Below are positions 1 through 64,000 of a stretch of DNA of 64,000 nucleotides, one piece after another (the stretch's first letter is position 1; the number at the start of each line of letters is the position of its first letter). The notes below the pieces were generated by a model, which saw only the letters and a program-made list of their open reading frames with translations, was not told where the DNA came from and did no database searches. Location: positions 1,340,659 through 1,404,658 of the forward strand of contig NZ_NTGB01000001.1 of the NCBI RefSeq assembly GCF_003072505.1, given 5' to 3'. The DNA comes from Polynucleobacter rarus. Its GTDB lineage: Bacteria; Pseudomonadota; Gammaproteobacteria; Burkholderiales; Burkholderiaceae. A program made the position numbers and the translations under genes.

Positions 1-976
1 CAAAATCTACTGAAGAAATTTCCCCCAATCTTCTTACTTGAAGCACTTTAGCACTGAGGGTATTGATTCTTTCAAAAGGTTTTTTACTGATTTCAACAAA
101 TTCTTTTGCAATCACCCATTTGACTTCCGTTTGATCAGGTAAGCGCCCTTTATCAAAGATGGTTAGAGGAAATGCTTCTACTCCTTGCCCCCATAAAAGG
201 GTCGCTTGTTTTTGTAAAATTTGATCAGGATGTTGTGCTTTTAAAAAAGTCGCAGAAAAGATATCTGTCAGACCAACGAGTTCGGCAACCCGTCCATTTC
301 TAGGGCTTGAAACAATATGTTCGGGATGACCAATTTGTAGCGATTTACCCTGATCTAGTATGCATAATCGATCACTCAGAAGTCTTGCTTCCCGCAAGTC
401 ATGCGTCACAATCACAATGGGAATAGAAATATTTTCCCGCAACTTAATTAACTCTTCATAAAGTGTTTTACGGGTTGGATGATCAACAGCTGAAAATGGT
501 TCATCCAATAATAGAACTTGCGGTTTTCTGGCAAATGCTCGCGCTAGTGCAACACGTTGCCTTTGTCCGCCTGATAATTGATCGGGCAAGCGATCATGAA
601 AATCTATCAAACCCATGTCTTCCATCAGTTGCTGAGCAATTTCGATTGAATCCCCCTTCGGCAATGCGAGAGCGATATTTTGTAAGGCTGTGAGATGAGG
701 AAATAGCGCATAGTTTTGAAATACCATCCCCACTTGACGCTCAAAACTAGGAATATGAATATGGTTTTGCGTATCTAGCCAAATATGATTTTTTTCTTGA
801 TCCTGTAAATAAATCTTACCTTGCTCAATCGGCATGAGGCCTGCGATTGCTCTTAAGGTGCTTGTTTTACCGCTCCCCGAGGGACCAACTAAAGCTAAAA
901 GCTCTCCTGATTTACATTCAAAATCGATCTCTAAATGAATGCCATTAGTATGTTTAAGTGCCACGCTTAAAGTCAT
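1..976 (-). CDS. modC: Molybdate ABC transporter ATP-binding protein ModC (3' end beyond window)
   Basis: ATPase that powers molybdate import through ModB. Read leftward, the frame stays open from the ATG at 976 to the window edge (about 325 residues), so the C-terminus is cut off. Visible motifs are Walker A GPSGSGKT at about residues 31-38, signature LSGGQRQR at about 134-141, Walker B LLLDEP at about 156 and the H-loop VTHD at about 190. The segment after about residue 250 should be the TOBE/Mop-like molybdate-binding region. The ATG shares one base with the modB stop codon (TAATG), so the two are probably translationally coupled. Assignment to molybdate rather than another anion rests on the adjacent modB and modA and on the molybdenum enzymes next door. 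Confidence 0.93.
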   Translation of the reverse strand, partial: MTLSVALKHTNGIHLEIDFECKSGELLALVGPSGSGKTSTLRAIAGLMPIEQGKIYLQDQEKNHIWLDTQNHIHIPSFERQVGMVFQNYALFPHLTALQNIALALPKGDSIEIAQQLMEDMGLIDFHDRLPDQLSGGQRQRVALARAFARKPQVLLLDEPFSAVDHPTRKTLYEELIKLRENISIPIVIVTHDLREARLLSDRLCILDQGKSLQIGHPEHIVSSPRNGRVAELVGLTDIFSATFLKAQHPDQILQKQATLLWGQGVEAFPLTIFDKGRLPDQTEVKWVIAKEFVEISKKPFERINTLSAKVLQVRRLGEISSVDF

Positions 977-1653
977 TATCGAAGATTTCCTTGAAAGTCC
1001 CGAGCACTTAAGGATAGACGTTGAGTAAAAATCAGTGCGACAAATGAAAACACGAGTAAGAACATTGACATCACCCCAGCACCTTGCATATCAAGCGACT
1101 GAACGCTATCGTAAATCGAAATCGACAAGGTTCTCGTTTGACCAGGAATATTGCCCCCCATCATGAGCACTACGCCGAACTCTCCTAAAGTGTGAGTAAA
1201 GGTCATCACCGCCGCACTCAAGATGCCTTTATTAGAGAGGGGAATCTCAATTTTGAATAATCTCTGCCAAGGCGGGAGACCACAAGTGGAGCTCGCATCC
1301 TTTAAATCTTGTGGAATTGCTTCAAATGCCCGTTGAATTGGCATCAAGGCAAACGGAATATTAAAAATCAAACTAGCGATCAAAATCCCTAAAAAAGAAA
1401 AGACCAAAGTTTGACCTGTCATCATTTCAAACCAATGTCCAAACCAACTATTACCGCCAAATCCAACGAGTAAATAATAACCAAGTACAGTCGGGGGTAA
1501 GACCAAAGGAAGGGTAATCACGGCCTCTTTTGCGAATGACCCAAGCGTATTTTTCATCGGAAAAAAATGCGCTACAAGAACGCCCAATGGAATCAGGATG
1601 ATTACGGTAAGAGTGGCTAATTGAAGAGATAAGAAGAGCGCTTGTAAATCCAT
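976..1653 (-). CDS. modB: Molybdate ABC transporter permease ModB
   Basis: Inner-membrane permease of the molybdate importer, 225 residues, the usual ModB length. It has about five or six hydrophobic segments, starting with one at residues 5-30. The EAA-type loop that docks on the ATPase (ASSTCGLPPWQRLFKIEIPL) lies near residues 139-158. The downstream GEFGVVLMMGGNIPGQTRTL segment is typical of ModB/CysTW permeases. The gene sits between modA (24 bases upstream) and modC (one-base overlap), forming a modABC operon read leftward. Confidence 0.94.
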   Translation of the reverse strand: MDLQALFLSLQLATLTVIILIPLGVLVAHFFPMKNTLGSFAKEAVITLPLVLPPTVLGYYLLVGFGGNSWFGHWFEMMTGQTLVFSFLGILIASLIFNIPFALMPIQRAFEAIPQDLKDASSTCGLPPWQRLFKIEIPLSNKGILSAAVMTFTHTLGEFGVVLMMGGNIPGQTRTLSISIYDSVQSLDMQGAGVMSMFLLVFSFVALIFTQRLSLSARDFQGNLR

Positions 1654-1677
1654 TTTAATTAGTCTTTATATTTCATT

Positions 1678-2496
1678 CTATTGGGGTACTGTAAAACCAT
1701 ATTTTTCCCAAATCCTTTTATTTTGTTTATCTGAGATAAATTGATAAAAATCACGCGCTTCAGGATTATTACTTAATAGTGCCATTTTTTGAAAAATTGG
1801 CTCATATGACTCATCTGGGACAGATAGAACAAAACCTGTTTTTTGCATCTCTGGATTCAAAGTCAAGGATAAGGGTAAAAGCGCGACAGGCACTGAGCCT
1901 GACAATGCAAACTGAGCAACCTGCCCTATATTTTCACCCATAATCAATTTCTTACTAATTTCAGGCCATCCTTGCCATTTCCGCAACACTTCTTCAGCAG
2001 CTTTCCCATAAGGTGCCAAACCAGGATTTGCGATTGCCACTTTATTTACTTGCTGAGTCTTCAAATAGGGTTGAAGCTTTTCAAGAGTCATCTGTTCAGG
2101 AAACATTCTTTTTGATAACCAAATCACTAATTTGCCTTGAACATAAATAATGCCATCATTTTGGAGTAATTTTTTATCCCGAAGTTGATTTATAAAATGC
2201 TCATCAGCACTCATGAAAATATCGAATCTTCCACCATTCAGAATTTGTTGGTAAAAGTTACCTGACGATCCGTAAATAATTTTAGGTTGAACATTTGATA
2301 TTCGTTGGTAATTCAGAACGATTTCCTCTAAAGCTGGTCGTAGGCTTGCGGCGGCGAGAACTATTGGTGGTTTTACCCTAGTTTTATTCAATATTTGGGC
2401 ATTTAGGTACTCTGAAGCCAGGAGAAACCCCAAAAAACAGCTTGCCACAAAAAAATACTTTCGTAGGATAGAAGTTAAACAAAAAAATAAATACAA
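1678..2496 (-). CDS. modA: Periplasmic molybdate-binding protein ModA
   Basis: Captures molybdate in the periplasm for ModBC. The protein is about 272 residues with an N-terminal hydrophobic export segment (RKYFFVASCFLGFLLASEYLNA). The ModA-like body begins VLAAASLRPALEEIV, followed by YGSSGNFYQQI, which contributes oxyanion-binding serines, and ANPGLAPYGKAAEEVL. The family fit is good. The start is uncertain: the leftmost candidate is a TTG at 2494-2496 with no good Shine-Dalgarno sequence, there is no ATG before the signal segment, and a GTG 17 codons further in would lose the positive n-region. It is the first gene of the leftward modABC operon and diverges from the iron-sulfur subunit gene at 2708. 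Confidence 0.88.
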   Translation of the reverse strand: MYLFFCLTSILRKYFFVASCFLGFLLASEYLNAQILNKTRVKPPIVLAAASLRPALEEIVLNYQRISNVQPKIIYGSSGNFYQQILNGGRFDIFMSADEHFINQLRDKKLLQNDGIIYVQGKLVIWLSKRMFPEQMTLEKLQPYLKTQQVNKVAIANPGLAPYGKAAEEVLRKWQGWPEISKKLIMGENIGQVAQFALSGSVPVALLPLSLTLNPEMQKTGFVLSVPDESYEPIFQKMALLSNNPEARDFYQFISDKQNKRIWEKYGFTVPQ

Positions 2497-2571
2497 TTTA
2501 TTGATTCTTTCAAAAAAAATAAAATTATTATTTTTTATAATTAAAATAAGAATGTTACTTAGAGAAATTAG

Positions 2572-2598
2572 TAATTATTTATTATAGGTTTAATTATT
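2572..2598. promoter_or_regulatory. Direct repeat TAATTATT in the divergent modA / hydroxylase promoter region
   Basis: The 211-base gap between modA and the hydroxylase small-subunit gene is very AT-rich. It contains TAATTATT twice (2572-2579 and 2591-2598), 19 bases apart, nearly two helical turns. No ModE-type palindrome was recognised. A shared operator is possible, but repeats this short are expected by chance in such AT-rich DNA. Confidence 0.2.
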
Positions 2599-2707
2599 CA
2601 GGTAGCTCTTTTAAGTCCATTTTGCTTTTGAATCTTTTGGTGGTTAGTTGATGCATTTTCCAGTAGATCCAAAAGTTTTTATCCCATTTTTCCAAAAGGA
2701 AATATAA

Positions 2708-3154
2708 ATGAAATTAAATATCAACGGTAAAGTACTCGACATCGATGCTCAAGGTGACACGCCTCTGCTTTGGGCATTACGAGATCATTTGGATGTTAAG
2801 GAAGTTAAATTTGGCTGTGGGGCTGGTTTGTGTGGTGCCTGTACAGTGCATATCGATGGTCAACCTGCTAGATCTTGCCAAGTCCCGATTTCTGCTGTCA
2901 CTAATAACAAAATTACGACCATTAACGGCTTACCTGCCACACTCTCTAAAAAAATTAAAGACGCGTGGATTGCAGAGGAAGTTCCACAATGTGGTTATTG
3001 CCAACATGGACAAATGATGTCTGCAGCGGCACTTCTTACAAAAAATAAAAATCCTAGTGATAACGACATCACCAACGCAATGGATGGCAACATTTGTCGC
3101 TGTGGAACCTATTCACGTATTCGTCGCGCCATTCACCGCGCTGCTAAAGCTTAA
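2708..3154 (+). CDS. Isoquinoline 1-oxidoreductase-type small subunit, (2Fe-2S)-binding (pair 1)
   Basis: Electron-transfer subunit of a two-subunit molybdenum hydroxylase of the xanthine oxidase family; it passes electrons from the Mo centre to an external acceptor. Length is 148 residues. The plant-type N-terminal cluster uses Cys37, Cys42, Cys45 and Cys57 (CGAGLCGAC). The second, all-helical cluster uses Cys95, Cys98, Cys130 and Cys132 (CGYC and CRCG). AGGA lies a few bases before the ATG. The large subunit follows 11 bases after the stop. The family covers isoquinoline, aldehyde and N-heterocycle oxidoreductases, so the substrate cannot be read from this subunit. Confidence 0.92.
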   Translation: MKLNINGKVLDIDAQGDTPLLWALRDHLDVKEVKFGCGAGLCGACTVHIDGQPARSCQVPISAVTNNKITTINGLPATLSKKIKDAWIAEEVPQCGYCQHGQMMSAAALLTKNKNPSDNDITNAMDGNICRCGTYSRIRRAIHRAAKA

Positions 3155-3165
3155 GGAGAAACATC

Positions 3166-5274
3166 ATGGATCGTCGCTCATTTATTAAAACTAGTTCCGT
3201 TGTAAGTACTGGTCTCATTATTGGGATTGGTGCTAATCAACAAATTGCTATAGGTGCTGAAGCCATTGACACGAATGCCTGGTTGAGAATTGCTCCAGAT
3301 AACACCGTTACTATCAACAATGCTCGCTCAGAAATGGGTCAAGATACCTACACCACGATGGCAATGTTAATCGTAGAGGAATTAGAGTATCCGTTAAATA
3401 AAGTCAAAATTGAAATTGCCCCTGCCAATGCGGTTTATATCAATTCTTTACTAGGTGGTCAGATTACTGGTGGGTCAACTTCAGTGCGTGAAGCATGGGA
3501 TAAGTTACGACTTGTTGGAGCAACGGCAAAAGCGCAATTAATCGCTGCTGCTGCGGCCAAATGGAATGTGCCTGTAACGAGTGTGACCGCAAATCAAGGT
3601 ATGCTCAGTTCAGGTAAAAATCGTGCAACTTATGGCGAAATGGCTACAGCCGCCTCCACTATCAAAGTGACTGGGACACCAACTTTAAAATCCCCTCAAG
3701 AATACCGTTACATTGGTAAAGCATTTCCAAGATTGGATACACCTACAAAAGTGAATGGTACCGCTATTTACGGGATTGATGTTCGTCAACCGGACATGTT
3801 AGTAGCTAGTCTTGCTCAGTCACCTGTTATCGGGGGCAAGGTGAAATCAGTCGATAGCTCAGCTACTAAAGCATTAAAAGGGATTGACGCAGTAGTTGAA
3901 ATCCCTGATGGAGTTGCGGTACTAGCGAAAGACTTTTATCTGGCCCAAAAAGGACGTGATGCTTTAAAGATTGAATGGCAAAACGGTGATACCAAAGCGA
4001 CGGATAGTATGGCTACAATTGAGCAAGGATTACGCGCTGCACATCAAAAAAATGGCGCTATTGTAGGCAAATTAGGTAATTTTGCTAATCCATTACAAGC
4101 CGGTGAAAAAACGATTACGGCTGAGTATATGATGCCTTACCAAGCTCATGCCACTTTAGAACCCGTGAATTGTGCAGCTTATGTGCATAATGGCGAATGC
4201 CATGTTTGGGGCCCGATTCAGTTCCAACAAGGTGCTCAGGGAGTTGCCGCTGCTGCAGCCGGCGTTGCTCCTGAAAAAGTATTTATCCATACGACCTTTT
4301 TAGGGGGTGGCTATGGTCGCAAACTTGAGTTAGATTTTATTTCTCAAGCAGTGGCCATCTCTAAAGCCTCAGGTAAAGCGATTCGTTTGCTTTGGACACG
4401 TGAGGATGACATGACGCATGATTTCTATCGTCCAATAAGTCTTCATACAGTTTCTGCCAGTGTTGATGCGAAGGGAAAAATTACTGGCTTGTCCTCTAAA
4501 ATGACCTCTCAATCGGTAACAGCTCGTGCTTTTCCACCCTTTGTTGTGGACGGTAATGACCCATTTATGAATGAAGGTTCCGTTAATTTAACTTACGACA
4601 TTCCTAACCTTCGTATTGAAAACGTGATTCATGAAACAGGTGTGCGTGTCGGCTATTGGCGCGCCGTGAGTAACAACCTCAATACCTTTGCCTTGGAGAG
4701 TTTTATTGATGAAGTTGCTGCACAAACTTCTCAAGATCCGGTCAAAATGAGAATGGATTTACTCAGTAAACACCCACGTGCGCAAAAAGTACTTGCCACG
4801 GCAGCCAAAAAAGCTGGTTGGGGGGAAAATAGATCAAATGGTCACACATTAGGTGTTGCGCAAACTGAAGCATATGGCGCTTATATTGCTGTTATTGCGG
4901 AAATCTCAATTGGTAAAGATGCCAAAGCAACCCCCAAAGTTCACAAATTGACAGCAGTAGTAGATCCTGGAGTTGCGGTACGACCAGATCAAATCAAAGC
5001 CCAACTCGAGAGCGGTATGCTTCTTGGCTTATCTTCTGCCATGAAAACGCAAATCACTTTTAAAGATGGTGTTGTAGAGCAGAAAAATTTTGATAGTTAC
5101 CCAATGATGCGTATGTCTGAGGCACCTTTAATGGACATTACGATCATTGAGGGTGGTGGTAAACCCTCTGGCATGGGTGAAGTCGGTGTTCCAAGCGTAG
5201 CGCCAGCCGTTGTAAATGCTATCGCATCAGCAACTGGAAAACGAATTCGATCACTACCAATTATTAAGGTCTAA
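3166..5274 (+). CDS. Isoquinoline 1-oxidoreductase-type large subunit, molybdopterin-binding (pair 1)
   Basis: Catalytic subunit, 702 residues, that hydroxylates an aldehyde or N-heterocyclic substrate with water as oxygen source. The N-terminus MDRRSFIKTSS is a twin-arginine signal (RR at 3-4), so the folded complex is probably exported, with the small subunit hitch-hiking. Cofactor-contacting motifs are visible: GGGYGRK near residue 380, GYWRAVSNN in the middle, and the C-terminal GEVGVPS whose Glu (about residue 671) matches the catalytic glutamate of the family. It follows its 2Fe-2S partner by 11 bases with AAGGAG before the ATG. The IorB-like group usually transfers electrons to a cytochrome; none is encoded nearby. 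The substrate is unknown. Confidence 0.92.
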   Translation: MDRRSFIKTSSVVSTGLIIGIGANQQIAIGAEAIDTNAWLRIAPDNTVTINNARSEMGQDTYTTMAMLIVEELEYPLNKVKIEIAPANAVYINSLLGGQITGGSTSVREAWDKLRLVGATAKAQLIAAAAAKWNVPVTSVTANQGMLSSGKNRATYGEMATAASTIKVTGTPTLKSPQEYRYIGKAFPRLDTPTKVNGTAIYGIDVRQPDMLVASLAQSPVIGGKVKSVDSSATKALKGIDAVVEIPDGVAVLAKDFYLAQKGRDALKIEWQNGDTKATDSMATIEQGLRAAHQKNGAIVGKLGNFANPLQAGEKTITAEYMMPYQAHATLEPVNCAAYVHNGECHVWGPIQFQQGAQGVAAAAAGVAPEKVFIHTTFLGGGYGRKLELDFISQAVAISKASGKAIRLLWTREDDMTHDFYRPISLHTVSASVDAKGKITGLSSKMTSQSVTARAFPPFVVDGNDPFMNEGSVNLTYDIPNLRIENVIHETGVRVGYWRAVSNNLNTFALESFIDEVAAQTSQDPVKMRMDLLSKHPRAQKVLATAAKKAGWGENRSNGHTLGVAQTEAYGAYIAVIAEISIGKDAKATPKVHKLTAVVDPGVAVRPDQIKAQLESGMLLGLSSAMKTQITFKDGVVEQKNFDSYPMMRMSEAPLMDITIIEGGGKPSGMGEVGVPSVAPAVVNAIASATGKRIRSLPIIKV

Positions 5275-5339
5275 TGGAATCAAAAAAAGTCTATCTTGTA
5301 TTGCTGGTTTTTTTAATTTACTTAAGCATCTTGTTTTAA
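5274..5339 (+). CDS. Possible 21-residue single-span membrane microprotein
   Basis: An ORF of 21 codons begins with an ATG that overlaps the stop codon of the large subunit (TAATG at 5272-5276), an arrangement typical of translational coupling. The product starts MESKK and continues as an unbroken hydrophobic stretch (VYLVLLVFLIYLSILF), which would make one transmembrane helix with a positive cytoplasmic end. It ends 27 bases before a strong terminator hairpin, so it lies inside the same transcript. I do not recognise a family. It could anchor or assist the hydroxylase, or be a chance ORF in AT-rich DNA. Confidence 0.4.
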   Translation: MESKKVYLVLLVFLIYLSILF

Positions 5340-5366
5340 AACCTGAGCTAAGCGTCAAGAAGACAA

Positions 5367-5399
5367 AAAAGCCGGTCATCTAAAAAATGACCGGCTTTT
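5367..5399. terminator. Bidirectional intrinsic terminator
   Basis: A perfect 13-base-pair stem (5367-5379 with 5387-5399, core AAAAGCCGGTCAT) closes a seven-base loop, with A-runs on one flank and T-runs on the other. It lies between the rightward hydroxylase operon and the leftward dehydrogenase gene and should terminate both. Confidence 0.88.
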
Positions 5400-5418
5400 A
5401 TATTTATAAAGAAGATAA

Positions 5419-6378
5419 TTATTTCACTTGATTGACTAATGGCTCGCCTTTTACCCATGCTTCAAGAGCCATTTTGGTACCCATCGTTAAATTCTTAAAA
5501 ATAGGCTGGTGAACAAAACCAAGATGTGGCGTTATGAATAGATTCTCTAATTGGAAAAGCGCATCTTTAACATTTATTGGCTCATGATCAAAGACATCCA
5601 ACAAAGCCATACTTGGCCGACCTAACTTTAATGCCTGAATTAAATCCTCTGTGACAATTAAAGTCGACCTTGAAGTATTTACTAGGAAAGAGTCGGGGCG
5701 CATCAAAGCTAATTTTTCTGCATTCATTAAATATTTTGTGCCTGTACCGGGTACCAAATGCAATGAAACAATTTTTGAAGTCTGTAATAATTCATCCAAA
5801 CTGACTGCTTTGACCCCATGGACATCTGCCCTCTCCTGAGTCATATTAGGACTCCAAGTAACTACATCCATACCAAAGGCTAGACCAACCTTGGCAACTT
5901 TTGAACCAATAGAACCAAGACCTAAAACACCTAAACGTTCACCATGTAAGGCTGGCAAAATAGAGTGTTCATTGCGCCACTTACCTGACATTGCCACTGC
6001 ATTTTGTTCACCAATACGCTTATAGGCACTCAAAATTAATGCCCAAGTCAACTCAACTGTAGTCTCTTTTGAGGGCCCAAACTCCGTAAAGCTAACGGGG
6101 ATGTTTTTAGCTGCCAACACATCATAATCAATTGCCATATTCCGATTACCGGTAAAAATAACGTATTGTAAATTTGGTAATTGATTAATCAAATCAGCTT
6201 TAAATGGAGTCCGATCGCGCATTAAGACTACGACATTGGCTGATGCGATGGCATCTACTAAAGCTGAACCCATGAGTCGGTCATGGTAAATCTCAACTGA
6301 TGCTTTACTAGTGATCGTTTTATTTTCTTTAAGAAAAATCATTGATTTTTCATAATCGTCTAAGACTACGATTTTCAT
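5419..6378 (-). CDS. D-2-hydroxyacid dehydrogenase (NAD-binding)
   Basis: Member of the D-isomer-specific 2-hydroxyacid dehydrogenase family, 319 residues, reducing 2-oxoacids or oxidising D-2-hydroxyacids with NAD(P). The nucleotide-binding segment GVLGLGSIGSKVAKVG sits at about residues 152-167. The family's catalytic Arg is in the NTSRSTL region, Glu in LLDVFDHEP, and His in FITPHLGF near the C-terminus. It is a single gene, transcribed leftward towards the shared terminator and divergent from the coxG-like gene. The substrate is not deducible; its setting among Mo hydroxylases suggests catabolic use but proves nothing. Confidence 0.87.
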   Translation of the reverse strand: MKIVVLDDYEKSMIFLKENKTITSKASVEIYHDRLMGSALVDAIASANVVVLMRDRTPFKADLINQLPNLQYVIFTGNRNMAIDYDVLAAKNIPVSFTEFGPSKETTVELTWALILSAYKRIGEQNAVAMSGKWRNEHSILPALHGERLGVLGLGSIGSKVAKVGLAFGMDVVTWSPNMTQERADVHGVKAVSLDELLQTSKIVSLHLVPGTGTKYLMNAEKLALMRPDSFLVNTSRSTLIVTEDLIQALKLGRPSMALLDVFDHEPINVKDALFQLENLFITPHLGFVHQPIFKNLTMGTKMALEAWVKGEPLVNQVK

Positions 6379-6534
6379 TATTTATTCCTGAATATGATGG
6401 TGGGAGGGATTGTTGAATTTAATACTCAATAAGAAGAAATATTTTACGCCTTTTGACTTCGCTATCGAATTTGTCATTAAAATTCTCATACTGTTATCAT
6501 TTTTAATATTAAGATTAATTTTTAGAGGTAATTC

Positions 6535-7188
6535 ATGGAAATACTAGGCTCTCAAGTCATCCCAGCTGATAAACAAACTGTTTGGAATGCTTTAAATAAC
6601 CCTGAAGTATTGAAGAATTGCTTACCTGGTTGTGAATCTGTCGAGTTAACAGCACCCGATCAATTTAAGGTGGCTATTACTACTGCAATAGGACCTTTAA
6701 AAGCGAAATTTAAAGGCACTTTACAAGTAACTGAAGCAAATCCACCAGAATCCTGTATTTTGGTTTTCGAGGGCCAAGGTGGTGCAGTAGGTTTTGGCAA
6801 GGGCTCTTCTAAGGTGACTCTTACTACCGTTGAGAACGGCACAGAACTATCCTACAACGCTCAAGCACATGTGGGTGGTAAGTTGGCACAAATCGGTTCA
6901 AGATTGATTGATAGCGTGGCAAAAAAAATGTCTGACGACTTTTTTAAAGCCTTCAATCGTGAGTTATCTCCAGTGACACCTGAAGTGGCTGATGAAGTAA
7001 TCTCTTCAAATACACAGAATCAAGAATTAAATAGTACTTCTAGCAACTCTGCTTCAAACTCAGGGATTACCCGAATTAGTCCAGCGAAACAAACTTTAAA
7101 TAATGAGGGAAAAGTACCCGCTTGGTGGTTAATTGTGGCTGCCTTAACAGGTGCCCTCATCACCGGTTTAGCAATGAAACTCAGCTAA
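6535..7188 (+). CDS. CoxG-like SRPBCC protein with C-terminal membrane anchor
   Basis: CoxG/carbon monoxide dehydrogenase subunit G family, 217 residues. Residues 1-145 form the START/SRPBCC-type domain (MEILGSQVIPADKQTVWNAL and NCLPGCESVEL are hallmark positions). A low-complexity Ser/Asn/Thr linker follows, then a single C-terminal hydrophobic helix (WWLIVAALTGALITGLAM) that should anchor it in the membrane. In Oligotropha, CoxG recruits or helps mature the Mo-hydroxylase CO dehydrogenase at the membrane. Here the gene stands 100 bases before a second Mo-hydroxylase pair, so a chaperone or recruiting role for that enzyme is a reasonable inference. Confidence 0.85.
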   Translation: MEILGSQVIPADKQTVWNALNNPEVLKNCLPGCESVELTAPDQFKVAITTAIGPLKAKFKGTLQVTEANPPESCILVFEGQGGAVGFGKGSSKVTLTTVENGTELSYNAQAHVGGKLAQIGSRLIDSVAKKMSDDFFKAFNRELSPVTPEVADEVISSNTQNQELNSTSSNSASNSGITRISPAKQTLNNEGKVPAWWLIVAALTGALITGLAMKLS

Positions 7189-7290
7189 ATTAAAAATTTG
7201 GTTTTTATAGTTCTAGTTCCGTAAATCCGTACTTTAGTTTAGTATGAATGAATAAAAAAATGGTTTAAATAATTTAAAAATGGAGATCAG

Positions 7291-7749
7291 ATGACAACAT
7301 CATTAAAAGTCAATGGGAAAGTGCAAACGGTTGAAACCGATCCAAGCTCTCCCCTACTTTACGCCTTAAGAAACGACTGTGACATTAACTCCGCAAAATA
7401 CGGTTGTGGGCTTGGCCAGTGTGGCTCTTGCACGGTAATTATTAATGGCAATGCAGTGCGTTCTTGTATTACGCCGATTAATTCGGTGAACTCGAATGTC
7501 ACCACTCTTGAATCCTATGAGACGGATCGTGTTTTGAAAGCTTTAAATAAAGCATTCATTGCTGAACAAGCGGCTCAGTGTGGGTTTTGTATCTCAGGGA
7601 TGATGATGGGTGCCAAAGCACTGCTCGATACCAACAAACGCCCCACAGAACAACAAATTAAGACTGCCTTGAATGGTAACTTATGTCGTTGTGGCACTCA
7701 TACGCGTATTTTAAAAGCGATCCAACGCGCAGCAAAGGAACTAGCATGA
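7291..7749 (+). CDS. Isoquinoline 1-oxidoreductase-type small subunit, (2Fe-2S)-binding (pair 2)
   Basis: 152 residues with the two-cluster layout of molybdenum hydroxylase small subunits: Cys39, Cys44, Cys47 and Cys59 for the plant-type cluster and Cys97, Cys100, Cys132 and Cys134 for the second. It is clearly homologous to but diverged from the small subunit at 2708, so the two pairs are old paralogues and not a recent duplication. The stop codon overlaps the large-subunit ATG (ATGA at 7746-7749), so translation is coupled. Confidence 0.92.
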   Translation: MTTSLKVNGKVQTVETDPSSPLLYALRNDCDINSAKYGCGLGQCGSCTVIINGNAVRSCITPINSVNSNVTTLESYETDRVLKALNKAFIAEQAAQCGFCISGMMMGAKALLDTNKRPTEQQIKTALNGNLCRCGTHTRILKAIQRAAKELA

Positions 7750-9980
7750 ACGCACCCATTCAAAATCCTCGCCGCAGTTTCTTGAAAAAAAGTTCTGGTT
7801 TGATTATTGGTTTTAGTTGGATGCCAAGTCTCCTTGCACAAAATGCAGCCATTGTTTTACCTGGTGACCTACCTAATAATCCAAATATTGATAGTTGGCT
7901 AGCCGTTGACCCCAAAGGCTTAATTATTATTTATGCCGGTAAAGTCGAGTTCGGGCAAGGAATTACTACAGCCCTCAAACAGATTGCTGCAGATGAAATG
8001 GACGTGGACATTTCTAGAATTGTCATGGTACCAACCACGACTGGTCTATCTCCCAACGAGGGTGTTACTTCTGGTAGCCAATCCGTTGAGTATGGAGGCT
8101 TAGCGCTCCGCTATGCTTGCGCTCAGGCTAGAGGAACGCTTCTAGAGAAAGCAGCCAAGCAATTGGATGTTCCACAGTCATCCTTAAAAATTAAAGATGG
8201 CGTGATTAGTTCAGCCAACGGCAAGTCTGTCGAGTATTGGAAACTCGTTGAACCAGAGCTTTTAAAACAAAAAGCTGACTTGAAATATAAGCCTAAGGGC
8301 GCTTCAGAGCGGACATACATCGGACAGTCATTTCCACGCGTAGATATTCCAGCTAAAGTTTCAGGTGGGGTTGCTTACGTTCAAGATATGCGCATACCCG
8401 GTATGTTATATGCCAGGGTAGTCCGTCCACCTGCCCCAAGAGCAACTCTTAAAAGTATCAATGAAAATCTGATCACTAGTTTGCCGGGAGTTGTTGGATT
8501 AGTTCGAAATGGTAGTTTTCTTGCCGTGGTTGCTAAACGGGAAGAGCAAGCCATTAAAGCAATGGAAGAAGCCAAAAAAGTAGCACAATGGGAACTTGTC
8601 AACGATCTGCCTACTTCTACTGGCAGTTGGTTAAATACGATGAAATCCTTGAAGTCGATTGATACTGAACACGGCGTTAAAACAACAGCGACTAATCCGG
8701 CGATTAAAACTATTGAACAACAATATACCAAGCCCTTTACTGCGCACGGTAGTATTGGCCCCTCTTGCGCGATAGCAGTGATGAATTCTGGTGTATTAAA
8801 AGTTTATACACATAGTCAAGGTATGTATCCTTTAAGAACTGATATCGTCAAAGCACTTGGTATGCCAACTGAAAAGGTTGTCTGCATGCACGTTGAAGGC
8901 TCCGGTATGTATGGCCAAAGTGGTGCTGATGATGTCGCACTTGATGCAGCCTTAGTTGCTGTAAAGTTCCCTGAGCAAGCGATTAAGATGCAATGGATGC
9001 GTGAAGATGAGTTCAAGTGGGAACCCTACGGCAGTGCGATGTCAATGAAAATTAAGGCATCTATTGATAACTCAGGAAAAATAGTGGATTGGCAGTACGA
9101 TTTATGGAGTAACACTCACAGTACTCGACCTGGAGAAAAAACAGGAAACAACTTGGTATCCAGTTGGTATATGGATAAACCACAAACACCTTCACCTGTT
9201 ACTAATATTCCATTGCCTGCTGGTGGTTCGCATCGTAATGCCTTGCCCTTATACTCATTTCCAAATCAAAAAGTAACGAATCATTTGATTGAAGAAATGC
9301 CTATTCGAGTTTCAGCATTAAGAACATTGGGAGCATATGCAAACGTTTTTGCCATCGAGTCGATGATGGATGAGTTAGCTCAGACTGCAAAGATAGATCC
9401 TGTGGAATTCCGCTTAAATCATTTAGAAAATCAGCGAGCGAAAGATGTTATTAACAAAGCTGCAAGTATGGCGAAGTGGAGTAAGAATGGACCATTGAAG
9501 TCTAAAAAAGGTGATAAGTTATTTGGTCGCGGCATCGGTTTTGCCCAATATAAAAATCTTCAAGTTTACTGCGCAGTCATCGCTGATGTAGAAGTAGATA
9601 GTAAAACAGGTAAAGTAAGGGTGCTACATATGTATAGTGCGGCTGATGCTGGACTCATTATTAATCCTGATGGCTTTAAAAATCAATTAGAGGGTGGACT
9701 AGTTCAAACTACAAGTTGGACTTTACATGAAGAATTGGCTTTTGATAAGAATAGTCTACAAGTAAGTTCATGGGCTGAATATCCCATTTTGCGCTTTGAG
9801 GATATGCCACATGTTAGCGTCGAATTAATTGATCGTCCAAATGAGAAATCAGTGGGTGTTGGTGAGGGTTCTCAAGGTCCTGGCGGCGCTGCAATTGCGA
9901 ATGCTGTTGCGAATGCAATCGGTAAAAGAATCTACGATTTACCATTGACCGCCAACAAAATCAAACCCCTATTAGCCTAA
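7746..9980 (+). CDS. Isoquinoline 1-oxidoreductase-type large subunit, molybdopterin-binding (pair 2)
   Basis: Catalytic subunit of the second molybdenum hydroxylase, 744 residues from the ATG at 7746. The longer frame starting at 7683 is rejected because it would lie inside the small subunit and hide the Tat signal. The N-terminus carries a twin-arginine signal (RRSFLKK, Arg9-Arg10) and a signal peptide ending near SLLAQ. Mo-cofactor motifs are GSGMYGQSGADD, RTLGAYANVFAIESM and the C-terminal GVGEGSQGPGG, where the Glu near residue 707 is the expected catalytic base. It is longer and clearly diverged from pair 1, so the substrates probably differ. The cupin gene follows 10 bases later in the same operon. 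Confidence 0.92.
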   Translation: MNAPIQNPRRSFLKKSSGLIIGFSWMPSLLAQNAAIVLPGDLPNNPNIDSWLAVDPKGLIIIYAGKVEFGQGITTALKQIAADEMDVDISRIVMVPTTTGLSPNEGVTSGSQSVEYGGLALRYACAQARGTLLEKAAKQLDVPQSSLKIKDGVISSANGKSVEYWKLVEPELLKQKADLKYKPKGASERTYIGQSFPRVDIPAKVSGGVAYVQDMRIPGMLYARVVRPPAPRATLKSINENLITSLPGVVGLVRNGSFLAVVAKREEQAIKAMEEAKKVAQWELVNDLPTSTGSWLNTMKSLKSIDTEHGVKTTATNPAIKTIEQQYTKPFTAHGSIGPSCAIAVMNSGVLKVYTHSQGMYPLRTDIVKALGMPTEKVVCMHVEGSGMYGQSGADDVALDAALVAVKFPEQAIKMQWMREDEFKWEPYGSAMSMKIKASIDNSGKIVDWQYDLWSNTHSTRPGEKTGNNLVSSWYMDKPQTPSPVTNIPLPAGGSHRNALPLYSFPNQKVTNHLIEEMPIRVSALRTLGAYANVFAIESMMDELAQTAKIDPVEFRLNHLENQRAKDVINKAASMAKWSKNGPLKSKKGDKLFGRGIGFAQYKNLQVYCAVIADVEVDSKTGKVRVLHMYSAADAGLIINPDGFKNQLEGGLVQTTSWTLHEELAFDKNSLQVSSWAEYPILRFEDMPHVSVELIDRPNEKSVGVGEGSQGPGGAAIANAVANAIGKRIYDLPLTANKIKPLLA

Positions 9981-9990
9981 GGAGAAAAAA

Positions 9991-10278
9991 ATGTCATTAC
10001 CTAGCTTAGCAGAATTCACACAACGGACTAAAGAGATGGGTTATGAAAGTGTCTCTATTAGAGAATGGGCACCCAATTCGGTCAGCGAGACTCATACGCA
10101 TGAGTTTGCCGTACATGCGATCGTTGCAAGGGGTGAAATGTGGATGACCAGAGGAGATGACACTCAACATTTAAAGGTTGGTGACACCTTTACGATGGAA
10201 CCTGAAACACCACACGCTGAAAAATATGGTGCAGAAGGAACCATCTATTGGGCTGCGAGATCATTTCCGAAAATCTAA
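9991..10278 (+). CDS. Small cupin-domain protein
   Basis: A 95-residue single-cupin protein. Motif 1 is seen as ETHTHEFAVHAIVARGE, with two metal-ligand histidines, and motif 2 as GDTFTMEPETPHAE. It follows the Mo-hydroxylase large subunit by 10 bases with AAGGAG before the ATG, so it is the last gene of that operon. Small cupins often sense or isomerise small molecules; here it may handle the hydroxylase substrate or product. No specific activity can be assigned. Confidence 0.82.
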   Translation: MSLPSLAEFTQRTKEMGYESVSIREWAPNSVSETHTHEFAVHAIVARGEMWMTRGDDTQHLKVGDTFTMEPETPHAEKYGAEGTIYWAARSFPKI

Positions 10279-10311
10279 TTTGATTATTTTGTTCATTGAC
10301 AAATTAGATTT
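10271..10311. repeat. 12-bp perfect inverted repeat overlapping the cupin stop codon
   Basis: AAATCTAATTTG at 10271-10282 is exactly complementary to 10300-10311, with a 17-base loop. The left arm includes the cupin stop codon. No T-run follows on either strand, so it is not a classic intrinsic terminator. It could be a 3'-end stabilising hairpin or an operator for the downstream transporter genes. Confidence 0.5.
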
Positions 10312-10382
10312 GGCTAAAAACAAGGTAATATTGGATAACGCACTAGTATAAAATTTCCTTTAAATTAAACTATGTCTTTAAG

Positions 10383-11312
10383 ATGATTACTAAAAAATTA
10401 ACCTTTACCCCTACGTCTACTGCCCTGGTTGGTTTGATGACAACCTTGAGTCTGTTTGTATGTAATCCTTCGTTTGCCAATAGCACGCTGGAGAAAATCA
10501 CCAATAGTAAATCAATTACCATGGGTGTCAGAGACTCCTCTGGTGCTCTTTCATATACTCTTGGTGATGGTAAATATACTGGCTTTCATGTGGAAATTTG
10601 TAAACGAGTAATCGCTGATCTTGAAAAGCAATTAAAAATACCTCTGCAAACTAAATACCAATTAGTCACTTCTCAAAATAGAATTCCTCTCGTTCAGAAT
10701 GGTACCGTCGATATTGAATGTGGTTCAACCACTAACAATGCCGCACGCCAGAAAGACGTGGCATTTGCTGTTACCACTTACGTTGAAGATGTCAGGATTG
10801 CTGTTAAAGCTAACTCAGGTATTACCTCTATTTCCCAGTTAGTGAATAAGAAAGTGGCCACTACTACAGGCACAACTTCTGTACAGCTTTTGCGTAAACA
10901 TGAAAAAGCCAATGGTGTCAATTTCGAAGAAGTTTTTGGTAAAGATCATGCGGATAGTTTTCTATTGCTAGAGTCAGGCAGAACGGACGCCTTTGTAATG
11001 GATGGTTCCATTTTGGCGGGTAATATTGCAATGTCAAAAAACCCTAAGGACTTTAAGATTGTGGGTGAAATATTGAATACTGAACCGATTGCAATAATGC
11101 TACCCAAAGAAGATGCTGAATTCAAAAAATTCGTGGACGCATCGATCATCAAAATGATGAAAGACGGCACCATTGCTAAAATGTACCAACAATGGTTTTT
11201 AGATCCTATCCCTCCTAAAAACGTCAGAATTGGACTTGAACTTTCTCAAAATACGAAAGATGCTTGGGCGAACCCCAACGATAAGCCCGCTGAAGAATAC
11301 AGTAAAAAATAA
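10383..11312 (+). CDS. gltI: Glutamate/aspartate-type ABC transporter substrate-binding protein
   Basis: Periplasmic receptor of a polar amino-acid importer, 309 residues. A signal peptide spans about residues 1-33, ending in NPSFAN. The mature part has the family 3 solute-binding layout: ITMGVRDSSGALSY, a GFHVEICKRV segment, and IECGSTTNNAARQKDVAFAVT, whose Gly-Ser-Thr-Thr-Asn stretch is characteristic of GltI/AatJ-type receptors. It is the first gene of a four-gene operon with two permeases and an ATPase. Glutamate/aspartate specificity is inferred from similarity and gene order. Confidence 0.88.
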   Translation: MITKKLTFTPTSTALVGLMTTLSLFVCNPSFANSTLEKITNSKSITMGVRDSSGALSYTLGDGKYTGFHVEICKRVIADLEKQLKIPLQTKYQLVTSQNRIPLVQNGTVDIECGSTTNNAARQKDVAFAVTTYVEDVRIAVKANSGITSISQLVNKKVATTTGTTSVQLLRKHEKANGVNFEEVFGKDHADSFLLLESGRTDAFVMDGSILAGNIAMSKNPKDFKIVGEILNTEPIAIMLPKEDAEFKKFVDASIIKMMKDGTIAKMYQQWFLDPIPPKNVRIGLELSQNTKDAWANPNDKPAEEYSKK

Positions 11313-11337
11313 TTGATTAAGGTCACATTAGTTCTTC

Positions 11338-12129
11338 ATGACCTTTGACTTATCCATTCTATGTAAAAGTACTTTAGAGGAAGAGTATTCTCCAATCTGT
11401 TTTGGGGAAACCTTCCAACCTCTTTTAATTGGCATCAATGACCAGACCTACCTCGATTGGTTATTAAAAGCTTGGGGTTGGACTTTGAGTGTATCCATTA
11501 TTGGACTCATCCTCGCGTTAATCATCGGTATCTCGATTGGAACTCTCAGAACTCTTCCAGGAAAGTCACTGATTGGTAGAAGTAGTTTGTACTTTGCCAA
11601 CTGTTGGGTTGAGCTCTTTAGAAATATTCCAGTACTTGTTCAGGTATTTTTGTGGTATCACGTCATCCCGTTGATGCTCCCTTTTTTAAAATCAGTACCT
11701 TCCTATTTATTAGTTAGTTTTGCTCTAGCATTTTTTACCTCCGCCAGAATTGCCGAACAAGTAAAAGCTGGCATTCAATCCTTACCTCGAGGACAACATG
11801 CAGCTGCAATGGCCTTGGGACTTTCAACTTATCAAAGTTATCGTTTCGTTATTCTCCCGATGGCTTTAAGAATTATCATTCCACCCCTTACTTCAGAGGC
11901 AATGAATATCGTTAAAAACTCTTCGGTTGCTTTTGCAGTTTCTGTTTCAGAATTGACCATGTTTGCCATGCAAACTCAGGAAGAGACTTCTCGCGGTATT
12001 GAGATGTATCTGGCTGTTACCGTTCTTTACGTTATCACGGCCTTCTCAGTTAATCGAATCATGGGCATCATTGAAAGAAAAACCAGAATCCCAGGGCTAT
12101 TGTTATCTTCACCGAGTGGAGCGCACTAA
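11338..12129 (+). CDS. gltJ: Glutamate/aspartate ABC transporter permease GltJ
   Basis: Inner-membrane permease of the His/Glu/Gln/Arg/opine family, 263 residues. It has the HEQRO-type N-terminus (YLDWLLKAWGWTLSVSIIGLILALIIG) and the coupling motif QSLPRGQHAAAMALGLSTYQSYRFVILPMALRI. It is longer than GltK because of an N-terminal extension, as is usual for GltJ. Its final base is the first base of the gltK ATG (TAATG), so translation is coupled. Confidence 0.88.
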   Translation: MTFDLSILCKSTLEEEYSPICFGETFQPLLIGINDQTYLDWLLKAWGWTLSVSIIGLILALIIGISIGTLRTLPGKSLIGRSSLYFANCWVELFRNIPVLVQVFLWYHVIPLMLPFLKSVPSYLLVSFALAFFTSARIAEQVKAGIQSLPRGQHAAAMALGLSTYQSYRFVILPMALRIIIPPLTSEAMNIVKNSSVAFAVSVSELTMFAMQTQEETSRGIEMYLAVTVLYVITAFSVNRIMGIIERKTRIPGLLLSSPSGAH

Positions 12130-12794
12130 TGGAGTTAGATTTTAGTTTTTATAATTGGGATTTATTTAAAAACTTTTTACAAAAAGGCTTGCTCTTTAGT
12201 TTACAACTCACTTTGGTTGCAACAGTTGGTGGGATTGTATTAGGGACTATTTTGGCTTTAATGCGCTTATCGGGTCAAAAACTACTATCTACACCTGCTA
12301 CTTGGTATGTCAATTTAATGCGGTCGATTCCATTAGTCATGGTGATCTTATGGTTCTTTTTACTGATGCCAAGTATTATTGGTAAATCGATTGGTGCTGA
12401 ATTATCTGCTTACATCACTTTTATTGCTTTTGAGGCGGCATTCTTTTCAGAAATTGTTAGAGCTGGAATTGGTTCCATCGCAAAAGGCCAAACAGCTGCT
12501 GGGCAAGCATTGGGCTTATCCTACTCACAAAACATGCAATATATTGTATTACCCCAGGCTTTTCGCAATATGATTCCAGTACTTATGACCCAGACTATTA
12601 TTCTGTTTCAGGATACCTCTTTGGTTTATGCAATAGGTGCGTATGATCTTCTCAAAGGTTTTGAAGTGGCCGGTAAAAATTTTGGCCGGCCGATAGAAGC
12701 GTATCTGTTAGCTGCTGTTGTCTATTTTTTAATCTGCTTTAGTTTATCGAGAGTCGTTCGTAAGATTCAATCTAAAGTCGCTATTATTCGATAA
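12129..12794 (+). CDS. gltK: Glutamate/aspartate ABC transporter permease GltK
   Basis: Second permease subunit, 221 residues, with the same family motifs as GltJ: LQLTLVATVGGIVLGTILALMR near the N-terminus and GSIAKGQTAAGQALGLSYSQNMQYIVLPQAFRN as the ATPase-coupling loop. It overlaps gltJ by one base and is followed 17 bases later by the ATPase gene. The two permeases form the transmembrane heterodimer. Confidence 0.88.
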   Translation: MELDFSFYNWDLFKNFLQKGLLFSLQLTLVATVGGIVLGTILALMRLSGQKLLSTPATWYVNLMRSIPLVMVILWFFLLMPSIIGKSIGAELSAYITFIAFEAAFFSEIVRAGIGSIAKGQTAAGQALGLSYSQNMQYIVLPQAFRNMIPVLMTQTIILFQDTSLVYAIGAYDLLKGFEVAGKNFGRPIEAYLLAAVVYFLICFSLSRVVRKIQSKVAIIR

Positions 12795-12811
12795 TTTTTA
12801 AGGTTTAGTTT

Positions 12812-13552
12812 ATGCCTCTCATTCAAATGCAACATGTTTCCAAATGGTACGGTTCCTTCGCAGTGCTCACAGACTGCTCTACCAATATTGAACAAGGTGA
12901 GGTAGTCGTCGTCTGTGGTCCCTCTGGCTCAGGTAAGTCAACCTTGATTAAAACTATCAATGGATTAGAGCCTTTTCAAGCTGGCTCAATTATGGTGGAT
13001 GGCATATCAGTCGGCGACCCTAAAACCTCCCTCACCCTGCTGCGCTCACAAGTCGGTATGGTGTTTCAGAATTTTGAATTATTTCCACACTTGTCCGTTA
13101 CAGAAAATCTTACTTTGGCACAAATCAAGGTAATGAAAAAAGATCCGTCAACGGCCATAGCTCAAGGTTTGAAATATTTAGATAGAGTAGGATTAATTGA
13201 ACATAAGGATAAATTTCCAGGCCAACTATCTGGCGGACAACAACAACGCGTTGCCATAGCAAGGGCGCTCTGCATGCAACCTAAAGTGATGTTGTTTGAT
13301 GAACCCACCTCGGCACTTGATCCGGAGATGGTTGGTGAAGTATTAGATGTTATGGTTCAATTAGCGCAGGACGGCATGACGATGATTTGTGTGACCCATG
13401 AAATGGGCTTCGCAAAAAAAGTGTCTGATAGAGTCATTTTTATGGATCAAGGAAAGATCGTTGAGGACTGTACTAAAGATGAATTTTTTAATGACTCAGG
13501 GAATAGGTCTCCTAGAGCAAAAGAGTTCTTATCCAAAATAATTCAACAATAA
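12812..13552 (+). CDS. gltL: Glutamate/aspartate ABC transporter ATP-binding protein GltL
   Basis: Cytoplasmic ATPase of the importer, 246 residues. Walker [10 protein letters not shown] is at residues 36-44, followed by a Q-loop ([13 protein letters not shown]), the signature [15 protein letters not shown] near 138-152, Walker [15 protein letters not shown], and the H-loop VTHEMGFA. Sequence and position as the fourth gene of gltIJKL agree with the polar amino-acid ATPase family (GlnQ/GltL). Confidence 0.9.
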
Positions 13553-13601
13553 GATATGCAATCATCTCGCGTAATTTAACTTTACGAACTCCGTCGAAAA
13601 C

Positions 13602-14651
13602 ATGACTCACCCTCTCTCTAGTCTTGCATCCCCTCTTACGTCAATCTCTATTGAAGTATCACTTCCTCGACGTGTCCTACTTTTTGGAGCGACAGGAACT
13701 ATTGGCCAAGCAACTGCGCAAGCACTCGTGAGACAAGGTTATGATGTGACCTGTTTAATCAGACCAACTAAAGGACAAAATAGTGCGGAGAAGCCAAATC
13801 TTTTATATCCTTTTTTAAAGGGTGCTCAGATACGGTTTGTGGATGTATCAGACTCCTCATCCATTTTAGCTAATGGCTTTTGTGGTGAGCGCTTTGATGT
13901 AATCGTTTCATGTTTAGCCTCAAGAACGGGTTCTCCAAAAGATGCATGGAAGATTGATTATCAAGCGCATGCCAATATCTTAGAATGCGCAAAAAAAATG
14001 CAGGTTGGACAGATGATCTTGCTTTCTGCTATCTGCGTACAAAAACCGTTACTTGCTTTCCAGCAGGCTAAATTAGCTTTTGAAAAATTATTAACAAATT
14101 CAGGTTTAAATTATTCCATCGTACGACCTACTGCGTTTTTTAAATCCTTATCCGGGCAAATCAAGCGGGTTCAGAGTGGTAAGTCCTTCTTAATTTTTGG
14201 TGATGGACAACTCACCTCTTGCAAACCTATTAGCGATCATGATTTAGGAGAATACCTGGTAAGCTGTATTGATAACTCTGCTCTACATTATCAAATTCTA
14301 CCGATTGGCGGTCCAGGTAAGGCGGTTACTCCTTTGCAACAAGGTGAAAAATTATTTGAACTCCTTGGTAAAACTCCTAAGTTTTCCAGAGTACCAATTG
14401 GTCTTATGAGTGTCATTATTTCAATTCTATCTATACTAGGTTCGATCATTCCGAGTTTAAAAGAGAAAGCTGAACTCGCTAAAATTGGTCGTTACTATGC
14501 TACAGAGTCCATGTTAGTTTTGAATCCTATTACAGGACAATATGATGAAAAACTGACCCCGTCTACTGGCTCTCAAACTCTTTTTGAGTTTTATGAAGAG
14601 TTAGTTACTAACAAAACGAGCATAGATTTAAAAGAACACTCGGTATTTTGA
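13602..14651 (+). CDS. bciA: BciA-like divinyl (proto)chlorophyllide a 8-vinyl reductase / NAD(P)-binding protein
   Basis: A 349-residue atypical short-chain reductase. The Rossmann glycine motif is LLFGATGTIGQATA at about residues 27-40. Later segments match what I know of BciA/plant DVR: VRPTAFFKSLSGQIKRVQSG, FGDGQLTSCKPISDHDLGEYL, IGGPGKAVTPLQQGE and GRYYATESMLVLNP. BciA reduces the 8-vinyl group of divinyl chlorophyllide in (bacterio)chlorophyll synthesis with NADPH. No other pigment gene is in the window. If the organism is a photoheterotroph the main cluster must lie elsewhere; otherwise this relative has another substrate. An NnrU-family gene follows by 75 bases. Confidence 0.7.
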   Translation: MTHPLSSLASPLTSISIEVSLPRRVLLFGATGTIGQATAQALVRQGYDVTCLIRPTKGQNSAEKPNLLYPFLKGAQIRFVDVSDSSSILANGFCGERFDVIVSCLASRTGSPKDAWKIDYQAHANILECAKKMQVGQMILLSAICVQKPLLAFQQAKLAFEKLLTNSGLNYSIVRPTAFFKSLSGQIKRVQSGKSFLIFGDGQLTSCKPISDHDLGEYLVSCIDNSALHYQILPIGGPGKAVTPLQQGEKLFELLGKTPKFSRVPIGLMSVIISILSILGSIIPSLKEKAELAKIGRYYATESMLVLNPITGQYDEKLTPSTGSQTLFEFYEELVTNKTSIDLKEHSVF

Positions 14652-14726
14652 TTTAACCAATCGATGCTAGTGGACATTCGCTTTCTTTGGTAAGATGATT
14701 TAATAAATTTTACAAAAAGATCCAAT

Positions 14727-15320
14727 ATGACACAGCTCGTTTTAGGCTTGATTCTATTTCTCGGAACGCATTCGGTTCGCATTTTCGCAAATGACTGGAC
14801 CAATAGTCAAATTGAAAAACGTGGACCAGCTGTTTGGAAAATTAGTTATACCCTACTCTCCCTCATTGGTTTTTTCCTAATCATTAAGGGCTACGCATTA
14901 GCTCAAGAATCAAGAATACTCGTATGGTCACCACCCAGTTGGACTGGCCATTTAACGGGTTTACTCATGCTCCTATGCTTTATTTTGCTAGCAAGTTCTA
15001 AAAGACCTAAAAATATCATTTTTGCTAAGCTGAAACACCCCATGATTATTGCTGTAAAAATATGGGCTTTAGCACATTTGTTAGCGAATGGCAGTTTGGC
15101 GGCAATGGTTCTTTTTGGAAGTTTTTTAATTTGGGCAGTCCTCGACTTTAGATCATCGCGCACGCGAGATGAGAAGATCGTTGCGTCTAATCAATCATCA
15201 GCCAGCATAGCAAACTGGCAGGGAACTATACCCGCGATTGTGATTGGAGTTAGTGCTTGGCTTATCTTTGCGTTCTATTTACACCGTGTTTTGATTGGTG
15301 TTCAACCCTTTATGAAATAA
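14727..15320 (+). CDS. NnrU-family integral membrane protein
   Basis: 197 residues with about five hydrophobic segments. The start LVLGLILFLGTHSVRIFAN and the later WTGHLTGLLMLLCFILLASS and KHPMIIAVKIWALAHLLANG segments are typical of the NnrU family. NnrU was described near nitric-oxide/denitrification genes. The plant member of the wider family is the 15-cis-zeta-carotene isomerase Z-ISO, a haem membrane protein. Conserved histidines (GTHS, AHLLANG) fit such a role. Its place after a BciA-like gene makes a pigment-related function possible, but this is inference. Confidence 0.78.
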   Translation: MTQLVLGLILFLGTHSVRIFANDWTNSQIEKRGPAVWKISYTLLSLIGFFLIIKGYALAQESRILVWSPPSWTGHLTGLLMLLCFILLASSKRPKNIIFAKLKHPMIIAVKIWALAHLLANGSLAAMVLFGSFLIWAVLDFRSSRTRDEKIVASNQSSASIANWQGTIPAIVIGVSAWLIFAFYLHRVLIGVQPFMK

Positions 15321-15326
15321 TCTCGC

Positions 15327-15806
15327 ATGCCATCACTCTATGACTTTGAAGCAAAAACAATTCAAGATCAAGTATTTCGTTTTGCCGATTTCAAAGGTCA
15401 GCCTTTCTTAATTGTTAACACTGCCAGAAAATGTGGCTTTGCTGGGCAATTGAATGAGTTAGAAGTCTTACATCAATCTTACAAAAATCAAGGCTTGATG
15501 ATTATTGCCTTTCCTTGCAATCAATTTGGTAGTCAAGAACCTGGTAGTAACGAAGAAATTGCGCAGCAATGTGAGATGAGCTTTCATACTACTTTTCAGA
15601 TGATGTCAAAAATTGACGTGAACGGAGCTACAGCCCATCCTTTATATCAATGGTTAACGAATGAGGCCCCTGGTCTTTTAGGATCTGAAGCAATCAAATG
15701 GAATTTTACAAAATTTTTAGTCGATAAATCAGGCAAAGTGGTCGAGAGGTTTAGCTCGATGCACGCTCCTGATAAATTAAGAACTCCGATAGAGAAATTA
15801 CTTTAA
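15327..15806 (+). CDS. Glutathione peroxidase family protein (thiol type)
   Basis: A 159-residue peroxidase of the BtuE/GPx type that reduces peroxides. The peroxidatic residue is Cys36 in NTARKCGF, in place of selenocysteine. The FPCNQFG motif follows with Cys64 and Gln66, and KWNFTKF supplies the Trp-Asn of the catalytic tetrad. Most bacterial Cys-type members use thioredoxin rather than glutathione. It lies 6 bases after the NnrU gene and 22 bases before the ABC exporter, so all three are probably one transcript. Confidence 0.92.
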   Translation: MPSLYDFEAKTIQDQVFRFADFKGQPFLIVNTARKCGFAGQLNELEVLHQSYKNQGLMIIAFPCNQFGSQEPGSNEEIAQQCEMSFHTTFQMMSKIDVNGATAHPLYQWLTNEAPGLLGSEAIKWNFTKFLVDKSGKVVERFSSMHAPDKLRTPIEKLL

Positions 15807-15828
15807 TTTTTTTGCAAAAGCATCTACT

Positions 15829-17598
15829 ATGACCTCGGCAAAAAACACCTCAGGATTAAATTCCTTAAAAGCACTATTACCCTTTCTAAAGCCCTATAAA
15901 AAAGAATTTATTCTGGCTGCAATTAGTTTAATTCTGGCTGCATGCTCAACACTTGTGGTCCCTCTCTCATTTCGCCAGATTATTGACATGGGATTTGTGA
16001 GTCCGAGTAACGGTGATTATGATCAAATCAATCGTACCTTTTTAATTCTCTTAATGATTGCAGTTATGGTTGCAGTCACTACAGCACTGCGGTTCTATCT
16101 GGTTTCTTGGTTGGGTGAACGCATTACTAGTGATGTACGCCAACAAGTCTATACTCACGTGATTTCACAAAGTCCTGAATTCTTTGAAGAGACTCAAAGT
16201 GGTGAGGTATTGTCTAGGCTGAATACCGATACAGTTTTAATTCAAACTCTCATAGGCACAAGTGTTTCGATGTTTGTAAGAAATTGTTTACTATTTACAG
16301 GGGGGTTGGTGATGATGTTTTTTACTAGTGCCCATTTATCAGTATTGATATTTGCCATGTTATTACTCATCGTTATTCCCATCATGATCATGGGCAGAAA
16401 GGTGCGCAAACTTTCGCGCAAATCTCAAGATAAAATTGCAGATGCTTCAGGCCTTGCTGGTGAAAAACTCAATGCAATTACAACCATTCAGTCTTTCACT
16501 AATGAAGCTGCTGAAAGTACTCTATTTAAGGGCTATGTAGAGGAAGCTTTCCAAGCTGCTAAAACGCGTTTTAGAGCGCGCGCCCTACTCACTTTTATTG
16601 CGATTGTGTTTGGATTTTGTAGCATTATTGCGGTCTTATGGTTGGGTGCCTATGCTGTTTTAGATAAGCAATTAAGTAGTGGAGAACTAACCCAATTTAT
16701 TTTGTATTCTGTCATTGTTGCGGGTGCGATTGCGGGATTAGCAGAGGTCCTGGGTGATACCCAAAGAGCCATTGGTGCAAGCGAGCGATTATTAGAGTTA
16801 TTAAAACTAAATTCTCATATTAAAAATCCCGATAAGCCGTTATCTCTCGATCAAATTCCTAAAAATGGGGTTTCTCTGCAGTTCGATCAGATTCGTTTTC
16901 ACTACCCGTCAAATCCTCAAAGTGTTTTAAAAGATATTTCTTTATCGATTGAGCCTGGAGAATTAATTGCGATTGTTGGCAGGTCAGGTGCCGGTAAATC
17001 GACTCTCTTTCAATTATTACAACGTTTTTATGATCCACAAAATGGTGTGATCAAAATTAACGGAGTCAACATACATGAATTGAGTTTAAATCAATTACGA
17101 CAAATAATAGGAATTGTTCCGCAAGATATTGTGATCTTTTCAGATAATGCGCTAGAAAATATTCGCTATGGCAAACTTGAAGCAACGGATACTGAAGTCT
17201 TTGAAGCAGCAAAAATTGCTGTTGCTGATGAATTTATCCTGAACTTACCCCAAGGTTATCAAACCTTTTTAGGCGACCGCGGGATTCGTTTATCAGGCGG
17301 TCAGCGACAACGGATTGGGATTGCTCGAACCTTACTCAAAAATCCAGCCTTACTTTTATTAGATGAAGCTACTAGTGCGCTTGACTCCGAGTCTGAGCGA
17401 TTAATTCAAATAGCAATTGAAAAAGCCACCCAAAATAGAACAACCCTAGTGATTGCCCACCGTTTAGCAACCGTTAAAAAAGCAAACAGAATTGTTGTAT
17501 TTGACCAAGGCAGGATTGTCGAAATTGGTACGCATGATGAACTCATTCAGCAAGGCGGCATCTACTCGACATTAGCTGAATTACAGTTTTCTGATTAA
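15829..17598 (+). CDS. MsbA/LmrA-type ABC exporter (fused membrane and ATPase domains)
   Basis: A 589-residue half-transporter that should act as a homodimer. The transmembrane domain covers about residues 1-320 with six hydrophobic segments. The ATPase follows: Walker A GRSGAGKST near 384-392, signature LSGGQRQRIGIARTLL near 488, Walker B LLLLDEATSALDSES near 507, then an IAHRLATVKKA H-loop. It resembles lipid or multidrug exporters. A core lipid A flippase MsbA usually sits with lpxK, which is absent, so a different lipid or drug role is equally likely. Confidence 0.88.
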   Translation: MTSAKNTSGLNSLKALLPFLKPYKKEFILAAISLILAACSTLVVPLSFRQIIDMGFVSPSNGDYDQINRTFLILLMIAVMVAVTTALRFYLVSWLGERITSDVRQQVYTHVISQSPEFFEETQSGEVLSRLNTDTVLIQTLIGTSVSMFVRNCLLFTGGLVMMFFTSAHLSVLIFAMLLLIVIPIMIMGRKVRKLSRKSQDKIADASGLAGEKLNAITTIQSFTNEAAESTLFKGYVEEAFQAAKTRFRARALLTFIAIVFGFCSIIAVLWLGAYAVLDKQLSSGELTQFILYSVIVAGAIAGLAEVLGDTQRAIGASERLLELLKLNSHIKNPDKPLSLDQIPKNGVSLQFDQIRFHYPSNPQSVLKDISLSIEPGELIAIVGRSGAGKSTLFQLLQRFYDPQNGVIKINGVNIHELSLNQLRQIIGIVPQDIVIFSDNALENIRYGKLEATDTEVFEAAKIAVADEFILNLPQGYQTFLGDRGIRLSGGQRQRIGIARTLLKNPALLLLDEATSALDSESERLIQIAIEKATQNRTTLVIAHRLATVKKANRIVVFDQGRIVEIGTHDELIQQGGIYSTLAELQFSD

Positions 17599-17793
17599 AC
17601 GAAATTGATTTTTTATATCGAATTTACTTTTTAAGAATTAAACCCCATATCTAAATTCTTGACAGTGTTTTTGATAAGACCAGTTTTTCTTTGATAACGG
17701 TCTCTCCATTGAAGCTTGCTCAGTCCTTCATTTTTTTACTTCATTGATTGAAGTTTAAATTACCCCCTATGGGTTTACTTCGTTGTAAATTTA

Positions 17794-17898
17794 AAATATT
17801 GTTTAAGATTATCTTGTAAATTGACAAATTATCTTAACTTGACCCCTGCCAAATTGACGCAAATTCTGAACATAAGTATAAGTTTTAAAACAATATTT
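17794..17898. repeat. Inverted AAATATTGTTT boxes flanking the WYL-regulator promoter
   Basis: AAATATTGTTT at 17794-17804 recurs as its exact reverse complement at 17888-17898. The left copy lies upstream of the -35 element and the right copy just downstream of the -10. This is where operators for an autoregulatory repressor would be expected. The boxes are AT-rich, so chance is possible. Confidence 0.4.
17854..17882 (+). promoter_or_regulatory. Sigma-70-type promoter for the WYL regulator
   Basis: TTGACG (17854-17859) and TATAAG (17877-17882) are separated by exactly 17 bases, each one base away from consensus. The downstream gene starts 116 bases later. Confidence 0.55.
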
Positions 17899-17998
17899 AC
17901 AAAAATTTACAGTATTAAACCTTCTGCCTCCCTGCCATCTTTTTTGTAAAGATTTTCAATTCAAAACCATCTATTTAAGAAAAAAAATAAGGACATAA

Positions 17999-18967
17999 AT
18001 GGCCCAAACTGAACGTTTAAGAGAAATTGAACTCATGCTGATGTCCCGAAAATATATAACAAAGCAAGATTTTTTGGATAAGTTAGAGGTCTCAGTAGCA
18101 ACCTTTAAGAGAGATATTGAAAAACTGCGTGACCAATATAATGTACCCATCGTATATGATCACAGTGAAGAAGCCTATACGATTGGCACTCCGTCAGCAG
18201 GTCCTAGAAAACATTTACCTGGACTTTGGTTTTCACAATCAGAGTTAACCGCCTTAGTCTTAATGCAACATTTATTAACAGAGCTAGATCAATCGGGGAT
18301 CATTAGTCCCAGAATTGCACCACTAGCCTCATTTGTTGATAAATTACTAGGAAGTGCACAAACTTCAACCAATCAACTTCGTCAGCGAATAAAAGTTATT
18401 GGAATGTCTTCTCGTAAAACCTCCATTACTAACTTTGAAGAGGTTGGATTAGCACTTCTTAATAGGAAGCAGCTTGAAATTGAGTACTATGTCAAATCAA
18501 GAGATGAGACTACTAGCCGTATCATTAGTCCGCAACAAATGATTTACTACCGTGAAAACTGGTATTTAGATGCTCACTGTCATTTAAGAAAGGATCTACG
18601 TAGTTTTTCTTTGGATGGGATTATTAGTGCAAAGATTAGCGATGTCAGCGCATTAGAGGTTGCTAGTTCAGAACTAAATGCACACTTTACCCAAAGCTAT
18701 GGAATATTTAGCGGCAAATCTACCCAGCGAGCAAAATTGCGATTTGATCCGGAGCGTGCAAGGTATATTAAAAAAGAACTGTGGCATCCAGATCAAGTCT
18801 CTTCAGTAGATGATGATGGATATCTAATCATTGAGTTTGATTTTAATCAGGACCCTGAACTCATTATGGATATTCTCAAGCATGGTTCCCATGTAGAGGT
18901 ACTTGAACCTAAATCGCTTAAAGAAAAGATTGTTGAAGAAATGAAAAAAAGCTTAGCCCAGTATTAA
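17999..18967 (+). CDS. WYL-domain transcriptional regulator (YafY type)
   Basis: 322 residues. Residues 1-60 form a DeoR-like winged helix (RLREIELMLMSRKYITKQDF then LEVSVATFKRDIEKLR). The WYL domain follows at about residues 130-220 (QLEIEYYVKSRDETTSRIISPQQMIYYRENWYLDAHCHLRKDLRSF in outline), and a WCX-type dimerisation tail covers the C-terminus. WYL domains bind ligands, in some cases nucleic acids or nucleotides, and these regulators control DNA repair and anti-phage loci as well as metabolism. It has its own promoter with flanking inverted boxes; its target is not known. The next gene is convergent. Confidence 0.88.
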   Translation: MAQTERLREIELMLMSRKYITKQDFLDKLEVSVATFKRDIEKLRDQYNVPIVYDHSEEAYTIGTPSAGPRKHLPGLWFSQSELTALVLMQHLLTELDQSGIISPRIAPLASFVDKLLGSAQTSTNQLRQRIKVIGMSSRKTSITNFEEVGLALLNRKQLEIEYYVKSRDETTSRIISPQQMIYYRENWYLDAHCHLRKDLRSFSLDGIISAKISDVSALEVASSELNAHFTQSYGIFSGKSTQRAKLRFDPERARYIKKELWHPDQVSSVDDDGYLIIEFDFNQDPELIMDILKHGSHVEVLEPKSLKEKIVEEMKKSLAQY

Positions 18968-18978
18968 TTGACTCTCAA

Positions 18979-19203
18979 CTACTCGCCTTTATCCTTAGTT
19001 TTCAATGGTGTCAGTAAGTGCTTAAGGTTATTATGGTCTAAGGTGTGCATCACCTCTAACAACTCTCCTATTTCACCTTTTGGAAATCCAACTCTTGCAA
19101 ACCAAGATAAATAGTTAGCCGGCAAATCACATAGTAATTGCCCAGCATGCTTCCCAAAAGGCATTTTCATACTGACTAATTTTTCTAAAGTATCAGGGGT
19201 CAT
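18979..19203 (-). CDS. DUF3820 family protein
   Basis: A 74-residue protein with the DUF3820 core MPFGKHAGQLLCDLPANYLSWFARVGFPKGEIGELL, here spanning about residues 14-49. Family members are small cytoplasmic proteins often described as putative quorum-sensing-regulated factors; a similar module occurs beside exonuclease domains. Biochemical function is unknown. It is the last gene of the leftward partner-switching cluster, 48 bases after the phosphatase, and may simply be a passenger. Confidence 0.78.
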   Translation of the reverse strand: MTPDTLEKLVSMKMPFGKHAGQLLCDLPANYLSWFARVGFPKGEIGELLEVMHTLDHNNLKHLLTPLKTKDKGE

Positions 19204-19251
19204 CTTAAAAGGAAAAATTAGAAAAAATTTAAAGGATTTTGAGTGACTAGC

Positions 19252-20682
19252 CTAGTGCAAAGTCAGTTCTTTAAGAACGCCCAAATTATCAATTAAATTC
19301 GTATTTACTACTGCTTCTTTGTTATATTGAAGGATCAGTGCTGTAATATCGTCTGAGGCAGGAGTCCCATTCGAGAACTGATCAAGATCATCAATTAGCG
19401 CTTTGATTAACTCATCAATATGATGAATATCATGGGTCTTTTCAAGTAAATGAAGTAAACGTAACTCACCGTATTGCTCTGCCTGACTATTAAAACACTC
19501 CGTAACGCCATCAGTCATCAACAAAATCCGATCATTTTTACCGAGCTGAATTGAGATATTGGTGTATTTAGGATGGTCTAGCAATCCTACCAATGGATTA
19601 GACTTATTCGATATTGTTTCAATCTTTTGATTATTCCGAATAATATACGGCATGCTATGTCCAGCATTACAAAAGGTGAAAATTCCAGTTCTAATATCTA
19701 ATACCCCATAAATCAGGGTCACAAAGAGTGACAAGGGATTGTGAAGGAGTAACTGGGCATTTAATCTTTGTAAACAAGCGGCAGGTGATGCATGATTAAT
19801 GGCCTGCTCTTCTAGTATGGTTTTGACCAAAATCATAAATAAAGCTGCTGGTACTCCTTTACCACTTACATCAGCAACCACAAAACCAAACAGATGATCA
19901 TTGATTTGATAGGCGTCATAAAAGTCCCCACCAATCATTCTTGCAGCGCGCATAAATGCGTGTGCTTTGTAATCATTATGTTGTTGAAAAACGCTCGGCA
20001 GAATGGATTGCTGTAAGGTTCTAGCAACTTCTAGATCCTCATTAATTTGCTTTTGCTGCGCAATTAAATCTTCATTTACTTTTTTTAATTCCAGCGTCCG
20101 TTGAATAACCTGGGCTTCTAAATTTTCTTCAGACCGTTGTAATCGATCGCGTGCTTGTTCTAAATTAAGCATAGTTTGCCGAAGTTCAGCAGCAGTATTT
20201 CTTTCATCATCGATCAAGCGTTGATGAAGATGAAGTGCCTCCTGAAGTAAATCGGATTGCAAGCGCATTAACAAATCAACTTCTAAAAGTTTTGGCGTAT
20301 TTTGATGCATCACAATGACCGGCTCATAGGCTAAGAGTGAAGAACGAGAAAGTACCTCTTGCACTGCTGATGAAACACTCAAATTTTCATCCAAAATCAT
20401 CGGATCTTTATCAATCACATCAAAATCAAATAAGACTTTAATCGGCCCCTTCATAAATATTTCGCGTGCAAACTGACGACTTAATGCAAAGGCAAAACGT
20501 GAACGAGAAACGATACCTACGATTTTATTTTCATGCAGAAGGATAAAACCTGGCAATCTTGGTTGCTCTCGAAATTCAGCCTCAATTTGAAAAACCGGCG
20601 CCTCAACATCAATGGCAGAAGCCCACAAATCAATTTCTCGAAGATGGTTAGGTAGAGGTTTAGAAGCTGATTTAATATTCAT
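19252..20682 (-). CDS. CBS-domain / SpoIIE-type PP2C phosphatase (RsbU-like)
   Basis: 476 residues. The N-terminus (about 12-150) looks like a CBS-type ligand-sensing pair (GFILLHENKIVGIVSRSRF, then SAVQEVLSRSSLLAYEPVIVM). A coiled coil rich in Glu, Gln and Leu links it (about 160-225). The C-terminal PP2C/SpoIIE phosphatase domain carries the metal-binding GGDFYDA near residue 249, DVSGKGVPAALFM near 270, FCNAGHSMPYI, LLMTDGVTE and ASDDITALIL near 446. Such enzymes dephosphorylate a STAS antagonist. The antagonist and its kinase are the next two genes upstream, giving a full partner-switching module. Confidence 0.88.
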   Translation of the reverse strand: MNIKSASKPLPNHLREIDLWASAIDVEAPVFQIEAEFREQPRLPGFILLHENKIVGIVSRSRFAFALSRQFAREIFMKGPIKVLFDFDVIDKDPMILDENLSVSSAVQEVLSRSSLLAYEPVIVMHQNTPKLLEVDLLMRLQSDLLQEALHLHQRLIDDERNTAAELRQTMLNLEQARDRLQRSEENLEAQVIQRTLELKKVNEDLIAQQKQINEDLEVARTLQQSILPSVFQQHNDYKAHAFMRAARMIGGDFYDAYQINDHLFGFVVADVSGKGVPAALFMILVKTILEEQAINHASPAACLQRLNAQLLLHNPLSLFVTLIYGVLDIRTGIFTFCNAGHSMPYIIRNNQKIETISNKSNPLVGLLDHPKYTNISIQLGKNDRILLMTDGVTECFNSQAEQYGELRLLHLLEKTHDIHHIDELIKALIDDLDQFSNGTPASDDITALILQYNKEAVVNTNLIDNLGVLKELTLH

Positions 20683-20753
20683 GATTAGATGAAAATATCA
20701 CAAAAATTTTCACCCATTGATAAATTCAATATAGACAGTTGGAAAATCAACTG

Positions 20754-21179
20754 CTATTGTTGAAATTGGAAAATCAGACGATTTCCGGTGTTTTTTGGCT
20801 CATAGTGGATCGATTTGGAAAACTTTTTCATCAAAGATATTCCTAGTCCACCAATTTGTACATCCTTTAAATCCGTTGGAATTATTTTTTCTTCTTTTTC
20901 AAGAGGATTGAATGGAAATCCGTTGTCCTCTATTGATAAGATAATATCCTCTGTGGATTTTTTTACAGCTAGGTTTACAACTTTATCCTCTTCTTGAACT
21001 ACTAAATTCTCAGGTTGATATGAATGCATCACAATATTCATAAACGTTTCTTCACAGCACAGCTTCATGGCAAAGAGAGACGACTTGGATAAATCACCTT
21101 GATCAGCCAGGTTATCCAACCATTGATTGATATTTAGTAACTTTTCAAGTTTACCTTGGACAGTTATTTGACTAATCAT
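20754..21179 (-). CDS. RsbW/SpoIIAB-like anti-sigma or switch kinase (HATPase)
   Basis: 141 residues with the GHKL ATPase layout: N-box KLCCEETFMNIVMHSY near residues 37-52 (Glu and Asn ligands), G1 box SIEDNGFPFNP, and G2 box IGGLGISLMKKF. In the RsbW family such a kinase phosphorylates the STAS protein and, when free, binds the output protein. The STAS gene lies 27 bases upstream and the phosphatase 71 bases downstream on the same strand. No sigma factor is nearby, so the regulated partner is unknown. Confidence 0.87.
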   Translation of the reverse strand: MISQITVQGKLEKLLNINQWLDNLADQGDLSKSSLFAMKLCCEETFMNIVMHSYQPENLVVQEEDKVVNLAVKKSTEDIILSIEDNGFPFNPLEKEEKIIPTDLKDVQIGGLGISLMKKFSKSIHYEPKNTGNRLIFQFQQ

Positions 21180-21206
21180 ATAAAAGTAAACCCGAAAAGG
21201 ATCTTG

Positions 21207-21563
21207 TTATCCTAACAAGAGTGCTTCAGCTGCATCCATCTCTTGCAGAATAGGGATAAGCGTATCAACACCACTTTCTGTCAACACTTTTTCAACATCT
21301 GAGGATGGTTTAAGAATAACCATCTTGCCATTATTTCTTTGGACTACTTTTGCGCCCATGATGATGGTACGAATACCCATTGAAGATAAATAATCAACGT
21401 TTTCTAGATTAACAACTATTTTAGTTTGGCTACCCGAAATTGCATTAAAACGCAAATCAATTGCTTGGGCACCCAACGCATCCATTGTGCCAGTTAAATT
21501 AACTACAGTAACACCGTTAGCGAGTGTGTCATACTTTAAATCAATTGCCATTTTAGAAATCAC
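21207..21563 (-). CDS. STAS-domain antagonist (RsbV/SpoIIAA-like)
   Basis: 118 residues, a single STAS domain: YDTLANGVTVVNLTGTMDA near the N-terminus and VVNLENVDYLSSMGIRTIIM around the phosphorylation site. Ser60 or Ser61 aligns with the serine phosphorylated in SpoIIAA. In the standard model the unphosphorylated form sequesters the kinase and releases its target. It lies between the MscS-fusion gene and the kinase gene, all leftward; the 131-base gap before it could hold an internal promoter. Confidence 0.9.
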   Translation of the reverse strand: MISKMAIDLKYDTLANGVTVVNLTGTMDALGAQAIDLRFNAISGSQTKIVVNLENVDYLSSMGIRTIIMGAKVVQRNNGKMVILKPSSDVEKVLTESGVDTLIPILQEMDAAEALLLG

Positions 21564-21694
21564 TTAAAGAAGAAAGTTAGAAGGATACATTGTTCATGAT
21601 AATGAATTTTTATGACACTTTAGTTACATGCATTTTTTAAAGCACGAACAAATTTTGAGTAAACATCCCATTTAGAGGATCTTTATAGACCTAT

Positions 21695-24670
21695 TTAATA
21701 ATCTTCTGCGCCAGCAGACATTTTTTTTATCACCTGGTCTTCTAAAAAGCTAAAGTCCTGACTCTGAACCATTTTTGCCGGTAAAGCGTTAATTTTTGCC
21801 AGTTCTGAGTGAAGGTCATGTAATAAGATAGACCTCGCTTGTTCGCCAGACTCACGATCGCGCAAGAAAAACTGTAACTTTAATTGCAAGCCGTCTGCAT
21901 GAATCTTCTCAAAAATAATACGAACCGGCTTATCTAATGGCACGCCTGGGATTTTTTTAAGGGTTTCTAAAGTCATTGCCATCACTACCTGATACACAGT
22001 ATGAATATCAACATGCGTATTGGTGAAAAAAGTAGCATCAACCCGGCGATTTCCGTCTGTAATCGAATTATTTGAAATGATGATCGCGTAAATTTGGGAG
22101 TTAGGAATCACGTGCTTGGTTTCGTCTTTTGAACGAATCATCACATTACGCCAAGTCAGATGTTCAATTACTCCATCAATTCGGCGCTCTTTTGATTGAA
22201 AGTTCACCCATTGACCGACTTTGAAGGTTTTATCAAAACTAATAGCAATACCAGCTACAAAGTCAAAAATCACATCACGAACGGCCAAACCCACTACCGT
22301 CAAAATAACAGAAGAGGTTGCCAAAATTGGAAGGATATCTCTTTCTAGGACATTGGTATAAAACAGTGCAATGGCAACCACATAAATCATAAAGCGAATC
22401 GCTTTAATGATGGTACCACCGACACCACTGTAGTTTTTTCTCGACCTGAACAACGCACCAACCAAATCAGATAGGATGGAAGCAAGTAATAGGTAGTTGA
22501 CTAAATCTAATAAATTTCGAATCAACAACATCCAACCTCTGGGGAGAAGTTGAGTATAACTATTAGTAAAGAAGAACATCTCCCAAAAATACAGTAAGGC
22601 CAAGCCTAAAATAGATCCTACGATCGGAGGGACGTTCACAGTAGGAATGATTTTTTTACTGAATTTTACGCCAACAATACCTGCCACAATTAAAAGGCAA
22701 ATTAAACCTAAAGTAAAGTTAGGTAAAAAATTTACGATGGAAGCTTTAGAAAATAAACCACCACTTGAGCTCATCGTCAGTTTTAATAAACTGGTGGAAT
22801 AACTATCCGTATTGCCAATGGTGCGAAGATTGCCATAAGAAGGGAATTGAGACTCGGCAGCAGAAAGCATCGAGTTAATCGCTGAATAACCCGCAGAAGG
22901 ATCAATCGTTCCTTCACGATTAATTTTCTTATAAATCGGATCAATTTTATTCCCAGTGTTCAATGCGTCATAGTCAATAACAAAAAATAAGTTCGAGGAA
23001 TTTAGTTTTTTATTGAACCAACGAATTTGAACATTAATCGTACCCAATCCAATATCAATTGGTTGAATATAAAATGGAAAAGTGCCCTTAAAGCGAATCC
23101 TTGTGTATTGCATATCACCAGATTTTTCAGTTTCGACAATCTCAGCTTTAGGAATCTCATCGGGGGCCGGGTCAAACATAATATCTTGCGGATCAATCAC
23201 AGTCTTCGATCTAAACCAAATATCAAAGTCCCCTTTATAAATACCCTTATTGATCGAAATATCGGAGATCGAACGCAAGTGAATGCCTGTAAAGGCTACT
23301 GGAACAATTGTGTACTTTAGATGGTTAACAATCGCGTAAGTTGGATCTTGGTAATCTATAACTATCGTTCTATCATCGTCAGCCACTCGAATTGGCGGCA
23401 TGTTGGATAGCTGAGATGAATAGGGCTCTAAACGATTATTGTCTTTGTATTTCAAAATACGGGGAGGAACATTTCTTTCGTGTGTAACTCCAAACTTCAC
23501 ATCGCCACTAAAGTTACTCATGGTGATGTTGGTTGACTCTAATTTAGACAACCATACTTTAAAATCCTCTCGAGCTTCTGCTGTCGTCAGATGCTTTTTC
23601 TCAAGTTGATATTTATTTTTATAGTAATTAGCTAATAAAACTCCAGTGTCATATCCAGAGACATACGATGATTCAGGATTTTTACCATTTTTATCAATAT
23701 AGCTTTGAGCTAATAAGCGCCCTTGGTCATTACTTACATCCCCAGAAAAAGCACTAACAATCAATAAGTTATTGGTATAAAAGCCTGGGCGTTCCCTTTC
23801 TTTGGGGAAAGTTGCAAACTCTTGATAAAAATTCGGTTTGAGACGATCATCAAAAAGGACGATATTTCCTGAGTAGTTTTGATCTTTCAAGTTTTTGACA
23901 ACTGCGGCTGCGAAATCAGTACTCAAATCCAGGTATAACAAATCAAACTGGACTAAAGAGCTAGTAGATTTAGCATCATCCAAAGTGGCTAATTTGACTA
24001 ATTCGGTACTTTCTACTTGGATATTACTATCTAGTAGAGTTTGAGTGATCCCTGTAAAGTAGGGACTGCCTCGATCTGCTGCATTAATAACAACACCAAT
24101 TCTCTTGGGCTGAATATCTTTTAAAAGAACGCTATTTACCAAGCCTGACTTGGTAAACATATTTGGTTGCATGGAGAAAGACCACTCTGGGTCCTGAAAT
24201 TCCTTTGGGGTACTTCTAGGAATTAATAAAGGGATCTTTAATTCTTCTGCAATCTCGGGGTAATCTGAGGAAGATGCCCTGCTTAGGGGGCCAACCATTG
24301 TAAATAGGGAGTTATTCGACTCTAGACTTGTTTTATTTGCTGCTAAACCGTTTCTAGTTTGGTCATCGTTGATGTTTTTTATCAAGAAATGTTTGGCCAT
24401 TCCGAGTGAATTCAAGCCATCGATGAGTCCCTTTTCTAATAATTTTGACTCAGATTCGTTTTGATCATCAAAACTTACAATGAGGGCAATCTCAAGTTGC
24501 GAGTGATTACTCTGAAGAAAAGTATATCTTGTCAAGCCAAGGATAGCCAACAGCAATAAAACGCCTAAAAAAGCATAAACTAAAGTTTTGGGTTTATATT
24601 CTTTGGTTTTTAATAGATTTTTAAATCTTAAAGACGTCAATTTGTGACTCCACAATGAAATGTAACTCAT
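21695..24670 (-). CDS. Periplasmic-binding-domain / MscS mechanosensitive channel fusion
   Basis: 991 residues. An N-terminal membrane span (about 30-50) is followed by a type 1 periplasmic binding domain of the Leu/Ile/Val-receptor kind (about 58-430: ALIVSFDDQNESESKLLEKGLIDGLNS region, FTMVGPLSRASSSDYPEIAEELKIPLLIP region, YVSGYDTGVLLANYY). A further extracytoplasmic segment extends to about 640. Several spans then lead into a MscS domain: pore helix near 776-800 (SSVILTVVGLAVRDVIFDF) and beta domain (FDKTFKVGQWVNF, WRNVMI, VIPNSQI). The usual MscS is about 280 residues. The architecture suggests a channel gated or tuned by a periplasmic ligand, and it starts the cluster with the STAS/kinase/phosphatase genes. 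Confidence 0.85.
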   Translation of the reverse strand: MSYISLWSHKLTSLRFKNLLKTKEYKPKTLVYAFLGVLLLLAILGLTRYTFLQSNHSQLEIALIVSFDDQNESESKLLEKGLIDGLNSLGMAKHFLIKNINDDQTRNGLAANKTSLESNNSLFTMVGPLSRASSSDYPEIAEELKIPLLIPRSTPKEFQDPEWSFSMQPNMFTKSGLVNSVLLKDIQPKRIGVVINAADRGSPYFTGITQTLLDSNIQVESTELVKLATLDDAKSTSSLVQFDLLYLDLSTDFAAAVVKNLKDQNYSGNIVLFDDRLKPNFYQEFATFPKERERPGFYTNNLLIVSAFSGDVSNDQGRLLAQSYIDKNGKNPESSYVSGYDTGVLLANYYKNKYQLEKKHLTTAEAREDFKVWLSKLESTNITMSNFSGDVKFGVTHERNVPPRILKYKDNNRLEPYSSQLSNMPPIRVADDDRTIVIDYQDPTYAIVNHLKYTIVPVAFTGIHLRSISDISINKGIYKGDFDIWFRSKTVIDPQDIMFDPAPDEIPKAEIVETEKSGDMQYTRIRFKGTFPFYIQPIDIGLGTINVQIRWFNKKLNSSNLFFVIDYDALNTGNKIDPIYKKINREGTIDPSAGYSAINSMLSAAESQFPSYGNLRTIGNTDSYSTSLLKLTMSSSGGLFSKASIVNFLPNFTLGLICLLIVAGIVGVKFSKKIIPTVNVPPIVGSILGLALLYFWEMFFFTNSYTQLLPRGWMLLIRNLLDLVNYLLLASILSDLVGALFRSRKNYSGVGGTIIKAIRFMIYVVAIALFYTNVLERDILPILATSSVILTVVGLAVRDVIFDFVAGIAISFDKTFKVGQWVNFQSKERRIDGVIEHLTWRNVMIRSKDETKHVIPNSQIYAIIISNNSITDGNRRVDATFFTNTHVDIHTVYQVVMAMTLETLKKIPGVPLDKPVRIIFEKIHADGLQLKLQFFLRDRESGEQARSILLHDLHSELAKINALPAKMVQSQDFSFLEDQVIKKMSAGAEDY

Positions 24671-24836
24671 TCTAACAAAGAAATAAGTTAATCAAGTTAC
24701 ATTCTCATGGTCTGAATTGTCTTTAAGATATGCTACTTATTAGGTACAAATCTTGACTTTAAGCTTAATCTTTGACGGCAGACAAAGATCTTCGGGGATT
24801 GATTGAACTAATTGAAATGAGTGATTATCTAATGCT

Positions 24837-24878
24837 CATTGACCCTTTGGTGTTTTTAATAAATACAGAGGGTCAATG
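24837..24878. repeat. Inverted repeat downstream of the beta-barrel gene
   Basis: CATTGACCCT (24837-24846) pairs with AGGGTCAATG (24869-24878) across a 22-base AT-rich loop. It lies 15 bases beyond the leftward outer-membrane protein gene and may end that transcript, although no clear T-run follows the stem on that strand. Confidence 0.45.
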
Positions 24879-24893
24879 GTTGCAGAAACAGTT

Positions 24894-25601
24894 TTAGAAC
24901 TTGTAACCAATTCCCACTAATAAATTATAAGTCGAAGCACTCATAGTGGTGTCTTGTGATAAGTTGTAAGTGCCGATGGTGGCGACTTGATTAATTGTTT
25001 TGTCGCCGTATTTAGCATAATTAATTTCTCCAAAACCGTAGAAACCGCCTTGAATGATCTGTTTATATCCCAGACCGACAGAATATCCGTTTAGGCTATC
25101 GGTAGTTGAGTTGCCCCCAGAGTATTGAGATTTAACAGATGCTATTGTGTAACCAACTTTTGCATAAATCATTGCATCATCACCAATAGGAAAGGCTGGG
25201 GTTATAAAAATATTGTAGGAGTTTTCTTTGTTGTATTGGCCATTCGCTGTCAAACCGGAACCATTTGCACTAAAGTTTTGTGTGTTTCCCGCAATTGGTG
25301 AATACTCAGCTCCAAAGCCCATGTAAAACTCTTTATTTACAGGAAAGAAAAATCCAGCAGTTACAGTACCTGCAAAACTATTTGAATTTCCAACTGTCGA
25401 AGACATTGGGTAACTTCCAACAAAAGGCCCTGTGCCTGTAACGTTGACATTGCCGTAAGAGAGAGAAGGATGGGTATTTTCATACCCTACACCGATTTGC
25501 CCATAAAAACCTTCGAACTTTGACTGAGCTTGAGCAGTTCCAAGAACTCCAACTGTTGCTACTGCAGAAACAATGGTAATTACCATTAAGTTGTTTTTCA
25601 T
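24894..25601 (-). CDS. Outer-membrane beta-barrel protein (OmpW/opacity-like)
   Basis: 235 residues. I place the start at the ATG at 25601, not the one at 25616, because AGGAG lies 7 bases upstream of the former and the signal peptide (MKNNLMVITIVSAVATV, cleaved after AQA) then begins normally. The mature part alternates polar and aromatic residues (GFYGQIGVGYEN, FYMGFGAEYSP, DAMIYAKVGYTI, GFYGFGEINYAKY) and ends in YNLLVGIGYKF, the C-terminal Phe typical of BAM-assembled barrels. It probably has eight strands. The gene stands alone; its ligand or function is unknown. Confidence 0.85.
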   Translation of the reverse strand: MKNNLMVITIVSAVATVGVLGTAQAQSKFEGFYGQIGVGYENTHPSLSYGNVNVTGTGPFVGSYPMSSTVGNSNSFAGTVTAGFFFPVNKEFYMGFGAEYSPIAGNTQNFSANGSGLTANGQYNKENSYNIFITPAFPIGDDAMIYAKVGYTIASVKSQYSGGNSTTDSLNGYSVGLGYKQIIQGGFYGFGEINYAKYGDKTINQVATIGTYNLSQDTTMSASTYNLLVGIGYKF

Positions 25602-25773
25602 TTCAATACTCCTCATGTTTTAGATAAGGATTCATATTGGGGCAAAATTTAATAGCCTTCAGTGCTCTAAAGAACTTAGCTAGGTATATTTTTTGTTTCT
25701 CTTTTAAAGCACTATTAACTGCTCAACAGCTAGTTAATCGGGAGTATATTTAAAGTTCACCTTAGGAGCTCTT

Positions 25774-25845
25774 ATGAAACTACTCATCTGCCTTACATTT
25801 ATTCTGATGGTGCATGGATGTGCTGTTGTAGCAATCCCAATTTAG
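25774..25845 (+). CDS. Possible 23-residue mini-lipoprotein
   Basis: A 23-codon ORF with a good Shine-Dalgarno sequence (AGGAG at 25764-25768, five bases before the ATG). The product starts MKLLICLTFILMVHGC: a short positive end, a hydrophobic run and a lipobox-like VHGC, leaving only about eight residues after the acylated Cys. Entericidin-like and other very small lipoproteins have this design. I do not recognise a family, and nothing after the Cys is informative. Confidence 0.4.
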   Translation: MKLLICLTFILMVHGCAVVAIPI

Positions 25846-25884
25846 TTGTTACATATTGGAACTTAAAAATTTACTTTCAAGAGC

Positions 25885-25931
25885 TCTCAAACGTTTTGCG
25901 TAGGGGGGTAACCCCCAACCGTTAGTTGAGA
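25885..25931. repeat. Structured GC-rich hairpin with GTAA tetraloop
   Basis: Five G (25903-25907) and five C (25912-25916) close a GTAA loop of the GNRA class. Outer arms also pair: TCTCAA (25885-25890) with TTGAGA (25926-25931) and ACG (25891-25893) with CGT (25920-25922). This stands out in surrounding AT-rich DNA. It lies between the mini-lipoprotein ORF and the DUF4143 gene. It could be a structured RNA, a terminator without T-run, or a folded recombination remnant. Confidence 0.5.
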
Positions 25932-26019
25932 TTCTCGATAGTTTTAATGGATAAGGAATATTGATAGGCGCAAATATTAAATATTCTTAGTCAACAGGGC
26001 AGTATATTTTACTTTTCGT

Positions 26020-26050
26020 GTAAAATTTAAGTTTAAAACTTAGATTTTAC
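26020..26050. promoter_or_regulatory. 31-bp near-perfect palindrome just before the DUF4143 ATPase gene
   Basis: Arms GTAAAAT (26020-26026) and TAAGTTT (26028-26034) are matched by AAACTTA (26036-26042) and ATTTTAC (26044-26050), with one central base and one mismatched pair. It ends 9 bases before the ATG, where no Shine-Dalgarno sequence is seen. A further TTTTAC at 26007-26012 can pair with the same GTAAAA, giving two mutually exclusive hairpins. This may be an operator or a translational control element. Confidence 0.5.
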
Positions 26051-26059
26051 AAATTCTTA

Positions 26060-27229
26060 ATGATTCCAAGAAAAGCATCTTCTACACTCTTAAGGCTAAG
26101 TAAGGGATTCCCGATAGTAGCGATCACTGGACCGCGTCAATCAGGAAAAACAACACTAGCAAAGGCATTTTTTCATGAAAAACCCTATGTAAGCCTTGAA
26201 AACTTAGATGAACGAAACTTCGCTATTAACGACCCAAAACGATTTTTGGCAAGATTTAAAAATGGTGCTATTTTGGATGAGGTTCAACGTTGCCCAGAAC
26301 TATTATCCTGGTTACAAACCCTGGTAGATGATCGAAAAATTATGGGCGACTTCATCATAACTGGTTCAGCTCAACTAGACTTAATGTCAGAAATGAATCA
26401 ATCACTTGCGGGAAGAATTGGTCGCCTAGAACTTTTACCTTTGGCAGGGAATGAATTACTTTGTAATGTCTTACCAAATTCACTGAATGAACTCTTATTA
26501 ACAGGGGGTTATCCTGCTTTGTATGATCGCGAAATCAGCACAAATGATTGGTTTTCTAACTATGTGGCAACTTATGTTGAGCGAGATATTAGGAATGTTT
26601 TAGCGATTCAAGACCTGAATCGTTTTCAACGTTTTTTAAGACTCTGTGCTGCAAGGTCTGCGCAATTATTAAACTTATCTTCTTTGGCAAATGATTGTGA
26701 TATTTCATCGGTTACTGCAAAACAATGGCTAAGTGTTTTAGAGGCTACCTATGTGGTCAAAATTATCCATCCCTACTTCAATAACTTTGGAAAAAGATTA
26801 GTTAAAACACCGAAGTTATATTTTATCGATACAGGCCTCATGGCATGGTTGCTCGGTATAAAAGAGGTCAATCAACTAGATATTCATCCATCAAGAGGAC
26901 ACCTATTTGAAAATTGGGTAGTTACTGAGCTATTAAAAGAAACCTTCAATCAAGGTCATCCAATAGACCTTTATTTTTGGCGGGATCATTCCGGTTTTGA
27001 GATGGACATCATTCGTGATACGGCTCTAGGATTACAAGCGATCGAGGTAAAGTCTGGATCAACGTTCCAAATGGAATGGTGTAAAAATGTGTTGCACTGG
27101 AAAAAAATCCAGCAAACTGAAACTTTAGTCCCCCAAATTATCTTTGGTGGTGAAGGCAATGATTTGAGATATCAGTGTCAAGCCATCGGATGGAAAGATT
27201 TAATTAAGCAGATTGATCAGAGAAATTAA
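26060..27229 (+). CDS. AAA-type ATPase with DUF4143 domain
   Basis: 389 residues of the COG1373-type ATPase family. Walker A is GPRQSGKTT at residues 24-32, Walker B GAILDEVQR near 68-76, sensor-like FIITGSAQ near 100. The DUF4143 C-terminal half follows (YVERDIRNVLAIQDLNRF, then LYFIDTGLMAWLLG, HLFENWVVTELLK and a FWRDHSGFEMDIIRD segment resembling a PD-(D/E)XK nuclease-like core). Cellular function of the family is unknown; it is sporadically distributed and often transferred. It stands alone behind a striking palindrome and lacks an obvious ribosome binding site. Confidence 0.87.
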   Translation: MIPRKASSTLLRLSKGFPIVAITGPRQSGKTTLAKAFFHEKPYVSLENLDERNFAINDPKRFLARFKNGAILDEVQRCPELLSWLQTLVDDRKIMGDFIITGSAQLDLMSEMNQSLAGRIGRLELLPLAGNELLCNVLPNSLNELLLTGGYPALYDREISTNDWFSNYVATYVERDIRNVLAIQDLNRFQRFLRLCAARSAQLLNLSSLANDCDISSVTAKQWLSVLEATYVVKIIHPYFNNFGKRLVKTPKLYFIDTGLMAWLLGIKEVNQLDIHPSRGHLFENWVVTELLKETFNQGHPIDLYFWRDHSGFEMDIIRDTALGLQAIEVKSGSTFQMEWCKNVLHWKKIQQTETLVPQIIFGGEGNDLRYQCQAIGWKDLIKQIDQRN

Positions 27230-27260
27230 TTAATCTTGAGAGGTAAATCCTGTTCTACCT

Positions 27261-27785
27261 TTAGTGTAAAGAACCTGATTTTTTCCAATAACGTAAAGTG
27301 CCATTTGAGCAATATTTTTTCAGACTACTTTGAATGAACTTTGCTCGTTCTTCATCGTAAGCCTCTTCGCCCATAAAATGCTGACATATCCGATCATTTT
27401 CTAATTTTTCTACGAGTGGCATTGGCAGATCTTTTTTATTATTTTCCGCTTCAATCGCCTCATCGATTGAATTTTCCCAATTTAAATTTTCGTATGAACA
27501 ATCATAGGCTGGATTAGTTGCAGCAATCGCGCATTTTCTTGCGTATTGAGGATGCCTTGTAACAAAATCGTCTCTTTTTGATTCAAGAGTCTGCGGTTTA
27601 TCAATCACAATTTCTTTTGTTTCTTGTGCACGATAGTTTGTGATTACTCCAATTACTATAGCGAAGATTACAACCGAAATAATTGATATTGGAAGAAGCT
27701 TCAAAAATGAATTCCAGCTTAAAAACCTGCTCCAAAATAAAAAGCAAAGAACAATAAAAACTAACACGAAGACAATTTTAATCAT
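27261..27785 (-). CDS. Uncharacterised protein with two N-terminal membrane spans
   Basis: 174 residues, no recognised family. Two hydrophobic segments (about 3-22 and 30-51) suggest an N-terminal hairpin in the inner membrane. The hydrophilic remainder is acidic with four cysteines (near residues 84, 95, 134 and 159) that could pair or bind metal. It is convergent with the DUF4143 gene, 31 bases between stops. Confidence 0.6.
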   Translation of the reverse strand: MIKIVFVLVFIVLCFLFWSRFLSWNSFLKLLPISIISVVIFAIVIGVITNYRAQETKEIVIDKPQTLESKRDDFVTRHPQYARKCAIAATNPAYDCSYENLNWENSIDEAIEAENNKKDLPMPLVEKLENDRICQHFMGEEAYDEERAKFIQSSLKKYCSNGTLRYWKKSGSLH

Positions 27786-27921
27786 GCAATGAATTTTAAT
27801 AGAGTTAAGGTGATCAATTTATTTTTTTAAATTGATCAATTTTTCTTTTGGGCTAAAACATCATCTTGAGCCTCTCAATAAAAGCTCAGCTCAATGGCTA
27901 GTTTATGAAGAAGAGCCAAAA

Positions 27922-27953
27922 AAAAGTGCCACTTCTTTAAAAGTGGCACTTTT
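27922..27953 (-). terminator. Intrinsic terminator downstream of tRNA-Ser
   Basis: A perfect 13-bp stem (27922-27934 with 27941-27953; core AAGTGGCACTT) with a six-base loop. On the minus strand the right arm runs into eight T residues. It lies 9 bases past the tRNA-Ser 3' end and terminates that leftward transcript. Confidence 0.88.
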
Positions 27954-27961
27954 CATCTTAC

Positions 27962-28052
27962 TGGCGGAAGAGGCGGGATTCGAACCCGCGGTAGGCGATT
28001 AACCTACGCACGCTTTCCAGGCGTGTGACTTAAACCGCTCATCCACCCTTCC
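27962..28052 (-). tRNA. tRNA-Ser(GGA)
   Basis: A 91-base gene with encoded CCA. The acceptor stem GGAAGGG pairs with CTCTTCC, the anticodon loop is CTGGAAA giving anticodon GGA, and a long variable arm plus GGTTCGAATCC T-arm are present, as expected for a class II serine tRNA. Confidence 0.96.
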
Positions 28053-28132
28053 GTGAGACTTCGTATTATACGTTGAGTTTCAAATTTCAAAGAATTTCTT
28101 CTTTTACAAACCCAAATTCACTCATCTAAAAA

Positions 28133-30118
28133 TTAAACAGCCTGCTTAAGTTGCTCCAAAATAGCAGGATTTTCTAGAGTAGAAGTATCTTGCGTGATAT
28201 CTTCACCCTTCGCTAAAACTCTTAAAAGTCTTCTCATAATTTTTCCAGAGCGTGTCTTGGGAAGATTATCCCCAAAACGAATCTCTTTAGGCTTGGCAAT
28301 CGGGCCAATTTGTTTATTCACCCAATTACGAAGCTCTAATGCTTTTTTCTGAGCATCCTCTCCCTCAGGTCTTGATCCTTTGAGAACCACATAAGCAACA
28401 ATTGCCTCACCAGTTAAATCATCTGGACGTCCTACAACTGCAGCTTCCGCAACATCATGATGCGCCACTAGACAGGATTCAATCTCCATCGTGCCCATAC
28501 GATGTCCTGAAACATTCAATACATCATCAATACGACCGGTAATCGTAAAGTACCCTGTTTCACTATTTCTGATGGAACCATCACCGGCAAGATACAACTT
28601 ACCGCCAAGATCAGCCGGGAAATAGCTCTTCACAAAACGCTCTGGGTCATTCCAAATCGTTCTAATCATGGATGGCCATGGCTTTTTCACCACTAAAATC
28701 CCACCTTGCCCATTTGGCAAATCGTGACCTGCTTCATCTACGATTGCGGCCATAATGCCTGGCAGTGGTAATGTACATGAGCCTGGAACAAGCGGAGTAG
28801 CACCTGGTAAAGGAGTAATCATATGACCACCCGTTTCAGTTTGCCAGAAAGTATCCACAATAGGACACTTCTCACCACCAACATTTTTGTGATACCACAT
28901 CCAAGCTTCAGGGTTAATCGGCTCACCAACGGAACCAAGTAAACGTAAGCTACTCAAATTGTAATTTGTTGGATGGGTAGCAGGGTTTAAGTCAGCCGCT
29001 TTAATTAATGATCGAATAGCCGTCGGTGCTGTATAAAAAATACTCACTTTATGGCGCTCAATCATATCCCAGAAACGACCAGCGTTAGGATAGGTTGGCA
29101 ATCCTTCAAAAACAATTTGAGTAGCACCAACAGTTAATGGACCATAAGCGATGTAACTGTGACCTGTAATCCAACCGATATCTGCCGTACACCAAAATAC
29201 ATCTTTTTGACGAATATCAAAAGTCCATTGCATCGTAAGACTTGCCCACAAAAGATAACCCCCGGTAGCGTGCACTACGCCCTTTGGTTTACCTGTGGAT
29301 CCTGAGGTATAAAGTACAAAGAGTGGATGCTCTGCCTCTACCCATTCTGGCTCACATTTTTTTGATTGCTTGGCACTGACGTCATGCATCCAATGATCGC
29401 GCCCAGGAGTAAAAGGAACCCCTTCAGAACCAGTACGCTTGTAAACAATCACATTTTTCACAATTGCTTTTGCACCTAATTCCAGCGCTTCATCAACAAT
29501 GGACTTGAGAGGTAATTTTTTACCCCCGCGCATTTGCTCATCCGCGGTAATAATTGTTGTAGCACCTACGTCAACAATTCTTTCCTCTAGGGATTTAGCA
29601 GAAAAACCACCAAAAACAACCGAGTGGGTTGCGCCGATTCTGGCACAAGCTTGCATCGCTACCACACCCTCAATCGACATTGCCATATACAAAACAACTC
29701 GGTCGCCCTTACCAACCCCAAGACCTCTTAAGCCATTCGCAAATTTACAGACTCTATCATGTAATTCTTGATAAGTAACATGGGTCACTTCGCCTGCATC
29801 AGATTCAAAAATGATTGCTGTCTTATTACCTAACCCAGCCTTAATAACGCGATCAGTACAGTTATAGGAAGCATTGGTAGTGCCTTCGGAAAACCACTTA
29901 TAAAATGGCGCTTCAGATTCGTCTAAAACGGTCTTAAAAGGTTTTTTCCAATAGATAGTCTCTCTCGCCAATCTCGCCCAAGTACCATCAAAATCATTTT
30001 CAAAAGCCTGACACATGGCTTTATATTGCTTCATACTCGAAATAGCAGCTTTTTTAGAAAAAGCTTTAGGGGGTTGAAAAAGGCGATCTTCAACTAACAT
30101 TTGAGACATTCCAGACAT
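28133..30118 (-). CDS. acs: Acetyl-CoA synthetase
   Basis: Makes acetyl-CoA from acetate, ATP and CoA via acetyl-AMP; 661 residues, the normal length. The phosphate-binding motif [11 protein letters not shown] is near residue 267, the adenylate motif WWQTETG-type segment appears as [13 protein letters not shown], and the C-terminal [14 protein letters not shown] carries the catalytic Lys (near 625) that is the usual acetylation control site. The full-length N-terminal ACAS_N region ([18 protein letters not shown]) separates it from shorter acyl-CoA synthetases. A 226-base gap with divergent promoters separates it from the fumarase gene. Confidence 0.96.
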
Positions 30119-30344
30119 GCTTCTCTCCTATAATATGAGTAACTAATCGATAAAGGATACAACTTTGTTTATCATTTTGACATCCTTATAAACCATCATT
30201 TTTTGATATTTTTTGTAAAAATGTAGTTTTTAAGGTGTTTGATTTAAAACCATTAAAATTGATCTATTGTTTAAGTTTTAGTTTTAGTTTATTCAATTTC
30301 ATTTCATTTCTTTTTATTAATATAAACCCTCTTTAATCCCTACT

Positions 30345-31865
30345 ATGACAATAATCCGACAAGAAGACTTTATTAAAAGTATCGCTGATGGCTTTCAGTA
30401 TATTTCCTACTATCACCCACTTGATTACATCCAGGCTCTAGGGAAAGCCTACGATCGTGAGGAAAGTCCTGCAGCGAAAGATGCCATTGCACAAATTTTA
30501 ACAAACAGCCGCATGTGCGCTGAAGGTAAACGTCCTTTGTGCCAGGATACTGGGATTGCCGTCGTATTTCTAAAAATCGGGATGAATGTCCAGTGGGATG
30601 CCACGATGAGTGTCACGGATATGGTTAATGAAGGCGTTAGACGTGCCTATGGGAACCATGATAATCCGTTAAGAGCTTCCATCTTGAGAGATCCTGCCGG
30701 AAAAAGAACGAACACCAAGGACAACACACCAGCCGTGGTTCATTATGAAATTGTGGAAGGCGATTCTGTCGATGTAATTTGCGCCGCAAAAGGTGGCGGC
30801 TCTGAAAACAAAAGTAAGTTAGTCATGCTCAACCCATCTGACTCAATCGTAGATTGGGTCTTAAAAACTTTACCAACAATGGGAGCGGGTTGGTGTCCTC
30901 CTGGCATCCTCGGAATTGGTATCGGCGGCACTCCTGAAAAAGCGATGTTACTTGCGAAAGAGTCCCTCATGGATCCGGTCAATATTCATGACTTAATCGA
31001 AAAAGGACCACAAAATAAAGTTGAAGAGTTACGTTTAGAACTGTTTGACAAAGTGAATTCCTTGGGTATTGGTGCCCAAGGCCTTGGTGGACTTACTACT
31101 GTGGTCGATGTAAAAATCCTAGACTACCCAACTCACGCAGCCTCCCTCCCAGTTGCCATGATTCCGAACTGTGCAGCAACGCGTCACATTCATTTTCATT
31201 TAAATGGTGCAGGTCCAGCAATTCTCCCAGTGCCAAACTTAGATGATTGGCCAGATGTTGCTTGGAAGGCAGATACTGAAAAATCTAAACGGATTAATCT
31301 TGATACCTTAACACCCGAAGAAGTTGCCAGTTGGCAACCAGGCCAGACTCTATTGCTAAACGGAAAAATGTTCACAGGTCGCGACGCTGCGCACCAACGG
31401 ATTCAACAAATGATTGCAAAAGGTGAACCACTGCCAGTTGATTTTAAAAATAAAATCATTTATTACGTTGGTCCAGTTGATCCAGTGCGTGATGAAGCTG
31501 TTGGTCCAGCAGGTCCAACGACTTCCACTCGGATGGATAAATTTACGGAGATGATGCTCGCTAATACGGGGCTTATCGGCATGATTGGCAAAGCAGAACG
31601 TGGGCCAACGGCTATCGAAGCGATCAAAAAGCATCAAGCTGCCTATTTAATGGCCGTGGGTGGTGCTGCCTATTTAGTTTCTAAAGCGATTGAAACTGCC
31701 AAGGTAGTTGGTTTTGCTGATTTGGGTATGGAAGCCATTTATGAGTTCGAAGTAAAAGATATGCCAGTAACTGTTGCGGTGGACTCAAAAGGTACCTCCG
31801 TACATAATACGGGTCCAAAAGAATGGCAGGTCAAGATTGGTAAAATTCCTGTCAAGATCGTGTAA
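30345..31865 (+). CDS. Class I fumarate hydratase (4Fe-4S)
   Basis: Single-chain, oxygen-sensitive fumarase of 506 residues that interconverts fumarate and malate in the TCA cycle. Expected cluster cysteines are visible in RPLCQDTG (Cys66), GWCPPG and PNCAATRH. The C-terminal beta domain carries VGPVDPVRDEAVGPAGPTTSTRMDKFTEMML and the substrate-binding region near GPTAIEAIKKH. Both alpha and beta domains are present in one chain, as in FumA/FumB. It precedes murI by 32 bases. Confidence 0.95.
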   Translation: MTIIRQEDFIKSIADGFQYISYYHPLDYIQALGKAYDREESPAAKDAIAQILTNSRMCAEGKRPLCQDTGIAVVFLKIGMNVQWDATMSVTDMVNEGVRRAYGNHDNPLRASILRDPAGKRTNTKDNTPAVVHYEIVEGDSVDVICAAKGGGSENKSKLVMLNPSDSIVDWVLKTLPTMGAGWCPPGILGIGIGGTPEKAMLLAKESLMDPVNIHDLIEKGPQNKVEELRLELFDKVNSLGIGAQGLGGLTTVVDVKILDYPTHAASLPVAMIPNCAATRHIHFHLNGAGPAILPVPNLDDWPDVAWKADTEKSKRINLDTLTPEEVASWQPGQTLLLNGKMFTGRDAAHQRIQQMIAKGEPLPVDFKNKIIYYVGPVDPVRDEAVGPAGPTTSTRMDKFTEMMLANTGLIGMIGKAERGPTAIEAIKKHQAAYLMAVGGAAYLVSKAIETAKVVGFADLGMEAIYEFEVKDMPVTVAVDSKGTSVHNTGPKEWQVKIGKIPVKIV

Positions 31866-31897
31866 ATCGTCATCATTTAATATAACCAAGCTACTCA

Positions 31898-32692
31898 TTG
31901 ACTAAGATTGGCGTATTCGACTCGGGGATTGGCGGACTATCAGTTCTGAACGAGGCTTTGCGCCAATTTCCGGGCCATGAATATATTTATTTAGCAGACT
32001 CAGCTAATGCACCTTATGGTGAGCGCCCAGATGAGTGGATTACAAATAGAAGCTTAAAACTCTGTACTTGGTTAATTGAAAAGCAACACTGCGAGGCGAT
32101 TGTCGTTGCCTGCAATACCGCAACAGCCCAAGCCATTGCAATCATCAGAGAACATTTTTCAAATACGCCAATCATCGGTGTAGAACCAGGTATCAAACCC
32201 GCTGCAGCCATCAGCCCCAAAAAAAAGATTGGTGTCTTAGCTACCCAAAGTACTCTATCAAGCGAAAAGTTCAAGCATTTATTAGATTCTTTAGTTGGCG
32301 ATTGTCAATTTATCAGCCAAGCCGGAGTAGGGTTAGTGCCCCTCATAGAACGGGGGGATTTGAATGATCCTGAACTAGAAAAGTTAATTACTGATTATGT
32401 GCAAAAGGTTTTAGATTTCGGTGCAGATACCCTTGTTCTTGGTTGTACCCATTACCCCTTTCTGATCCCTATTATTAATAAAAATTTTGGGGATCAACTA
32501 CATCTGATTGATACAAGCTCGGCAATTATTCAACAATTAGGTCGAAAAGCGCAAATAGAACCCAGGAAAGGAGCAACAGAGGTAAAATTGTTCTCTACAG
32601 GTGATTCTAATTTGATTCTAAAACAAACGAATCAACTCATTCAAGCCCTAAACCCAACGATACAGATTAACGCGTCTTCAATCATCATCTAA
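31898..32692 (+). CDS. murI: Glutamate racemase
   Basis: Produces D-glutamate for peptidoglycan; 264 residues. The catalytic cysteine pair is Cys72 in VACNTAT and Cys183 in LGCTHYPF, with the N-terminal IGVFDSGIGGLSVL motif. The start codon is TTG (31898-31900), placed so that the protein begins MTKIGVFDSG as in homologues; no ATG or clear ribosome binding site is nearby. Its last base is the first base of the tonB ATG (TAATG). Confidence 0.94.
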   Translation: MTKIGVFDSGIGGLSVLNEALRQFPGHEYIYLADSANAPYGERPDEWITNRSLKLCTWLIEKQHCEAIVVACNTATAQAIAIIREHFSNTPIIGVEPGIKPAAAISPKKKIGVLATQSTLSSEKFKHLLDSLVGDCQFISQAGVGLVPLIERGDLNDPELEKLITDYVQKVLDFGADTLVLGCTHYPFLIPIINKNFGDQLHLIDTSSAIIQQLGRKAQIEPRKGATEVKLFSTGDSNLILKQTNQLIQALNPTIQINASSIII

Positions 32693-33405
32693 TGCAGCTC
32701 AGCCTAAAATTCTTCCGTGATTCAGTCATTTTGCTTTCAATTATTGCGGTGCATGCGCTCTTATTCATCATCTTAGAACTAAAGGATCAACAGCGGCCGG
32801 TATTAGAAAAAATCGAGATGTTACAGGCAGAATTAATCCCCTCACCAAGTTCACCAAAGCCTCCATCACCCAAAAAAGAAGAGCCCCAAACTCCTGAAAA
32901 ACCAAGCCCAAAACCGAAGGTTTTATCGATAGCACCAGAGAAGGCTAAACCTTTAAGCACTCCTTCACCAGAGCCTGTCAAAGAAACTCCCCAGAAAAAA
33001 GCAATTGCAGAAGCTGCGCCTGAGCCAACGGCTAGCACGCAAGACGCAAAAACTGCTGCGCCTGTAAGTAAAGCTTCGCAATCCCCCAGCACAAATGATG
33101 TAGGTGTTGAAGGTGGCTCGGTGAAGCTGAGCCAATTAAAAATGATTTATAAACCGGATACGAATGTTTTTTACCCTAGAATTTCAAAAGACATTGGTGA
33201 GCAAGGGATGGTTGGTGTAATTCTTTACATCGACGAATCTGGCTCCGTTTCTCGCACAGAGGTGCTTCGATCAAGTGGTTTTAAACGTCTAGATAAGGCT
33301 GCTGAGGAATTATGTGCAAGAATTCGTTTTAACCCCTACTTAGTGGATGGTAATCCCACAAAAGTAAGTGCTGGAATTTCCATTAAATTTGAAATGAACC
33401 GTTAA
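32692..33405 (+). CDS. tonB: TonB-family energy transducer
   Basis: 237 residues with the TonB plan: one N-terminal membrane anchor (about 9-29, containing a conserved-type His in AVHALLF), a long Pro/Lys/Glu-rich periplasmic spacer (about 45-135), and a C-terminal TonB domain (about 145-237, with EQGMVGVILYIDESGSVSRTEVLRSSGFKRLD-type sequence). It transmits proton-motive force from ExbB-ExbD to outer-membrane receptors. exbB follows 26 bases later. No TonB-dependent receptor lies in the window. Confidence 0.9.
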   Translation: MQLSLKFFRDSVILLSIIAVHALLFIILELKDQQRPVLEKIEMLQAELIPSPSSPKPPSPKKEEPQTPEKPSPKPKVLSIAPEKAKPLSTPSPEPVKETPQKKAIAEAAPEPTASTQDAKTAAPVSKASQSPSTNDVGVEGGSVKLSQLKMIYKPDTNVFYPRISKDIGEQGMVGVILYIDESGSVSRTEVLRSSGFKRLDKAAEELCARIRFNPYLVDGNPTKVSAGISIKFEMNR

Positions 33406-33431
33406 ATTAAAATAGTTACTGAGAAAAAATT

Positions 33432-34145
33432 ATGAATCCAACTACTACCTCATCCGAATTTGGCATCTCTCACTTCTGGGCATCAGGGGACACTATTTCC
33501 CACTTTGTTGCTATCTTACTTTTACTCATGTCAATTGGCTCATGGTTTGTTTTAGTTACTAAATTCATCCACCTTTGGAAAATCAAATCTCTCAGCAAAG
33601 AAGTGGGGGAATTTTGGAAACAAACTTCTTGGCAGGATGGTTTAAATTACTTTACCAAACCAGATATCAACCCCTTTCAGCAGTTAGCAATCTCAGCCTA
33701 TCGCGTCACTCAAGAACATCGCGAATCGACCCAAGCTTTAGTGACCAATAAATCTTTATCAAAGCATTTAACCGCCGAAGATTGGCTTGCAAGTGCCATC
33801 AAATCAGAGCTTGATAGCATTATTAAGAGCTTACAAAATGGCCTTGCATTTTTGGCTTCAACGGGTGCCACAGCCCCTTTTATTGGTCTTTTTGGCACTG
33901 TTTGGGGCATTTATCATGCGTTGATGGTAATCGGCTCAACTGGCTCAGCCTCATTAGATCAAGTTGCTGGTCCTATTGGCGAGGCTTTGGTGATGACGGC
34001 ATTGGGTCTTACTGTTGCGATTCCTGCAGTACTTGCTTACAACGCGCTCAATAAAGCTAACCGGGACTTAGTTAACGAGTTAAAACACTTTGCTGAGGAC
34101 CTACATACCTTCATGATGACCACTTCAGCTGATAAGAGGAACTAA
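33432..34145 (+). CDS. exbB: ExbB/TolQ-family proton channel subunit
   Basis: 237 residues with three membrane spans (about 20-42, 145-170 and 185-205). The conserved block FLASTGATAPFIGLFGTVWGIYHALMVIG and the later GPIGEALVMTALGLTVAIPAVLAYN are hallmarks of MotA/TolQ/ExbB channels. With tonB upstream and exbD one base downstream, ExbB is preferred over TolQ; no tolA/tolB/pal genes are present. Confidence 0.92.
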   Translation: MNPTTTSSEFGISHFWASGDTISHFVAILLLLMSIGSWFVLVTKFIHLWKIKSLSKEVGEFWKQTSWQDGLNYFTKPDINPFQQLAISAYRVTQEHRESTQALVTNKSLSKHLTAEDWLASAIKSELDSIIKSLQNGLAFLASTGATAPFIGLFGTVWGIYHALMVIGSTGSASLDQVAGPIGEALVMTALGLTVAIPAVLAYNALNKANRDLVNELKHFAEDLHTFMMTTSADKRN

Positions 34146-34146
34146 T

Positions 34147-34560
34147 ATGGCATTTAGTAATTCTTCCGACAATGACGACCAAGGACTGATGGCCGAAATC
34201 AATATGACACCCTTTGTGGATGTGATGTTGGTTCTTCTCATTATTTTTATCGTTACCCTCCCTGTCATCCAACATTCAGTCAAAATCGAACTCCCTAAAG
34301 CAAGTAGTTCTGTGAGCGCTGCAAAACCAGAGATGATTCAAGTTTCAATCGATAAAAATAGTCAAATTTATTGGAATAATGAAATAGTGACTCTTGCCGA
34401 ATATACCCAAAAAGCACAGGCAGTGGCAAATAATAATCCACCACCAGAGGTAAGTCTGAGAGCCGATCGACGAGTGATGTATGAAATCGTTGCTCAGGTT
34501 CTCAGTACAAGTAAAAAGGTCGGCTTAACTAAAATCGGTTTTGTGACTGAAGCTAACTAA
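34147..34560 (+). CDS. exbD: ExbD/TolR-family protein
   Basis: 137 residues, one membrane span near 22-42 preceded by INMTPFVDVMLVLLIIF, where Asp25 is the proton-carrying residue of the family. A small periplasmic domain follows with VSLRADRRVMYEIVAQVL. It starts one base after the exbB stop and completes the tonB-exbB-exbD operon. Confidence 0.92.
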   Translation: MAFSNSSDNDDQGLMAEINMTPFVDVMLVLLIIFIVTLPVIQHSVKIELPKASSSVSAAKPEMIQVSIDKNSQIYWNNEIVTLAEYTQKAQAVANNNPPPEVSLRADRRVMYEIVAQVLSTSKKVGLTKIGFVTEAN

Positions 34561-34593
34561 GCTTATTTTTTACTCTAAGTCGTAAAAAGGAAA

Positions 34594-35565
34594 TTAATTG
34601 ACTTTAATATTGGCTGTATTTACCAAATCCCGCCACATCTTTAACTCTTTCTCGAGTATGACCTGCATTTCATCCGGTTCTGTTTGAAATGGGGTAGCCC
34701 CTTCACTCACTAACCTTGTTTTTAAGGGCTCTTTTGTGGAAGCAATTCGGATTTCTTGATTTAACTTCTTGAGAATTTCTGGGGGTAATTTAGCCGGAGC
34801 AACTACACCCCACCAAGTAGTAATGTTAAAACCTGGTACACCCGACTCTGAAACCGTTGGCACCAGTGGAAACAGGCTAGACCTTTTATCGCTAGTCATT
34901 GCTAGCAAGGTAACTTTATTGGATTTGACATATTGCAACATGGTTGGCATCGTGGCAAAAAAGACTTGAACCCTACCTGCTAAAAGGTCAAGGGTAGCTG
35001 GACCACTCCCCTTATATGGAACATGGGTCATTTCTAAATTGGTTTTTTGCTTGAATAATTCGCCGGCTAAGTGATTAATACTACCTTGCCCTGCTGAGCA
35101 AAAATTAACTCCATTTGGATTAGTCTTTGTATATTTGACTAAATCTTGAATAGATTTGAGTCCAAGTTCAGAGTTGGCAACTACCATTAATGGACCACGA
35201 CCAATCATTGCGATCGGCGTAAAGTCTTTGATCACATCATAACTTAAGGTATTTTCAGTGGCAGCATGGGTAATGAAGGTAGAAGTCACAAACAATAAGG
35301 TATAGCCATCTGGTTCGGCCTTTGCTACCATTTGGGCCCCTATCGCGCCCCCTCCACCGGCTCTATTATCAACAATTACTGCTTGGCCCAACTGCTCGGT
35401 TAAGTTCTTCGCTAAATCTCTAGCAATACTATCTGTTCCGCCGCCGGGCGCAAAGGGAACTACCAGATTGATCGGTTTTTGTGGGAAATCTTTAGCCTTT
35501 AAAAAGGTAGGATTCAAAGAAAAAGCGATGAATAAAAGCAAAAAACGCATCAAATTTATTGTCAT
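34594..35565 (-). CDS. Bug-family (TctC-type) periplasmic solute receptor
   Basis: 323 residues with a signal peptide (about 1-24) and a Bug fold: KPINLVVPFAPGGGTDSIARDLAKNL, AVIVDNRAGGGGAIGAQMVAKAEPDGYTLLF, MTHVPYKGSGPATLDLLAGRVQVFF. Bug proteins bind carboxylates such as malate, citrate or aromatic acids and work with TctAB-type membrane partners. No TctA or TctB is encoded here, an orphan arrangement common in Burkholderiales. Ligand unknown. It converges with exbD. Confidence 0.92.
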   Translation of the reverse strand: MTINLMRFLLLFIAFSLNPTFLKAKDFPQKPINLVVPFAPGGGTDSIARDLAKNLTEQLGQAVIVDNRAGGGGAIGAQMVAKAEPDGYTLLFVTSTFITHAATENTLSYDVIKDFTPIAMIGRGPLMVVANSELGLKSIQDLVKYTKTNPNGVNFCSAGQGSINHLAGELFKQKTNLEMTHVPYKGSGPATLDLLAGRVQVFFATMPTMLQYVKSNKVTLLAMTSDKRSSLFPLVPTVSESGVPGFNITTWWGVVAPAKLPPEILKKLNQEIRIASTKEPLKTRLVSEGATPFQTEPDEMQVILEKELKMWRDLVNTANIKVN

Positions 35566-35692
35566 GATTTCAAGGCTATATGTAAAAATTTATTTTAAGG
35601 GTCTAATTTTGCACTAAAAATTCAATCATCTAAATATTTTGAAATATTTATAGCATAGGATAAAAGTTCCTTAATTTAAATTGGAGTTAAAA

Positions 35693-36058
35693 ATGAGTAT
35701 TTTTGGAAGAATTAAAGATAGTATTTTTGGCAAAAAAGAAGAAGCCGCTCAGGTGGAACAAGTTGCAGCTGCTGCCCCTGCCCCAGCAGCAGGAATAGCT
35801 CAAGTGGATGTTGAAGAAGTTTTGACCAATTTAGCTGCTAAAGCTGGTCGTCCAAGCAATTGGAAGACTTCAATTGTTGATTTAATGACATTATTAGGTT
35901 TAGACAGTAGTCTTGCTCATCGTGTTGAGTTAGCAACCGAATTAGGATATACCGGAGATACCAAAGATACAGCAACGATGAATGTTTGGTTAATCAAACA
36001 AGTTATGAAGAAGTTAGCTGAAAATGGCGGTAAAGTTTCACCTAATTTGATGAACTAA
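35693..36058 (+). CDS. DUF3597-family protein
   Basis: 121 residues starting at the ATG at 35693, which has GGAG 6 bases before it; the TTG-started longer reading is rejected. The short N-terminus MSIFGRIKDSIFG is followed by an Ala/Pro-rich linker and a DUF3597 domain (DVEEVLTNLAAKAG, SIVDLMTLLGLDSSLAHRVELATELGY, MNVWLIKQVMKKLAENGGKV). This fold resembles LysM/BON-associated small domains and its function is unknown. It has its own upstream gap and no operon partner. Confidence 0.87.
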   Translation: MSIFGRIKDSIFGKKEEAAQVEQVAAAAPAPAAGIAQVDVEEVLTNLAAKAGRPSNWKTSIVDLMTLLGLDSSLAHRVELATELGYTGDTKDTATMNVWLIKQVMKKLAENGGKVSPNLMN

Positions 36059-36361
36059 TTACTCAAGCAATTACCCTGATAACAAAATCTGTTATCGGGG
36101 ATTACAAATCTATATGTTCACTACACAAAGCCAGTTTCAATGAACTGGTGTTGTGGATAAAAGTTATTATTGGTCTCATAAAGCTTCAAAATACAACAAT
36201 TGGATCGTGTTTTAATCCATATAGTCTAGAAATTTAAATTGTTTGAAATTGAAATGATCTAAGTGAATAATCGTGTTTAGATTGATGTAAAGACATCACC
36301 TATTAGTAACATCCTTGAAAGCGCCTGTAGAGTAGTGCTGAATTAGGTTTCTATTTTCGAT
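36059..36361. other. Intergenic region with a hairpin
   Basis: A 303-base non-coding stretch. CCCTGATAACA (36074-36084) pairs with 36090-36100 with one G-T pair and a five-base loop, 16 bases past the DUF3597 stop, probably its transcript end. Nothing else recognisable was found up to the tRNA-Leu gene. Confidence 0.5.
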
Positions 36362-36450
36362 TGGTGCCCGAGGCCGGAATCGAACCGGCACGACTTTTTT
36401 GAGTCGGCAGATTTTAAGTCTGCTGTGTCTACCGATTTCACCACTCGGGC
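36362..36450 (-). tRNA. tRNA-Leu(UAA)
   Basis: An 89-base gene with encoded CCA. Acceptor GCCCGAG pairs with CTCGGGC, the anticodon loop CTTAAAA gives UAA, and a long variable arm and GGTTCGATTCC T-arm fit a class II leucine tRNA. Confidence 0.96.
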
Positions 36451-36536
36451 ACGCGAAAGAAAGATTCTAGCACAAACTATACTCAAAGGGCAAACCCCTA
36501 GTGATTTACAAAATTGTTACAGTTAGAATTCATAAG

Positions 36537-36545
36537 TGTGATAAT
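36537..36545 (+). promoter_or_regulatory. Candidate extended -10 for the branched-chain transporter operon
   Basis: TGT followed by GATAAT (36540-36545) forms an extended -10 element 48 bases before the receptor start. No strong -35 was seen at the right distance. Confidence 0.3.
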
Positions 36546-36593
36546 TAATTTCAGTTATTTAAATTGACTTTTAACGTTTAACTTGGAGAAAAG

Positions 36594-37802
36594 ATGAAGT
36601 TTACAAATCAAATTAAAGCAATTGCACTCGTCAGTGCTATGTTAGTAGGCAATGCGATGGCAGAAGATACGATCAAGATCGGTGTTACAGGTCCATTTAC
36701 TGGCGGATCATCCTCCATGGGTGTCAGTATGCGTGACGGTGTCCGTCTAGCAACAAAAGAAATTAACGAAGCCGGTGGTATTTTTGGTAGAAAAATCCAA
36801 TTGATTGAGCGTGATGATGAGGCTCAAAATGCACGTGGTGTAGCCATTGCTCAAGAGTTAGTAAATAACGAGAAGATTGTTGCAGATGTTGGCTTTATTA
36901 ATACTGGTGTTGCATTAGCAGCTCAAAGAATTTATCAAGATGCAAAAATTCCTGTATTTAATAACGTTGCTACAGGCACAATCATTACAAAGCAATTTGA
37001 TAAAGAACCAAATAACTATATTTTCAGAAACGCTGCTAGAGACGAAATTCAAGCGCCAATGATTGTTAAAGAAGCAATCGAAAAACGTGGCTTTAAAAAA
37101 GTAGCGATCTTAGCTGACTCAACCAACTACGGCGAACTCGGAAAAGCAGACTTAATCAAAGCATTGGCAGCCAAAGGTATTACTCCAGTTGCAGTTGAAA
37201 AATTCAACATTAAAGATGTTGATATGACATCTCAGTTGTTGAAAGCTAAAGAAGCTGGTGCTGAAGTCATTCTTACTTATGCTATTGGACCTGAACTTGC
37301 TCAGATCGCAAACGGCATGGCAAAACTCGGTTGGAAAAAACCAATGATTGGCAGCTGGACTTTGTCAATGGCTAACTTTATCGATACAGCCGGTAAAAAT
37401 GGTGAAGGTGCACGTATGCCACAAACCTTCATTCAAGAAGGCAATACCCAAAAGCGTAAAACTTTTATTGACTCTTATTTGAAAAACTTTAAGCCCAAAA
37501 ATGGTCGTATCGATTCTCCAGTTTCTGCTGCTCAAGGTTACGATTCAGTTTACCTACTAGCAGCAGCTATTAAACAAGCAGGATCAACCGATGGTGAAAA
37601 AATTCGTGATGCCTTAGAAAACTTAAATACAAAAGTTGATGGTATTGTGACTGTGTATGACAAGCCGTTTTCCAAGACTGATCACGAATCTGTAACTGAC
37701 AACATTCCAGTAATGGGTGAAGTTAAAAACGGTCGTGTTGTCTATGCTTATCAGGAAGATGCTGATAAAGGTGCTGATATTCGCTTGAAAAAGAAAAAAT
37801 AA
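36594..37802 (+). CDS. Branched-chain amino-acid-type ABC transporter substrate-binding protein
   Basis: Periplasmic receptor, 402 residues, with a signal peptide cleaved near residue 23 (GNAMAED). The mature part has the type 1 binding fold: IKIGVTGPFTGGSSSMGVSM, LATKEINEAGGIFGRKIQLI, FIQEGNTQKRKTFIDSYLKNF. A GGAGA sequence precedes the ATG. It is the first gene of a full LivJHMGF-type operon and is followed by a partial-terminator hairpin. Ligand could be Leu/Ile/Val, an amide or urea-type compound; the sequence does not decide. Confidence 0.9.
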   Translation: MKFTNQIKAIALVSAMLVGNAMAEDTIKIGVTGPFTGGSSSMGVSMRDGVRLATKEINEAGGIFGRKIQLIERDDEAQNARGVAIAQELVNNEKIVADVGFINTGVALAAQRIYQDAKIPVFNNVATGTIITKQFDKEPNNYIFRNAARDEIQAPMIVKEAIEKRGFKKVAILADSTNYGELGKADLIKALAAKGITPVAVEKFNIKDVDMTSQLLKAKEAGAEVILTYAIGPELAQIANGMAKLGWKKPMIGSWTLSMANFIDTAGKNGEGARMPQTFIQEGNTQKRKTFIDSYLKNFKPKNGRIDSPVSAAQGYDSVYLLAAAIKQAGSTDGEKIRDALENLNTKVDGIVTVYDKPFSKTDHESVTDNIPVMGEVKNGRVVYAYQEDADKGADIRLKKKK

Positions 37803-37826
37803 TTCTTTAATTTTTCTTAGTTTTTA

Positions 37827-37856
37827 CAATAGGCGCTATTTAGATAGCGCCTATTG
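37827..37856 (+). terminator. Hairpin between receptor and permease genes (attenuating terminator)
   Basis: A perfect 13-bp stem (37827-37839 with 37844-37856) with loop TTAG, followed by a T-rich tract. It sits 24 bases after the receptor stop and before livH. Such partial terminators let the abundant receptor be made in excess over the membrane subunits. Confidence 0.8.
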
Positions 37857-37923
37857 TTTATTTTGCCCTCTTTTTATTTATAATGACCTGTTCATTATTT
37901 ATTAACTTACTATTGGTTATTCC

Positions 37924-38802
37924 ATGGAAATTCTGATTCAATTAATCTTTAGTGGCATCGCACTTGGCATGATTTATGCTGTCATTGCCTTTGGATATCA
38001 ACTGACTTTCGCAACATCAGGAACGCTTAACTTTGGTCAAGGCGAGGCTTTAATGCTGGGTGCTTTGGTTGGACTTACCTGCGTTGAGGATCTGGGCATC
38101 AATTATTGGTTGATGATTCCAATTGTTTGTATTTTTGGTGCCTTACAGGGTAGCTTTGTAGAAGCTATTGGAGTGAGACCCGCCATCAAAATTAAGTCCG
38201 AATTTGGTTGGATTATGTCCACCATCGCTCTAGGTATTATTTTTAAAAATGTGGCAGAAAATATTTGGGGCCGAGATGACTTAAGATTCCCATCCCCCAT
38301 CAGTGAGGATCCAATTCCATTTTTAGGGGCAAATATTTTGCCTATGGAGATTTTGGTTGTCGCAGGCGCAATTTTGATGATGGTTATGGTTGAATGGTTT
38401 AATCGCAAAACAATCTATGGCAAAGCTGTCGTAGCAACATCAAACGATCGTGATGCTGCCAGTTTGATGGGTATCAATACCGGTATTGTGATTATGTTTT
38501 CGTATGGCCTTTCTTCCCTCACCGCTGCTTTTGCTGGTGTGTTAATTGCTCCTTTAACGCTAACAGGGGCAACTATGGGAGCTTCCTTAGGTTTAAAAGC
38601 GTTCGCAGTTGCGATTATTGGTGGTCTTTCCAGTGGGTTTGGCATCATCATTGGCGGATTAATTCTTGGAATTACTGAGACAACTACTGGATTTTATATT
38701 TCCACTGGATATAAAGATGTTCCAGGGTTGCTATTACTCCTTTTAGTTCTCGCCTTAAAACCATCCGGATTATTTGGTAAAACTGCAATTAAAAAAGTTT
38801 AA
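37924..38802 (+). CDS. livH: Branched-chain amino-acid ABC transporter permease LivH
   Basis: 292 residues, about eight membrane spans. Family marks are FSGIALGMIYAVIAFGYQLTF, GTLNFGQGEALMLGAL and GLKAFAVAIIGGLSSGFGIIIGGLILGI. It forms the transmembrane channel with the LivM half of the next protein, whose ATG begins 3 bases after this stop. Confidence 0.92.
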   Translation: MEILIQLIFSGIALGMIYAVIAFGYQLTFATSGTLNFGQGEALMLGALVGLTCVEDLGINYWLMIPIVCIFGALQGSFVEAIGVRPAIKIKSEFGWIMSTIALGIIFKNVAENIWGRDDLRFPSPISEDPIPFLGANILPMEILVVAGAILMMVMVEWFNRKTIYGKAVVATSNDRDAASLMGINTGIVIMFSYGLSSLTAAFAGVLIAPLTLTGATMGASLGLKAFAVAIIGGLSSGFGIIIGGLILGITETTTGFYISTGYKDVPGLLLLLLVLALKPSGLFGKTAIKKV

Positions 38803-38804
38803 AG

Positions 38805-40745
38805 ATGATGAAAATTAATAAATTACTACCTATGTTGTTGGCTGTTGTCGCTTTACTATGTTTTCCATTAGTTCTGAGCAACCCTTATTACATCCACCTC
38901 GCCTCAACCATCCTGATTTACATTATTTTGCTGTTTGGCTTGGATATTGTGGTTGGCTATACTGGCCAAGTTTCTTTGGGTCACGCGGGTTTGTTTGGTG
39001 TTGGATCCTATACAGCCGGCGTTCTTTTCTTTCATTTGGACGTGCCCTTTTACTTGACACTGCCAGCAGCAATTATTGTTACAACAATTTTTGGTGGCTT
39101 ACTGGCACTTCCTGCTTTAAAGGTAATTGGTCCATACTTGGCGATGGTAACACTTGCTTTCGGAACGATTTTACAAATCTTGATCAATGAGATGAGTTTT
39201 TTAACTGAGGGACCTTTGGGGATTAAGTTGACAAAACCAATGGTCTTCGGTCACGAAGCTTCCGAAAAAGAATTCTTCTGGATAGCAGCAATCGCGATGC
39301 TGTTTGCATTAGTTGTGGTTCACCGTATTTTAAAATCTCAACTGGGTCGCGCCTTTGAAGCCTTGAGAGATAGTCCTGTTGCTTGTGACTGTATGGGGGT
39401 ATCGGTATATCGTTACAAAGTGTATGCGTTTGTAATTAGTGCCGGTTTCGCAGGTTTCGCTGGAGCTTTATACTCTTACTCAGAAAAATATATTTCGCCA
39501 AACACCTATAACAATGAACTTACTGTTCTATTCTTGTTAGGGATTATTATGGGCGGTCGTAAATCTCGCTTAGGGGCGATTTTAGGAGCAACTATTATCG
39601 TTCTATTACCAAAGTTACTAGACGATATCGGACTATTTAGAATCGTTTCAATTACTTTGGCAACACTCGTTGCGTTGGGTTCAATTTTGGCTGTTACTAA
39701 AGGTATTACTACTTTGAAAAAGGTGTCTATACCCGTCGCAGGCACCATCGCCCTAGCCCTGTTTTCTTTATGGTTAGACAATATTACTGATTGGCGTCTC
39801 AGTATCTTTGGTGTCATGATCCTATTGGTTGTTTACTATCTTCAGGATGGTATTGTTGGATTCTTTAGGAGCTTCTATTCATCTCTATTCACGAAGAAGG
39901 TTGATGTCTTTACAGAATCAATCATCACAAATGAGAATTTTGACAATATTATTAATGATGCCAATACAAAAGATAGAGGACAAAATATCCTTACAATCGA
40001 ATCTATCTTAATGCAATTTGGTGGACTTAAAGCACTCAACTTAGTAGACATCACCATCAAACGTGGGTCAATCCACGGCTTAATTGGTCCCAACGGCTCC
40101 GGCAAAAGTACCATGATGAATGTGCTAACGGGTATCTATATCCCAACGGCCGGAGATGTAAAGTTTGAAAATCAAAGTGTCGTAGGTAAAACTTCATCTG
40201 AAATTGCTTTATCTGGGATTGCTCGTACTTTCCAAAACGTTCAGTTGTTTGGCGAAATGACCGCCCTTGAAAATATTTTAGTAGGACTTCATCATACTTT
40301 TGAATCCAACCTTGTTGATGTTGCGCTTCACTTACCTCGCTTTACAAAAGAGGAGAAAAATGCAAGGCAACGCGCTCTTGGCTTATTAAAATTTGTGGGT
40401 TTAGAATCACTCGCAAATGAAGAAGCTCGTAATCTTCCTTATGGTAAGCAAAGGATGTTAGAAATTGCGAGAGCGCTGGCACTCGATCCAAATCTATTAT
40501 TACTAGATGAGCCAGCAGCTGGTTTAACGGCTCCTGATATTAAAGAACTATTAGTGGTGATTCGTAAAATACGAGACCACGGTATTACGATTATTTTGAT
40601 CGAACATCATATGGACGTGGTAATGAGTGTTTCAGATCAGATTTCTGTTTTAGACTTTGGTGAAAAAATTGCTGAGGGAGTTGCTTCTGAAATTCAGAGT
40701 AATCCGAAGGTGATTGAAGCCTATTTAGGTGGTTCTGCAGCCTAA
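38805..40745 (+). CDS. LivM-LivG fusion: permease and ATP-binding domain in one chain
   Basis: 646 residues. The LivM permease occupies about 1-300 (VGYTGQVSLGHAGLFGVGSYTAG, FEALRDSPVACDCMGVSVYRYKVYAF). Two extra hydrophobic segments (about 305-350) lead through a short linker to a complete LivG ATPase at about 395-646: Walker A GPNGSGKST near 425-433, signature-like LPYGKQRMLEIARALA, Walker B LLLLDEPAAGLTAPD, H-loop IEHHMDVVMSV. The domains are separate genes in E. coli; fused forms are known in Burkholderiales and others. There is no frameshift, so the fusion is genuine. Confidence 0.92.
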   Translation: MMKINKLLPMLLAVVALLCFPLVLSNPYYIHLASTILIYIILLFGLDIVVGYTGQVSLGHAGLFGVGSYTAGVLFFHLDVPFYLTLPAAIIVTTIFGGLLALPALKVIGPYLAMVTLAFGTILQILINEMSFLTEGPLGIKLTKPMVFGHEASEKEFFWIAAIAMLFALVVVHRILKSQLGRAFEALRDSPVACDCMGVSVYRYKVYAFVISAGFAGFAGALYSYSEKYISPNTYNNELTVLFLLGIIMGGRKSRLGAILGATIIVLLPKLLDDIGLFRIVSITLATLVALGSILAVTKGITTLKKVSIPVAGTIALALFSLWLDNITDWRLSIFGVMILLVVYYLQDGIVGFFRSFYSSLFTKKVDVFTESIITNENFDNIINDANTKDRGQNILTIESILMQFGGLKALNLVDITIKRGSIHGLIGPNGSGKSTMMNVLTGIYIPTAGDVKFENQSVVGKTSSEIALSGIARTFQNVQLFGEMTALENILVGLHHTFESNLVDVALHLPRFTKEEKNARQRALGLLKFVGLESLANEEARNLPYGKQRMLEIARALALDPNLLLLDEPAAGLTAPDIKELLVVIRKIRDHGITIILIEHHMDVVMSVSDQISVLDFGEKIAEGVASEIQSNPKVIEAYLGGSAA

Positions 40746-40775
40746 AACATCATCTCTAATAAGAAGGATTACATC

Positions 40776-41498
40776 ATGTTATCAATTAAGAATTTACAAG
40801 CGGGTTACGGCAAAGTTCAGGTTTTACACGGCATCAATATTGAAGTACCTAAAAGTCAGGTGATTACTCTGATCGGTTCTAATGGTGCGGGTAAAACAAC
40901 GACCATGCGCTCTATTACTGGCATGATTAAACCCACCCATGGACAAATTTTATTGGATGGTAAAGATATTACTGGGGCTGACTCTTTTAGAGTAGCAAGA
41001 CTTGGTCTAGCTCACTCTCCGGAAGGCAGAAGAGTCTTTTCTACGATGTCTGTCAGTGATAATTTAATCCTCGGTGCTTTTCCTAGATTGACATTCAGTA
41101 GACCTAAAGGGGATGTTAAAGGTGATTTAGAAAAAGCAATGGAACTCTTTCCACGCTTAAAAGAACGTAGAAACCAATTAGCTGGTACTCTCTCCGGCGG
41201 AGAACAACAAATGCTTGCGATGGCAAGAGCAATTATGTTAAATCCTGAGGTCATCCTTTTGGATGAACCTTCAATGGGTTTAGCACCCATTTTAGTAGAT
41301 GAAGTCTTTCGTATTATAGAAAGGTTGAAAAGCCAAGGGGTTACTATGCTTTTGGTTGAACAGTTTGCTGCTGCAGCCCTAGCTGTTGCTGATTATGGAT
41401 ACGTAATGGAAAATGGCAACATTAAAGTTCATGGTCCTGCAGAACAATTAAAAAATGATCCAGCTGTGATTGCTGCTTACCTTGGTGGAAGCCATTAA
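40776..41498 (+). CDS. livF: Branched-chain amino-acid ABC transporter ATP-binding protein LivF
   Basis: 240 residues, second ATPase of the importer. Walker A GSNGAGKTT near residues 34-42, AHSPEGRRVFSTMSVSDNL, signature LSGGEQQMLAMARAIM, Walker B VILLDEPSMGLAP and VEQFAAAALAVADYGYVMENG are all typical LivF features. It ends the operon, 17 bases before a strong terminator. Confidence 0.94.
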   Translation: MLSIKNLQAGYGKVQVLHGINIEVPKSQVITLIGSNGAGKTTTMRSITGMIKPTHGQILLDGKDITGADSFRVARLGLAHSPEGRRVFSTMSVSDNLILGAFPRLTFSRPKGDVKGDLEKAMELFPRLKERRNQLAGTLSGGEQQMLAMARAIMLNPEVILLDEPSMGLAPILVDEVFRIIERLKSQGVTMLLVEQFAAAALAVADYGYVMENGNIKVHGPAEQLKNDPAVIAAYLGGSH

Positions 41499-41515
41499 TC
41501 GTAAATACTTTCATG

Positions 41516-41546
41516 AATGGCCTCAAATCAATGAGGCCATTTTTTA
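41516..41546 (+). terminator. Intrinsic terminator of the branched-chain transporter operon
   Basis: AATGGCCTCA (41516-41525) pairs with TGAGGCCATT (41532-41541), six-base loop, then a run of T. Confidence 0.9.
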
Positions 41547-41670
41547 TTCAGGGTTTCAACAGTTTTATTTAAATACCCCCACCAAATCAAATGCAATCAC
41601 TTAGTTGTTCAAATATTCAAACTTCATCATTTAATACAAACACTTAAATAAGAATATCTAAACCTGATAA

Positions 41671-44127
41671 ATGAGAAAAACTCAATTCCTTCGCCCATTC
41701 ATAAAAATAGGTAAATATTTTTTTGTTATTTTTTCTGTAGTATTTGTTTTAGCAGGTCTGGTCATTGGCTTCTATTTGTTCAGTGCTAAATCATCACCTG
41801 TTGGAAAGGAAATAGTTTCTGGTCTAAGAGATGAAGTATTGATTACATTTGATCAGAGTGATATTCCTCATATTGAAGCAAAATCTTCTTATGATGCATT
41901 GTATTCTTTAGGCTATTTACATGCCAGAGAGCGTGGTTGGCAATTAGAGTTTAACCGGCGTCTAGCCTCCGGTTCTTTATCTGAAATCATCGGGGAAAAA
42001 ACCATCCGAGTTGATCAATTTATTCGAACTCTAGGCATAAGAAATGCCGCAAGAAATCAATATGAATTGCTGCCAAGCGAAACCAAACTTGCCCTAGAGG
42101 CTTATACGAATGGTATTAATGCAGGCTTTGCAGGGCTTGGCTGGGCCTTGCCTACTGAATTTATTTTACTGGGCACTAAGCCAGGCTTGTGGACTCCCAT
42201 CGATAGTATGAGTTGGATGATGATGATGGCACTAGATCTAGGGGATAACTGGTCTAAAGAAGTCATGCGATTGCAACTAGCCAGTATTTTGACCACAGAA
42301 GAAATTTGGCAAATACTGCCACCCTACGAAGATGATCTTCCCGCTACCAACCTCGATTTTGCCAAACTATATAAAGACAAGGGGATTTATCAAAAAGTCA
42401 CAGATAGTAATGAAACTGTTGCCTCCAATTTCTATCATTTGCAAGATGTATTACCAATGGGGCAAGATGGAAAGGGTTCTAACAACTGGGTCATTTCTGG
42501 AGACAAAACAATTTCGGGTAAACCTATTCTCGCCAATGACCCACACTTAGGCTTATCTACCCCCTCCACATGGTATTTTGTACACCTCAAATCAAAAGAG
42601 ATGAATATCATCGGCGGATCTATTCCTGGCCTACCGGGCGTGATTTTAGGACATACACCAAAGGTTGCATGGGGGTTTACTAATACTGCAGCAGATGTCC
42701 AAGATTTATATATCGATCAAATTCAAGCAAATAATCCAAATAAATATGAAACTGCCTCCGGAAGTGAGCTTTTCAAAATCCGCCGGGAAACAATTTCAAT
42801 CAAAGGACAAAAGCCACTCACCATCCTGGTCAGAGAAACGATACATGGTCCAGTAATTTCAGATGTTTATGAGCCCTTGAAAAAATTAATCAATACTGAG
42901 AAGTTTGTAGTAAGTATGAAGTGGACTGCGCTAGATAAAAAAAACCAGTCGATCCTCTCCCTCCTTGCAGTAAATAAGTCAAACTCTTTGGAGGACTTAA
43001 AGAAGGCCTTTAGTAATTTTTATGCCCCAGTTCAAAATATTGTGATGGCAGATGTTGATGGAAATATTGGCTTTATGGTCGCAGGAACCGCTCCCAAAAG
43101 ACTAAAACATTCCGGTATGAGCGGCGTTGCCCCAGTTTTTGGCTGGGAAGTAAAAAATGAGTGGAGCTCCCTCCTTACCCCACAAGAACTACCACAAGAC
43201 TTTTCATCAAACCTCAATTGGATTGCAACTGCAAATCATAAAATACAAAGCGAAAATGTAAATTACACATTAACTGCAGATTGGACGTCCCCCTACCGCT
43301 ATGATCGTATCAACCAACTTTTACAATCTAAAGCAAAACACGATGTCGCATCAAATATGGTTCTTCAAGCTGATACGCTATCCCTTGCGGCAACACCCTT
43401 AATTGAATTACTCAAAGATACTGTAAGTAAAAACGCTTCACGGGAGAGAATTCACCCCTTGATAGAAAATTTTCAAGGTGATATGAAAAGCAATGATAGC
43501 GGCGCATTAATATTTAACGCTTGGGTTGATCAATTAACACGGTTGGTATTTAAACCCAAATTAGGTATATTTTTCGACGATATTTATCATCAAAAAAATC
43601 TTAGAGAGGGTCTTATCCAAATCCTGAATAATAAAGATTCTATTTGGTGCGACGATTCGAAAACACCAAAAATTGAATTGTGTGGTGATCTAAGTCCACA
43701 GGCCTTGAACTTGGCAATAGATTATTTATCAAATCGTTATGGTTCCAATCCTAACTCTTGGAAATGGGGTCAAGCCCATCCGGCAATTAGTCAACATAAC
43801 CCACTCAGTAAAGCTCCACTATTAGGAAAGTTATTTGAATTAAAAGCTCCTTTTCCAGGAGATACTTTTACGATCAATGTTGGACGCATGAATTACAGTA
43901 ATGCAGAGGAGCCTTATGCGACTAATTTAGCTCCTGGGATGAGGGTTATCTACGACTTAAGTAACTTCGATCAATCTGTTTTTATGGGAATCGGGGGGCA
44001 ATCTGGCTGGGTTCAAAGTAAGCGCTATAGAGAATATCTCGGACTGTGGAGTCAAAATAATTACCTTCCGTTATCAATGAACTATTCAAAAGATAACCAA
44101 AGCGTTCTAGTATTAAAATCGAAATAG
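41671..44127 (+). CDS. Penicillin acylase family (Ntn-hydrolase) amidase, membrane-anchored
   Basis: 818 residues. Such enzymes cleave themselves to expose a catalytic N-terminal Ser; here GKGSNNWV places the nucleophile at Ser270, giving an alpha part of about 240 residues and a beta part of about 550. The oxyanion and substrate motifs LANDPHLGL, PGLPGVILGHTPKVAWGFTN and RIHPLIENFQGD-type segments follow. The N-terminus has one uncleaved-looking membrane span (about 13-34), so the enzyme is probably tethered facing the periplasm. Family members deacylate penicillins, cyclic lipopeptides or acyl-homoserine lactones; which applies here is unknown. It stands alone. Confidence 0.9.
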   Translation: MRKTQFLRPFIKIGKYFFVIFSVVFVLAGLVIGFYLFSAKSSPVGKEIVSGLRDEVLITFDQSDIPHIEAKSSYDALYSLGYLHARERGWQLEFNRRLASGSLSEIIGEKTIRVDQFIRTLGIRNAARNQYELLPSETKLALEAYTNGINAGFAGLGWALPTEFILLGTKPGLWTPIDSMSWMMMMALDLGDNWSKEVMRLQLASILTTEEIWQILPPYEDDLPATNLDFAKLYKDKGIYQKVTDSNETVASNFYHLQDVLPMGQDGKGSNNWVISGDKTISGKPILANDPHLGLSTPSTWYFVHLKSKEMNIIGGSIPGLPGVILGHTPKVAWGFTNTAADVQDLYIDQIQANNPNKYETASGSELFKIRRETISIKGQKPLTILVRETIHGPVISDVYEPLKKLINTEKFVVSMKWTALDKKNQSILSLLAVNKSNSLEDLKKAFSNFYAPVQNIVMADVDGNIGFMVAGTAPKRLKHSGMSGVAPVFGWEVKNEWSSLLTPQELPQDFSSNLNWIATANHKIQSENVNYTLTADWTSPYRYDRINQLLQSKAKHDVASNMVLQADTLSLAATPLIELLKDTVSKNASRERIHPLIENFQGDMKSNDSGALIFNAWVDQLTRLVFKPKLGIFFDDIYHQKNLREGLIQILNNKDSIWCDDSKTPKIELCGDLSPQALNLAIDYLSNRYGSNPNSWKWGQAHPAISQHNPLSKAPLLGKLFELKAPFPGDTFTINVGRMNYSNAEEPYATNLAPGMRVIYDLSNFDQSVFMGIGGQSGWVQSKRYREYLGLWSQNNYLPLSMNYSKDNQSVLVLKSK

Positions 44128-44149
44128 GCAAGCTAGGAGATTGGACTCG

Positions 44150-45010
44150 CTAAGCAATTTTCAAATTGGGTAAGCTTAACCACTCTAACAAAAGTTCATT
44201 AATTTCATTCGCTTTTTCGAACTGTACCCAATGCCCTGCTCCAAACATCACTCTAGCCCTAAAATGAGGAAATCTCATTAACGCAATTTCCGCTAGCATT
44301 GCAGGATCGCCAGTAACATCAAATTCACCCCAAATAAGAATGACTTGAGTGGCAGTTGATTCCTTTATTCTTTCCAATTTCTCAAAAAGACCACCTGACC
44401 AAGAAATTTCGCGACTTCTAAAGCGACAGCTTGTACAAGCTCTAGTTTGAATATCAACCGCGTTATCATCAATGACAGATTCGTTATAAATCATGTGCAT
44501 TAATAAATTGTGTCGCATGGCATCATATAAAGCCTTCTGATCATTATTAGCGTAGGCTTCTTTCCAATTAACAAGCTCCCCCCGTGGACGTCGTTCAACA
44601 TGATGGCCCACAGCTCCCAAGATGGCTAGATGCCCTACATGACCCCGAGTGAGGACTAATTGACTACCGACTAGACCACCAAATGAGAAACAGACCACAT
44701 CAATTAACTCATCTGACTTAATCAACTGATGAAGACTACTAATGAGGGGGATTAATAATGCCTCAATAGTATGCTCTGGAGCTTTATCTGATTCGCCAAA
44801 ACCTGGCATATCGGGAATCAACACCCGATATTTTTGAGCAAAAAACTCAATATTTTTTTCCCAGTGCAAGTGATTTCCAAAACCACCATGCAACAGCAAT
44901 AGTGGAGCCCCTGAGCCCAATTCGAACCAAACAACATCACCACTTTCAGTGGCAAGTTGGTGCCTTTTTAATCGACTGGTTAGAGAGTGGGGGTTTTTAG
45001 ATAAGTCCAT
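44150..45010 (-). CDS. Alpha/beta hydrolase
   Basis: 286 residues from the ATG at 45010. A TTG five codons upstream (45025) is an alternative but has no better ribosome site. The fold is recognisable from LLLLHGGFGNHLHWEKN (oxyanion hole), IPDMPGFGESD, the nucleophile elbow VCFSFGG (catalytic Ser), the acid in LIWGEFDVTGDP, and the catalytic His in FGAGHWVQFE. It resembles meta-cleavage-product hydrolases and other catabolic hydrolases. It converges with the acylase gene. Substrate unknown. Confidence 0.87.
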   Translation of the reverse strand: MDLSKNPHSLTSRLKRHQLATESGDVVWFELGSGAPLLLLHGGFGNHLHWEKNIEFFAQKYRVLIPDMPGFGESDKAPEHTIEALLIPLISSLHQLIKSDELIDVVCFSFGGLVGSQLVLTRGHVGHLAILGAVGHHVERRPRGELVNWKEAYANNDQKALYDAMRHNLLMHMIYNESVIDDNAVDIQTRACTSCRFRSREISWSGGLFEKLERIKESTATQVILIWGEFDVTGDPAMLAEIALMRFPHFRARVMFGAGHWVQFEKANEINELLLEWLSLPNLKIA

Positions 45011-45097
45011 AACAATGCAAATCAAGATAAAGACTTATTTTAGTATATCGCTGATTAACTCGTCATAGTTCAATACGACGTTCTAAATGAATAGCAC

Positions 45098-47038
45098 TTA
45101 ATTTGTGAGATTCGGATCAATTACAAATTTTCTTAATGCTTCAAATTGAATTGGTCTAGAGTAGACATACCCCTGTACAAAATCCATACCAACACCATCA
45201 AGTAAGGATAGTTGTTGCGTGTTCTCTACTCCCTCAGAAATAACTTCACAATTAAATTCGTGAGCTAGTTGGGTAATGAACTTACAAATGAGTAAGGATT
45301 TAGAACTTGATTCAATATTGTCGATCAAGGACTTATCAATTTTTAAATAATCAAATGGCAGTTGATTGAGTTGTGAAAGAGAAGAGTACCCAATACCGAA
45401 ATCATCTAAAGCCAATTGAAAGCCGATTGTTTTGAGCTCATGAATTACCGCTAATACTTCCGGCGTAACGTATAGAAGTGCCCCTTCTGTGATTTCTAGA
45501 ACAATTCCGCGAATAGAATTGCCAAAACTCTTCAAATAATCAAAGTATGCAGGGTTTTCTAGACAGTGATTTAAACACTCCGGTGGGAAATTAATACTGA
45601 CTCTAAACTCCATGGAGTTTTCTGATTGCAGAATTTGTAGTTTTTGAATCGACTGTTCTAATACCCAATTAGTTAGTTTGATGATACTGCCATTATTAGT
45701 CGCTAAAGGTATAAAGAGATTCGGTCCCAAAAGTCCTAATTGTGGATGATTCCAACGTAGTAAAGCTTCAACTTTTGAAAAAGTATGGGGATTCCGAAAA
45801 ACAATGGGTTGAAAGAACAATTCAAACTGATTATCCCTAATCGCTTCTTCAATTTCGCTCGCTAGTTTCACCGTTTTTTGTAAATCAGCGGACATTTGAT
45901 GATGAAAATAAATGGGGGAATTGGAGTCTAGTTCAATTGCTTTAAGCAACGCCATATTGGAGTTACTGATCAATTCGTCAACATTTTTACCATCCTCGGG
46001 CCAAATAGCGATTCCTACTCTTTGAATCGTAAGTAAGGACTCATTTTTAATGTCAAAACTTGCTTGGAAATTAGCGAATAATTTTTGAAGATTGGCTTCC
46101 GAAGCCTCTTCTAAGAGAGATTGATGTAAGACACCAACAAACTCACCTTTTGAAGTTCTAGCTGTCAGTTCTGGTCTTAAAAACTGACCTAATTTAATAA
46201 CTAAATTATCCAAAATAAAATCATCGAACTTGCTGTTATTGATGATTAGAAATTCATCGAGTTGTAAGATTCTGATACTACACAATACTAGAGTCTCATC
46301 TGGGTGATTAGCTGCGTAATTACTTAATTCTTTTTTTAAGGAATTAGGCGTTAATAAACCAGTTTGAAAATCTCTCGATAAAGCATCATTTCTTTCTTTC
46401 GTAATTTCGATCACATTCAGCGAGAGTCGAGATGATAACTCTCTCAAGTTATCTAAAATCATGGCCGTTTTAGAACCTAAAAAAGCTCTCTCACGCTTTA
46501 CAACCTGCATAATCAAGACCACTGTTACAAAATCGATTAACATCCTAGCGGATTGTTTTTCATCAATTATTGAAGTGAATAAAGTGAATGTAGCCAAACC
46601 AATTAATCCAACATTGAATATTAGTGACCACCTCGGATTAATCATGATAGATATCAAGACTAATAATGAAGGTAAATAAAAGAGAGGTCCAGTTTCATTG
46701 AAAATGATTGCTAAGACATAGAAAAAAATGCATGTCAGCGTTACGATGAATCCAACACCTTGATTAAATTGAAGTTTTTTAAACTTTAACAATGCTAATA
46801 AGGTAACTAAGCTAAGAGTAAGACTGCCAGCAAGAATGATACTGCTTTGAATCTCTAATTGAAGCGTAGAGGCAAGGATACAAATCACTATAAAAGCAAT
46901 AATAAACAAGATGCTGATAACGCTCAGGGCTTGTTCTCTAATTTGAAATTGACCTTGATGAAGATTTCGCAGTAAACCAGACAGACTTTCGGCTTCTTTG
47001 ATTAATTGTTCTTGTGTATCTTTACTAAAGTTTTTCAA
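45098..47038 (-). CDS. Membrane EAL-domain c-di-GMP phosphodiesterase with degenerate GGDEF
   Basis: 646 residues. Five or six membrane spans occupy about 40-175 with no recognised sensor domain. A GGDEF-like domain follows (about 215-370) in which the active-site motif reads TSKGEF near residue 293, so cyclase activity is unlikely. The EAL domain (about 385-640) keeps EALLRW near 424, LEITEGAL, DDFGIGYSS near 541, LKIDKSLI and SEGVEN near 598, so phosphodiesterase activity is likely. The GGDEF domain may bind GTP as an allosteric input. Single gene. Confidence 0.9.
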   Translation of the reverse strand: MKNFSKDTQEQLIKEAESLSGLLRNLHQGQFQIREQALSVISILFIIAFIVICILASTLQLEIQSSIILAGSLTLSLVTLLALLKFKKLQFNQGVGFIVTLTCIFFYVLAIIFNETGPLFYLPSLLVLISIMINPRWSLIFNVGLIGLATFTLFTSIIDEKQSARMLIDFVTVVLIMQVVKRERAFLGSKTAMILDNLRELSSRLSLNVIEITKERNDALSRDFQTGLLTPNSLKKELSNYAANHPDETLVLCSIRILQLDEFLIINNSKFDDFILDNLVIKLGQFLRPELTARTSKGEFVGVLHQSLLEEASEANLQKLFANFQASFDIKNESLLTIQRVGIAIWPEDGKNVDELISNSNMALLKAIELDSNSPIYFHHQMSADLQKTVKLASEIEEAIRDNQFELFFQPIVFRNPHTFSKVEALLRWNHPQLGLLGPNLFIPLATNNGSIIKLTNWVLEQSIQKLQILQSENSMEFRVSINFPPECLNHCLENPAYFDYLKSFGNSIRGIVLEITEGALLYVTPEVLAVIHELKTIGFQLALDDFGIGYSSLSQLNQLPFDYLKIDKSLIDNIESSSKSLLICKFITQLAHEFNCEVISEGVENTQQLSLLDGVGMDFVQGYVYSRPIQFEALRKFVIDPNLTN

Positions 47039-47357
47039 TTGTTTTGGTCACAAATAATGATTTTGATACAAATGGAGATATAACTATAAATATCTAATAT
47101 AAAGTTTTGAATTTAATCAGAATTTCACATAGGCTCATTATTTTCTACTCACAAGAGCCTGTCAATCATTTTTAAGCTTTTAATGGCTTTTACAACAAAG
47201 AAATTTGAATAAATTCAAGTAAATGCAGAAATTTAGCTTGAAATTCTCATTCCTTAGTTAAGTATAATAACTATAACTTTCATTGAGTAATCTATTGACT
47301 TGCTGAAGAGAGTTGATCATCTAATTTTGCACATGCTTGGTGCGCAGACATGAACGC
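47039..47357. other. Intergenic region, no feature recognised
   Basis: 319 AT-rich bases between the EAL protein (upstream side) and the 3' end of recQ. It must hold the promoter of the EAL gene and the end of recQ transcription. I see no RNA gene, strong hairpin or convincing ORF. Confidence 0.5.
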
Positions 47358-49208
47358 TTATTCAGAATCATCCAAGCTAGACTTTATGACCTGAATAAAT
47401 TGCTGACCATACTTTTCTAATTTTGCTTGCCCCACACCACTTAACCTTTCAAATTGTGCAAGAGTTGTCGGGGTCTGCTTCATCATTTCGAGTAGGGTAC
47501 TATCATGAAATATGACATAAGGAGGCACACCCTGCTCACGAGCTAATTCGGTACGTTGTGCTTTCAAAGCAATAAAAAGTTTTTCCTCAGTAGAACTTGC
47601 CACTTCATGATTGCTCTTTTTAGGACTTGCTCCTTTAGCAATTTGACTTTTGGTTTTTCCAGCATCGCGTCGTAGCCAAATTTCCTTTTCACCTCTTAAG
47701 ATGGGTAAGGCCATATCATCAACCAACTGTAGACCGCCGTACAAGGCAATATCAGCATTTAGGTATCCAGCAGCGACTAGCTGACGGTAGACACTATTCC
47801 ACTGCCCTTGACTAAGTTCCTTACCAATACCAAAGGTACTTACCCGATCATGTTGAAACTCTTTGACTTTATTGGTTTCTTTGCCAAGAAGCACATCAAT
47901 TAGATGCGTGACTCCAAATCGTTGTCCAGTTCTATATACACAAGATAAGGCCTTTTGCACTTCGCGAGTAGCTAACCAAGTTGATACTGGCTCTAAACAA
48001 TTATCACAATGGCCACAGCCCCCAGGATGATCTTCCCCAAAATATCGCAAAATACTTTGATGACGACAAGTGATTGATTCGCAGTATCCTAATAAAGCAT
48101 TCAGCTTTTGACGCTCTACTCTCTTACGTTCTTCGGAAGCTTCTCCAGAATCCACCATTTGCCGAAGGCTTACCACATCGCCAAAACCGTAAGCCATCCA
48201 AGCATTAGCAGGTAGACCATCGCGACCAGCTCTGCCCGTCTCCTGATAATAGCCTTCCATACTTTTAGGCAAATCAAGGTGGGCAACAAAACGAACATTG
48301 GGTTTATCAATGCCCATTCCAAAAGCAACAGTAGCGACCATAATGACTCCCTCTTCCCTCAGAAAACGGCCCTGATTAAAATCGCGTACCTGTGAGCTTA
48401 AGCCAGCATGATAAGGCATAGCATCCCATCCACGGTCTTTTAACCACTGAGCAGTTTCGTCCACGCTACGTCTCGAGAGACAATAGATAATCCCTGAATC
48501 TTGTGGATGTTCTGCTTCTAAAAATGTTTCTAACTGATCTTTAATTCGGTCTTTTTGAAGAACCCGATAACGAATGTTCGGTCGATCAAAGCTAGATACA
48601 AACTGTTGCGCAGACTCTAAAGACAAACGCTCAATAATCTCTGCTCGGGTTGGGGCATCAGCTGTTGCTGTTAGAGCCACTCTGGGAACTTTGGGATAAC
48701 GTTCACGTAAGACGGTTAACTGTCGATACTCAGGACGAAAATCATGCCCCCATTGGGATACGCAGTGTGCTTCATCAATCGCAAATAAAGCAATTTTTGA
48801 CATCGAATTCAATCGATCTAATAGCGATAAGAAATTGGTATTTAGTAATCGCTCGGGAGCAACATAGATCAAATCTAACTCACCCGCCAATAGTTGTCTT
48901 GTAACGTGTTGAGCTGTGTCGAAATCCAAACTAGAGTTCAAGAATGCAGCGCGTACACCTAGTTGTTTCAGGGCATCCACTTGATTTTGCATTAAGGCAA
49001 TTAATGGCGAAACAACAACACCGACCCCTGACCGCACCAATGAAGGAATTTGATAGCAAATAGATTTACCGGCACCAGTAGGCATCAGTACTAAGGCATC
49101 ACCCCCTTGCACAATATGCTGAACAATCGTTTCCTGGACCCCGCGAAATTTTTCGAAGCCAAAAACATTTAGTAATACTTGATGAATTTTATCCATAGTT
49201 TGAAACAC
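47358..49208 (-). CDS. recQ: ATP-dependent DNA helicase RecQ
   Basis: 616 residues, a 3'-5' helicase of recombination and fork repair. Walker A PTGAGKS near residue 39, DEAH box [19 protein letters not shown] near 140, motif [26 protein letters not shown] and the arginine-finger motif [10 protein letters not shown]. The RQC zinc site uses cysteines in [11 protein letters not shown] and GGCGHCDNC (about 372-400). A C-terminal HRDC domain is at about 530-605 ([20 protein letters not shown]). Full length. Transcribed alone. Confidence 0.96.
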
Positions 49209-49527
49209 TGAAAACCAAATGTTCGATATCTAAATACAAGTTATGTTCTACAAATATCTACTTGGATTGAGCTTAAATCAATCCAAAAAATGATAACTGT
49301 AGTTTGGGGAGTTGAATGAACGGTTAGAGAAAAACATTCTTAACGAATAACCAATTAACAGTTCCTATTATATTTAGTTATTCAAAAAGCACAATTTACA
49401 ACAGTTTGGTAAGTAATTAGTTTGCGGCTTTATCGGCCATCCTCTTAACAAAAGAAATTTTTATGTGGTTCAGAAAAAGCCAAAACCTCTATAAGGAAAT
49501 GCAATGCTTTTTAGTTTTTGAAGTTAT
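49209..49527. other. Intergenic region with a hairpin upstream of recQ
   Basis: 319 bases between recQ and the small lipoprotein gene. TTGGATTGA (49262-49270) pairs perfectly with TCAATCCAA (49278-49286) around a seven-base loop, 54 bases before the recQ start. It could end the lipoprotein transcript or control recQ. A 25-codon reading frame near 49462 lacks a ribosome site and was not called. Confidence 0.5.
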
Positions 49528-49698
49528 TTACCAACGATAGTATCTGTGATGAGGAGTATATCGGTAAGCCTGATGATATTCATACCAATAAGTAGGATAT
49601 GGCTTGTAATAAGCTCGAGGATATTCACTTGAAACTGGGTAACTGACACAACCAGTAATGGAAGCTGTAAGTACTAAAACAATCAAGAACTTTTTCAT
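49528..49698 (-). CDS. Small Tyr/Pro-rich lipoprotein
   Basis: 56 residues. GGGAGG lies six bases before the ATG at 49698, an excellent ribosome site; an adjacent ATG at 49701 is too close. A lipoprotein signal (MKKFLIVLVLTASITGC) ends in the lipobox ITGC at Cys17. The mature part is dominated by Tyr, Pro, Arg and His (for example YYKPYPTYWYEYHQAYRY). It should be membrane-anchored on the periplasmic side. No family recognised, though short lipoproteins with such tails occur widely in Burkholderiales. Confidence 0.72.
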   Translation of the reverse strand: MKKFLIVLVLTASITGCVSYPVSSEYPRAYYKPYPTYWYEYHQAYRYTPHHRYYRW

Positions 49699-49992
49699 CA
49701 TTAACCTCCCATATTTTTATCTTTAACGGGTTAGCGCAAAAAAAGGTTTACAAAAAATTGAAGGCTACTCTAAATTTATTAGGAGCGAGGTGAATAAGGT
49801 CCGTCCATGGAGAACCTATCTATGGTTACCTGCTAGCCAAGTGATCTTTTAATTCGGATTCAAAGACCATTAAAGGCATTGGCTCGCTTGTGATAAAAGC
49901 TCTTAAGGTGTTTTATGAAACTGAGTAATCACAAGAAGGTGTAGAATATTTTTAGATAAACGTAAGCCTAATTTCAGAAGGTAAAAATGTAG
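49699..49992. other. Divergent intergenic region with a possible 20-codon leader ORF
   Basis: 294 bases holding promoters for the lipoprotein (leftward) and the Bug receptor (rightward). A GTG at 49790 with AGGAG four bases upstream opens a 20-codon frame to 49852, containing two Trp codons and read toward the Bug receptor. It may be a leader peptide or chance. No riboswitch was recognised. Confidence 0.3.
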
Positions 49993-50976
49993 ATGAGCGC
50001 CAAATCCATAGAAAGATTAATTGGTTTTTTTCTCCTATTACTTGCTTCTTTTACTCAAGCGCAAAATGTTGAGACGAATTACCCCAATAAACCAATCCGG
50101 ATTATTATTCCTCAAAGTTCGGGATCAGCAACAGATACCTTAATTCGTCTCATTGCTCCTAAATTAACTGAGCAACTGGGACAACCACTTATCTTAGAAA
50201 ACAAATTAGGTGCAGGCGGAATTATTGGGGCAGACTATGTTGCTAAATCTGCACCTGATGGATATACCCTATTAATTGGGGCAACCTCTTGGATTACGAT
50301 TGCCCCCCACGTCTATAGCAAATTAAGTTATGACGCACAAAAAGATTTAGCTCCGGTTTCTATTTTTGCAGTTGGTCAAAACGTATTAGCAGTTGCAGCA
50401 ACATCACCGTCGATGAACGTCAAAGATTTAGTTGCGAGTATGAAAATCAATCCCAATAGTTTGAATATGGCCTCTGCAGGAATTGGATCAACCAGCCATT
50501 TAGCAGGTGAAATGTTGACATCCATGGCAAATGTATCTGCGGTACATGTTCCTTATAAAGGGGCTGGACCTTCAGTGATGTCTTTATTATCAGGTGAATC
50601 ACAGTGGGTTTTTACACCAATGCAAGGACCCATTGCATTGATTAGGTCAGGTAGGTTAAGAGCACTTGCTGTGGGCGGAAATGTTCGTTCAGCAATTTTG
50701 CCAGACGTACCAACTGTGAAAGAGGCTGGCATTGAGGGCTACGAGATGAAAAATTGGTATGGCTTACTCGCGCCTGCAGGAACTCCTAAAGCCATTATTG
50801 ATAAATTAAATGCTGCAATTGTCAAAGTGGTTAGTACACCAGAAATTAAAGAACAATTTTATGCACAAGGATCTGAGCCCACATCAAACTCACCTCAGGA
50901 GTTTAGTCAGTTTATTCGTGAAGAAACAGAACGGATGTCAAAAGTAGTAAAAAAAGCTGGTATTAAGATCGAATAA
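49993..50976 (+). CDS. Bug-family (TctC-type) periplasmic solute receptor
   Basis: 327 residues; signal peptide about 1-23 (FTQAQN), then PNKPIRIIIPQSSGSATDTLIRLIAPKL, LILENKLGAGGIIGADYVAKSAPDGYTLLIG and VHVPYKGAGPSVMSLLSGE, all Bug hallmarks. The usual PGG of the ligand loop reads QSSGSATD here, which may alter ligand choice. It heads a three-gene operon with an oxidoreductase (13 bases on) and an amidohydrolase, suggesting capture of the compound those enzymes process. Confidence 0.92.
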   Translation: MSAKSIERLIGFFLLLLASFTQAQNVETNYPNKPIRIIIPQSSGSATDTLIRLIAPKLTEQLGQPLILENKLGAGGIIGADYVAKSAPDGYTLLIGATSWITIAPHVYSKLSYDAQKDLAPVSIFAVGQNVLAVAATSPSMNVKDLVASMKINPNSLNMASAGIGSTSHLAGEMLTSMANVSAVHVPYKGAGPSVMSLLSGESQWVFTPMQGPIALIRSGRLRALAVGGNVRSAILPDVPTVKEAGIEGYEMKNWYGLLAPAGTPKAIIDKLNAAIVKVVSTPEIKEQFYAQGSEPTSNSPQEFSQFIREETERMSKVVKKAGIKIE

Positions 50977-50989
50977 ATAAGGAAGAATC

Positions 50990-51967
50990 ATGCAAGCATT
51001 ACGATTTAATCAAACTGGAGATTTAAATAATTTAGAGCTAGTTGAAATGCCTATCCCATCTTTAGGTAAAGATGAGGTTTTAATTGAAGTTAAAGCAGGA
51101 CGGTTGAATAGAAACGATATATCTAACGTAATGGGTCGACTACCATATACAACCATTCCAAGAACTCCGGGTCGTGATTATTCTGGGATTATTCAGCAAG
51201 GTCCTGCCGAACTCATTGGTAAAGAAGTTTGGGGAACGGGCAAAGAAAATGGCTTTATTCAAGACGGTAGTCACGCTGCTTATATGAAAGTTCATCAAAG
51301 TGCGATTTCGCTGAAGCCACAAGCCTTGTCTTTTGTTGAGGCGGCTAATTGCGGGACTCCCTATATAACTGCTTGGGGAGCTATTCAATCGTGTCATGTA
51401 AAAGAAAGGACGCGAATCGTTATTATTGGTGCAAATGGCGCGGTTGGTAATGCTGCTGTAGAGTTAGCCAAAAAAAATAAAGCTACTGTGTTAGGTTTGG
51501 TGCGTAAAGAAGAACATCTAGCGACTATAAAAGAACAAGAAATATTTGCAGATCTCTTACCAAATACTGCTGATGAGAAAGCATTAAAAAGCCTAATTTG
51601 GAAATACTTTCCAGAAGGGCCTGATGTGATTTTTGACACCACTGGCCATTGGTTACCTGGTTCAATATCCGCAATAGGTAAATTTGGTCAAGTTGCAGTA
51701 ATCGTTGCTCCAGGGAATGGACAAGTCACGATTTCAGTTAGGGATTTATATCGAAATGGGGCAAGTATTATCGGAGTAAATTCTTTACTCTATTCAGGGA
51801 GTGAATGTGCAGCCATCTTTGATGGTCTTGCGAAAGATTTTGATCAACACCTACTGCACCCACCTCAACATATACAAACCCATGCACTAAAAAATGCCAT
51901 TGAGGTTTATAAAGCTGTTCAAGATGGATTAGCAAATGGTATGCATGTATTTATTCCTGAGAACTAA
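50990..51967 (+). CDS. Zinc-free MDR-family oxidoreductase (quinone reductase-like)
   Basis: 325 residues of the medium-chain dehydrogenase/reductase superfamily. The N-terminal GroES-like domain has NRNDISNVMGRLPYTTIPRTPGRDYSG, and the cofactor domain has VVIIGANGAVGNAAVELAKK (residues about 141-160) for NAD(P)H. The structural-zinc cysteine cluster is absent, pointing to quinone-reductase or enoyl-reductase-like members. AAGGAAG before the ATG is a good ribosome site. Middle gene of the operon; the amidohydrolase ATG comes 3 bases after its stop. Confidence 0.86.
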   Translation: MQALRFNQTGDLNNLELVEMPIPSLGKDEVLIEVKAGRLNRNDISNVMGRLPYTTIPRTPGRDYSGIIQQGPAELIGKEVWGTGKENGFIQDGSHAAYMKVHQSAISLKPQALSFVEAANCGTPYITAWGAIQSCHVKERTRIVIIGANGAVGNAAVELAKKNKATVLGLVRKEEHLATIKEQEIFADLLPNTADEKALKSLIWKYFPEGPDVIFDTTGHWLPGSISAIGKFGQVAVIVAPGNGQVTISVRDLYRNGASIIGVNSLLYSGSECAAIFDGLAKDFDQHLLHPPQHIQTHALKNAIEVYKAVQDGLANGMHVFIPEN

Positions 51968-51970
51968 CAT

Positions 51971-52774
51971 ATGAAAATTATTGATGCACATGTGCATATT
52001 TGGGAAAGTGGTAAACCGCGTGGAGCTCACCGTCAAGAACCATATTCATCTTCAGAAATATTAGAGGATATGCAATTCGCTAGGGTAGATGCGGCCATCA
52101 TTCAACCCCCAGCTTGGGATCTTAATGCTAATCAAATTGCTATAGAGGCGGCAAGAAAATATCCGCAACGTTTTGGTATTTTAGGAAATTTTCCATTAGA
52201 TAGTGAAGATCCTAAATCAATTTTGAAGCATTGGAAGCAACAAGCAGGTATGTTGGGACTGAGATATATTCTGAATGAGCCTAAACATAAAACTTGGATG
52301 ATGGGTAGTGAATTAGATTGGCTGTGGGCTGGTGCTCAGGAGAACGCAATTCCGATTGCCATAGCTGCTAGTAGTCACCTCGAAGTTTTTGCATCGATTG
52401 CAAGGCGTTATCCAGAGTTAAAGCTCATCATTGATCATCTAGGGGTTCCTATAGATGCTACCGGGGAGTCAGCGTTTGCAAAGATGGACATCCTAAAAGA
52501 ATTAGCTACCTTTTCCAATATCGCAGTGAAGGCTACAGCAGTTCCAGCATATGCTAATGATCCTTACCCTTACAAAAGTATTGAGCACCACGTTCACCAA
52601 ATTTATAGCTATTTTGGACCTGAACGTTTCTTTTGGGGAAGCGATATTACCAAATTGAAATGTACTTGGCGTGAGTCAATTGATTTGTTTGTTCGTGAAT
52701 ACCAATGGATTAGTCCTGAAGAAATTGAGCTAGTGATGGGTAAAGCAATTGCGCAATGGTTACTCTGGGAATAG
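51971..52774 (+). CDS. Amidohydrolase_2 family metal-dependent hydrolase
   Basis: 267 residues, TIM-barrel hydrolase of the type that includes 2-pyrone-4,6-dicarboxylate and related lactone hydrolases. The metal-binding IDAHVHIW is at the N-terminus, LKLIIDHLGVP provides the next His, and RFFWGSDITKL carries the catalytic Asp near the C-terminus. It ends the Bug/MDR/hydrolase operon, consistent with a small catabolic pathway for a carboxylate or lactone. Exact substrate unknown. Confidence 0.88.
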   Translation: MKIIDAHVHIWESGKPRGAHRQEPYSSSEILEDMQFARVDAAIIQPPAWDLNANQIAIEAARKYPQRFGILGNFPLDSEDPKSILKHWKQQAGMLGLRYILNEPKHKTWMMGSELDWLWAGAQENAIPIAIAASSHLEVFASIARRYPELKLIIDHLGVPIDATGESAFAKMDILKELATFSNIAVKATAVPAYANDPYPYKSIEHHVHQIYSYFGPERFFWGSDITKLKCTWRESIDLFVREYQWISPEEIELVMGKAIAQWLLWE

Positions 52775-52802
52775 TTACCACCATAAATAGGTGTAAGTTT
52801 TG

Positions 52803-52833
52803 AATCCTCCACGCCCTAAAGGACGGGAAGGAT
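52803..52833. mobile_element. Possible IS200/IS605-type end hairpin remnant
   Basis: AATCCT (52803-52808) and AGGAT (52829-52833) bracket an imperfect hairpin with the central CCCTAAAGGACGGG and trailing GGATGTC. This resembles the subterminal hairpins at ends of IS200/IS605 (TnpB-only) elements. About 8 of 11 stem pairs hold. No transposase or TnpB reading frame is nearby, so at most it is a decayed end. Confidence 0.35.
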
Positions 52834-52876
52834 GTCCATAAGTTTTATTGGCAACTAGAGGTGTCTATTGAAGAGG

Positions 52877-52898
52877 TCTTGGAGGGCGAGAGGGAATC
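52877..52898. repeat. Distal attachment-site copy of the tRNA-Cys 3' end
   Basis: Twenty-two bases match the 23-base segment at 58270-58292, which spans the 3' end of tRNA-Cys, with one missing C after TCTTGGAGG. It marks the far border of the integrated element. Confidence 0.82.
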
Positions 52899-52995
52899 AC
52901 ATCATAAATTTAAGCAATTGATTATATTATGTATTAATTTTTAATATGACAAAGATACTCACAAAGATACTCACACTTTGATTTTTACCCAACCT

Positions 52996-53223
52996 TTAGT
53001 CACCCAATAAATCACTCAATGATACATCCAAAATTATAGAAATCTTAAATAGTATTTCTAAGGATGGATTTGCAATTTCTCTTTCGATTTTACTTACCAA
53101 AGTCCTGTCAACACCAGCCTCCAAGGCAAGTCTCTCTTGAGCTAATCCAATCTCTTTTCGATGCTTTTTGATATTTTTTGATAGATTAGCCTTTAGATTT
53201 GCAAGTTCTTTTTCATAACTCAT
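52996..53223 (-). CDS. XRE-family transcriptional regulator
   Basis: 75 residues, one helix-turn-helix domain (about 14-70): IKKHRKEIGLAQERLALEAGVDRTLVSKIEREIANPSLEILFKI in outline. A short N-terminal helix precedes it. It diverges from the lipoprotein gene 110 bases away and is the outermost gene of the element on this side, so it probably represses that promoter or controls the element like a phage Cro/CI regulator. Confidence 0.88.
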   Translation of the reverse strand: MSYEKELANLKANLSKNIKKHRKEIGLAQERLALEAGVDRTLVSKIEREIANPSLEILFKISIILDVSLSDLLGD

Positions 53224-53266
53224 GGATATTTCCCTTAAATAATAGGGTTATCCTTTATTGGCTTAA

Positions 53267-53292
53267 TATAATCCACGGTTTACAAGCCACGG
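53267..53292. promoter_or_regulatory. Perfect -10 hexamer and CCACGG direct repeat between XRE and lipoprotein genes
   Basis: TATAAT at 53267-53272 points to the lipoprotein gene, but no good -35 is seen. Directly after it CCACGG occurs twice (53273-53278 and 53287-53292), 14 bases apart. This position fits a repressor site for the divergent XRE protein. Confidence 0.4.
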
Positions 53293-53333
53293 CTTTTAGA
53301 CTACATTAAGAATTAAATTTAAAAAAAGAAAAA

Positions 53334-53558
53334 ATGTATAAAAAATTAACTCTCTTAGTTTTGGTAATATCCATAAATGGTTGTGGCACAACTGCCTGGA
53401 CAAAAAATCAACCTTTTACTCAAGAGCAATTTTATATGGATCAGGCTGACTGCAATGCTAGGGCATTTTCAATACCAAATGCACCAATAATGCAAATATC
53501 AATTGTTCAAAATCAATGCTTGAGATCTAAAGGCTGGTATCAAACTAGACAACAATGA
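53334..53558 (+). CDS. Small lipoprotein on the integrative element
   Basis: 74 residues. The signal (MYKKLTLLVLVISINGC) ends in a lipobox-like INGC with Cys17. The mature part has two further cysteines (near 40 and 62; ADCNARAF and NQCLRSKGWYQ), which could form a disulfide. It resembles small cell-envelope lipoproteins with a C-terminal KGWY motif. Its stop overlaps the ATG of the next gene (ATGA), so the two are co-translated. As cargo of a mobile element it might alter the surface or block phage entry; this is speculation. Confidence 0.72.
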   Translation: MYKKLTLLVLVISINGCGTTAWTKNQPFTQEQFYMDQADCNARAFSIPNAPIMQISIVQNQCLRSKGWYQTRQQ

Positions 53559-54046
53559 TACTAAATAAGAACCATGCTCTTGTCTTTATTCTGATAGTTT
53601 CAACTTCTGTTGTTGCTAAAGAAATTGATCTTCCACCTATCAGCCTTAAGTGCATCGGGGTAATGACTGAAACTTATAAAGACTATCCAACAAAGACCTA
53701 TGAAAATATTGTTCGACATTACGAGTTATCACAAAATAAAGTGGTTGAGCATATCGGCACAATAACTTTTGAGCATACTAGAAAAGAAATAGAAGCTGGA
53801 AACGATAATATTAGAAAACACTCTGGTTATTACACCTACAAGCCATTAATGATTGTCTATAGTGAGGACATTTCCTATGGTGAGTCGGATATTACAAATA
53901 GAATGTTTTTAATTGATCGGCAAACTACCAAGTGGGAAGTTACAGAGTTTGGTAGCGGAGGCATTTTGGCTCTATCTGGACTCCCCTCAAAACTTACAAA
54001 TATAAATGGCTATTGTGAGCCTTGGGATAACAGAGCAAAATTCTGA
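53555..54046 (+). CDS. Secreted protein of unknown function, element cargo
   Basis: 163 residues; a signal peptide of about 21 residues (HALVFILIVSTSVVAKE) precedes a hydrophilic domain with two cysteines (LKCIGVM near 33 and NGYCEP near 155) that may pair. No family recognised. It is coupled to the lipoprotein gene by an ATGA overlap, and its last 37 bases overlap the convergent gene at 54010. The pair is probably one functional unit in the periplasm. Confidence 0.65.
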   Translation: MILNKNHALVFILIVSTSVVAKEIDLPPISLKCIGVMTETYKDYPTKTYENIVRHYELSQNKVVEHIGTITFEHTRKEIEAGNDNIRKHSGYYTYKPLMIVYSEDISYGESDITNRMFLIDRQTTKWEVTEFGSGGILALSGLPSKLTNINGYCEPWDNRAKF

Positions 54047-54309
54047 GTTAAATATTCATTCTTTGGTTTCACAAAGCTAACTTCAATACCCGTCATCAAT
54101 TGCATATCTGTCTCAATGAATTGTGTAGGCTTTCCATCAATGCGATCAATAATCTCTTTAATCGCCCATGCTTGACCTTGCTCTGCCTCACCAATTAATA
54201 CCTCAACTATCTTAGCTATTCGCTCTGGTGATTGTATTAACTGCCTCCTAAGAGCATCATTAAACATCTTGCCCTTTGAATTATTTCTATTACCTATTGG
54301 TGCGCCCAT
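54010..54309 (-). CDS. Phage-type small protein (DUF5681 / terminase-small-subunit-like)
   Basis: 99 residues beginning MGAPIGNRNNSKGKMFNDALRR, a start shared by phage and island proteins annotated as DUF5681-like or terminase small subunit. The middle has ALRRQLIQSPERIAKIVEVL and IKEIIDRIDGKPTQ. In satellites a small terminase can redirect helper packaging to the element. The assignment is by motif only. Its 3' end overlaps the convergent secreted-protein gene by 37 bases. Confidence 0.6.
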   Translation of the reverse strand: MGAPIGNRNNSKGKMFNDALRRQLIQSPERIAKIVEVLIGEAEQGQAWAIKEIIDRIDGKPTQFIETDMQLMTGIEVSFVKPKNEYLTQNFALLSQGSQ

Positions 54310-54333
54310 TGAGTTAACTCCTATCGTTTTGAT

Positions 54334-54615
54334 TTATAAATGAGAAAGCCATCCATGACTGAGGACTCTCCCTTGATTAATTGCTTTCTTCATCAACTTA
54401 AGACAAAAAACAGTCGTATAAGGATCTTCCTTAAAGTTTAAATTCCAAGCTCTTAAATCATCCTCATCTAAAGATAATCTATCTGATATGAAATTAATGA
54501 GTGTCTGAAATTCTGCTAAATTCGCTAACTCTTTACCAACTGATAACAATTCATTAGATGACTTAGCGGACTTAGCAGACTTTATGAGTTCTTCTATCTG
54601 ATTAAAGATTCTCAT
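54334..54615 (-). CDS. Uncharacterised small protein of the integrative element
   Basis: 93 residues, probably all-helical, with a Lys/Ser-rich start (IKSAKSAKSSNELLSVGKEL) and an acidic middle (DRLSLDEDDLRAWNLNF). No family recognised. Its ATG overlaps the end of the DUF3987 gene (54612-54615), so it belongs to the same replication operon. Confidence 0.6.
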   Translation of the reverse strand: MRIFNQIEELIKSAKSAKSSNELLSVGKELANLAEFQTLINFISDRLSLDEDDLRAWNLNFKEDPYTTVFCLKLMKKAINQGRVLSHGWLSHL

Positions 54616-56003
54616 ATTTCCCCCAATAACTTAGGATTAACGAATATATAAGCCTTATCTAATCCATTTCTTTGAATGTAACCATCATCTATTAAAGCTT
54701 TAATTATTTTCTCTCTGAAATCTTTTTTCTTTCTCAAGTCATTTGGACATCTTTGCTGAATCTCATACTCAACGATAAAGCCTTTATCCTTATATTCTTT
54801 AATCATCCAATTAAGCATTTTTTGCTTGTGAACCAGATCACCTGATTGCTCAAGTCGTAATTGTTCATTTAAGAAATACTCCATGACCTTAATTGCTGCA
54901 ATCATAAAGTCCACATTAATTATTGAGCCATTACCCTTAAAAGCATGAAATTGCGCTGCTAATCTGGAGGCATTATCCGCAGCTTTAGCACTCCAAGCCT
55001 TAATTGACTCTAATTCATAAACTAATTCTTTTTCAATATTGTTATAAAAGGCAATCCATAATTCTTTAGCCTCAGGTGAAAGAGTTAATATTTCAGGTTT
55101 TAAATAGTCATACTCATAGTTTCTTGGAGTTTCAAGTAATTCAATAATCCGATTAGTAAAACCTAACATACATTGATTTGTGGGCTTAGGCTCTTCATAA
55201 AATCGTGTTCCCATTAATGATATGGGCTTTGCAATTAAGAACCTTGCTAAAGTTCCCATTCCTTTAGCTTGTCCATTACCGATAAACTCATCAAATACAT
55301 TTTGTTGCATCGAGAGATTTACAGTAGCTCTTGGATTTGTAGCACTCATAAATCCATTTGATTGAGTATTATTTCTCAAGTCCGATCCATCCCAAGCTTG
55401 ATTAAGCAAGGAAAGAAAGTTCATAGATTGCTCTTTCATACTATGCGAACCTACAAAACTCCCCCCTTCATTTGAGGATATATATATCTCAGGATGAGCC
55501 TTGAGGGACTTAATTAGAGCTTGTGGAGTAATTGCACCCTGTATTAATGATTTAAGTTGTGGCTCAGGTAAAAATTCATCTTTGCTTATTTTTTTGATAG
55601 CTTGATAATTTCTATTTTCCTCCTCATAGATTGTGAATTGCTTTCTCTGCCAATCAGAAATTCCTTTACTTGCCATATTGTCAGTAGATGTCTTACGATC
55701 TCCAGACTCGCAGATCAAAAGAATGTTTGTTGTAATTGGATGAGTATTACTACTATCAATTTGGACATCATATAAGCCTCCACAAGAGGCACTAATCGAG
55801 CTTTGAATACTTGCCCATGCCAATACATCAGGCACTTTCTTGGCATCAGCAATCGCTTCTACTACCTCCCTAATCTCAAAAGGTAAGTCCTGTGTTGGAA
55901 AAGATTTTTCCTCAATTAATCTATCAGTATTTATATCTTCCCAATATAAAGTCTTAGTAAGTTCTATTGGAGTTAAATGCTCTACATAAGTTTGAGTAGT
56001 CAT
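54612..56003 (-). CDS. DUF3987-family ATPase (helicase/primase-associated)
   Basis: 463 residues. The P-loop-like LLICESGDRKTSTDN near residue 90 and the region LPFEIREVVEAIADAKKVPDVLAWASIQ are typical of DUF3987, the ATPase half of island and phage replication proteins. A YISSNEGGSFVGSHS segment and NLSMQQNVFDEFI resemble later motifs of that family. The CHC2 zinc-finger protein upstream overlaps its ATG by 4 bases, so the two together may replace one primase-helicase polypeptide. It probably starts replication of the excised element. Confidence 0.85.
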   Translation of the reverse strand: MTTQTYVEHLTPIELTKTLYWEDINTDRLIEEKSFPTQDLPFEIREVVEAIADAKKVPDVLAWASIQSSISASCGGLYDVQIDSSNTHPITTNILLICESGDRKTSTDNMASKGISDWQRKQFTIYEEENRNYQAIKKISKDEFLPEPQLKSLIQGAITPQALIKSLKAHPEIYISSNEGGSFVGSHSMKEQSMNFLSLLNQAWDGSDLRNNTQSNGFMSATNPRATVNLSMQQNVFDEFIGNGQAKGMGTLARFLIAKPISLMGTRFYEEPKPTNQCMLGFTNRIIELLETPRNYEYDYLKPEILTLSPEAKELWIAFYNNIEKELVYELESIKAWSAKAADNASRLAAQFHAFKGNGSIINVDFMIAAIKVMEYFLNEQLRLEQSGDLVHKQKMLNWMIKEYKDKGFIVEYEIQQRCPNDLRKKKDFREKIIKALIDDGYIQRNGLDKAYIFVNPKLLGEI

Positions 56004-56416
56004 AGTCCACAGACCCTCAAGACATTTTGGATTCGTGAAACTGCCTCAACTATCCTTGAAAAGTTTGCCTCAGATAACTCTTTTCCCTCTCGCAAAAATC
56101 CAGCACAAGCAAGAATAATGCTTGATTCATAGCCAATTAGCTTAAGACCATGATTAGAGCTAAAAGGTTTTTTCTCAGATTTAAAATCCCCTAATTTTTC
56201 TGGAAATAAATCTTCAAAGCTTAGTCCTATTGAATCGAGAACCTGTTTCGATTCACATCCAGCAAAACAATTAATTAAGATTCGACCATCTGATAATTCT
56301 CCGATGGATAAGCTTGGATTTTTATCTTCATGAGCTGGGCATAATGCCTTGTATTCATTTAGTTTAGACGTCTTTTGCACTTTATTTAGACGTGAAAGTA
56401 TAATATCGATATTCAT
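56000..56416 (-). CDS. CHC2-type zinc-finger protein (primase N-terminal domain only)
   Basis: 138 residues. The primase zinc ribbon is visible as CPAHEDKNPSLSIG followed by INCFAGCES (Cys26, His29, then the Cys pair near 51 and 55). There is no TOPRIM or polymerase domain: the remaining 70 residues are helical without motifs. In other elements the finger is fused to a DUF3987 or TOPRIM protein, so this is a split form that probably recognises DNA for the next gene's ATPase. Confidence 0.82.
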   Translation of the reverse strand: MNIDIILSRLNKVQKTSKLNEYKALCPAHEDKNPSLSIGELSDGRILINCFAGCESKQVLDSIGLSFEDLFPEKLGDFKSEKKPFSSNHGLKLIGYESSIILACAGFLREGKELSEANFSRIVEAVSRIQNVLRVCGL

Positions 56417-56439
56417 TTGTTTTTCCTTAAAGAGATAGA

Positions 56440-56474
56440 CCTAGTGGGCTTTGCCGAGCTGACTAGGTTTTTTT
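56440..56474 (+). terminator. Hairpin with T-run between AlpA-like and CHC2 genes
   Basis: CCTAGT (56440-56445) pairs with ACTAGG (56462-56467), with an inner GGC/GCC stem, followed by seven T on the plus strand. No rightward gene ends here, so it would block transcription running into the regulator gene from the opposite side or act in the leader of the leftward replication genes. Confidence 0.35.
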
Positions 56475-56715
56475 ATTGGGCAGAGTAATTGAGAGGATCG
56501 TTAAGAAAACGATGAATCTCTTGATTCGAGTAAAAAGTGCATCTAATCCCCATCCGTATGGGTTGAGGTGCTTTTTTCTCGAGACATAACTGCCTAAATT
56601 TTTCTTTAGAAAATGGAATGAATGATTTGATTTGAGACCAGCGAGACATTCCTATGCTGGGTAGAGTTAAGCATTCTTGTGAAAGACTAGAGATAATATT
56701 GGTAGATTTATTCAT
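56473..56715 (-). CDS. AlpA-like excisionase/regulator
   Basis: 80 residues with a winged-helix AlpA/MerR-like fold: RWSQIKSFIPFSKEKFRQLCLEKKAPQPIRMGIRCTFYSNQEIHRFL. AlpA proteins in P4-like elements activate integrase or act as excision factors. AAGGAT six bases before the ATG is a good ribosome site. It is placed between the integrase and the replication genes, the typical position. Confidence 0.83.
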   Translation of the reverse strand: MNKSTNIISSLSQECLTLPSIGMSRWSQIKSFIPFSKEKFRQLCLEKKAPQPIRMGIRCTFYSNQEIHRFLNDPLNYSAQ

Positions 56716-56743
56716 GGCAATCCTTAATGAGCAAAGTAAATAA

Positions 56744-56761
56744 CTAACTTATTAAAGTTAG
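56744..56761. repeat. Short inverted repeat upstream of the AlpA-like gene
   Basis: CTAACTT (56744-56750) and AAGTTAG (56755-56761) with a four-base spacer sit 29 bases before the AlpA-like start. Possible operator; short and AT-rich, so weak. Confidence 0.35.
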
Positions 56762-56868
56762 CGACTTAGCAAAAAAGCTCGATTCTTTTTGTCTAAAGAA
56801 TGCCAATTTCTACTACGCTTCCATCTTATACTTGTTAACAATTAATGGCAATATTAAATCGAGATTAA

Positions 56869-58095
56869 CTAGGCTTTTTTTAGATTAATTACCTTTGCAC
56901 CAGCTTTAACACCATCTAAATAGTCAGCCCAATTCTGCATCATCTTTGCTCTTTGAGGAAGATACTTTGCATGGTTATAACTTGCGCTAACCTTGTTTCT
57001 TTCTTGATGAGCCAGCTGCAATTCAATATGCTCATGGGGATAGCCTTGCTCATGCAAGATTGTGGAGGCAATCCCTCTGAATCCATGCCCTGTCATCCTT
57101 GAGTGATAACCCATTCTGTATAACGCAAATAGGATGGTGTTGTTGCTCATACTCTTTAATGGACTTGCACTTGATGGAAATACAAGCTCTCTGCCCCCAG
57201 AGATTTCATTAAGTCTTTTTAAGATCTCAATAGATTGAGTGGATAGCGCAACTATATGAGGATCTTTCATCTTCATTCTTTCTGCTGGAATCCTCCATTG
57301 TTTAGCCTCTAAATCTATTTCAGACCATCTTGCACCAATCAGCTCACTTGTTCTCACAAATGTATATGACATTAATTTGATTGCTAATTGAACAATCTCA
57401 GTCCCTCCCTGATTCGTATAGTCATCTATCTTTCTCAATAACTCAGGAAATTCTTTCTCATCAACTCGAGCAAAGTTCTGCTCTTGTCTTGGCTTAAGCG
57501 CATCCGATGGCTTAATGTCTTTTGCTGGATTTCTTTCACACAATCCATGAGCAACTGCATATCTAAATACTTGTCCACAAGTTTGATAAGTTCTTTTGGC
57601 AATATCAATCGCCCCTCTTGCTTCAATCTTTTTTACAACCATTAGTATTTGGGGCGCAGTAATTTCATTAATAGGCTTTTTCCCCAAAAATGGAAACAAA
57701 TCATCTTCAAGACGATTCCATACTGCCTTTTGATGCTGGGTAGATTTATCTGATTTCCAAGTCTCATGCCATTTAGTCGCAATAGCTTGAAAACTATCCT
57801 CATGCTCTGATTTTTTAATTAAGAGCTTTTCTTGGCGATCCAAAGAGGGATCAATACCCTTATCTAAGAGTTGTCTCATTTCTTGATGCTTGATTCTTGC
57901 GTTCTTAAGACTTACATCAGGATAGCTTCCAAGAGATAACATCCTAGCTTTTCCAAGATACCGATAACGATATCGCCAGATCTTTGAATCATTTGGGAAG
58001 TGATATAAGGCAAGTCCTTGTCCATCAGGATAACTGATAGGCACATTTGGGACTTTTGAAGTATTTTTCTTTATTAATGAATCATTTAGCTTCAT
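56869..58095 (-). CDS. P4-type tyrosine recombinase/integrase
   Basis: 408 residues. The N-terminal DUF4102 arm-binding domain has DGQGLALYHFPNDSKIWRYRYRYLGKARMLSLGSYPDVSLKNAR in outline. The catalytic domain shows Arg in TFVRTSELIGARWSEID, the HGFRG box, LAHQ, and the nucleophile Tyr373 in SASYNHAKYLP. All catalytic positions are present, so it should be active. The start lies 175 bases from the tRNA-Cys repeat, the standard place for an integrase that targets the 3' end of a tRNA gene. Confidence 0.95.
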   Translation of the reverse strand: MKLNDSLIKKNTSKVPNVPISYPDGQGLALYHFPNDSKIWRYRYRYLGKARMLSLGSYPDVSLKNARIKHQEMRQLLDKGIDPSLDRQEKLLIKKSEHEDSFQAIATKWHETWKSDKSTQHQKAVWNRLEDDLFPFLGKKPINEITAPQILMVVKKIEARGAIDIAKRTYQTCGQVFRYAVAHGLCERNPAKDIKPSDALKPRQEQNFARVDEKEFPELLRKIDDYTNQGGTEIVQLAIKLMSYTFVRTSELIGARWSEIDLEAKQWRIPAERMKMKDPHIVALSTQSIEILKRLNEISGGRELVFPSSASPLKSMSNNTILFALYRMGYHSRMTGHGFRGIASTILHEQGYPHEHIELQLAHQERNKVSASYNHAKYLPQRAKMMQNWADYLDGVKAGAKVINLKKA

Positions 58096-58269
58096 GATGA
58101 CCTCATTTTGTGAGTAGGATTTTGAGAGGAACGATTTCTACTCACACTTATACTCACATTTTTATCATCATACTCACAATTACAAGGGTTGCCAAGTGTT
58201 ACCCAAATAGCCGTCTAAGCCTTATATTTATAATACTTTAATGGGTAATTGTGGGTGTTGGTTGGTGTC

Positions 58270-58292
58270 ATCTTGGAGGCGCGAGAGGGAAT
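58270..58292. repeat. Proximal attachment site at the tRNA-Cys 3' end
   Basis: Twenty-three bases covering the encoded CCA, discriminator and 3' acceptor arm of tRNA-Cys, repeated with one deletion at 52877-52898. Confidence 0.85.
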
Positions 58293-58347
58293 CGAACCCC
58301 CGTTCAAAGCTTTGCAGGCTTCTGCCTAACCACTCGGCCATCGCGCC
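58273..58347 (-). tRNA. tRNA-Cys(GCA)
   Basis: A 75-base gene with encoded CCA. Acceptor GGCGCGA pairs with TCGCGCC, the anticodon loop CTGCAAA gives GCA, and the T-arm reads GGGTTCGATTCCC. Its 3' end is the integration target and was kept intact by insertion. Confidence 0.96.
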
Positions 58348-58450
58348 ACTGCACTTACGTGTACAAACTGAAGTAATTATAAATCTTAATTCGTTACACC
58401 AATTTCATACTCAAAATAAAAAGGGAAGCAAAGCTTCCCTTTATTAAATT

Positions 58451-58526
58451 TGGAGCGGGATAAGAGACTCGAACTCTCGACCTATACCTTGGCAAGGTAT
58501 CGCTCTACCAACTGAGCTAATCCCGC
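58451..58526 (-). tRNA. tRNA-Gly(GCC)
   Basis: A 76-base gene with encoded CCA. Acceptor GCGGGAT pairs with ATCCCGC, anticodon loop TTGCCAA gives GCC. It lies between pgsA and tRNA-Cys on the same strand, the same order as pgsA-glyW-cysT of E. coli. Confidence 0.96.
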
Positions 58527-58668
58527 ATAATTTACAACTGAAACTTATGCCATACTGCTTTAAGTAGTTTTTACAGCTCAAAATTTATTACTTATTTGAT
58601 CTGCTAATTAACTAAGAATGTAATTGTAACAAACTTTTTTTCATCTGACTAGTGTAATCAAAAGTTTG

Positions 58669-59241
58669 TTAAGATTTCTCTGCAATAACTGGCCAAGCTT
58701 TACGTAAATAATAAACCATCGACCATAAAGTAATCATCGCAGCAATAATAATGAGGTACTTACCTAAAATCCCAGTATTGATGATGCCAAATAAAGTGCT
58801 GTCATAAAGTAAAAAACTAATGGCGACTAACTGCATAGTCGTTTTTACTTTCCCTAAAAAGTGCACTGCAACACTTGCTGAAGCACCTAGCTGTGCCATC
58901 CACTCCCTCAACGCTGAAATAGTAATTTCTCTACCAATAATAATTAAAGCAACCCATACTGGTACTCGATCAAAATTTAGTAACACCAGTAAAGTGGCAG
59001 CCACAATCAATTTATCAGCAACAGGATCTAAAAAAGCTCCAAAATTAGAGGATTGACCCCATTTTCTGGCTAAAAAACCATCCAACCAATCTGTGATTGC
59101 TGCACCCACAAAAAAGATGGTAGCAATTAGGTTCTTTTCAGCTAAGGTAAATAGTCCCTCTGGCAAATAGTAAATACCAACGATGAGCGGTATCACAGCA
59201 ATTCTTAACCAGGTTAAAAAGATTGGAAAGTTAAATGGCAT
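58669..59241 (-). CDS. pgsA: CDP-diacylglycerol-glycerol-3-phosphate 3-phosphatidyltransferase
   Basis: Makes phosphatidylglycerol phosphate in the inner membrane; 190 residues, about five membrane spans. The CDP-alcohol phosphotransferase motif is complete: Asp51, Asp54-Gly55, Ala58-Arg59, Gly68, Asp72 and Asp76 (DWLDGFLARKWGQSSNFGAF then LDPVADK). It follows uvrC by 24 bases and is followed by tRNA-Gly, the conserved proteobacterial order. Confidence 0.95.
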   Translation of the reverse strand: MPFNFPIFLTWLRIAVIPLIVGIYYLPEGLFTLAEKNLIATIFFVGAAITDWLDGFLARKWGQSSNFGAFLDPVADKLIVAATLLVLLNFDRVPVWVALIIIGREITISALREWMAQLGASASVAVHFLGKVKTTMQLVAISFLLYDSTLFGIINTGILGKYLIIIAAMITLWSMVYYLRKAWPVIAEKS

Positions 59242-59265
59242 TTTTTAATTTCATGAAAGAAACTA

Positions 59266-61164
59266 CTAGTGTAATTGTTTATAAATTTGTTCAGCTAAAG
59301 ATTGAGATATTCCCTCAACTTGTGATAGCTCTTCTATTGTTGCACCTGCCACCCCTTTGATACCACCAAAGCGCGCCAGTAATTTTTGTCGACGCTTAGC
59401 GCCAATCCCCTCAATTTCTTCAAGTCTTGATACGTTTCTAGTTTTCTGTCTTTTAGCTCGCATGCCCGTAATGGCAAAGCGATGCGCTTCATCCCGAATT
59501 TGCGCAACTAACATCAAAGCAATATTATCAACTCCCAAAGCTAAAGGGGCACGTTCATCGGCAAATATCAAAGTTTCTAAACCAACCTTACGCCCATCGC
59601 CTTTTGCCACACCGACAATTAACTTATTATCAACTCCTAATTCATTCAGCACCATTTTAGCGGCTTCCACCTGCCCTTTACCGCCGTCAATCAGAATAAC
59701 ATGAGGAAGTTTATCTTCCGGTAGCTCTAAAAACCCTGCATAGCGTCGCTCTAACACCTGACGCATGGCAGCATAATCATCACCCAGCGTAATTCCCTCG
59801 ATGTTAAATCGTCGATATTCTTTATTTTGCATGTCATTTTTTTGATAAACCACGCAAGAGGCTTGTGTCGCCTCACCAGATGTATGACTGATATCAAAAC
59901 ACTCAATACGCAATAAGTCGGATTCATCTAAATCAATTTGCAATAGATCCATTAACGCAATGCTTCTTGCTTGCGCTCCACTTCGTTCACTAATACGCTT
60001 AGCTAAGGCAATCTGGGCGTTGCCCTGCGCCATCGCGAGCCAATGTTTACGCTGACCTTGCGGGTGGGTTATAAACTGTACCTTTTTACCTAAACGCTCC
60101 TCCAAAGACTGCATCAAGAGCGCCTCATCATCACCTAAATGATGACTCAATACAAACACGGTAGGTACTAATTTTTGTAAATCACTACCATCATGCAAAT
60201 CAGTATCATCTAAATATCTTTGCACCATAAAAGATAACAAGTACTCAGCAATTTCAGACGCAGCACCCGTATCATTTTTTACAACTATCGGGAAATAAGG
60301 GCGATCTCCTAGATGCCTACCCCCTCTTACCATGGCTAAATTCACGCAGATTTGTCCATGGTGTTCTGCAACCGCAACAATATCGATATTGTTTTGTCCA
60401 TCAGCGACCGCATCCATTGATTGCTGTTGTAAGACATTCGATAAATCAGCAATTCGATCTCTTACTGAGGCAGCCTTTTCAAACTCAAGCTCATCGCTAT
60501 AAGACAACATGGCACTTTCTAATTCACTCATGACACTAGCATGATTACCTTCTAGAAAAGAGACTGCTTTACCCACGTCTTCTTGATATTGAGAAGTTGA
60601 GACCAATCCAACACAGGGAGCACTACATCGATGAATTTGATGTAATAGACATGGGCGACTACGGTTTTTGAAAACTGTATCCTCACAAGTTCTGAGTAAA
60701 AAAACTTTTTGCAAAATTTGTACACTACTTTTAACTGCCCATGAATTTGGGAAAGGTCCAAAATACTTGTTTTTCTTATCGACCTTGCCGCGATATGAAG
60801 CAATCCTAGGAAAGCTATGACCCGTGATCATCAAATAAGGATAAGACTTGTCGTCTCTGAATAGAATATTAAAGGGCGGTGCAAGAGCCTTAATTAAGTT
60901 ATTCTCTAAAATTAAGGCTTCTGTTTCGGTGCGAGTTGCCGTTGTTTCCAAACGCACAATTTTTTGAACCATGCGCTCAATTCGGGGAGATAATTGAGTG
61001 CGCTGAAAATAACTACTTACTCTTTTTTTAAGGTTCTTAGCTTTACCAACGTACAAAATATGATTATTTTGATCAAAAAATCGATAAACTCCCGGAAGCT
61101 CAGTCAATTGCTTCACTTCTTCTTGGAGTTTTTCAAAATATTCTTCGGGCGAAGGCGTTGTCAT
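59266..61164 (-). CDS. uvrC: UvrABC excinuclease subunit C
   Basis: Makes both incisions in nucleotide excision repair; 632 residues. The GIY-YIG nuclease domain starts [31 protein letters not shown] (about 22-52). The UvrB-binding UVR motif is at about 205-235 ([18 protein letters not shown]). The RNase H-like second nuclease has [11 protein letters not shown] and [19 protein letters not shown], and two helix-hairpin-helix motifs close the chain. The ATG overlaps the divergent earP start codon by two bases. Confidence 0.95.
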
Positions 61165-62275
61165 GCGAATTGATATCTTTTGTAAAGTGGTTGATAACTA
61201 TGGCGATGCTGGATTTTCATGGCGTCTTACTCGGCGCTTGACAGAAATTCTTGCAAGCAACCATTTTACGGTTAATGAAAATAAAGTTCGATTATTTTGT
61301 GATGATATTCCTTTAATTAAGAAGCTCGCTGGAGAGGCGATTATTGCAAAGCTAATGTCACTTGGTTTAAGAATTGAATCTTGGGATCATGCAGAACAGA
61401 TTATTAAACCTAATGAAATGCCTGAAGTGGTACTAGAAACCTTTTCCTGTGACTTACCAGAGCTTTACCTGACTCAAATCACAGATAGCCTCTTAATAAA
61501 TGTGGAATACCTTAGTGCTGAACCTTGGATTGAGGACATGCATGGATTAGCGACGCTACCTAGCCTTCCTAATCAGCATCCTCGTTATTTTTATTATCCT
61601 GGTTTCAACAATAGGACTGGTGGGTTGTTGGGACCGTCGGAGCCATTTTCTACCGACGCGAACAATTCAAAAGTTCTCAATGAACTTTTTAAAGAGATTC
61701 GTACTGAATCGTCCGTCATCTCTATTTTTAATTATGGTGAGAATAATTTCATCGATTTTTTAGACCAATTAATGAATCAAGGCACCAAGGCCGATTTATT
61801 TATTTGCTATGGTAAAGCGCAAGAAGCAGTAACTAAATGGCTCGGTAAACCTTTCAACCGACCCATTGATCTAGATCAAATACGATTGATACCAACACCA
61901 TTTGTAAATCAAGAGGAATATGACGCTCTTTTAGCGCGCTGTGATTTAAATTGGGTTAGAGGGGAAGATTCTTTTGTTAGAGCCCAATGGGCTGCTAAAC
62001 CTTTTATTTGGGATATCTATCCGCAAGAAGATCAGGTTCACCTAGAAAAACTCGATGCATTTTTAAATATCTATTTACCCAAAGATAATCTTCAATTAGC
62101 GCAAAAAATTATAAATATGATGAAAAATCATGCAGTTGATACCTGGTGGAATGACCTTAGCAATATCAATTCATATGCTCAAGAATGGGCCAACACTCTT
62201 CACTCTAGTCAATTAGACGCTGACTTGGGAGTAAGAATTATCAATTTCATTAAACCTTTATTAAAAAAAGGTTAA
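61163..62275 (+). CDS. earP: EF-P arginine rhamnosyltransferase
   Basis: 370 residues. Transfers rhamnose from dTDP-rhamnose to Arg32 of EF-P, relieving stalling at polyproline. The N-terminus [23 protein letters not shown] matches the EarP family (DNxGDxG substrate loop), and the C-terminal half has [34 protein letters not shown] with the invariant Glu and Asp. Its target gene efp follows 33 bases later. The start codon overlaps that of the divergent uvrC. Confidence 0.93.
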
Positions 62276-62308
62276 AATCGTAGGTTTGAAATTCAAGGAA
62301 ATTGTCGG

Positions 62309-62869
62309 ATGAAAACTGCTCAAGAAGTTCGTGTAGGTAATGTTGTAATGATTGGTAACGAGCCAATGGTTGTGCAACGTGCTGAATATAACCGTTCTGG
62401 CCGCAACTCTGCTGTTGTGAAAATGAAATTTAAGAATCTAATGACAGATGCTCCTAACGAAGGAATCTATAAAGCAGATGATAAATTCGATATGGTTGTT
62501 TTAGAGAAGAAAGAATGTACTTATTCTTACTTTGCTGACCCGATGTACGTATTCATGGATACTGAATACAATCAGTATGAAGTTGAGGTTGACAACATGG
62601 GTGACGCGCTCAATTATCTCCAAGACGGTATGACTGTTGAAGTCGTATTCTATGAAGGTAAGGCTCTATCTGTCGATTTACCAACTATGATTGTTCGTGA
62701 AATCATTTATACAGAACCAGCAGTTAAGGGCGATACCAGTTCAGGAAAAGTCATGAAAATGGCGAAGATTGAAACAGGTTATGAATTACAAGTTCCTCTG
62801 TTTTGCGCTACTGGTGACAAAATCGAAATTGATACGCGTACCGGCGAATACCGTAGCCGCGCTAACTAA
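62309..62869 (+). CDS. efp: Elongation factor P
   Basis: 186 residues, the standard three-domain EF-P that promotes Pro-Pro bond formation. The modified loop reads [13 protein letters not shown] with Arg32, the residue glycosylated by EarP; lysine-type EF-P has Lys34 instead. The C-terminal [17 protein letters not shown] is the family signature. Directly downstream of earP. Confidence 0.96.
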
Positions 62870-62892
62870 ATTTTCTCTTCAAATTCGTTTTA

Positions 62893-62924
62893 ATACAAGT
62901 TAAAAGATAACTTTTAACTTGTAT
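62893..62924 (+). terminator. Terminator hairpin after efp
   Basis: A perfect 14-bp stem (62893-62906 with 62911-62924; core ACAAGTTAAAAG) with loop ATAA, 23 bases beyond the efp stop. The T-tract after it is weak. A second imperfect hairpin (CAAGCC with GGGGCTTG, 62940-62974) lies just downstream and is followed by a T-rich run. Confidence 0.7.
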
Positions 62925-63077
62925 TCTTTGATTAGATTTCAAGCCTCTTTCTGGATACTCCATTGAGGGGCTTGTTCTTTTAGTAGAGTAGGATGTCAAA
63001 ATTAATGTTTTCCAACATGACAACTTCAGTCGCTCAAGACTATTGCCTTAACTAAACAATCAAGCTGAGCTTTGAAG

Positions 63078-63383
63078 TCAAGACAAAATCCTAACTCGTG
63101 AAGAACTTGCCCGAGCAGACTCAATTCGTTGCAACTCATCCAAAGTATTAGGCCTAGGCTGACAGACTTGCCAAATTTCTTTATCTATATTTAGGGCCTT
63201 GGCAACACGTAAAAAAGTAATTAATTTCACTTTTCCGTCTCCTTCGAGATTTTTTATTGCCTGCAAACTTACTCCACTCAACTTTGCCAATTCTTCTTGT
63301 TGTAAGCACAGAGATGCGCGAGCTAGCCGAATGTTTTGCCCAATATCAGCTGCAATATTTTCGATACTCATTAATTCATACAC
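63078..63383 (-). CDS. XRE-family regulator (HipB-like)
   Basis: 101 residues with a helix-turn-helix domain at about 14-68 (IGQNIRLARASLCLQQEELAKLSGVSLQAIKNLEGDGKVKLITFLRV in outline). The tail QPRPNTLDELQRIESARASSSRVR resembles regulators that sit before hipA-type toxin genes, but no hipA frame follows within the gap to efp. The start may be four codons later (MSIENIA); the AAAGG ribosome site fits neither well. It could be an orphan antitoxin or a simple repressor. Confidence 0.82.
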   Translation of the reverse strand: MYELMSIENIAADIGQNIRLARASLCLQQEELAKLSGVSLQAIKNLEGDGKVKLITFLRVAKALNIDKEIWQVCQPRPNTLDELQRIESARASSSRVRILS

Positions 63384-63502
63384 CTTTAACAGACTCCAAC
63401 AGATACGTTAATTTATTGATCCTTCTTTAACAGATTCTTTAAAATCGATTACTAAAAATCTAGCTATTTTGCTTATCAATTTTTATGAATTTTGATCAAT
63501 TT

Positions 63503-64000
63503 TTAGGCAACTAATCCAAAAGTTTGTAACAACATTTTGGCTTCAGCATACTGCTGCTCCATTTGCATTTCTTTCCAATTAAGGGCTGAACCTACTGGAA
63601 ATAATCGAATCAAGCGTTGTCTTGAAACAGCAAATAATTTTTCATTAATTTTTAATTCACTCAGAAGTTGGTCTGCCAAATCCGGGCGATTACAAATTAA
63701 TACGGCGTCGCACCCAGCACTTAAAGCAGCCTGAGCACCTTGCACTACATTTCCGGCTACTGAGGCCCCCTCCATAGATAAATCATCGCTAAAAATGACT
63801 CCGTTAAATGCAAGTTTGCGACGCAAAATATCTTGCAGCCAAATCTTCGAAAATCCCGCAGGCATCTTATCAACGGCTGAGTAAATAACGTGGGCCGGCA
63901 TCACTGAGTCAAGGGTTAAACCCAGATCAAGATAAGGTCTGGCATCCTTACCCAAAATTTGCTCAAGACTTCGATCATCAGTCGGAATCTCTACATGAGA
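63503..64000 (-). CDS. nagZ: Beta-N-acetylhexosaminidase NagZ, C-terminal part (5' end beyond window)
   Basis: Cell-wall recycling glycosidase that removes GlcNAc from muropeptides in the cytoplasm. The frame stays open to the right edge, giving about 165 visible residues. Codons before the first Met read SHVEIPTDDRSLEQILGKDA, as expected after the catalytic His loop, so the 150-residue version starting at Met is only a fragment. The nucleophile Asp is in VIFSDDLSMEGA, with PAHVIY and AGCDAVLICN typical of NagZ. Confidence 0.92.
   Translation of the reverse strand, partial: SHVEIPTDDRSLEQILGKDARPYLDLGLTLDSVMPAHVIYSAVDKMPAGFSKIWLQDILRRKLAFNGVIFSDDLSMEGASVAGNVVQGAQAALSAGCDAVLICNRPDLADQLLSELKINEKLFAVSRQRLIRLFPVGSALNWKEMQMEQQYAEAKMLLQTFGLVA

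Follow-up and report, generated by a model that had tools for sequence, protein, structure and literature searches.

Partner switches of the RsbV/RsbW/RsbU type, known from Bacillus and as Btr from Bordetella, combine a STAS protein carrying a phosphorylatable Ser, a GHKL kinase and a PP2C phosphatase; known outputs of partner switches include sigma factors and c-di-GMP. A related system, SiaABCD, is known from Pseudomonas. With respect to receptor-headed channels, the main text of Tasneem et al. (2004; PMC549065) describes prokaryotic pLGICs (Cys-loop receptors) in which a PBP-I domain precedes the Cys-loop ligand-binding domain, and is free of the terms MscS and mechanosensitive. The MscS superfamily is presented in part of PMC4560390 as comprising types with added ligand-binding domains, including bacterial cyclic-nucleotide-gated ones. 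Among the open-access matches listed, none was a report of an MscS/pLGIC fusion by its title, and the terms partner switching and mechanosensitive channel were found together in a single paper, PMC8775919.

The window (the whole analysed stretch of 64,000 nucleotides from Polynucleobacter rarus) contains a locus in which elements of these systems adjoin. All five genes that the preliminary description had placed here as leftward were recovered as minus-strand ORFs at the expected positions (ORF calling and Pfam), and the complete STAS/kinase/phosphatase set beside a receptor-headed MscS channel is borne out by ORFs, Pfam and genus neighbourhoods. The features are:

21695..24670, minus strand: fusion channel of 991 aa, very probably PBP-I / pLGIC extracellular domain / MscS (ORF, Pfam, models, fold searches)
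24530..24586, minus strand: N-terminal membrane span, residues 29-47 (hydropathy; model helix 27-54, low confidence)
23417..24505, minus strand: type I periplasmic binding domain, residues 56-418, LivJ/LivK-like fold (VIA; Pfam just below cut-off)
22760..23305, minus strand: pLGIC (Cys-loop receptor) extracellular ligand-binding domain, residues 456-637 (AF2, Foldseek, VIA, hhalign)
22235..22723, minus strand: residues 650-812, a set of five membrane helices that ends with the MscS pore helix (model)
22067..22276, minus strand: MscS beta domain, residues 799-868 (PF00924; match to PDB YnaI)
21794..22051, minus strand: MscS C-terminal alpha/beta region, residues 874-959 (model; cNMP profile scan)
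21207..21563, minus strand: STAS antagonist (Pfam, NCBIfam TIGR00377, alignment)
21381..21383, minus strand: Ser61 codon, predicted phosphorylation site of the STAS protein (invariant, 10/10)
20754..21179, minus strand: GHKL serine kinase, RsbW/SpoIIAB-like (Pfam; invariant residues)
19252..20682, minus strand: SpoIIE (PP2C) phosphatase with a weakly CBS-like N-terminal half (Pfam, CBS below cut-off; motifs)
18979..19203, minus strand: PF12843 (DUF3820-like) small protein, outside the conserved module (Pfam; neighbourhood comparison)

Six K/R within the 15 residues preceding the N-terminal span of the channel point to an N-in orientation. Residues 56-418 match LivK 3td9 over 340 aligned positions (VIA Z 32.2, rmsd 3.1), indicating a two-lobe LivJ/LivK-like fold. 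From sequence alone the signal is weak (ANF_receptor, 24.0 bits vs. a Pfam cut-off of 25.4); both relatives scanned exceed the Peripla_BP_6 cut-off. The type 1 periplasmic binding domain proposed earlier is confirmed by its fold.

The "further extracytoplasmic segment" of the preliminary description is indeed present, but its ligand-binding fold of Cys-loop receptors had gone unrecognised. With the AF2 model of residues 456-637 (pLDDT 85.2), Foldseek retrieved ELIC (E 1.4e-8), and all 50 of the 50 VIA matches listed were pLGICs or chimeras (Z 15.1-16.1), the best among them being ELIC5 (Z 16.1, rmsd 2.5 Å, 161 aligned); the domain is of the beta-sandwich type that forms the extracellular ligand-binding part of pLGICs. 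Sequence comparison via intermediates also backs this assignment, hhalign relating the domain to the extracellular domains of PBP-fused pLGICs (99.7%), and some distant relatives carry the same PBP-I plus pLGIC head on a pLGIC pore. Since searching the PDB sequences with a middle-domain profile gave no match even when E values up to 10 were allowed, the assignment for the window protein rests on fold and intermediates. Neur_chan_LBD (Pfam) had no match in the window segment and remained below cut-off in relative L151 (E 0.00079). Against the assignment counts the loss of the Cys-loop/pro-loop YPFD motif, YPFDRQTL of relative L150 being aligned with IGLGTINV in the window protein.

Instead of a four-helix pLGIC pore (M1-M4; no Neur_chan_memb match in Pfam at E up to 1), the channel has an MscS beta domain (PF00924, MS_channel_2nd, 52.5 bits, cut-off 20.2), and residues 754-935 match PDB YnaI (E 1.2e-13), in agreement with the MscS pore and beta domain claimed earlier. 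Homology covers the pore helix and the upper vestibule (beta domain), by which membership in the MscS superfamily is defined. Membrane helices are modelled at residues 650-674, 681-702, 711-742, 750-773 and 779-812, the last (pore) helix with low confidence, in a whole-chain model of mean pLDDT 68.5 and pTM 0.44. Following its MscS part, the window channel has no cNMP-binding domain according to the cNMP profile scan. Taken as a whole, there is little doubt that the channel consists of a PBP-I domain, a pLGIC extracellular domain and an MscS pore.

The window channel accordingly shares a homologous head with the PBP-I-fused pLGICs, which end in a four-helix pLGIC pore rather than in an MscS pore. 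The same difference in pore applies to PDB 6v4a (VIA Z 15.2), which we take to be DeCLIC and which resembles the window channel in being built on a pLGIC domain with an extra N-terminal domain. Beta domain and pore are common to the window channel and the MscS superfamily (YnaI core, cyclic-nucleotide-gated types), from which the extracytoplasmic pLGIC domain sets it apart.

The proteins encoded next to the channel correspond to an RsbV/RsbW/RsbU-type switch with intact motifs. The STAS protein (Pfam STAS, 51.5 bits, cut-off 22.6; TIGR00377, 62.4 bits, cut-off 53.45) probably starts at the internal ATG at 21551 (residue 5), the position at which five distant relatives begin in the alignment. 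As to the phosphorylatable Ser60/61 suggested earlier, Ser61 is conserved in all ten carriers of the fusion in the genus and is the predicted site, whereas Ser60 is replaced by Ala in genomes G436 and G441. The kinase (HATPase_c_2, 56.4 bits, cut-off 27.4) is of the GHKL type, with E44, N48, D85, G87, G110, G111 and G113, which we take to be its N, G1 and G2 boxes, invariant in 10/10 carriers. The phosphatase (SpoIIE, 163.4 bits, cut-off 25) displays the PP2C motifs GGDFYDA, VADVSGKG, TDGVTE and SDDIT with the metal-binding aspartates; the four blocks are found in all nine carriers with a complete gene and in G441, the G438 gene being cut off. Its earlier label as CBS-plus-SpoIIE holds for the SpoIIE half, while the CBS part is weak from sequence alone (18.1 bits vs. 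cut-off 24) and without a match at E up to 0.1 in the G436 phosphatase (50% identity to that of the window over 448 residues). Among carriers the sensor half is exchanged, being of a soluble type in four and of a 2TM-PAS type in the others. Relationship to SiaABCD is confined to the SpoIIE half, the NCBIfam SiaA model scoring 81.1 bits, far below its cut-off of 700. The locus contains a match neither to a sigma factor nor to a SiaD-type cyclase, GGDEF matches being located elsewhere in the genome; compared to the RsbV/RsbW/RsbU switches, the channel is the constant neighbour.

The full-length fusion is present in 10 of 186 genomes of the genus, in each case with STAS and kinase genes in its neighbourhood, arranged in three gene orders. 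A complete SpoIIE gene is nearby in nine carriers and is interrupted by a contig end in the tenth (G438). In eight carriers the protein adjoining the channel is the only SpoIIE protein, and the short kinase occurs once per carrier. Compared with seven non-carriers hand-picked from the genus, SpoIIE was found in 9/10 vs. 0/7 and the short kinase in 10/10 vs. 0/7 genomes. Close kinases (E < 1e-40) occur in 11 of the 186 genomes, i.e., the ten carriers and G441; as the profile was built from the carriers' own kinases, these match by construction, and it is the rarity elsewhere that is informative. Weak matches in G465 (1e-14), G367 and G379 were left out of the module count. Counting against the coupling of channel and switch, G441 possesses the triad without a detected fusion, although only 0.4 kb separates this triad from a contig end and the genome is 92% complete. 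The association of channel and switch (Fisher p 1e-15, kinship ignored) is accompanied by distance correlations of 0.95 for channel-kinase and 0.97 for channel-STAS (six genomes), and persists down to ~28% channel identity. The conserved neighbourhood, on whose absence the preliminary description would have been abandoned, is therefore upheld within the genus. On the other hand, the switch-linked fusions form one clade (support 100), so that the linkage may trace back to a single event.

Beyond the genus, co-occurrence across Burkholderiales, as envisaged earlier, is not general: in a sample of 300 genomes from the order, queried with a single sequence and with no more than two candidates scored for each genome, the full fusion was found in the window's own genome only, and the matches in 47 genomes fall, apart from the window's gene, in the MscS half. 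The link between fusion and switch thus cannot be generalised across Burkholderiales. It also counts against it that neither STAS nor kinase was found near the fusion at 17 loci of a phylum sample and seven of a class sample (excluding L140 of G933, where ORF picking missed the fusion); divergent switch genes could have escaped the profiles, which derive from the genus. A phosphatase-profile match at L145 was rejected as a phosphatase, since it covers profile positions 79-214, i.e., the sensor half.

The locus may encode a ligand-gated MscS-family channel with a private phospho-switch. Outside, the PBP-I domain (leucine/aromatic-acid binding-protein fold) very probably precedes the Cys-loop-receptor-fold domain, which immediately adjoins the channel part at its first membrane helix, as it does in pLGICs; the pore, however, is of the MscS type. 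Binding of an external ligand would bias the pore, as presumed for the same head in PBP-pLGIC receptors; we infer that the channel is gated by ligand. On the inner side, the SpoIIE phosphatase would dephosphorylate Ser61 of the STAS protein under the control of its own sensor half and the kinase would rephosphorylate it, and free STAS protein or kinase could determine the open probability of the channel by binding to its cytoplasmic part. That channel and switch are functionally coupled is probable, while the complete explanation has about an even chance of being correct, and the direction from switch to channel, which we infer, could equally well be right or wrong. Against the explanation counts that pLGICs are pentamers and MscS channels heptamers.

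The preliminary description had assumed the opposite flow, namely a channel that senses a ligand and alters the cytoplasm by ion flux, a phosphatase that reads this change, and kinase and STAS protein driving another output (sigma factor, cyclase or other). This agrees with the conserved linkage and with the usually separate output of partner switches, but appears unlikely. The phosphatase sensor half is not conserved, and the annotated minority of flanking ORFs revealed no regulator shared by all three arrangements. Searches for PF04542 (Sigma70_r2) in 18 genomes yielded 2-5 matches in the ten carriers and 3-4 in the seven non-carriers, none of them common and special to carriers; two extra matches in the window's genome and one in G386 are absent from other carriers. 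A dedicated sigma-70-type factor was hence rejected as output, although one common to carriers and non-carriers could be the target. GGDEF proteins are present in 17 of the 18 genomes, and a cyclase output is possible because carriers have 1-8 of them vs. 1-3 in non-carriers; however, triad-bearing G441 has none, and an output of the SiaD kind is not supported. Because the sensor half varies, STAS protein, kinase and channel stay, and no carrier-specific sigma-70-type factor was found, the channel is favoured as the target of the switch rather than as its upstream sensor.

Alternatively, channel and switch may be neighbours under a shared regulon or stress, operating by separate mechanisms without contact. 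The 131-base gap between them in the window, the PBP_like_2 and MgtC genes intervening in G436 and the divergent phosphatase gene of five carriers (a similar gene being represented by its truncated start in G438) are in accord with this, but an association surviving three gene orders and strong divergence of the channel, with sole SpoIIE proteins in eight of the ten carriers and unique kinases in all, renders it rather improbable. Least of all would one expect both to be merely carried along on a mobile or ancestral island without common function: the patchy distribution in the genus and the lone triad of G441 fit such hitch-hiking, yet the surroundings vary over the three arrangements while the core persists (ORF sizes and few Pfam scans), and neither reading frames nor catalytic motifs are disrupted.

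Should the channel be the target of the switch, partner switching would extend to an ion-channel output, beyond the familiar sigma-factor and c-di-GMP outputs. The channel itself places the ligand-binding fold of nerve receptors on a pore of different evolutionary origin, and makes it testable whether this fold works as a portable gating module and in what way a head that is normally five-fold is accommodated on a normally seven-fold pore. One may tentatively speculate, at somewhat less than even chance, that a natural head swap between pLGIC pore and MscS pore has produced a Cys-loop-receptor domain driving an MscS-type pore that is opened from inside by a Ser-phosphorylation partner switch. 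A parallel for the control of such channels from the cytoplasm is offered by nine distant relatives, in which the MscS part is followed by a cNMP-binding domain; no partner switch was found near these nine, and the cNMP-bearing proteins could not be taken as monophyletic (support 28 for a group of seven that excludes L099). A natural comparison series is provided by lineages whose cytoplasmic partners differ (cNMP domain, partner switch, none known).

Two minor observations concern the edges of the module. The gap at 21564-21694 shows no promoter-like or terminator-like site on the minus strand in a consensus scan, which says little because the same scan of the region yields fewer promoter-like sites (13) than shuffled sequences (18.7). 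The DUF3820 protein reported earlier is present as a 74-aa PF12843 protein (96.5 bits, cut-off 22), but was rejected as a module member because, of the ten neighbourhoods, those of the window and of its close relatives G443 and G457 gave the only matches to its gene, and the other seven gave none; in both relatives it adjoins the module.

The module at 18979-24670 (minus strand) comprises genes for (i) a 991-residue fusion channel, (ii) a STAS protein, (iii) a GHKL kinase, (iv) a SpoIIE phosphatase and (v) a PF12843 protein, and was confirmed as a whole in the window's genome (3.16 Mb in two contigs, the window lying on contig 1). These five leftward genes are located where the preliminary description had placed them. 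Their families were borne out by Pfam and NCBIfam scans; on the window sequence alone, the binding domain falls just under the Pfam cut-off and the CBS domain clearly under it.

The channel almost certainly combines a PBP-I domain, a domain of the Cys-loop-receptor fold and an MscS pore. By hydropathy and the structural model, the chain has a single N-terminal span, followed by a long outside part and five further spans. The full-chain model is of intermediate quality overall (mean pLDDT 68.5), with a clear N-terminal domain (LivK-like, Z 32.2, rmsd 3.1, 340 residues); the pore half belongs to the MscS type (beta domain 52.5 bits; YnaI match, E 1.2e-13). The middle domain, previously described merely as a further extracytoplasmic segment, was modelled alone from 34 sequences (pLDDT 85.2, pTM 0.74) and is almost certainly an overlooked Cys-loop-receptor domain. 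The Foldseek matches listed are pLGICs, pLGIC chimeras or a glycine-binding protein (5obg, a soluble protein related to this domain), with ELIC as the best match (E 1.4e-8), and all 50 VIA matches listed are pLGICs or chimeras (best match ELIC5, Z 16.1, rmsd 2.5, 161 residues). Two results count against the pLGIC assignment: a direct search of PDB sequences with the middle-domain profile yielded no match, and the YPFD pro-loop motif is absent from the window protein's middle domain. The fold is also backed by sequence intermediates, i.e., five PBP-pLGIC relatives of the receptor head (PBP-I plus middle domain), since the profile of their extracellular segments matches GLIC (E about 1e-4) and aligns with the middle-domain profile of the MscS fusions over 178 columns (99.7 % probability, E 3.4e-27).

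Within the genus sample (186 genomes including the window's own; those listed with the genus search 1.5-3.2 Mb), ten genomes carry the full-length fusion, and all ten have STAS and kinase genes in the channel's neighbourhood, in three gene orders:

Channel, STAS, kinase, phosphatase: window's genome, G443, G457
STAS, kinase, phosphatase, PBP_like_2, MgtC, channel: G436
Divergent phosphatase gene; STAS, kinase, LMW-phosphatase-like gene, channel: G361, G394, G398, G386, G302, G438 (in the last, just 106 residues of the divergent gene precede the contig end, a fragment judged by eye)

The link between channel and partner switch is accordingly real and conserved within the genus, and functional coupling of the two is likely. 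A close kinase (E below 1e-40) was found in 11 of the 186 genomes, i.e., the ten carriers, which match by construction of the profile from them, and G441, so that the informative figure is one of 176 others. G441 possesses the STAS-kinase-phosphatase triad, its kinase clustering with the window type (support 67 only), but no fusion was found in this genome; the contig ends 0.4 kb past its phosphatase gene. Fisher's test of the association gave 1e-15 without kinship correction. Pairwise distances in the six-genome group correlate for channel and kinase (0.95) and for channel and STAS (0.97), values that shared species history alone could also yield. The linked fusions form one clade (support 100; nine of the ten in the tree), so the linkage may go back to a single origin and have persisted from then on.

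Several further genes accompany the module. In six of the ten carriers, the kinase and channel genes are separated by an LMW-phosphatase/ArsC-like gene (164-169 aa; L063:3567-4061, same place in L064-L068; Pfam check on L063 and L065). In G436, genes for a PstS-like solute-binding protein and MgtC separate switch and channel (L062:4303-6393) and a DUF2252 gene flanks the module (L062:454-1917); visual inspection places part of a similar gene beside the module in G438 as well (L063:1-449).

The switch appears intact. Of the two STAS serines proposed as phosphorylatable, Ser61, the predicted site, is invariant in all ten carriers and Ser60 is not. Kinase residues E44, N48, D85, G87, G110, G111 and G113 are likewise invariant in the ten, and all four phosphatase motif blocks are kept in G441 and the nine carriers with a complete gene. 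In an 18-genome set (the carriers, G441 and seven hand-picked genus non-carriers), SpoIIE was found in nine of ten carriers, G441 and none of the seven, with a second copy solely in G436 and G441. The short kinase is present in all carriers and G441, non-carrier matches being situated in frames of at least 357 residues; STAS is not private (17 of 18 genomes, mostly within longer proteins).

The preliminary description had the channel sense a ligand and relay it via the phosphatase to some other output. No sigma-70-type factor both common and special to the carriers was found in the 18-genome set: carriers and non-carriers alike have one strong group of matches in frames of about 480-980 residues and another in frames of 306-333 residues, and most genomes of either kind add a weak group of about 190-204 residues, with two extra matches in the window's genome and one in G386. 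Counts of GGDEF proteins are 1-8 per carrier and 1-3 per non-carrier, with 0 for G441. Across about 28 % channel identity, STAS, kinase and channel are constant and the sensor half of the phosphatase changes. In the window's genome it is soluble and weakly CBS-like, as in G443 and G457 (about 90 % identical) and G436 (50 %; no CBS by Pfam); in G394, with which the phosphatases of G361, G398, G386 and G302 cluster, it has a PAS domain along with two membrane helices. From this genome context, the phosphatase would feed an exchangeable inner signal into the switch, with the channel as its most likely target. The linkage of a receptor-headed channel to a partner switch stands and the proposed signal flow is probably reversed; for the specific direction from switch to channel we see an even chance.

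Beyond the genus, 10 of 369 genomes of the class sample matched. PBP-MscS fusions occur in four besides the window's (G763, G657, G513, G719), and G712 has an MscS version without PBP; all seven loci of these five genomes encode a C-terminal cNMP-binding domain, and none has STAS, kinase or phosphatase profile matches nearby. In the phylum sample, 95 of 398 genomes matched, many in the MscS or PBP half only. Twenty loci from 16 of the 95 comprise 17 MscS fusions in the ORF table (one of them split over two genes and another truncated where its contig ends), two PBP-pLGICs and L140, the fusion gene of which was missed in ORF picking. STAS or kinase matches were found near none of the 17, and cNMP domains in two, both of G950, one with head and pore on separate genes (L133:6920-10513; 716-aa PBP-pLGIC-ECD head, then 476-aa MscS-cNMP protein). 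By these comparisons, lineages differ in the channel's partner, which is a cNMP domain in some, a partner switch in others and neither of these, as far as known, in the rest; as the traits fall in different clades, the contrast reflects few events.

Several of the neighbouring genes scanned encode ABC exporters or giant adhesin-like proteins. Giant cadherin-like or passenger-repeat proteins or ABC exporter genes adjoin the fusions at L139:8892-17000, L141:11256-17930, L143:10504-18000 and L148:11121-15236 and in L144, L146 and L147 (a 1723-aa neighbour in the latter matched no family), which suggests that the fusions of other lineages are tied to the cell surface.

In the five head relatives (L124, L130, L131, L150, L151; 707-765 aa), the tail is shorter and of another kind, and it can be aligned among the five. 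The last 306 residues in L150 resemble a GLIC/glycine-receptor chimera, pore covered (E 1.7e-10), the L151 tail matches Neur_chan_memb and Neur_chan_LBD, both under cut-off, and those of L124, L130 and L131 are assigned from the alignment alone. One receptor head is therefore found on two pores, MscS and pLGIC, that are unrelated to each other. A paper of 2004 (PMC549065) described PBP-I-pLGIC fusions; titles among the literature matches listed indicate no MscS version. The PBP-I-pLGIC receptor gene at L150:7518-9638, which like that at L151:7210-9360 encodes a pLGIC pore, has as its neighbour a gene that matches an MCP signalling domain (slightly under cut-off), fitting the chemotaxis-receptor idea of 2004. 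The head of L124:1180-3477 (pLGIC-like tail) clusters with non-genus MscS fusions (support 92) and not with the other four pLGICs, a placement that, in a tree of unknown root, hints at pore exchange.
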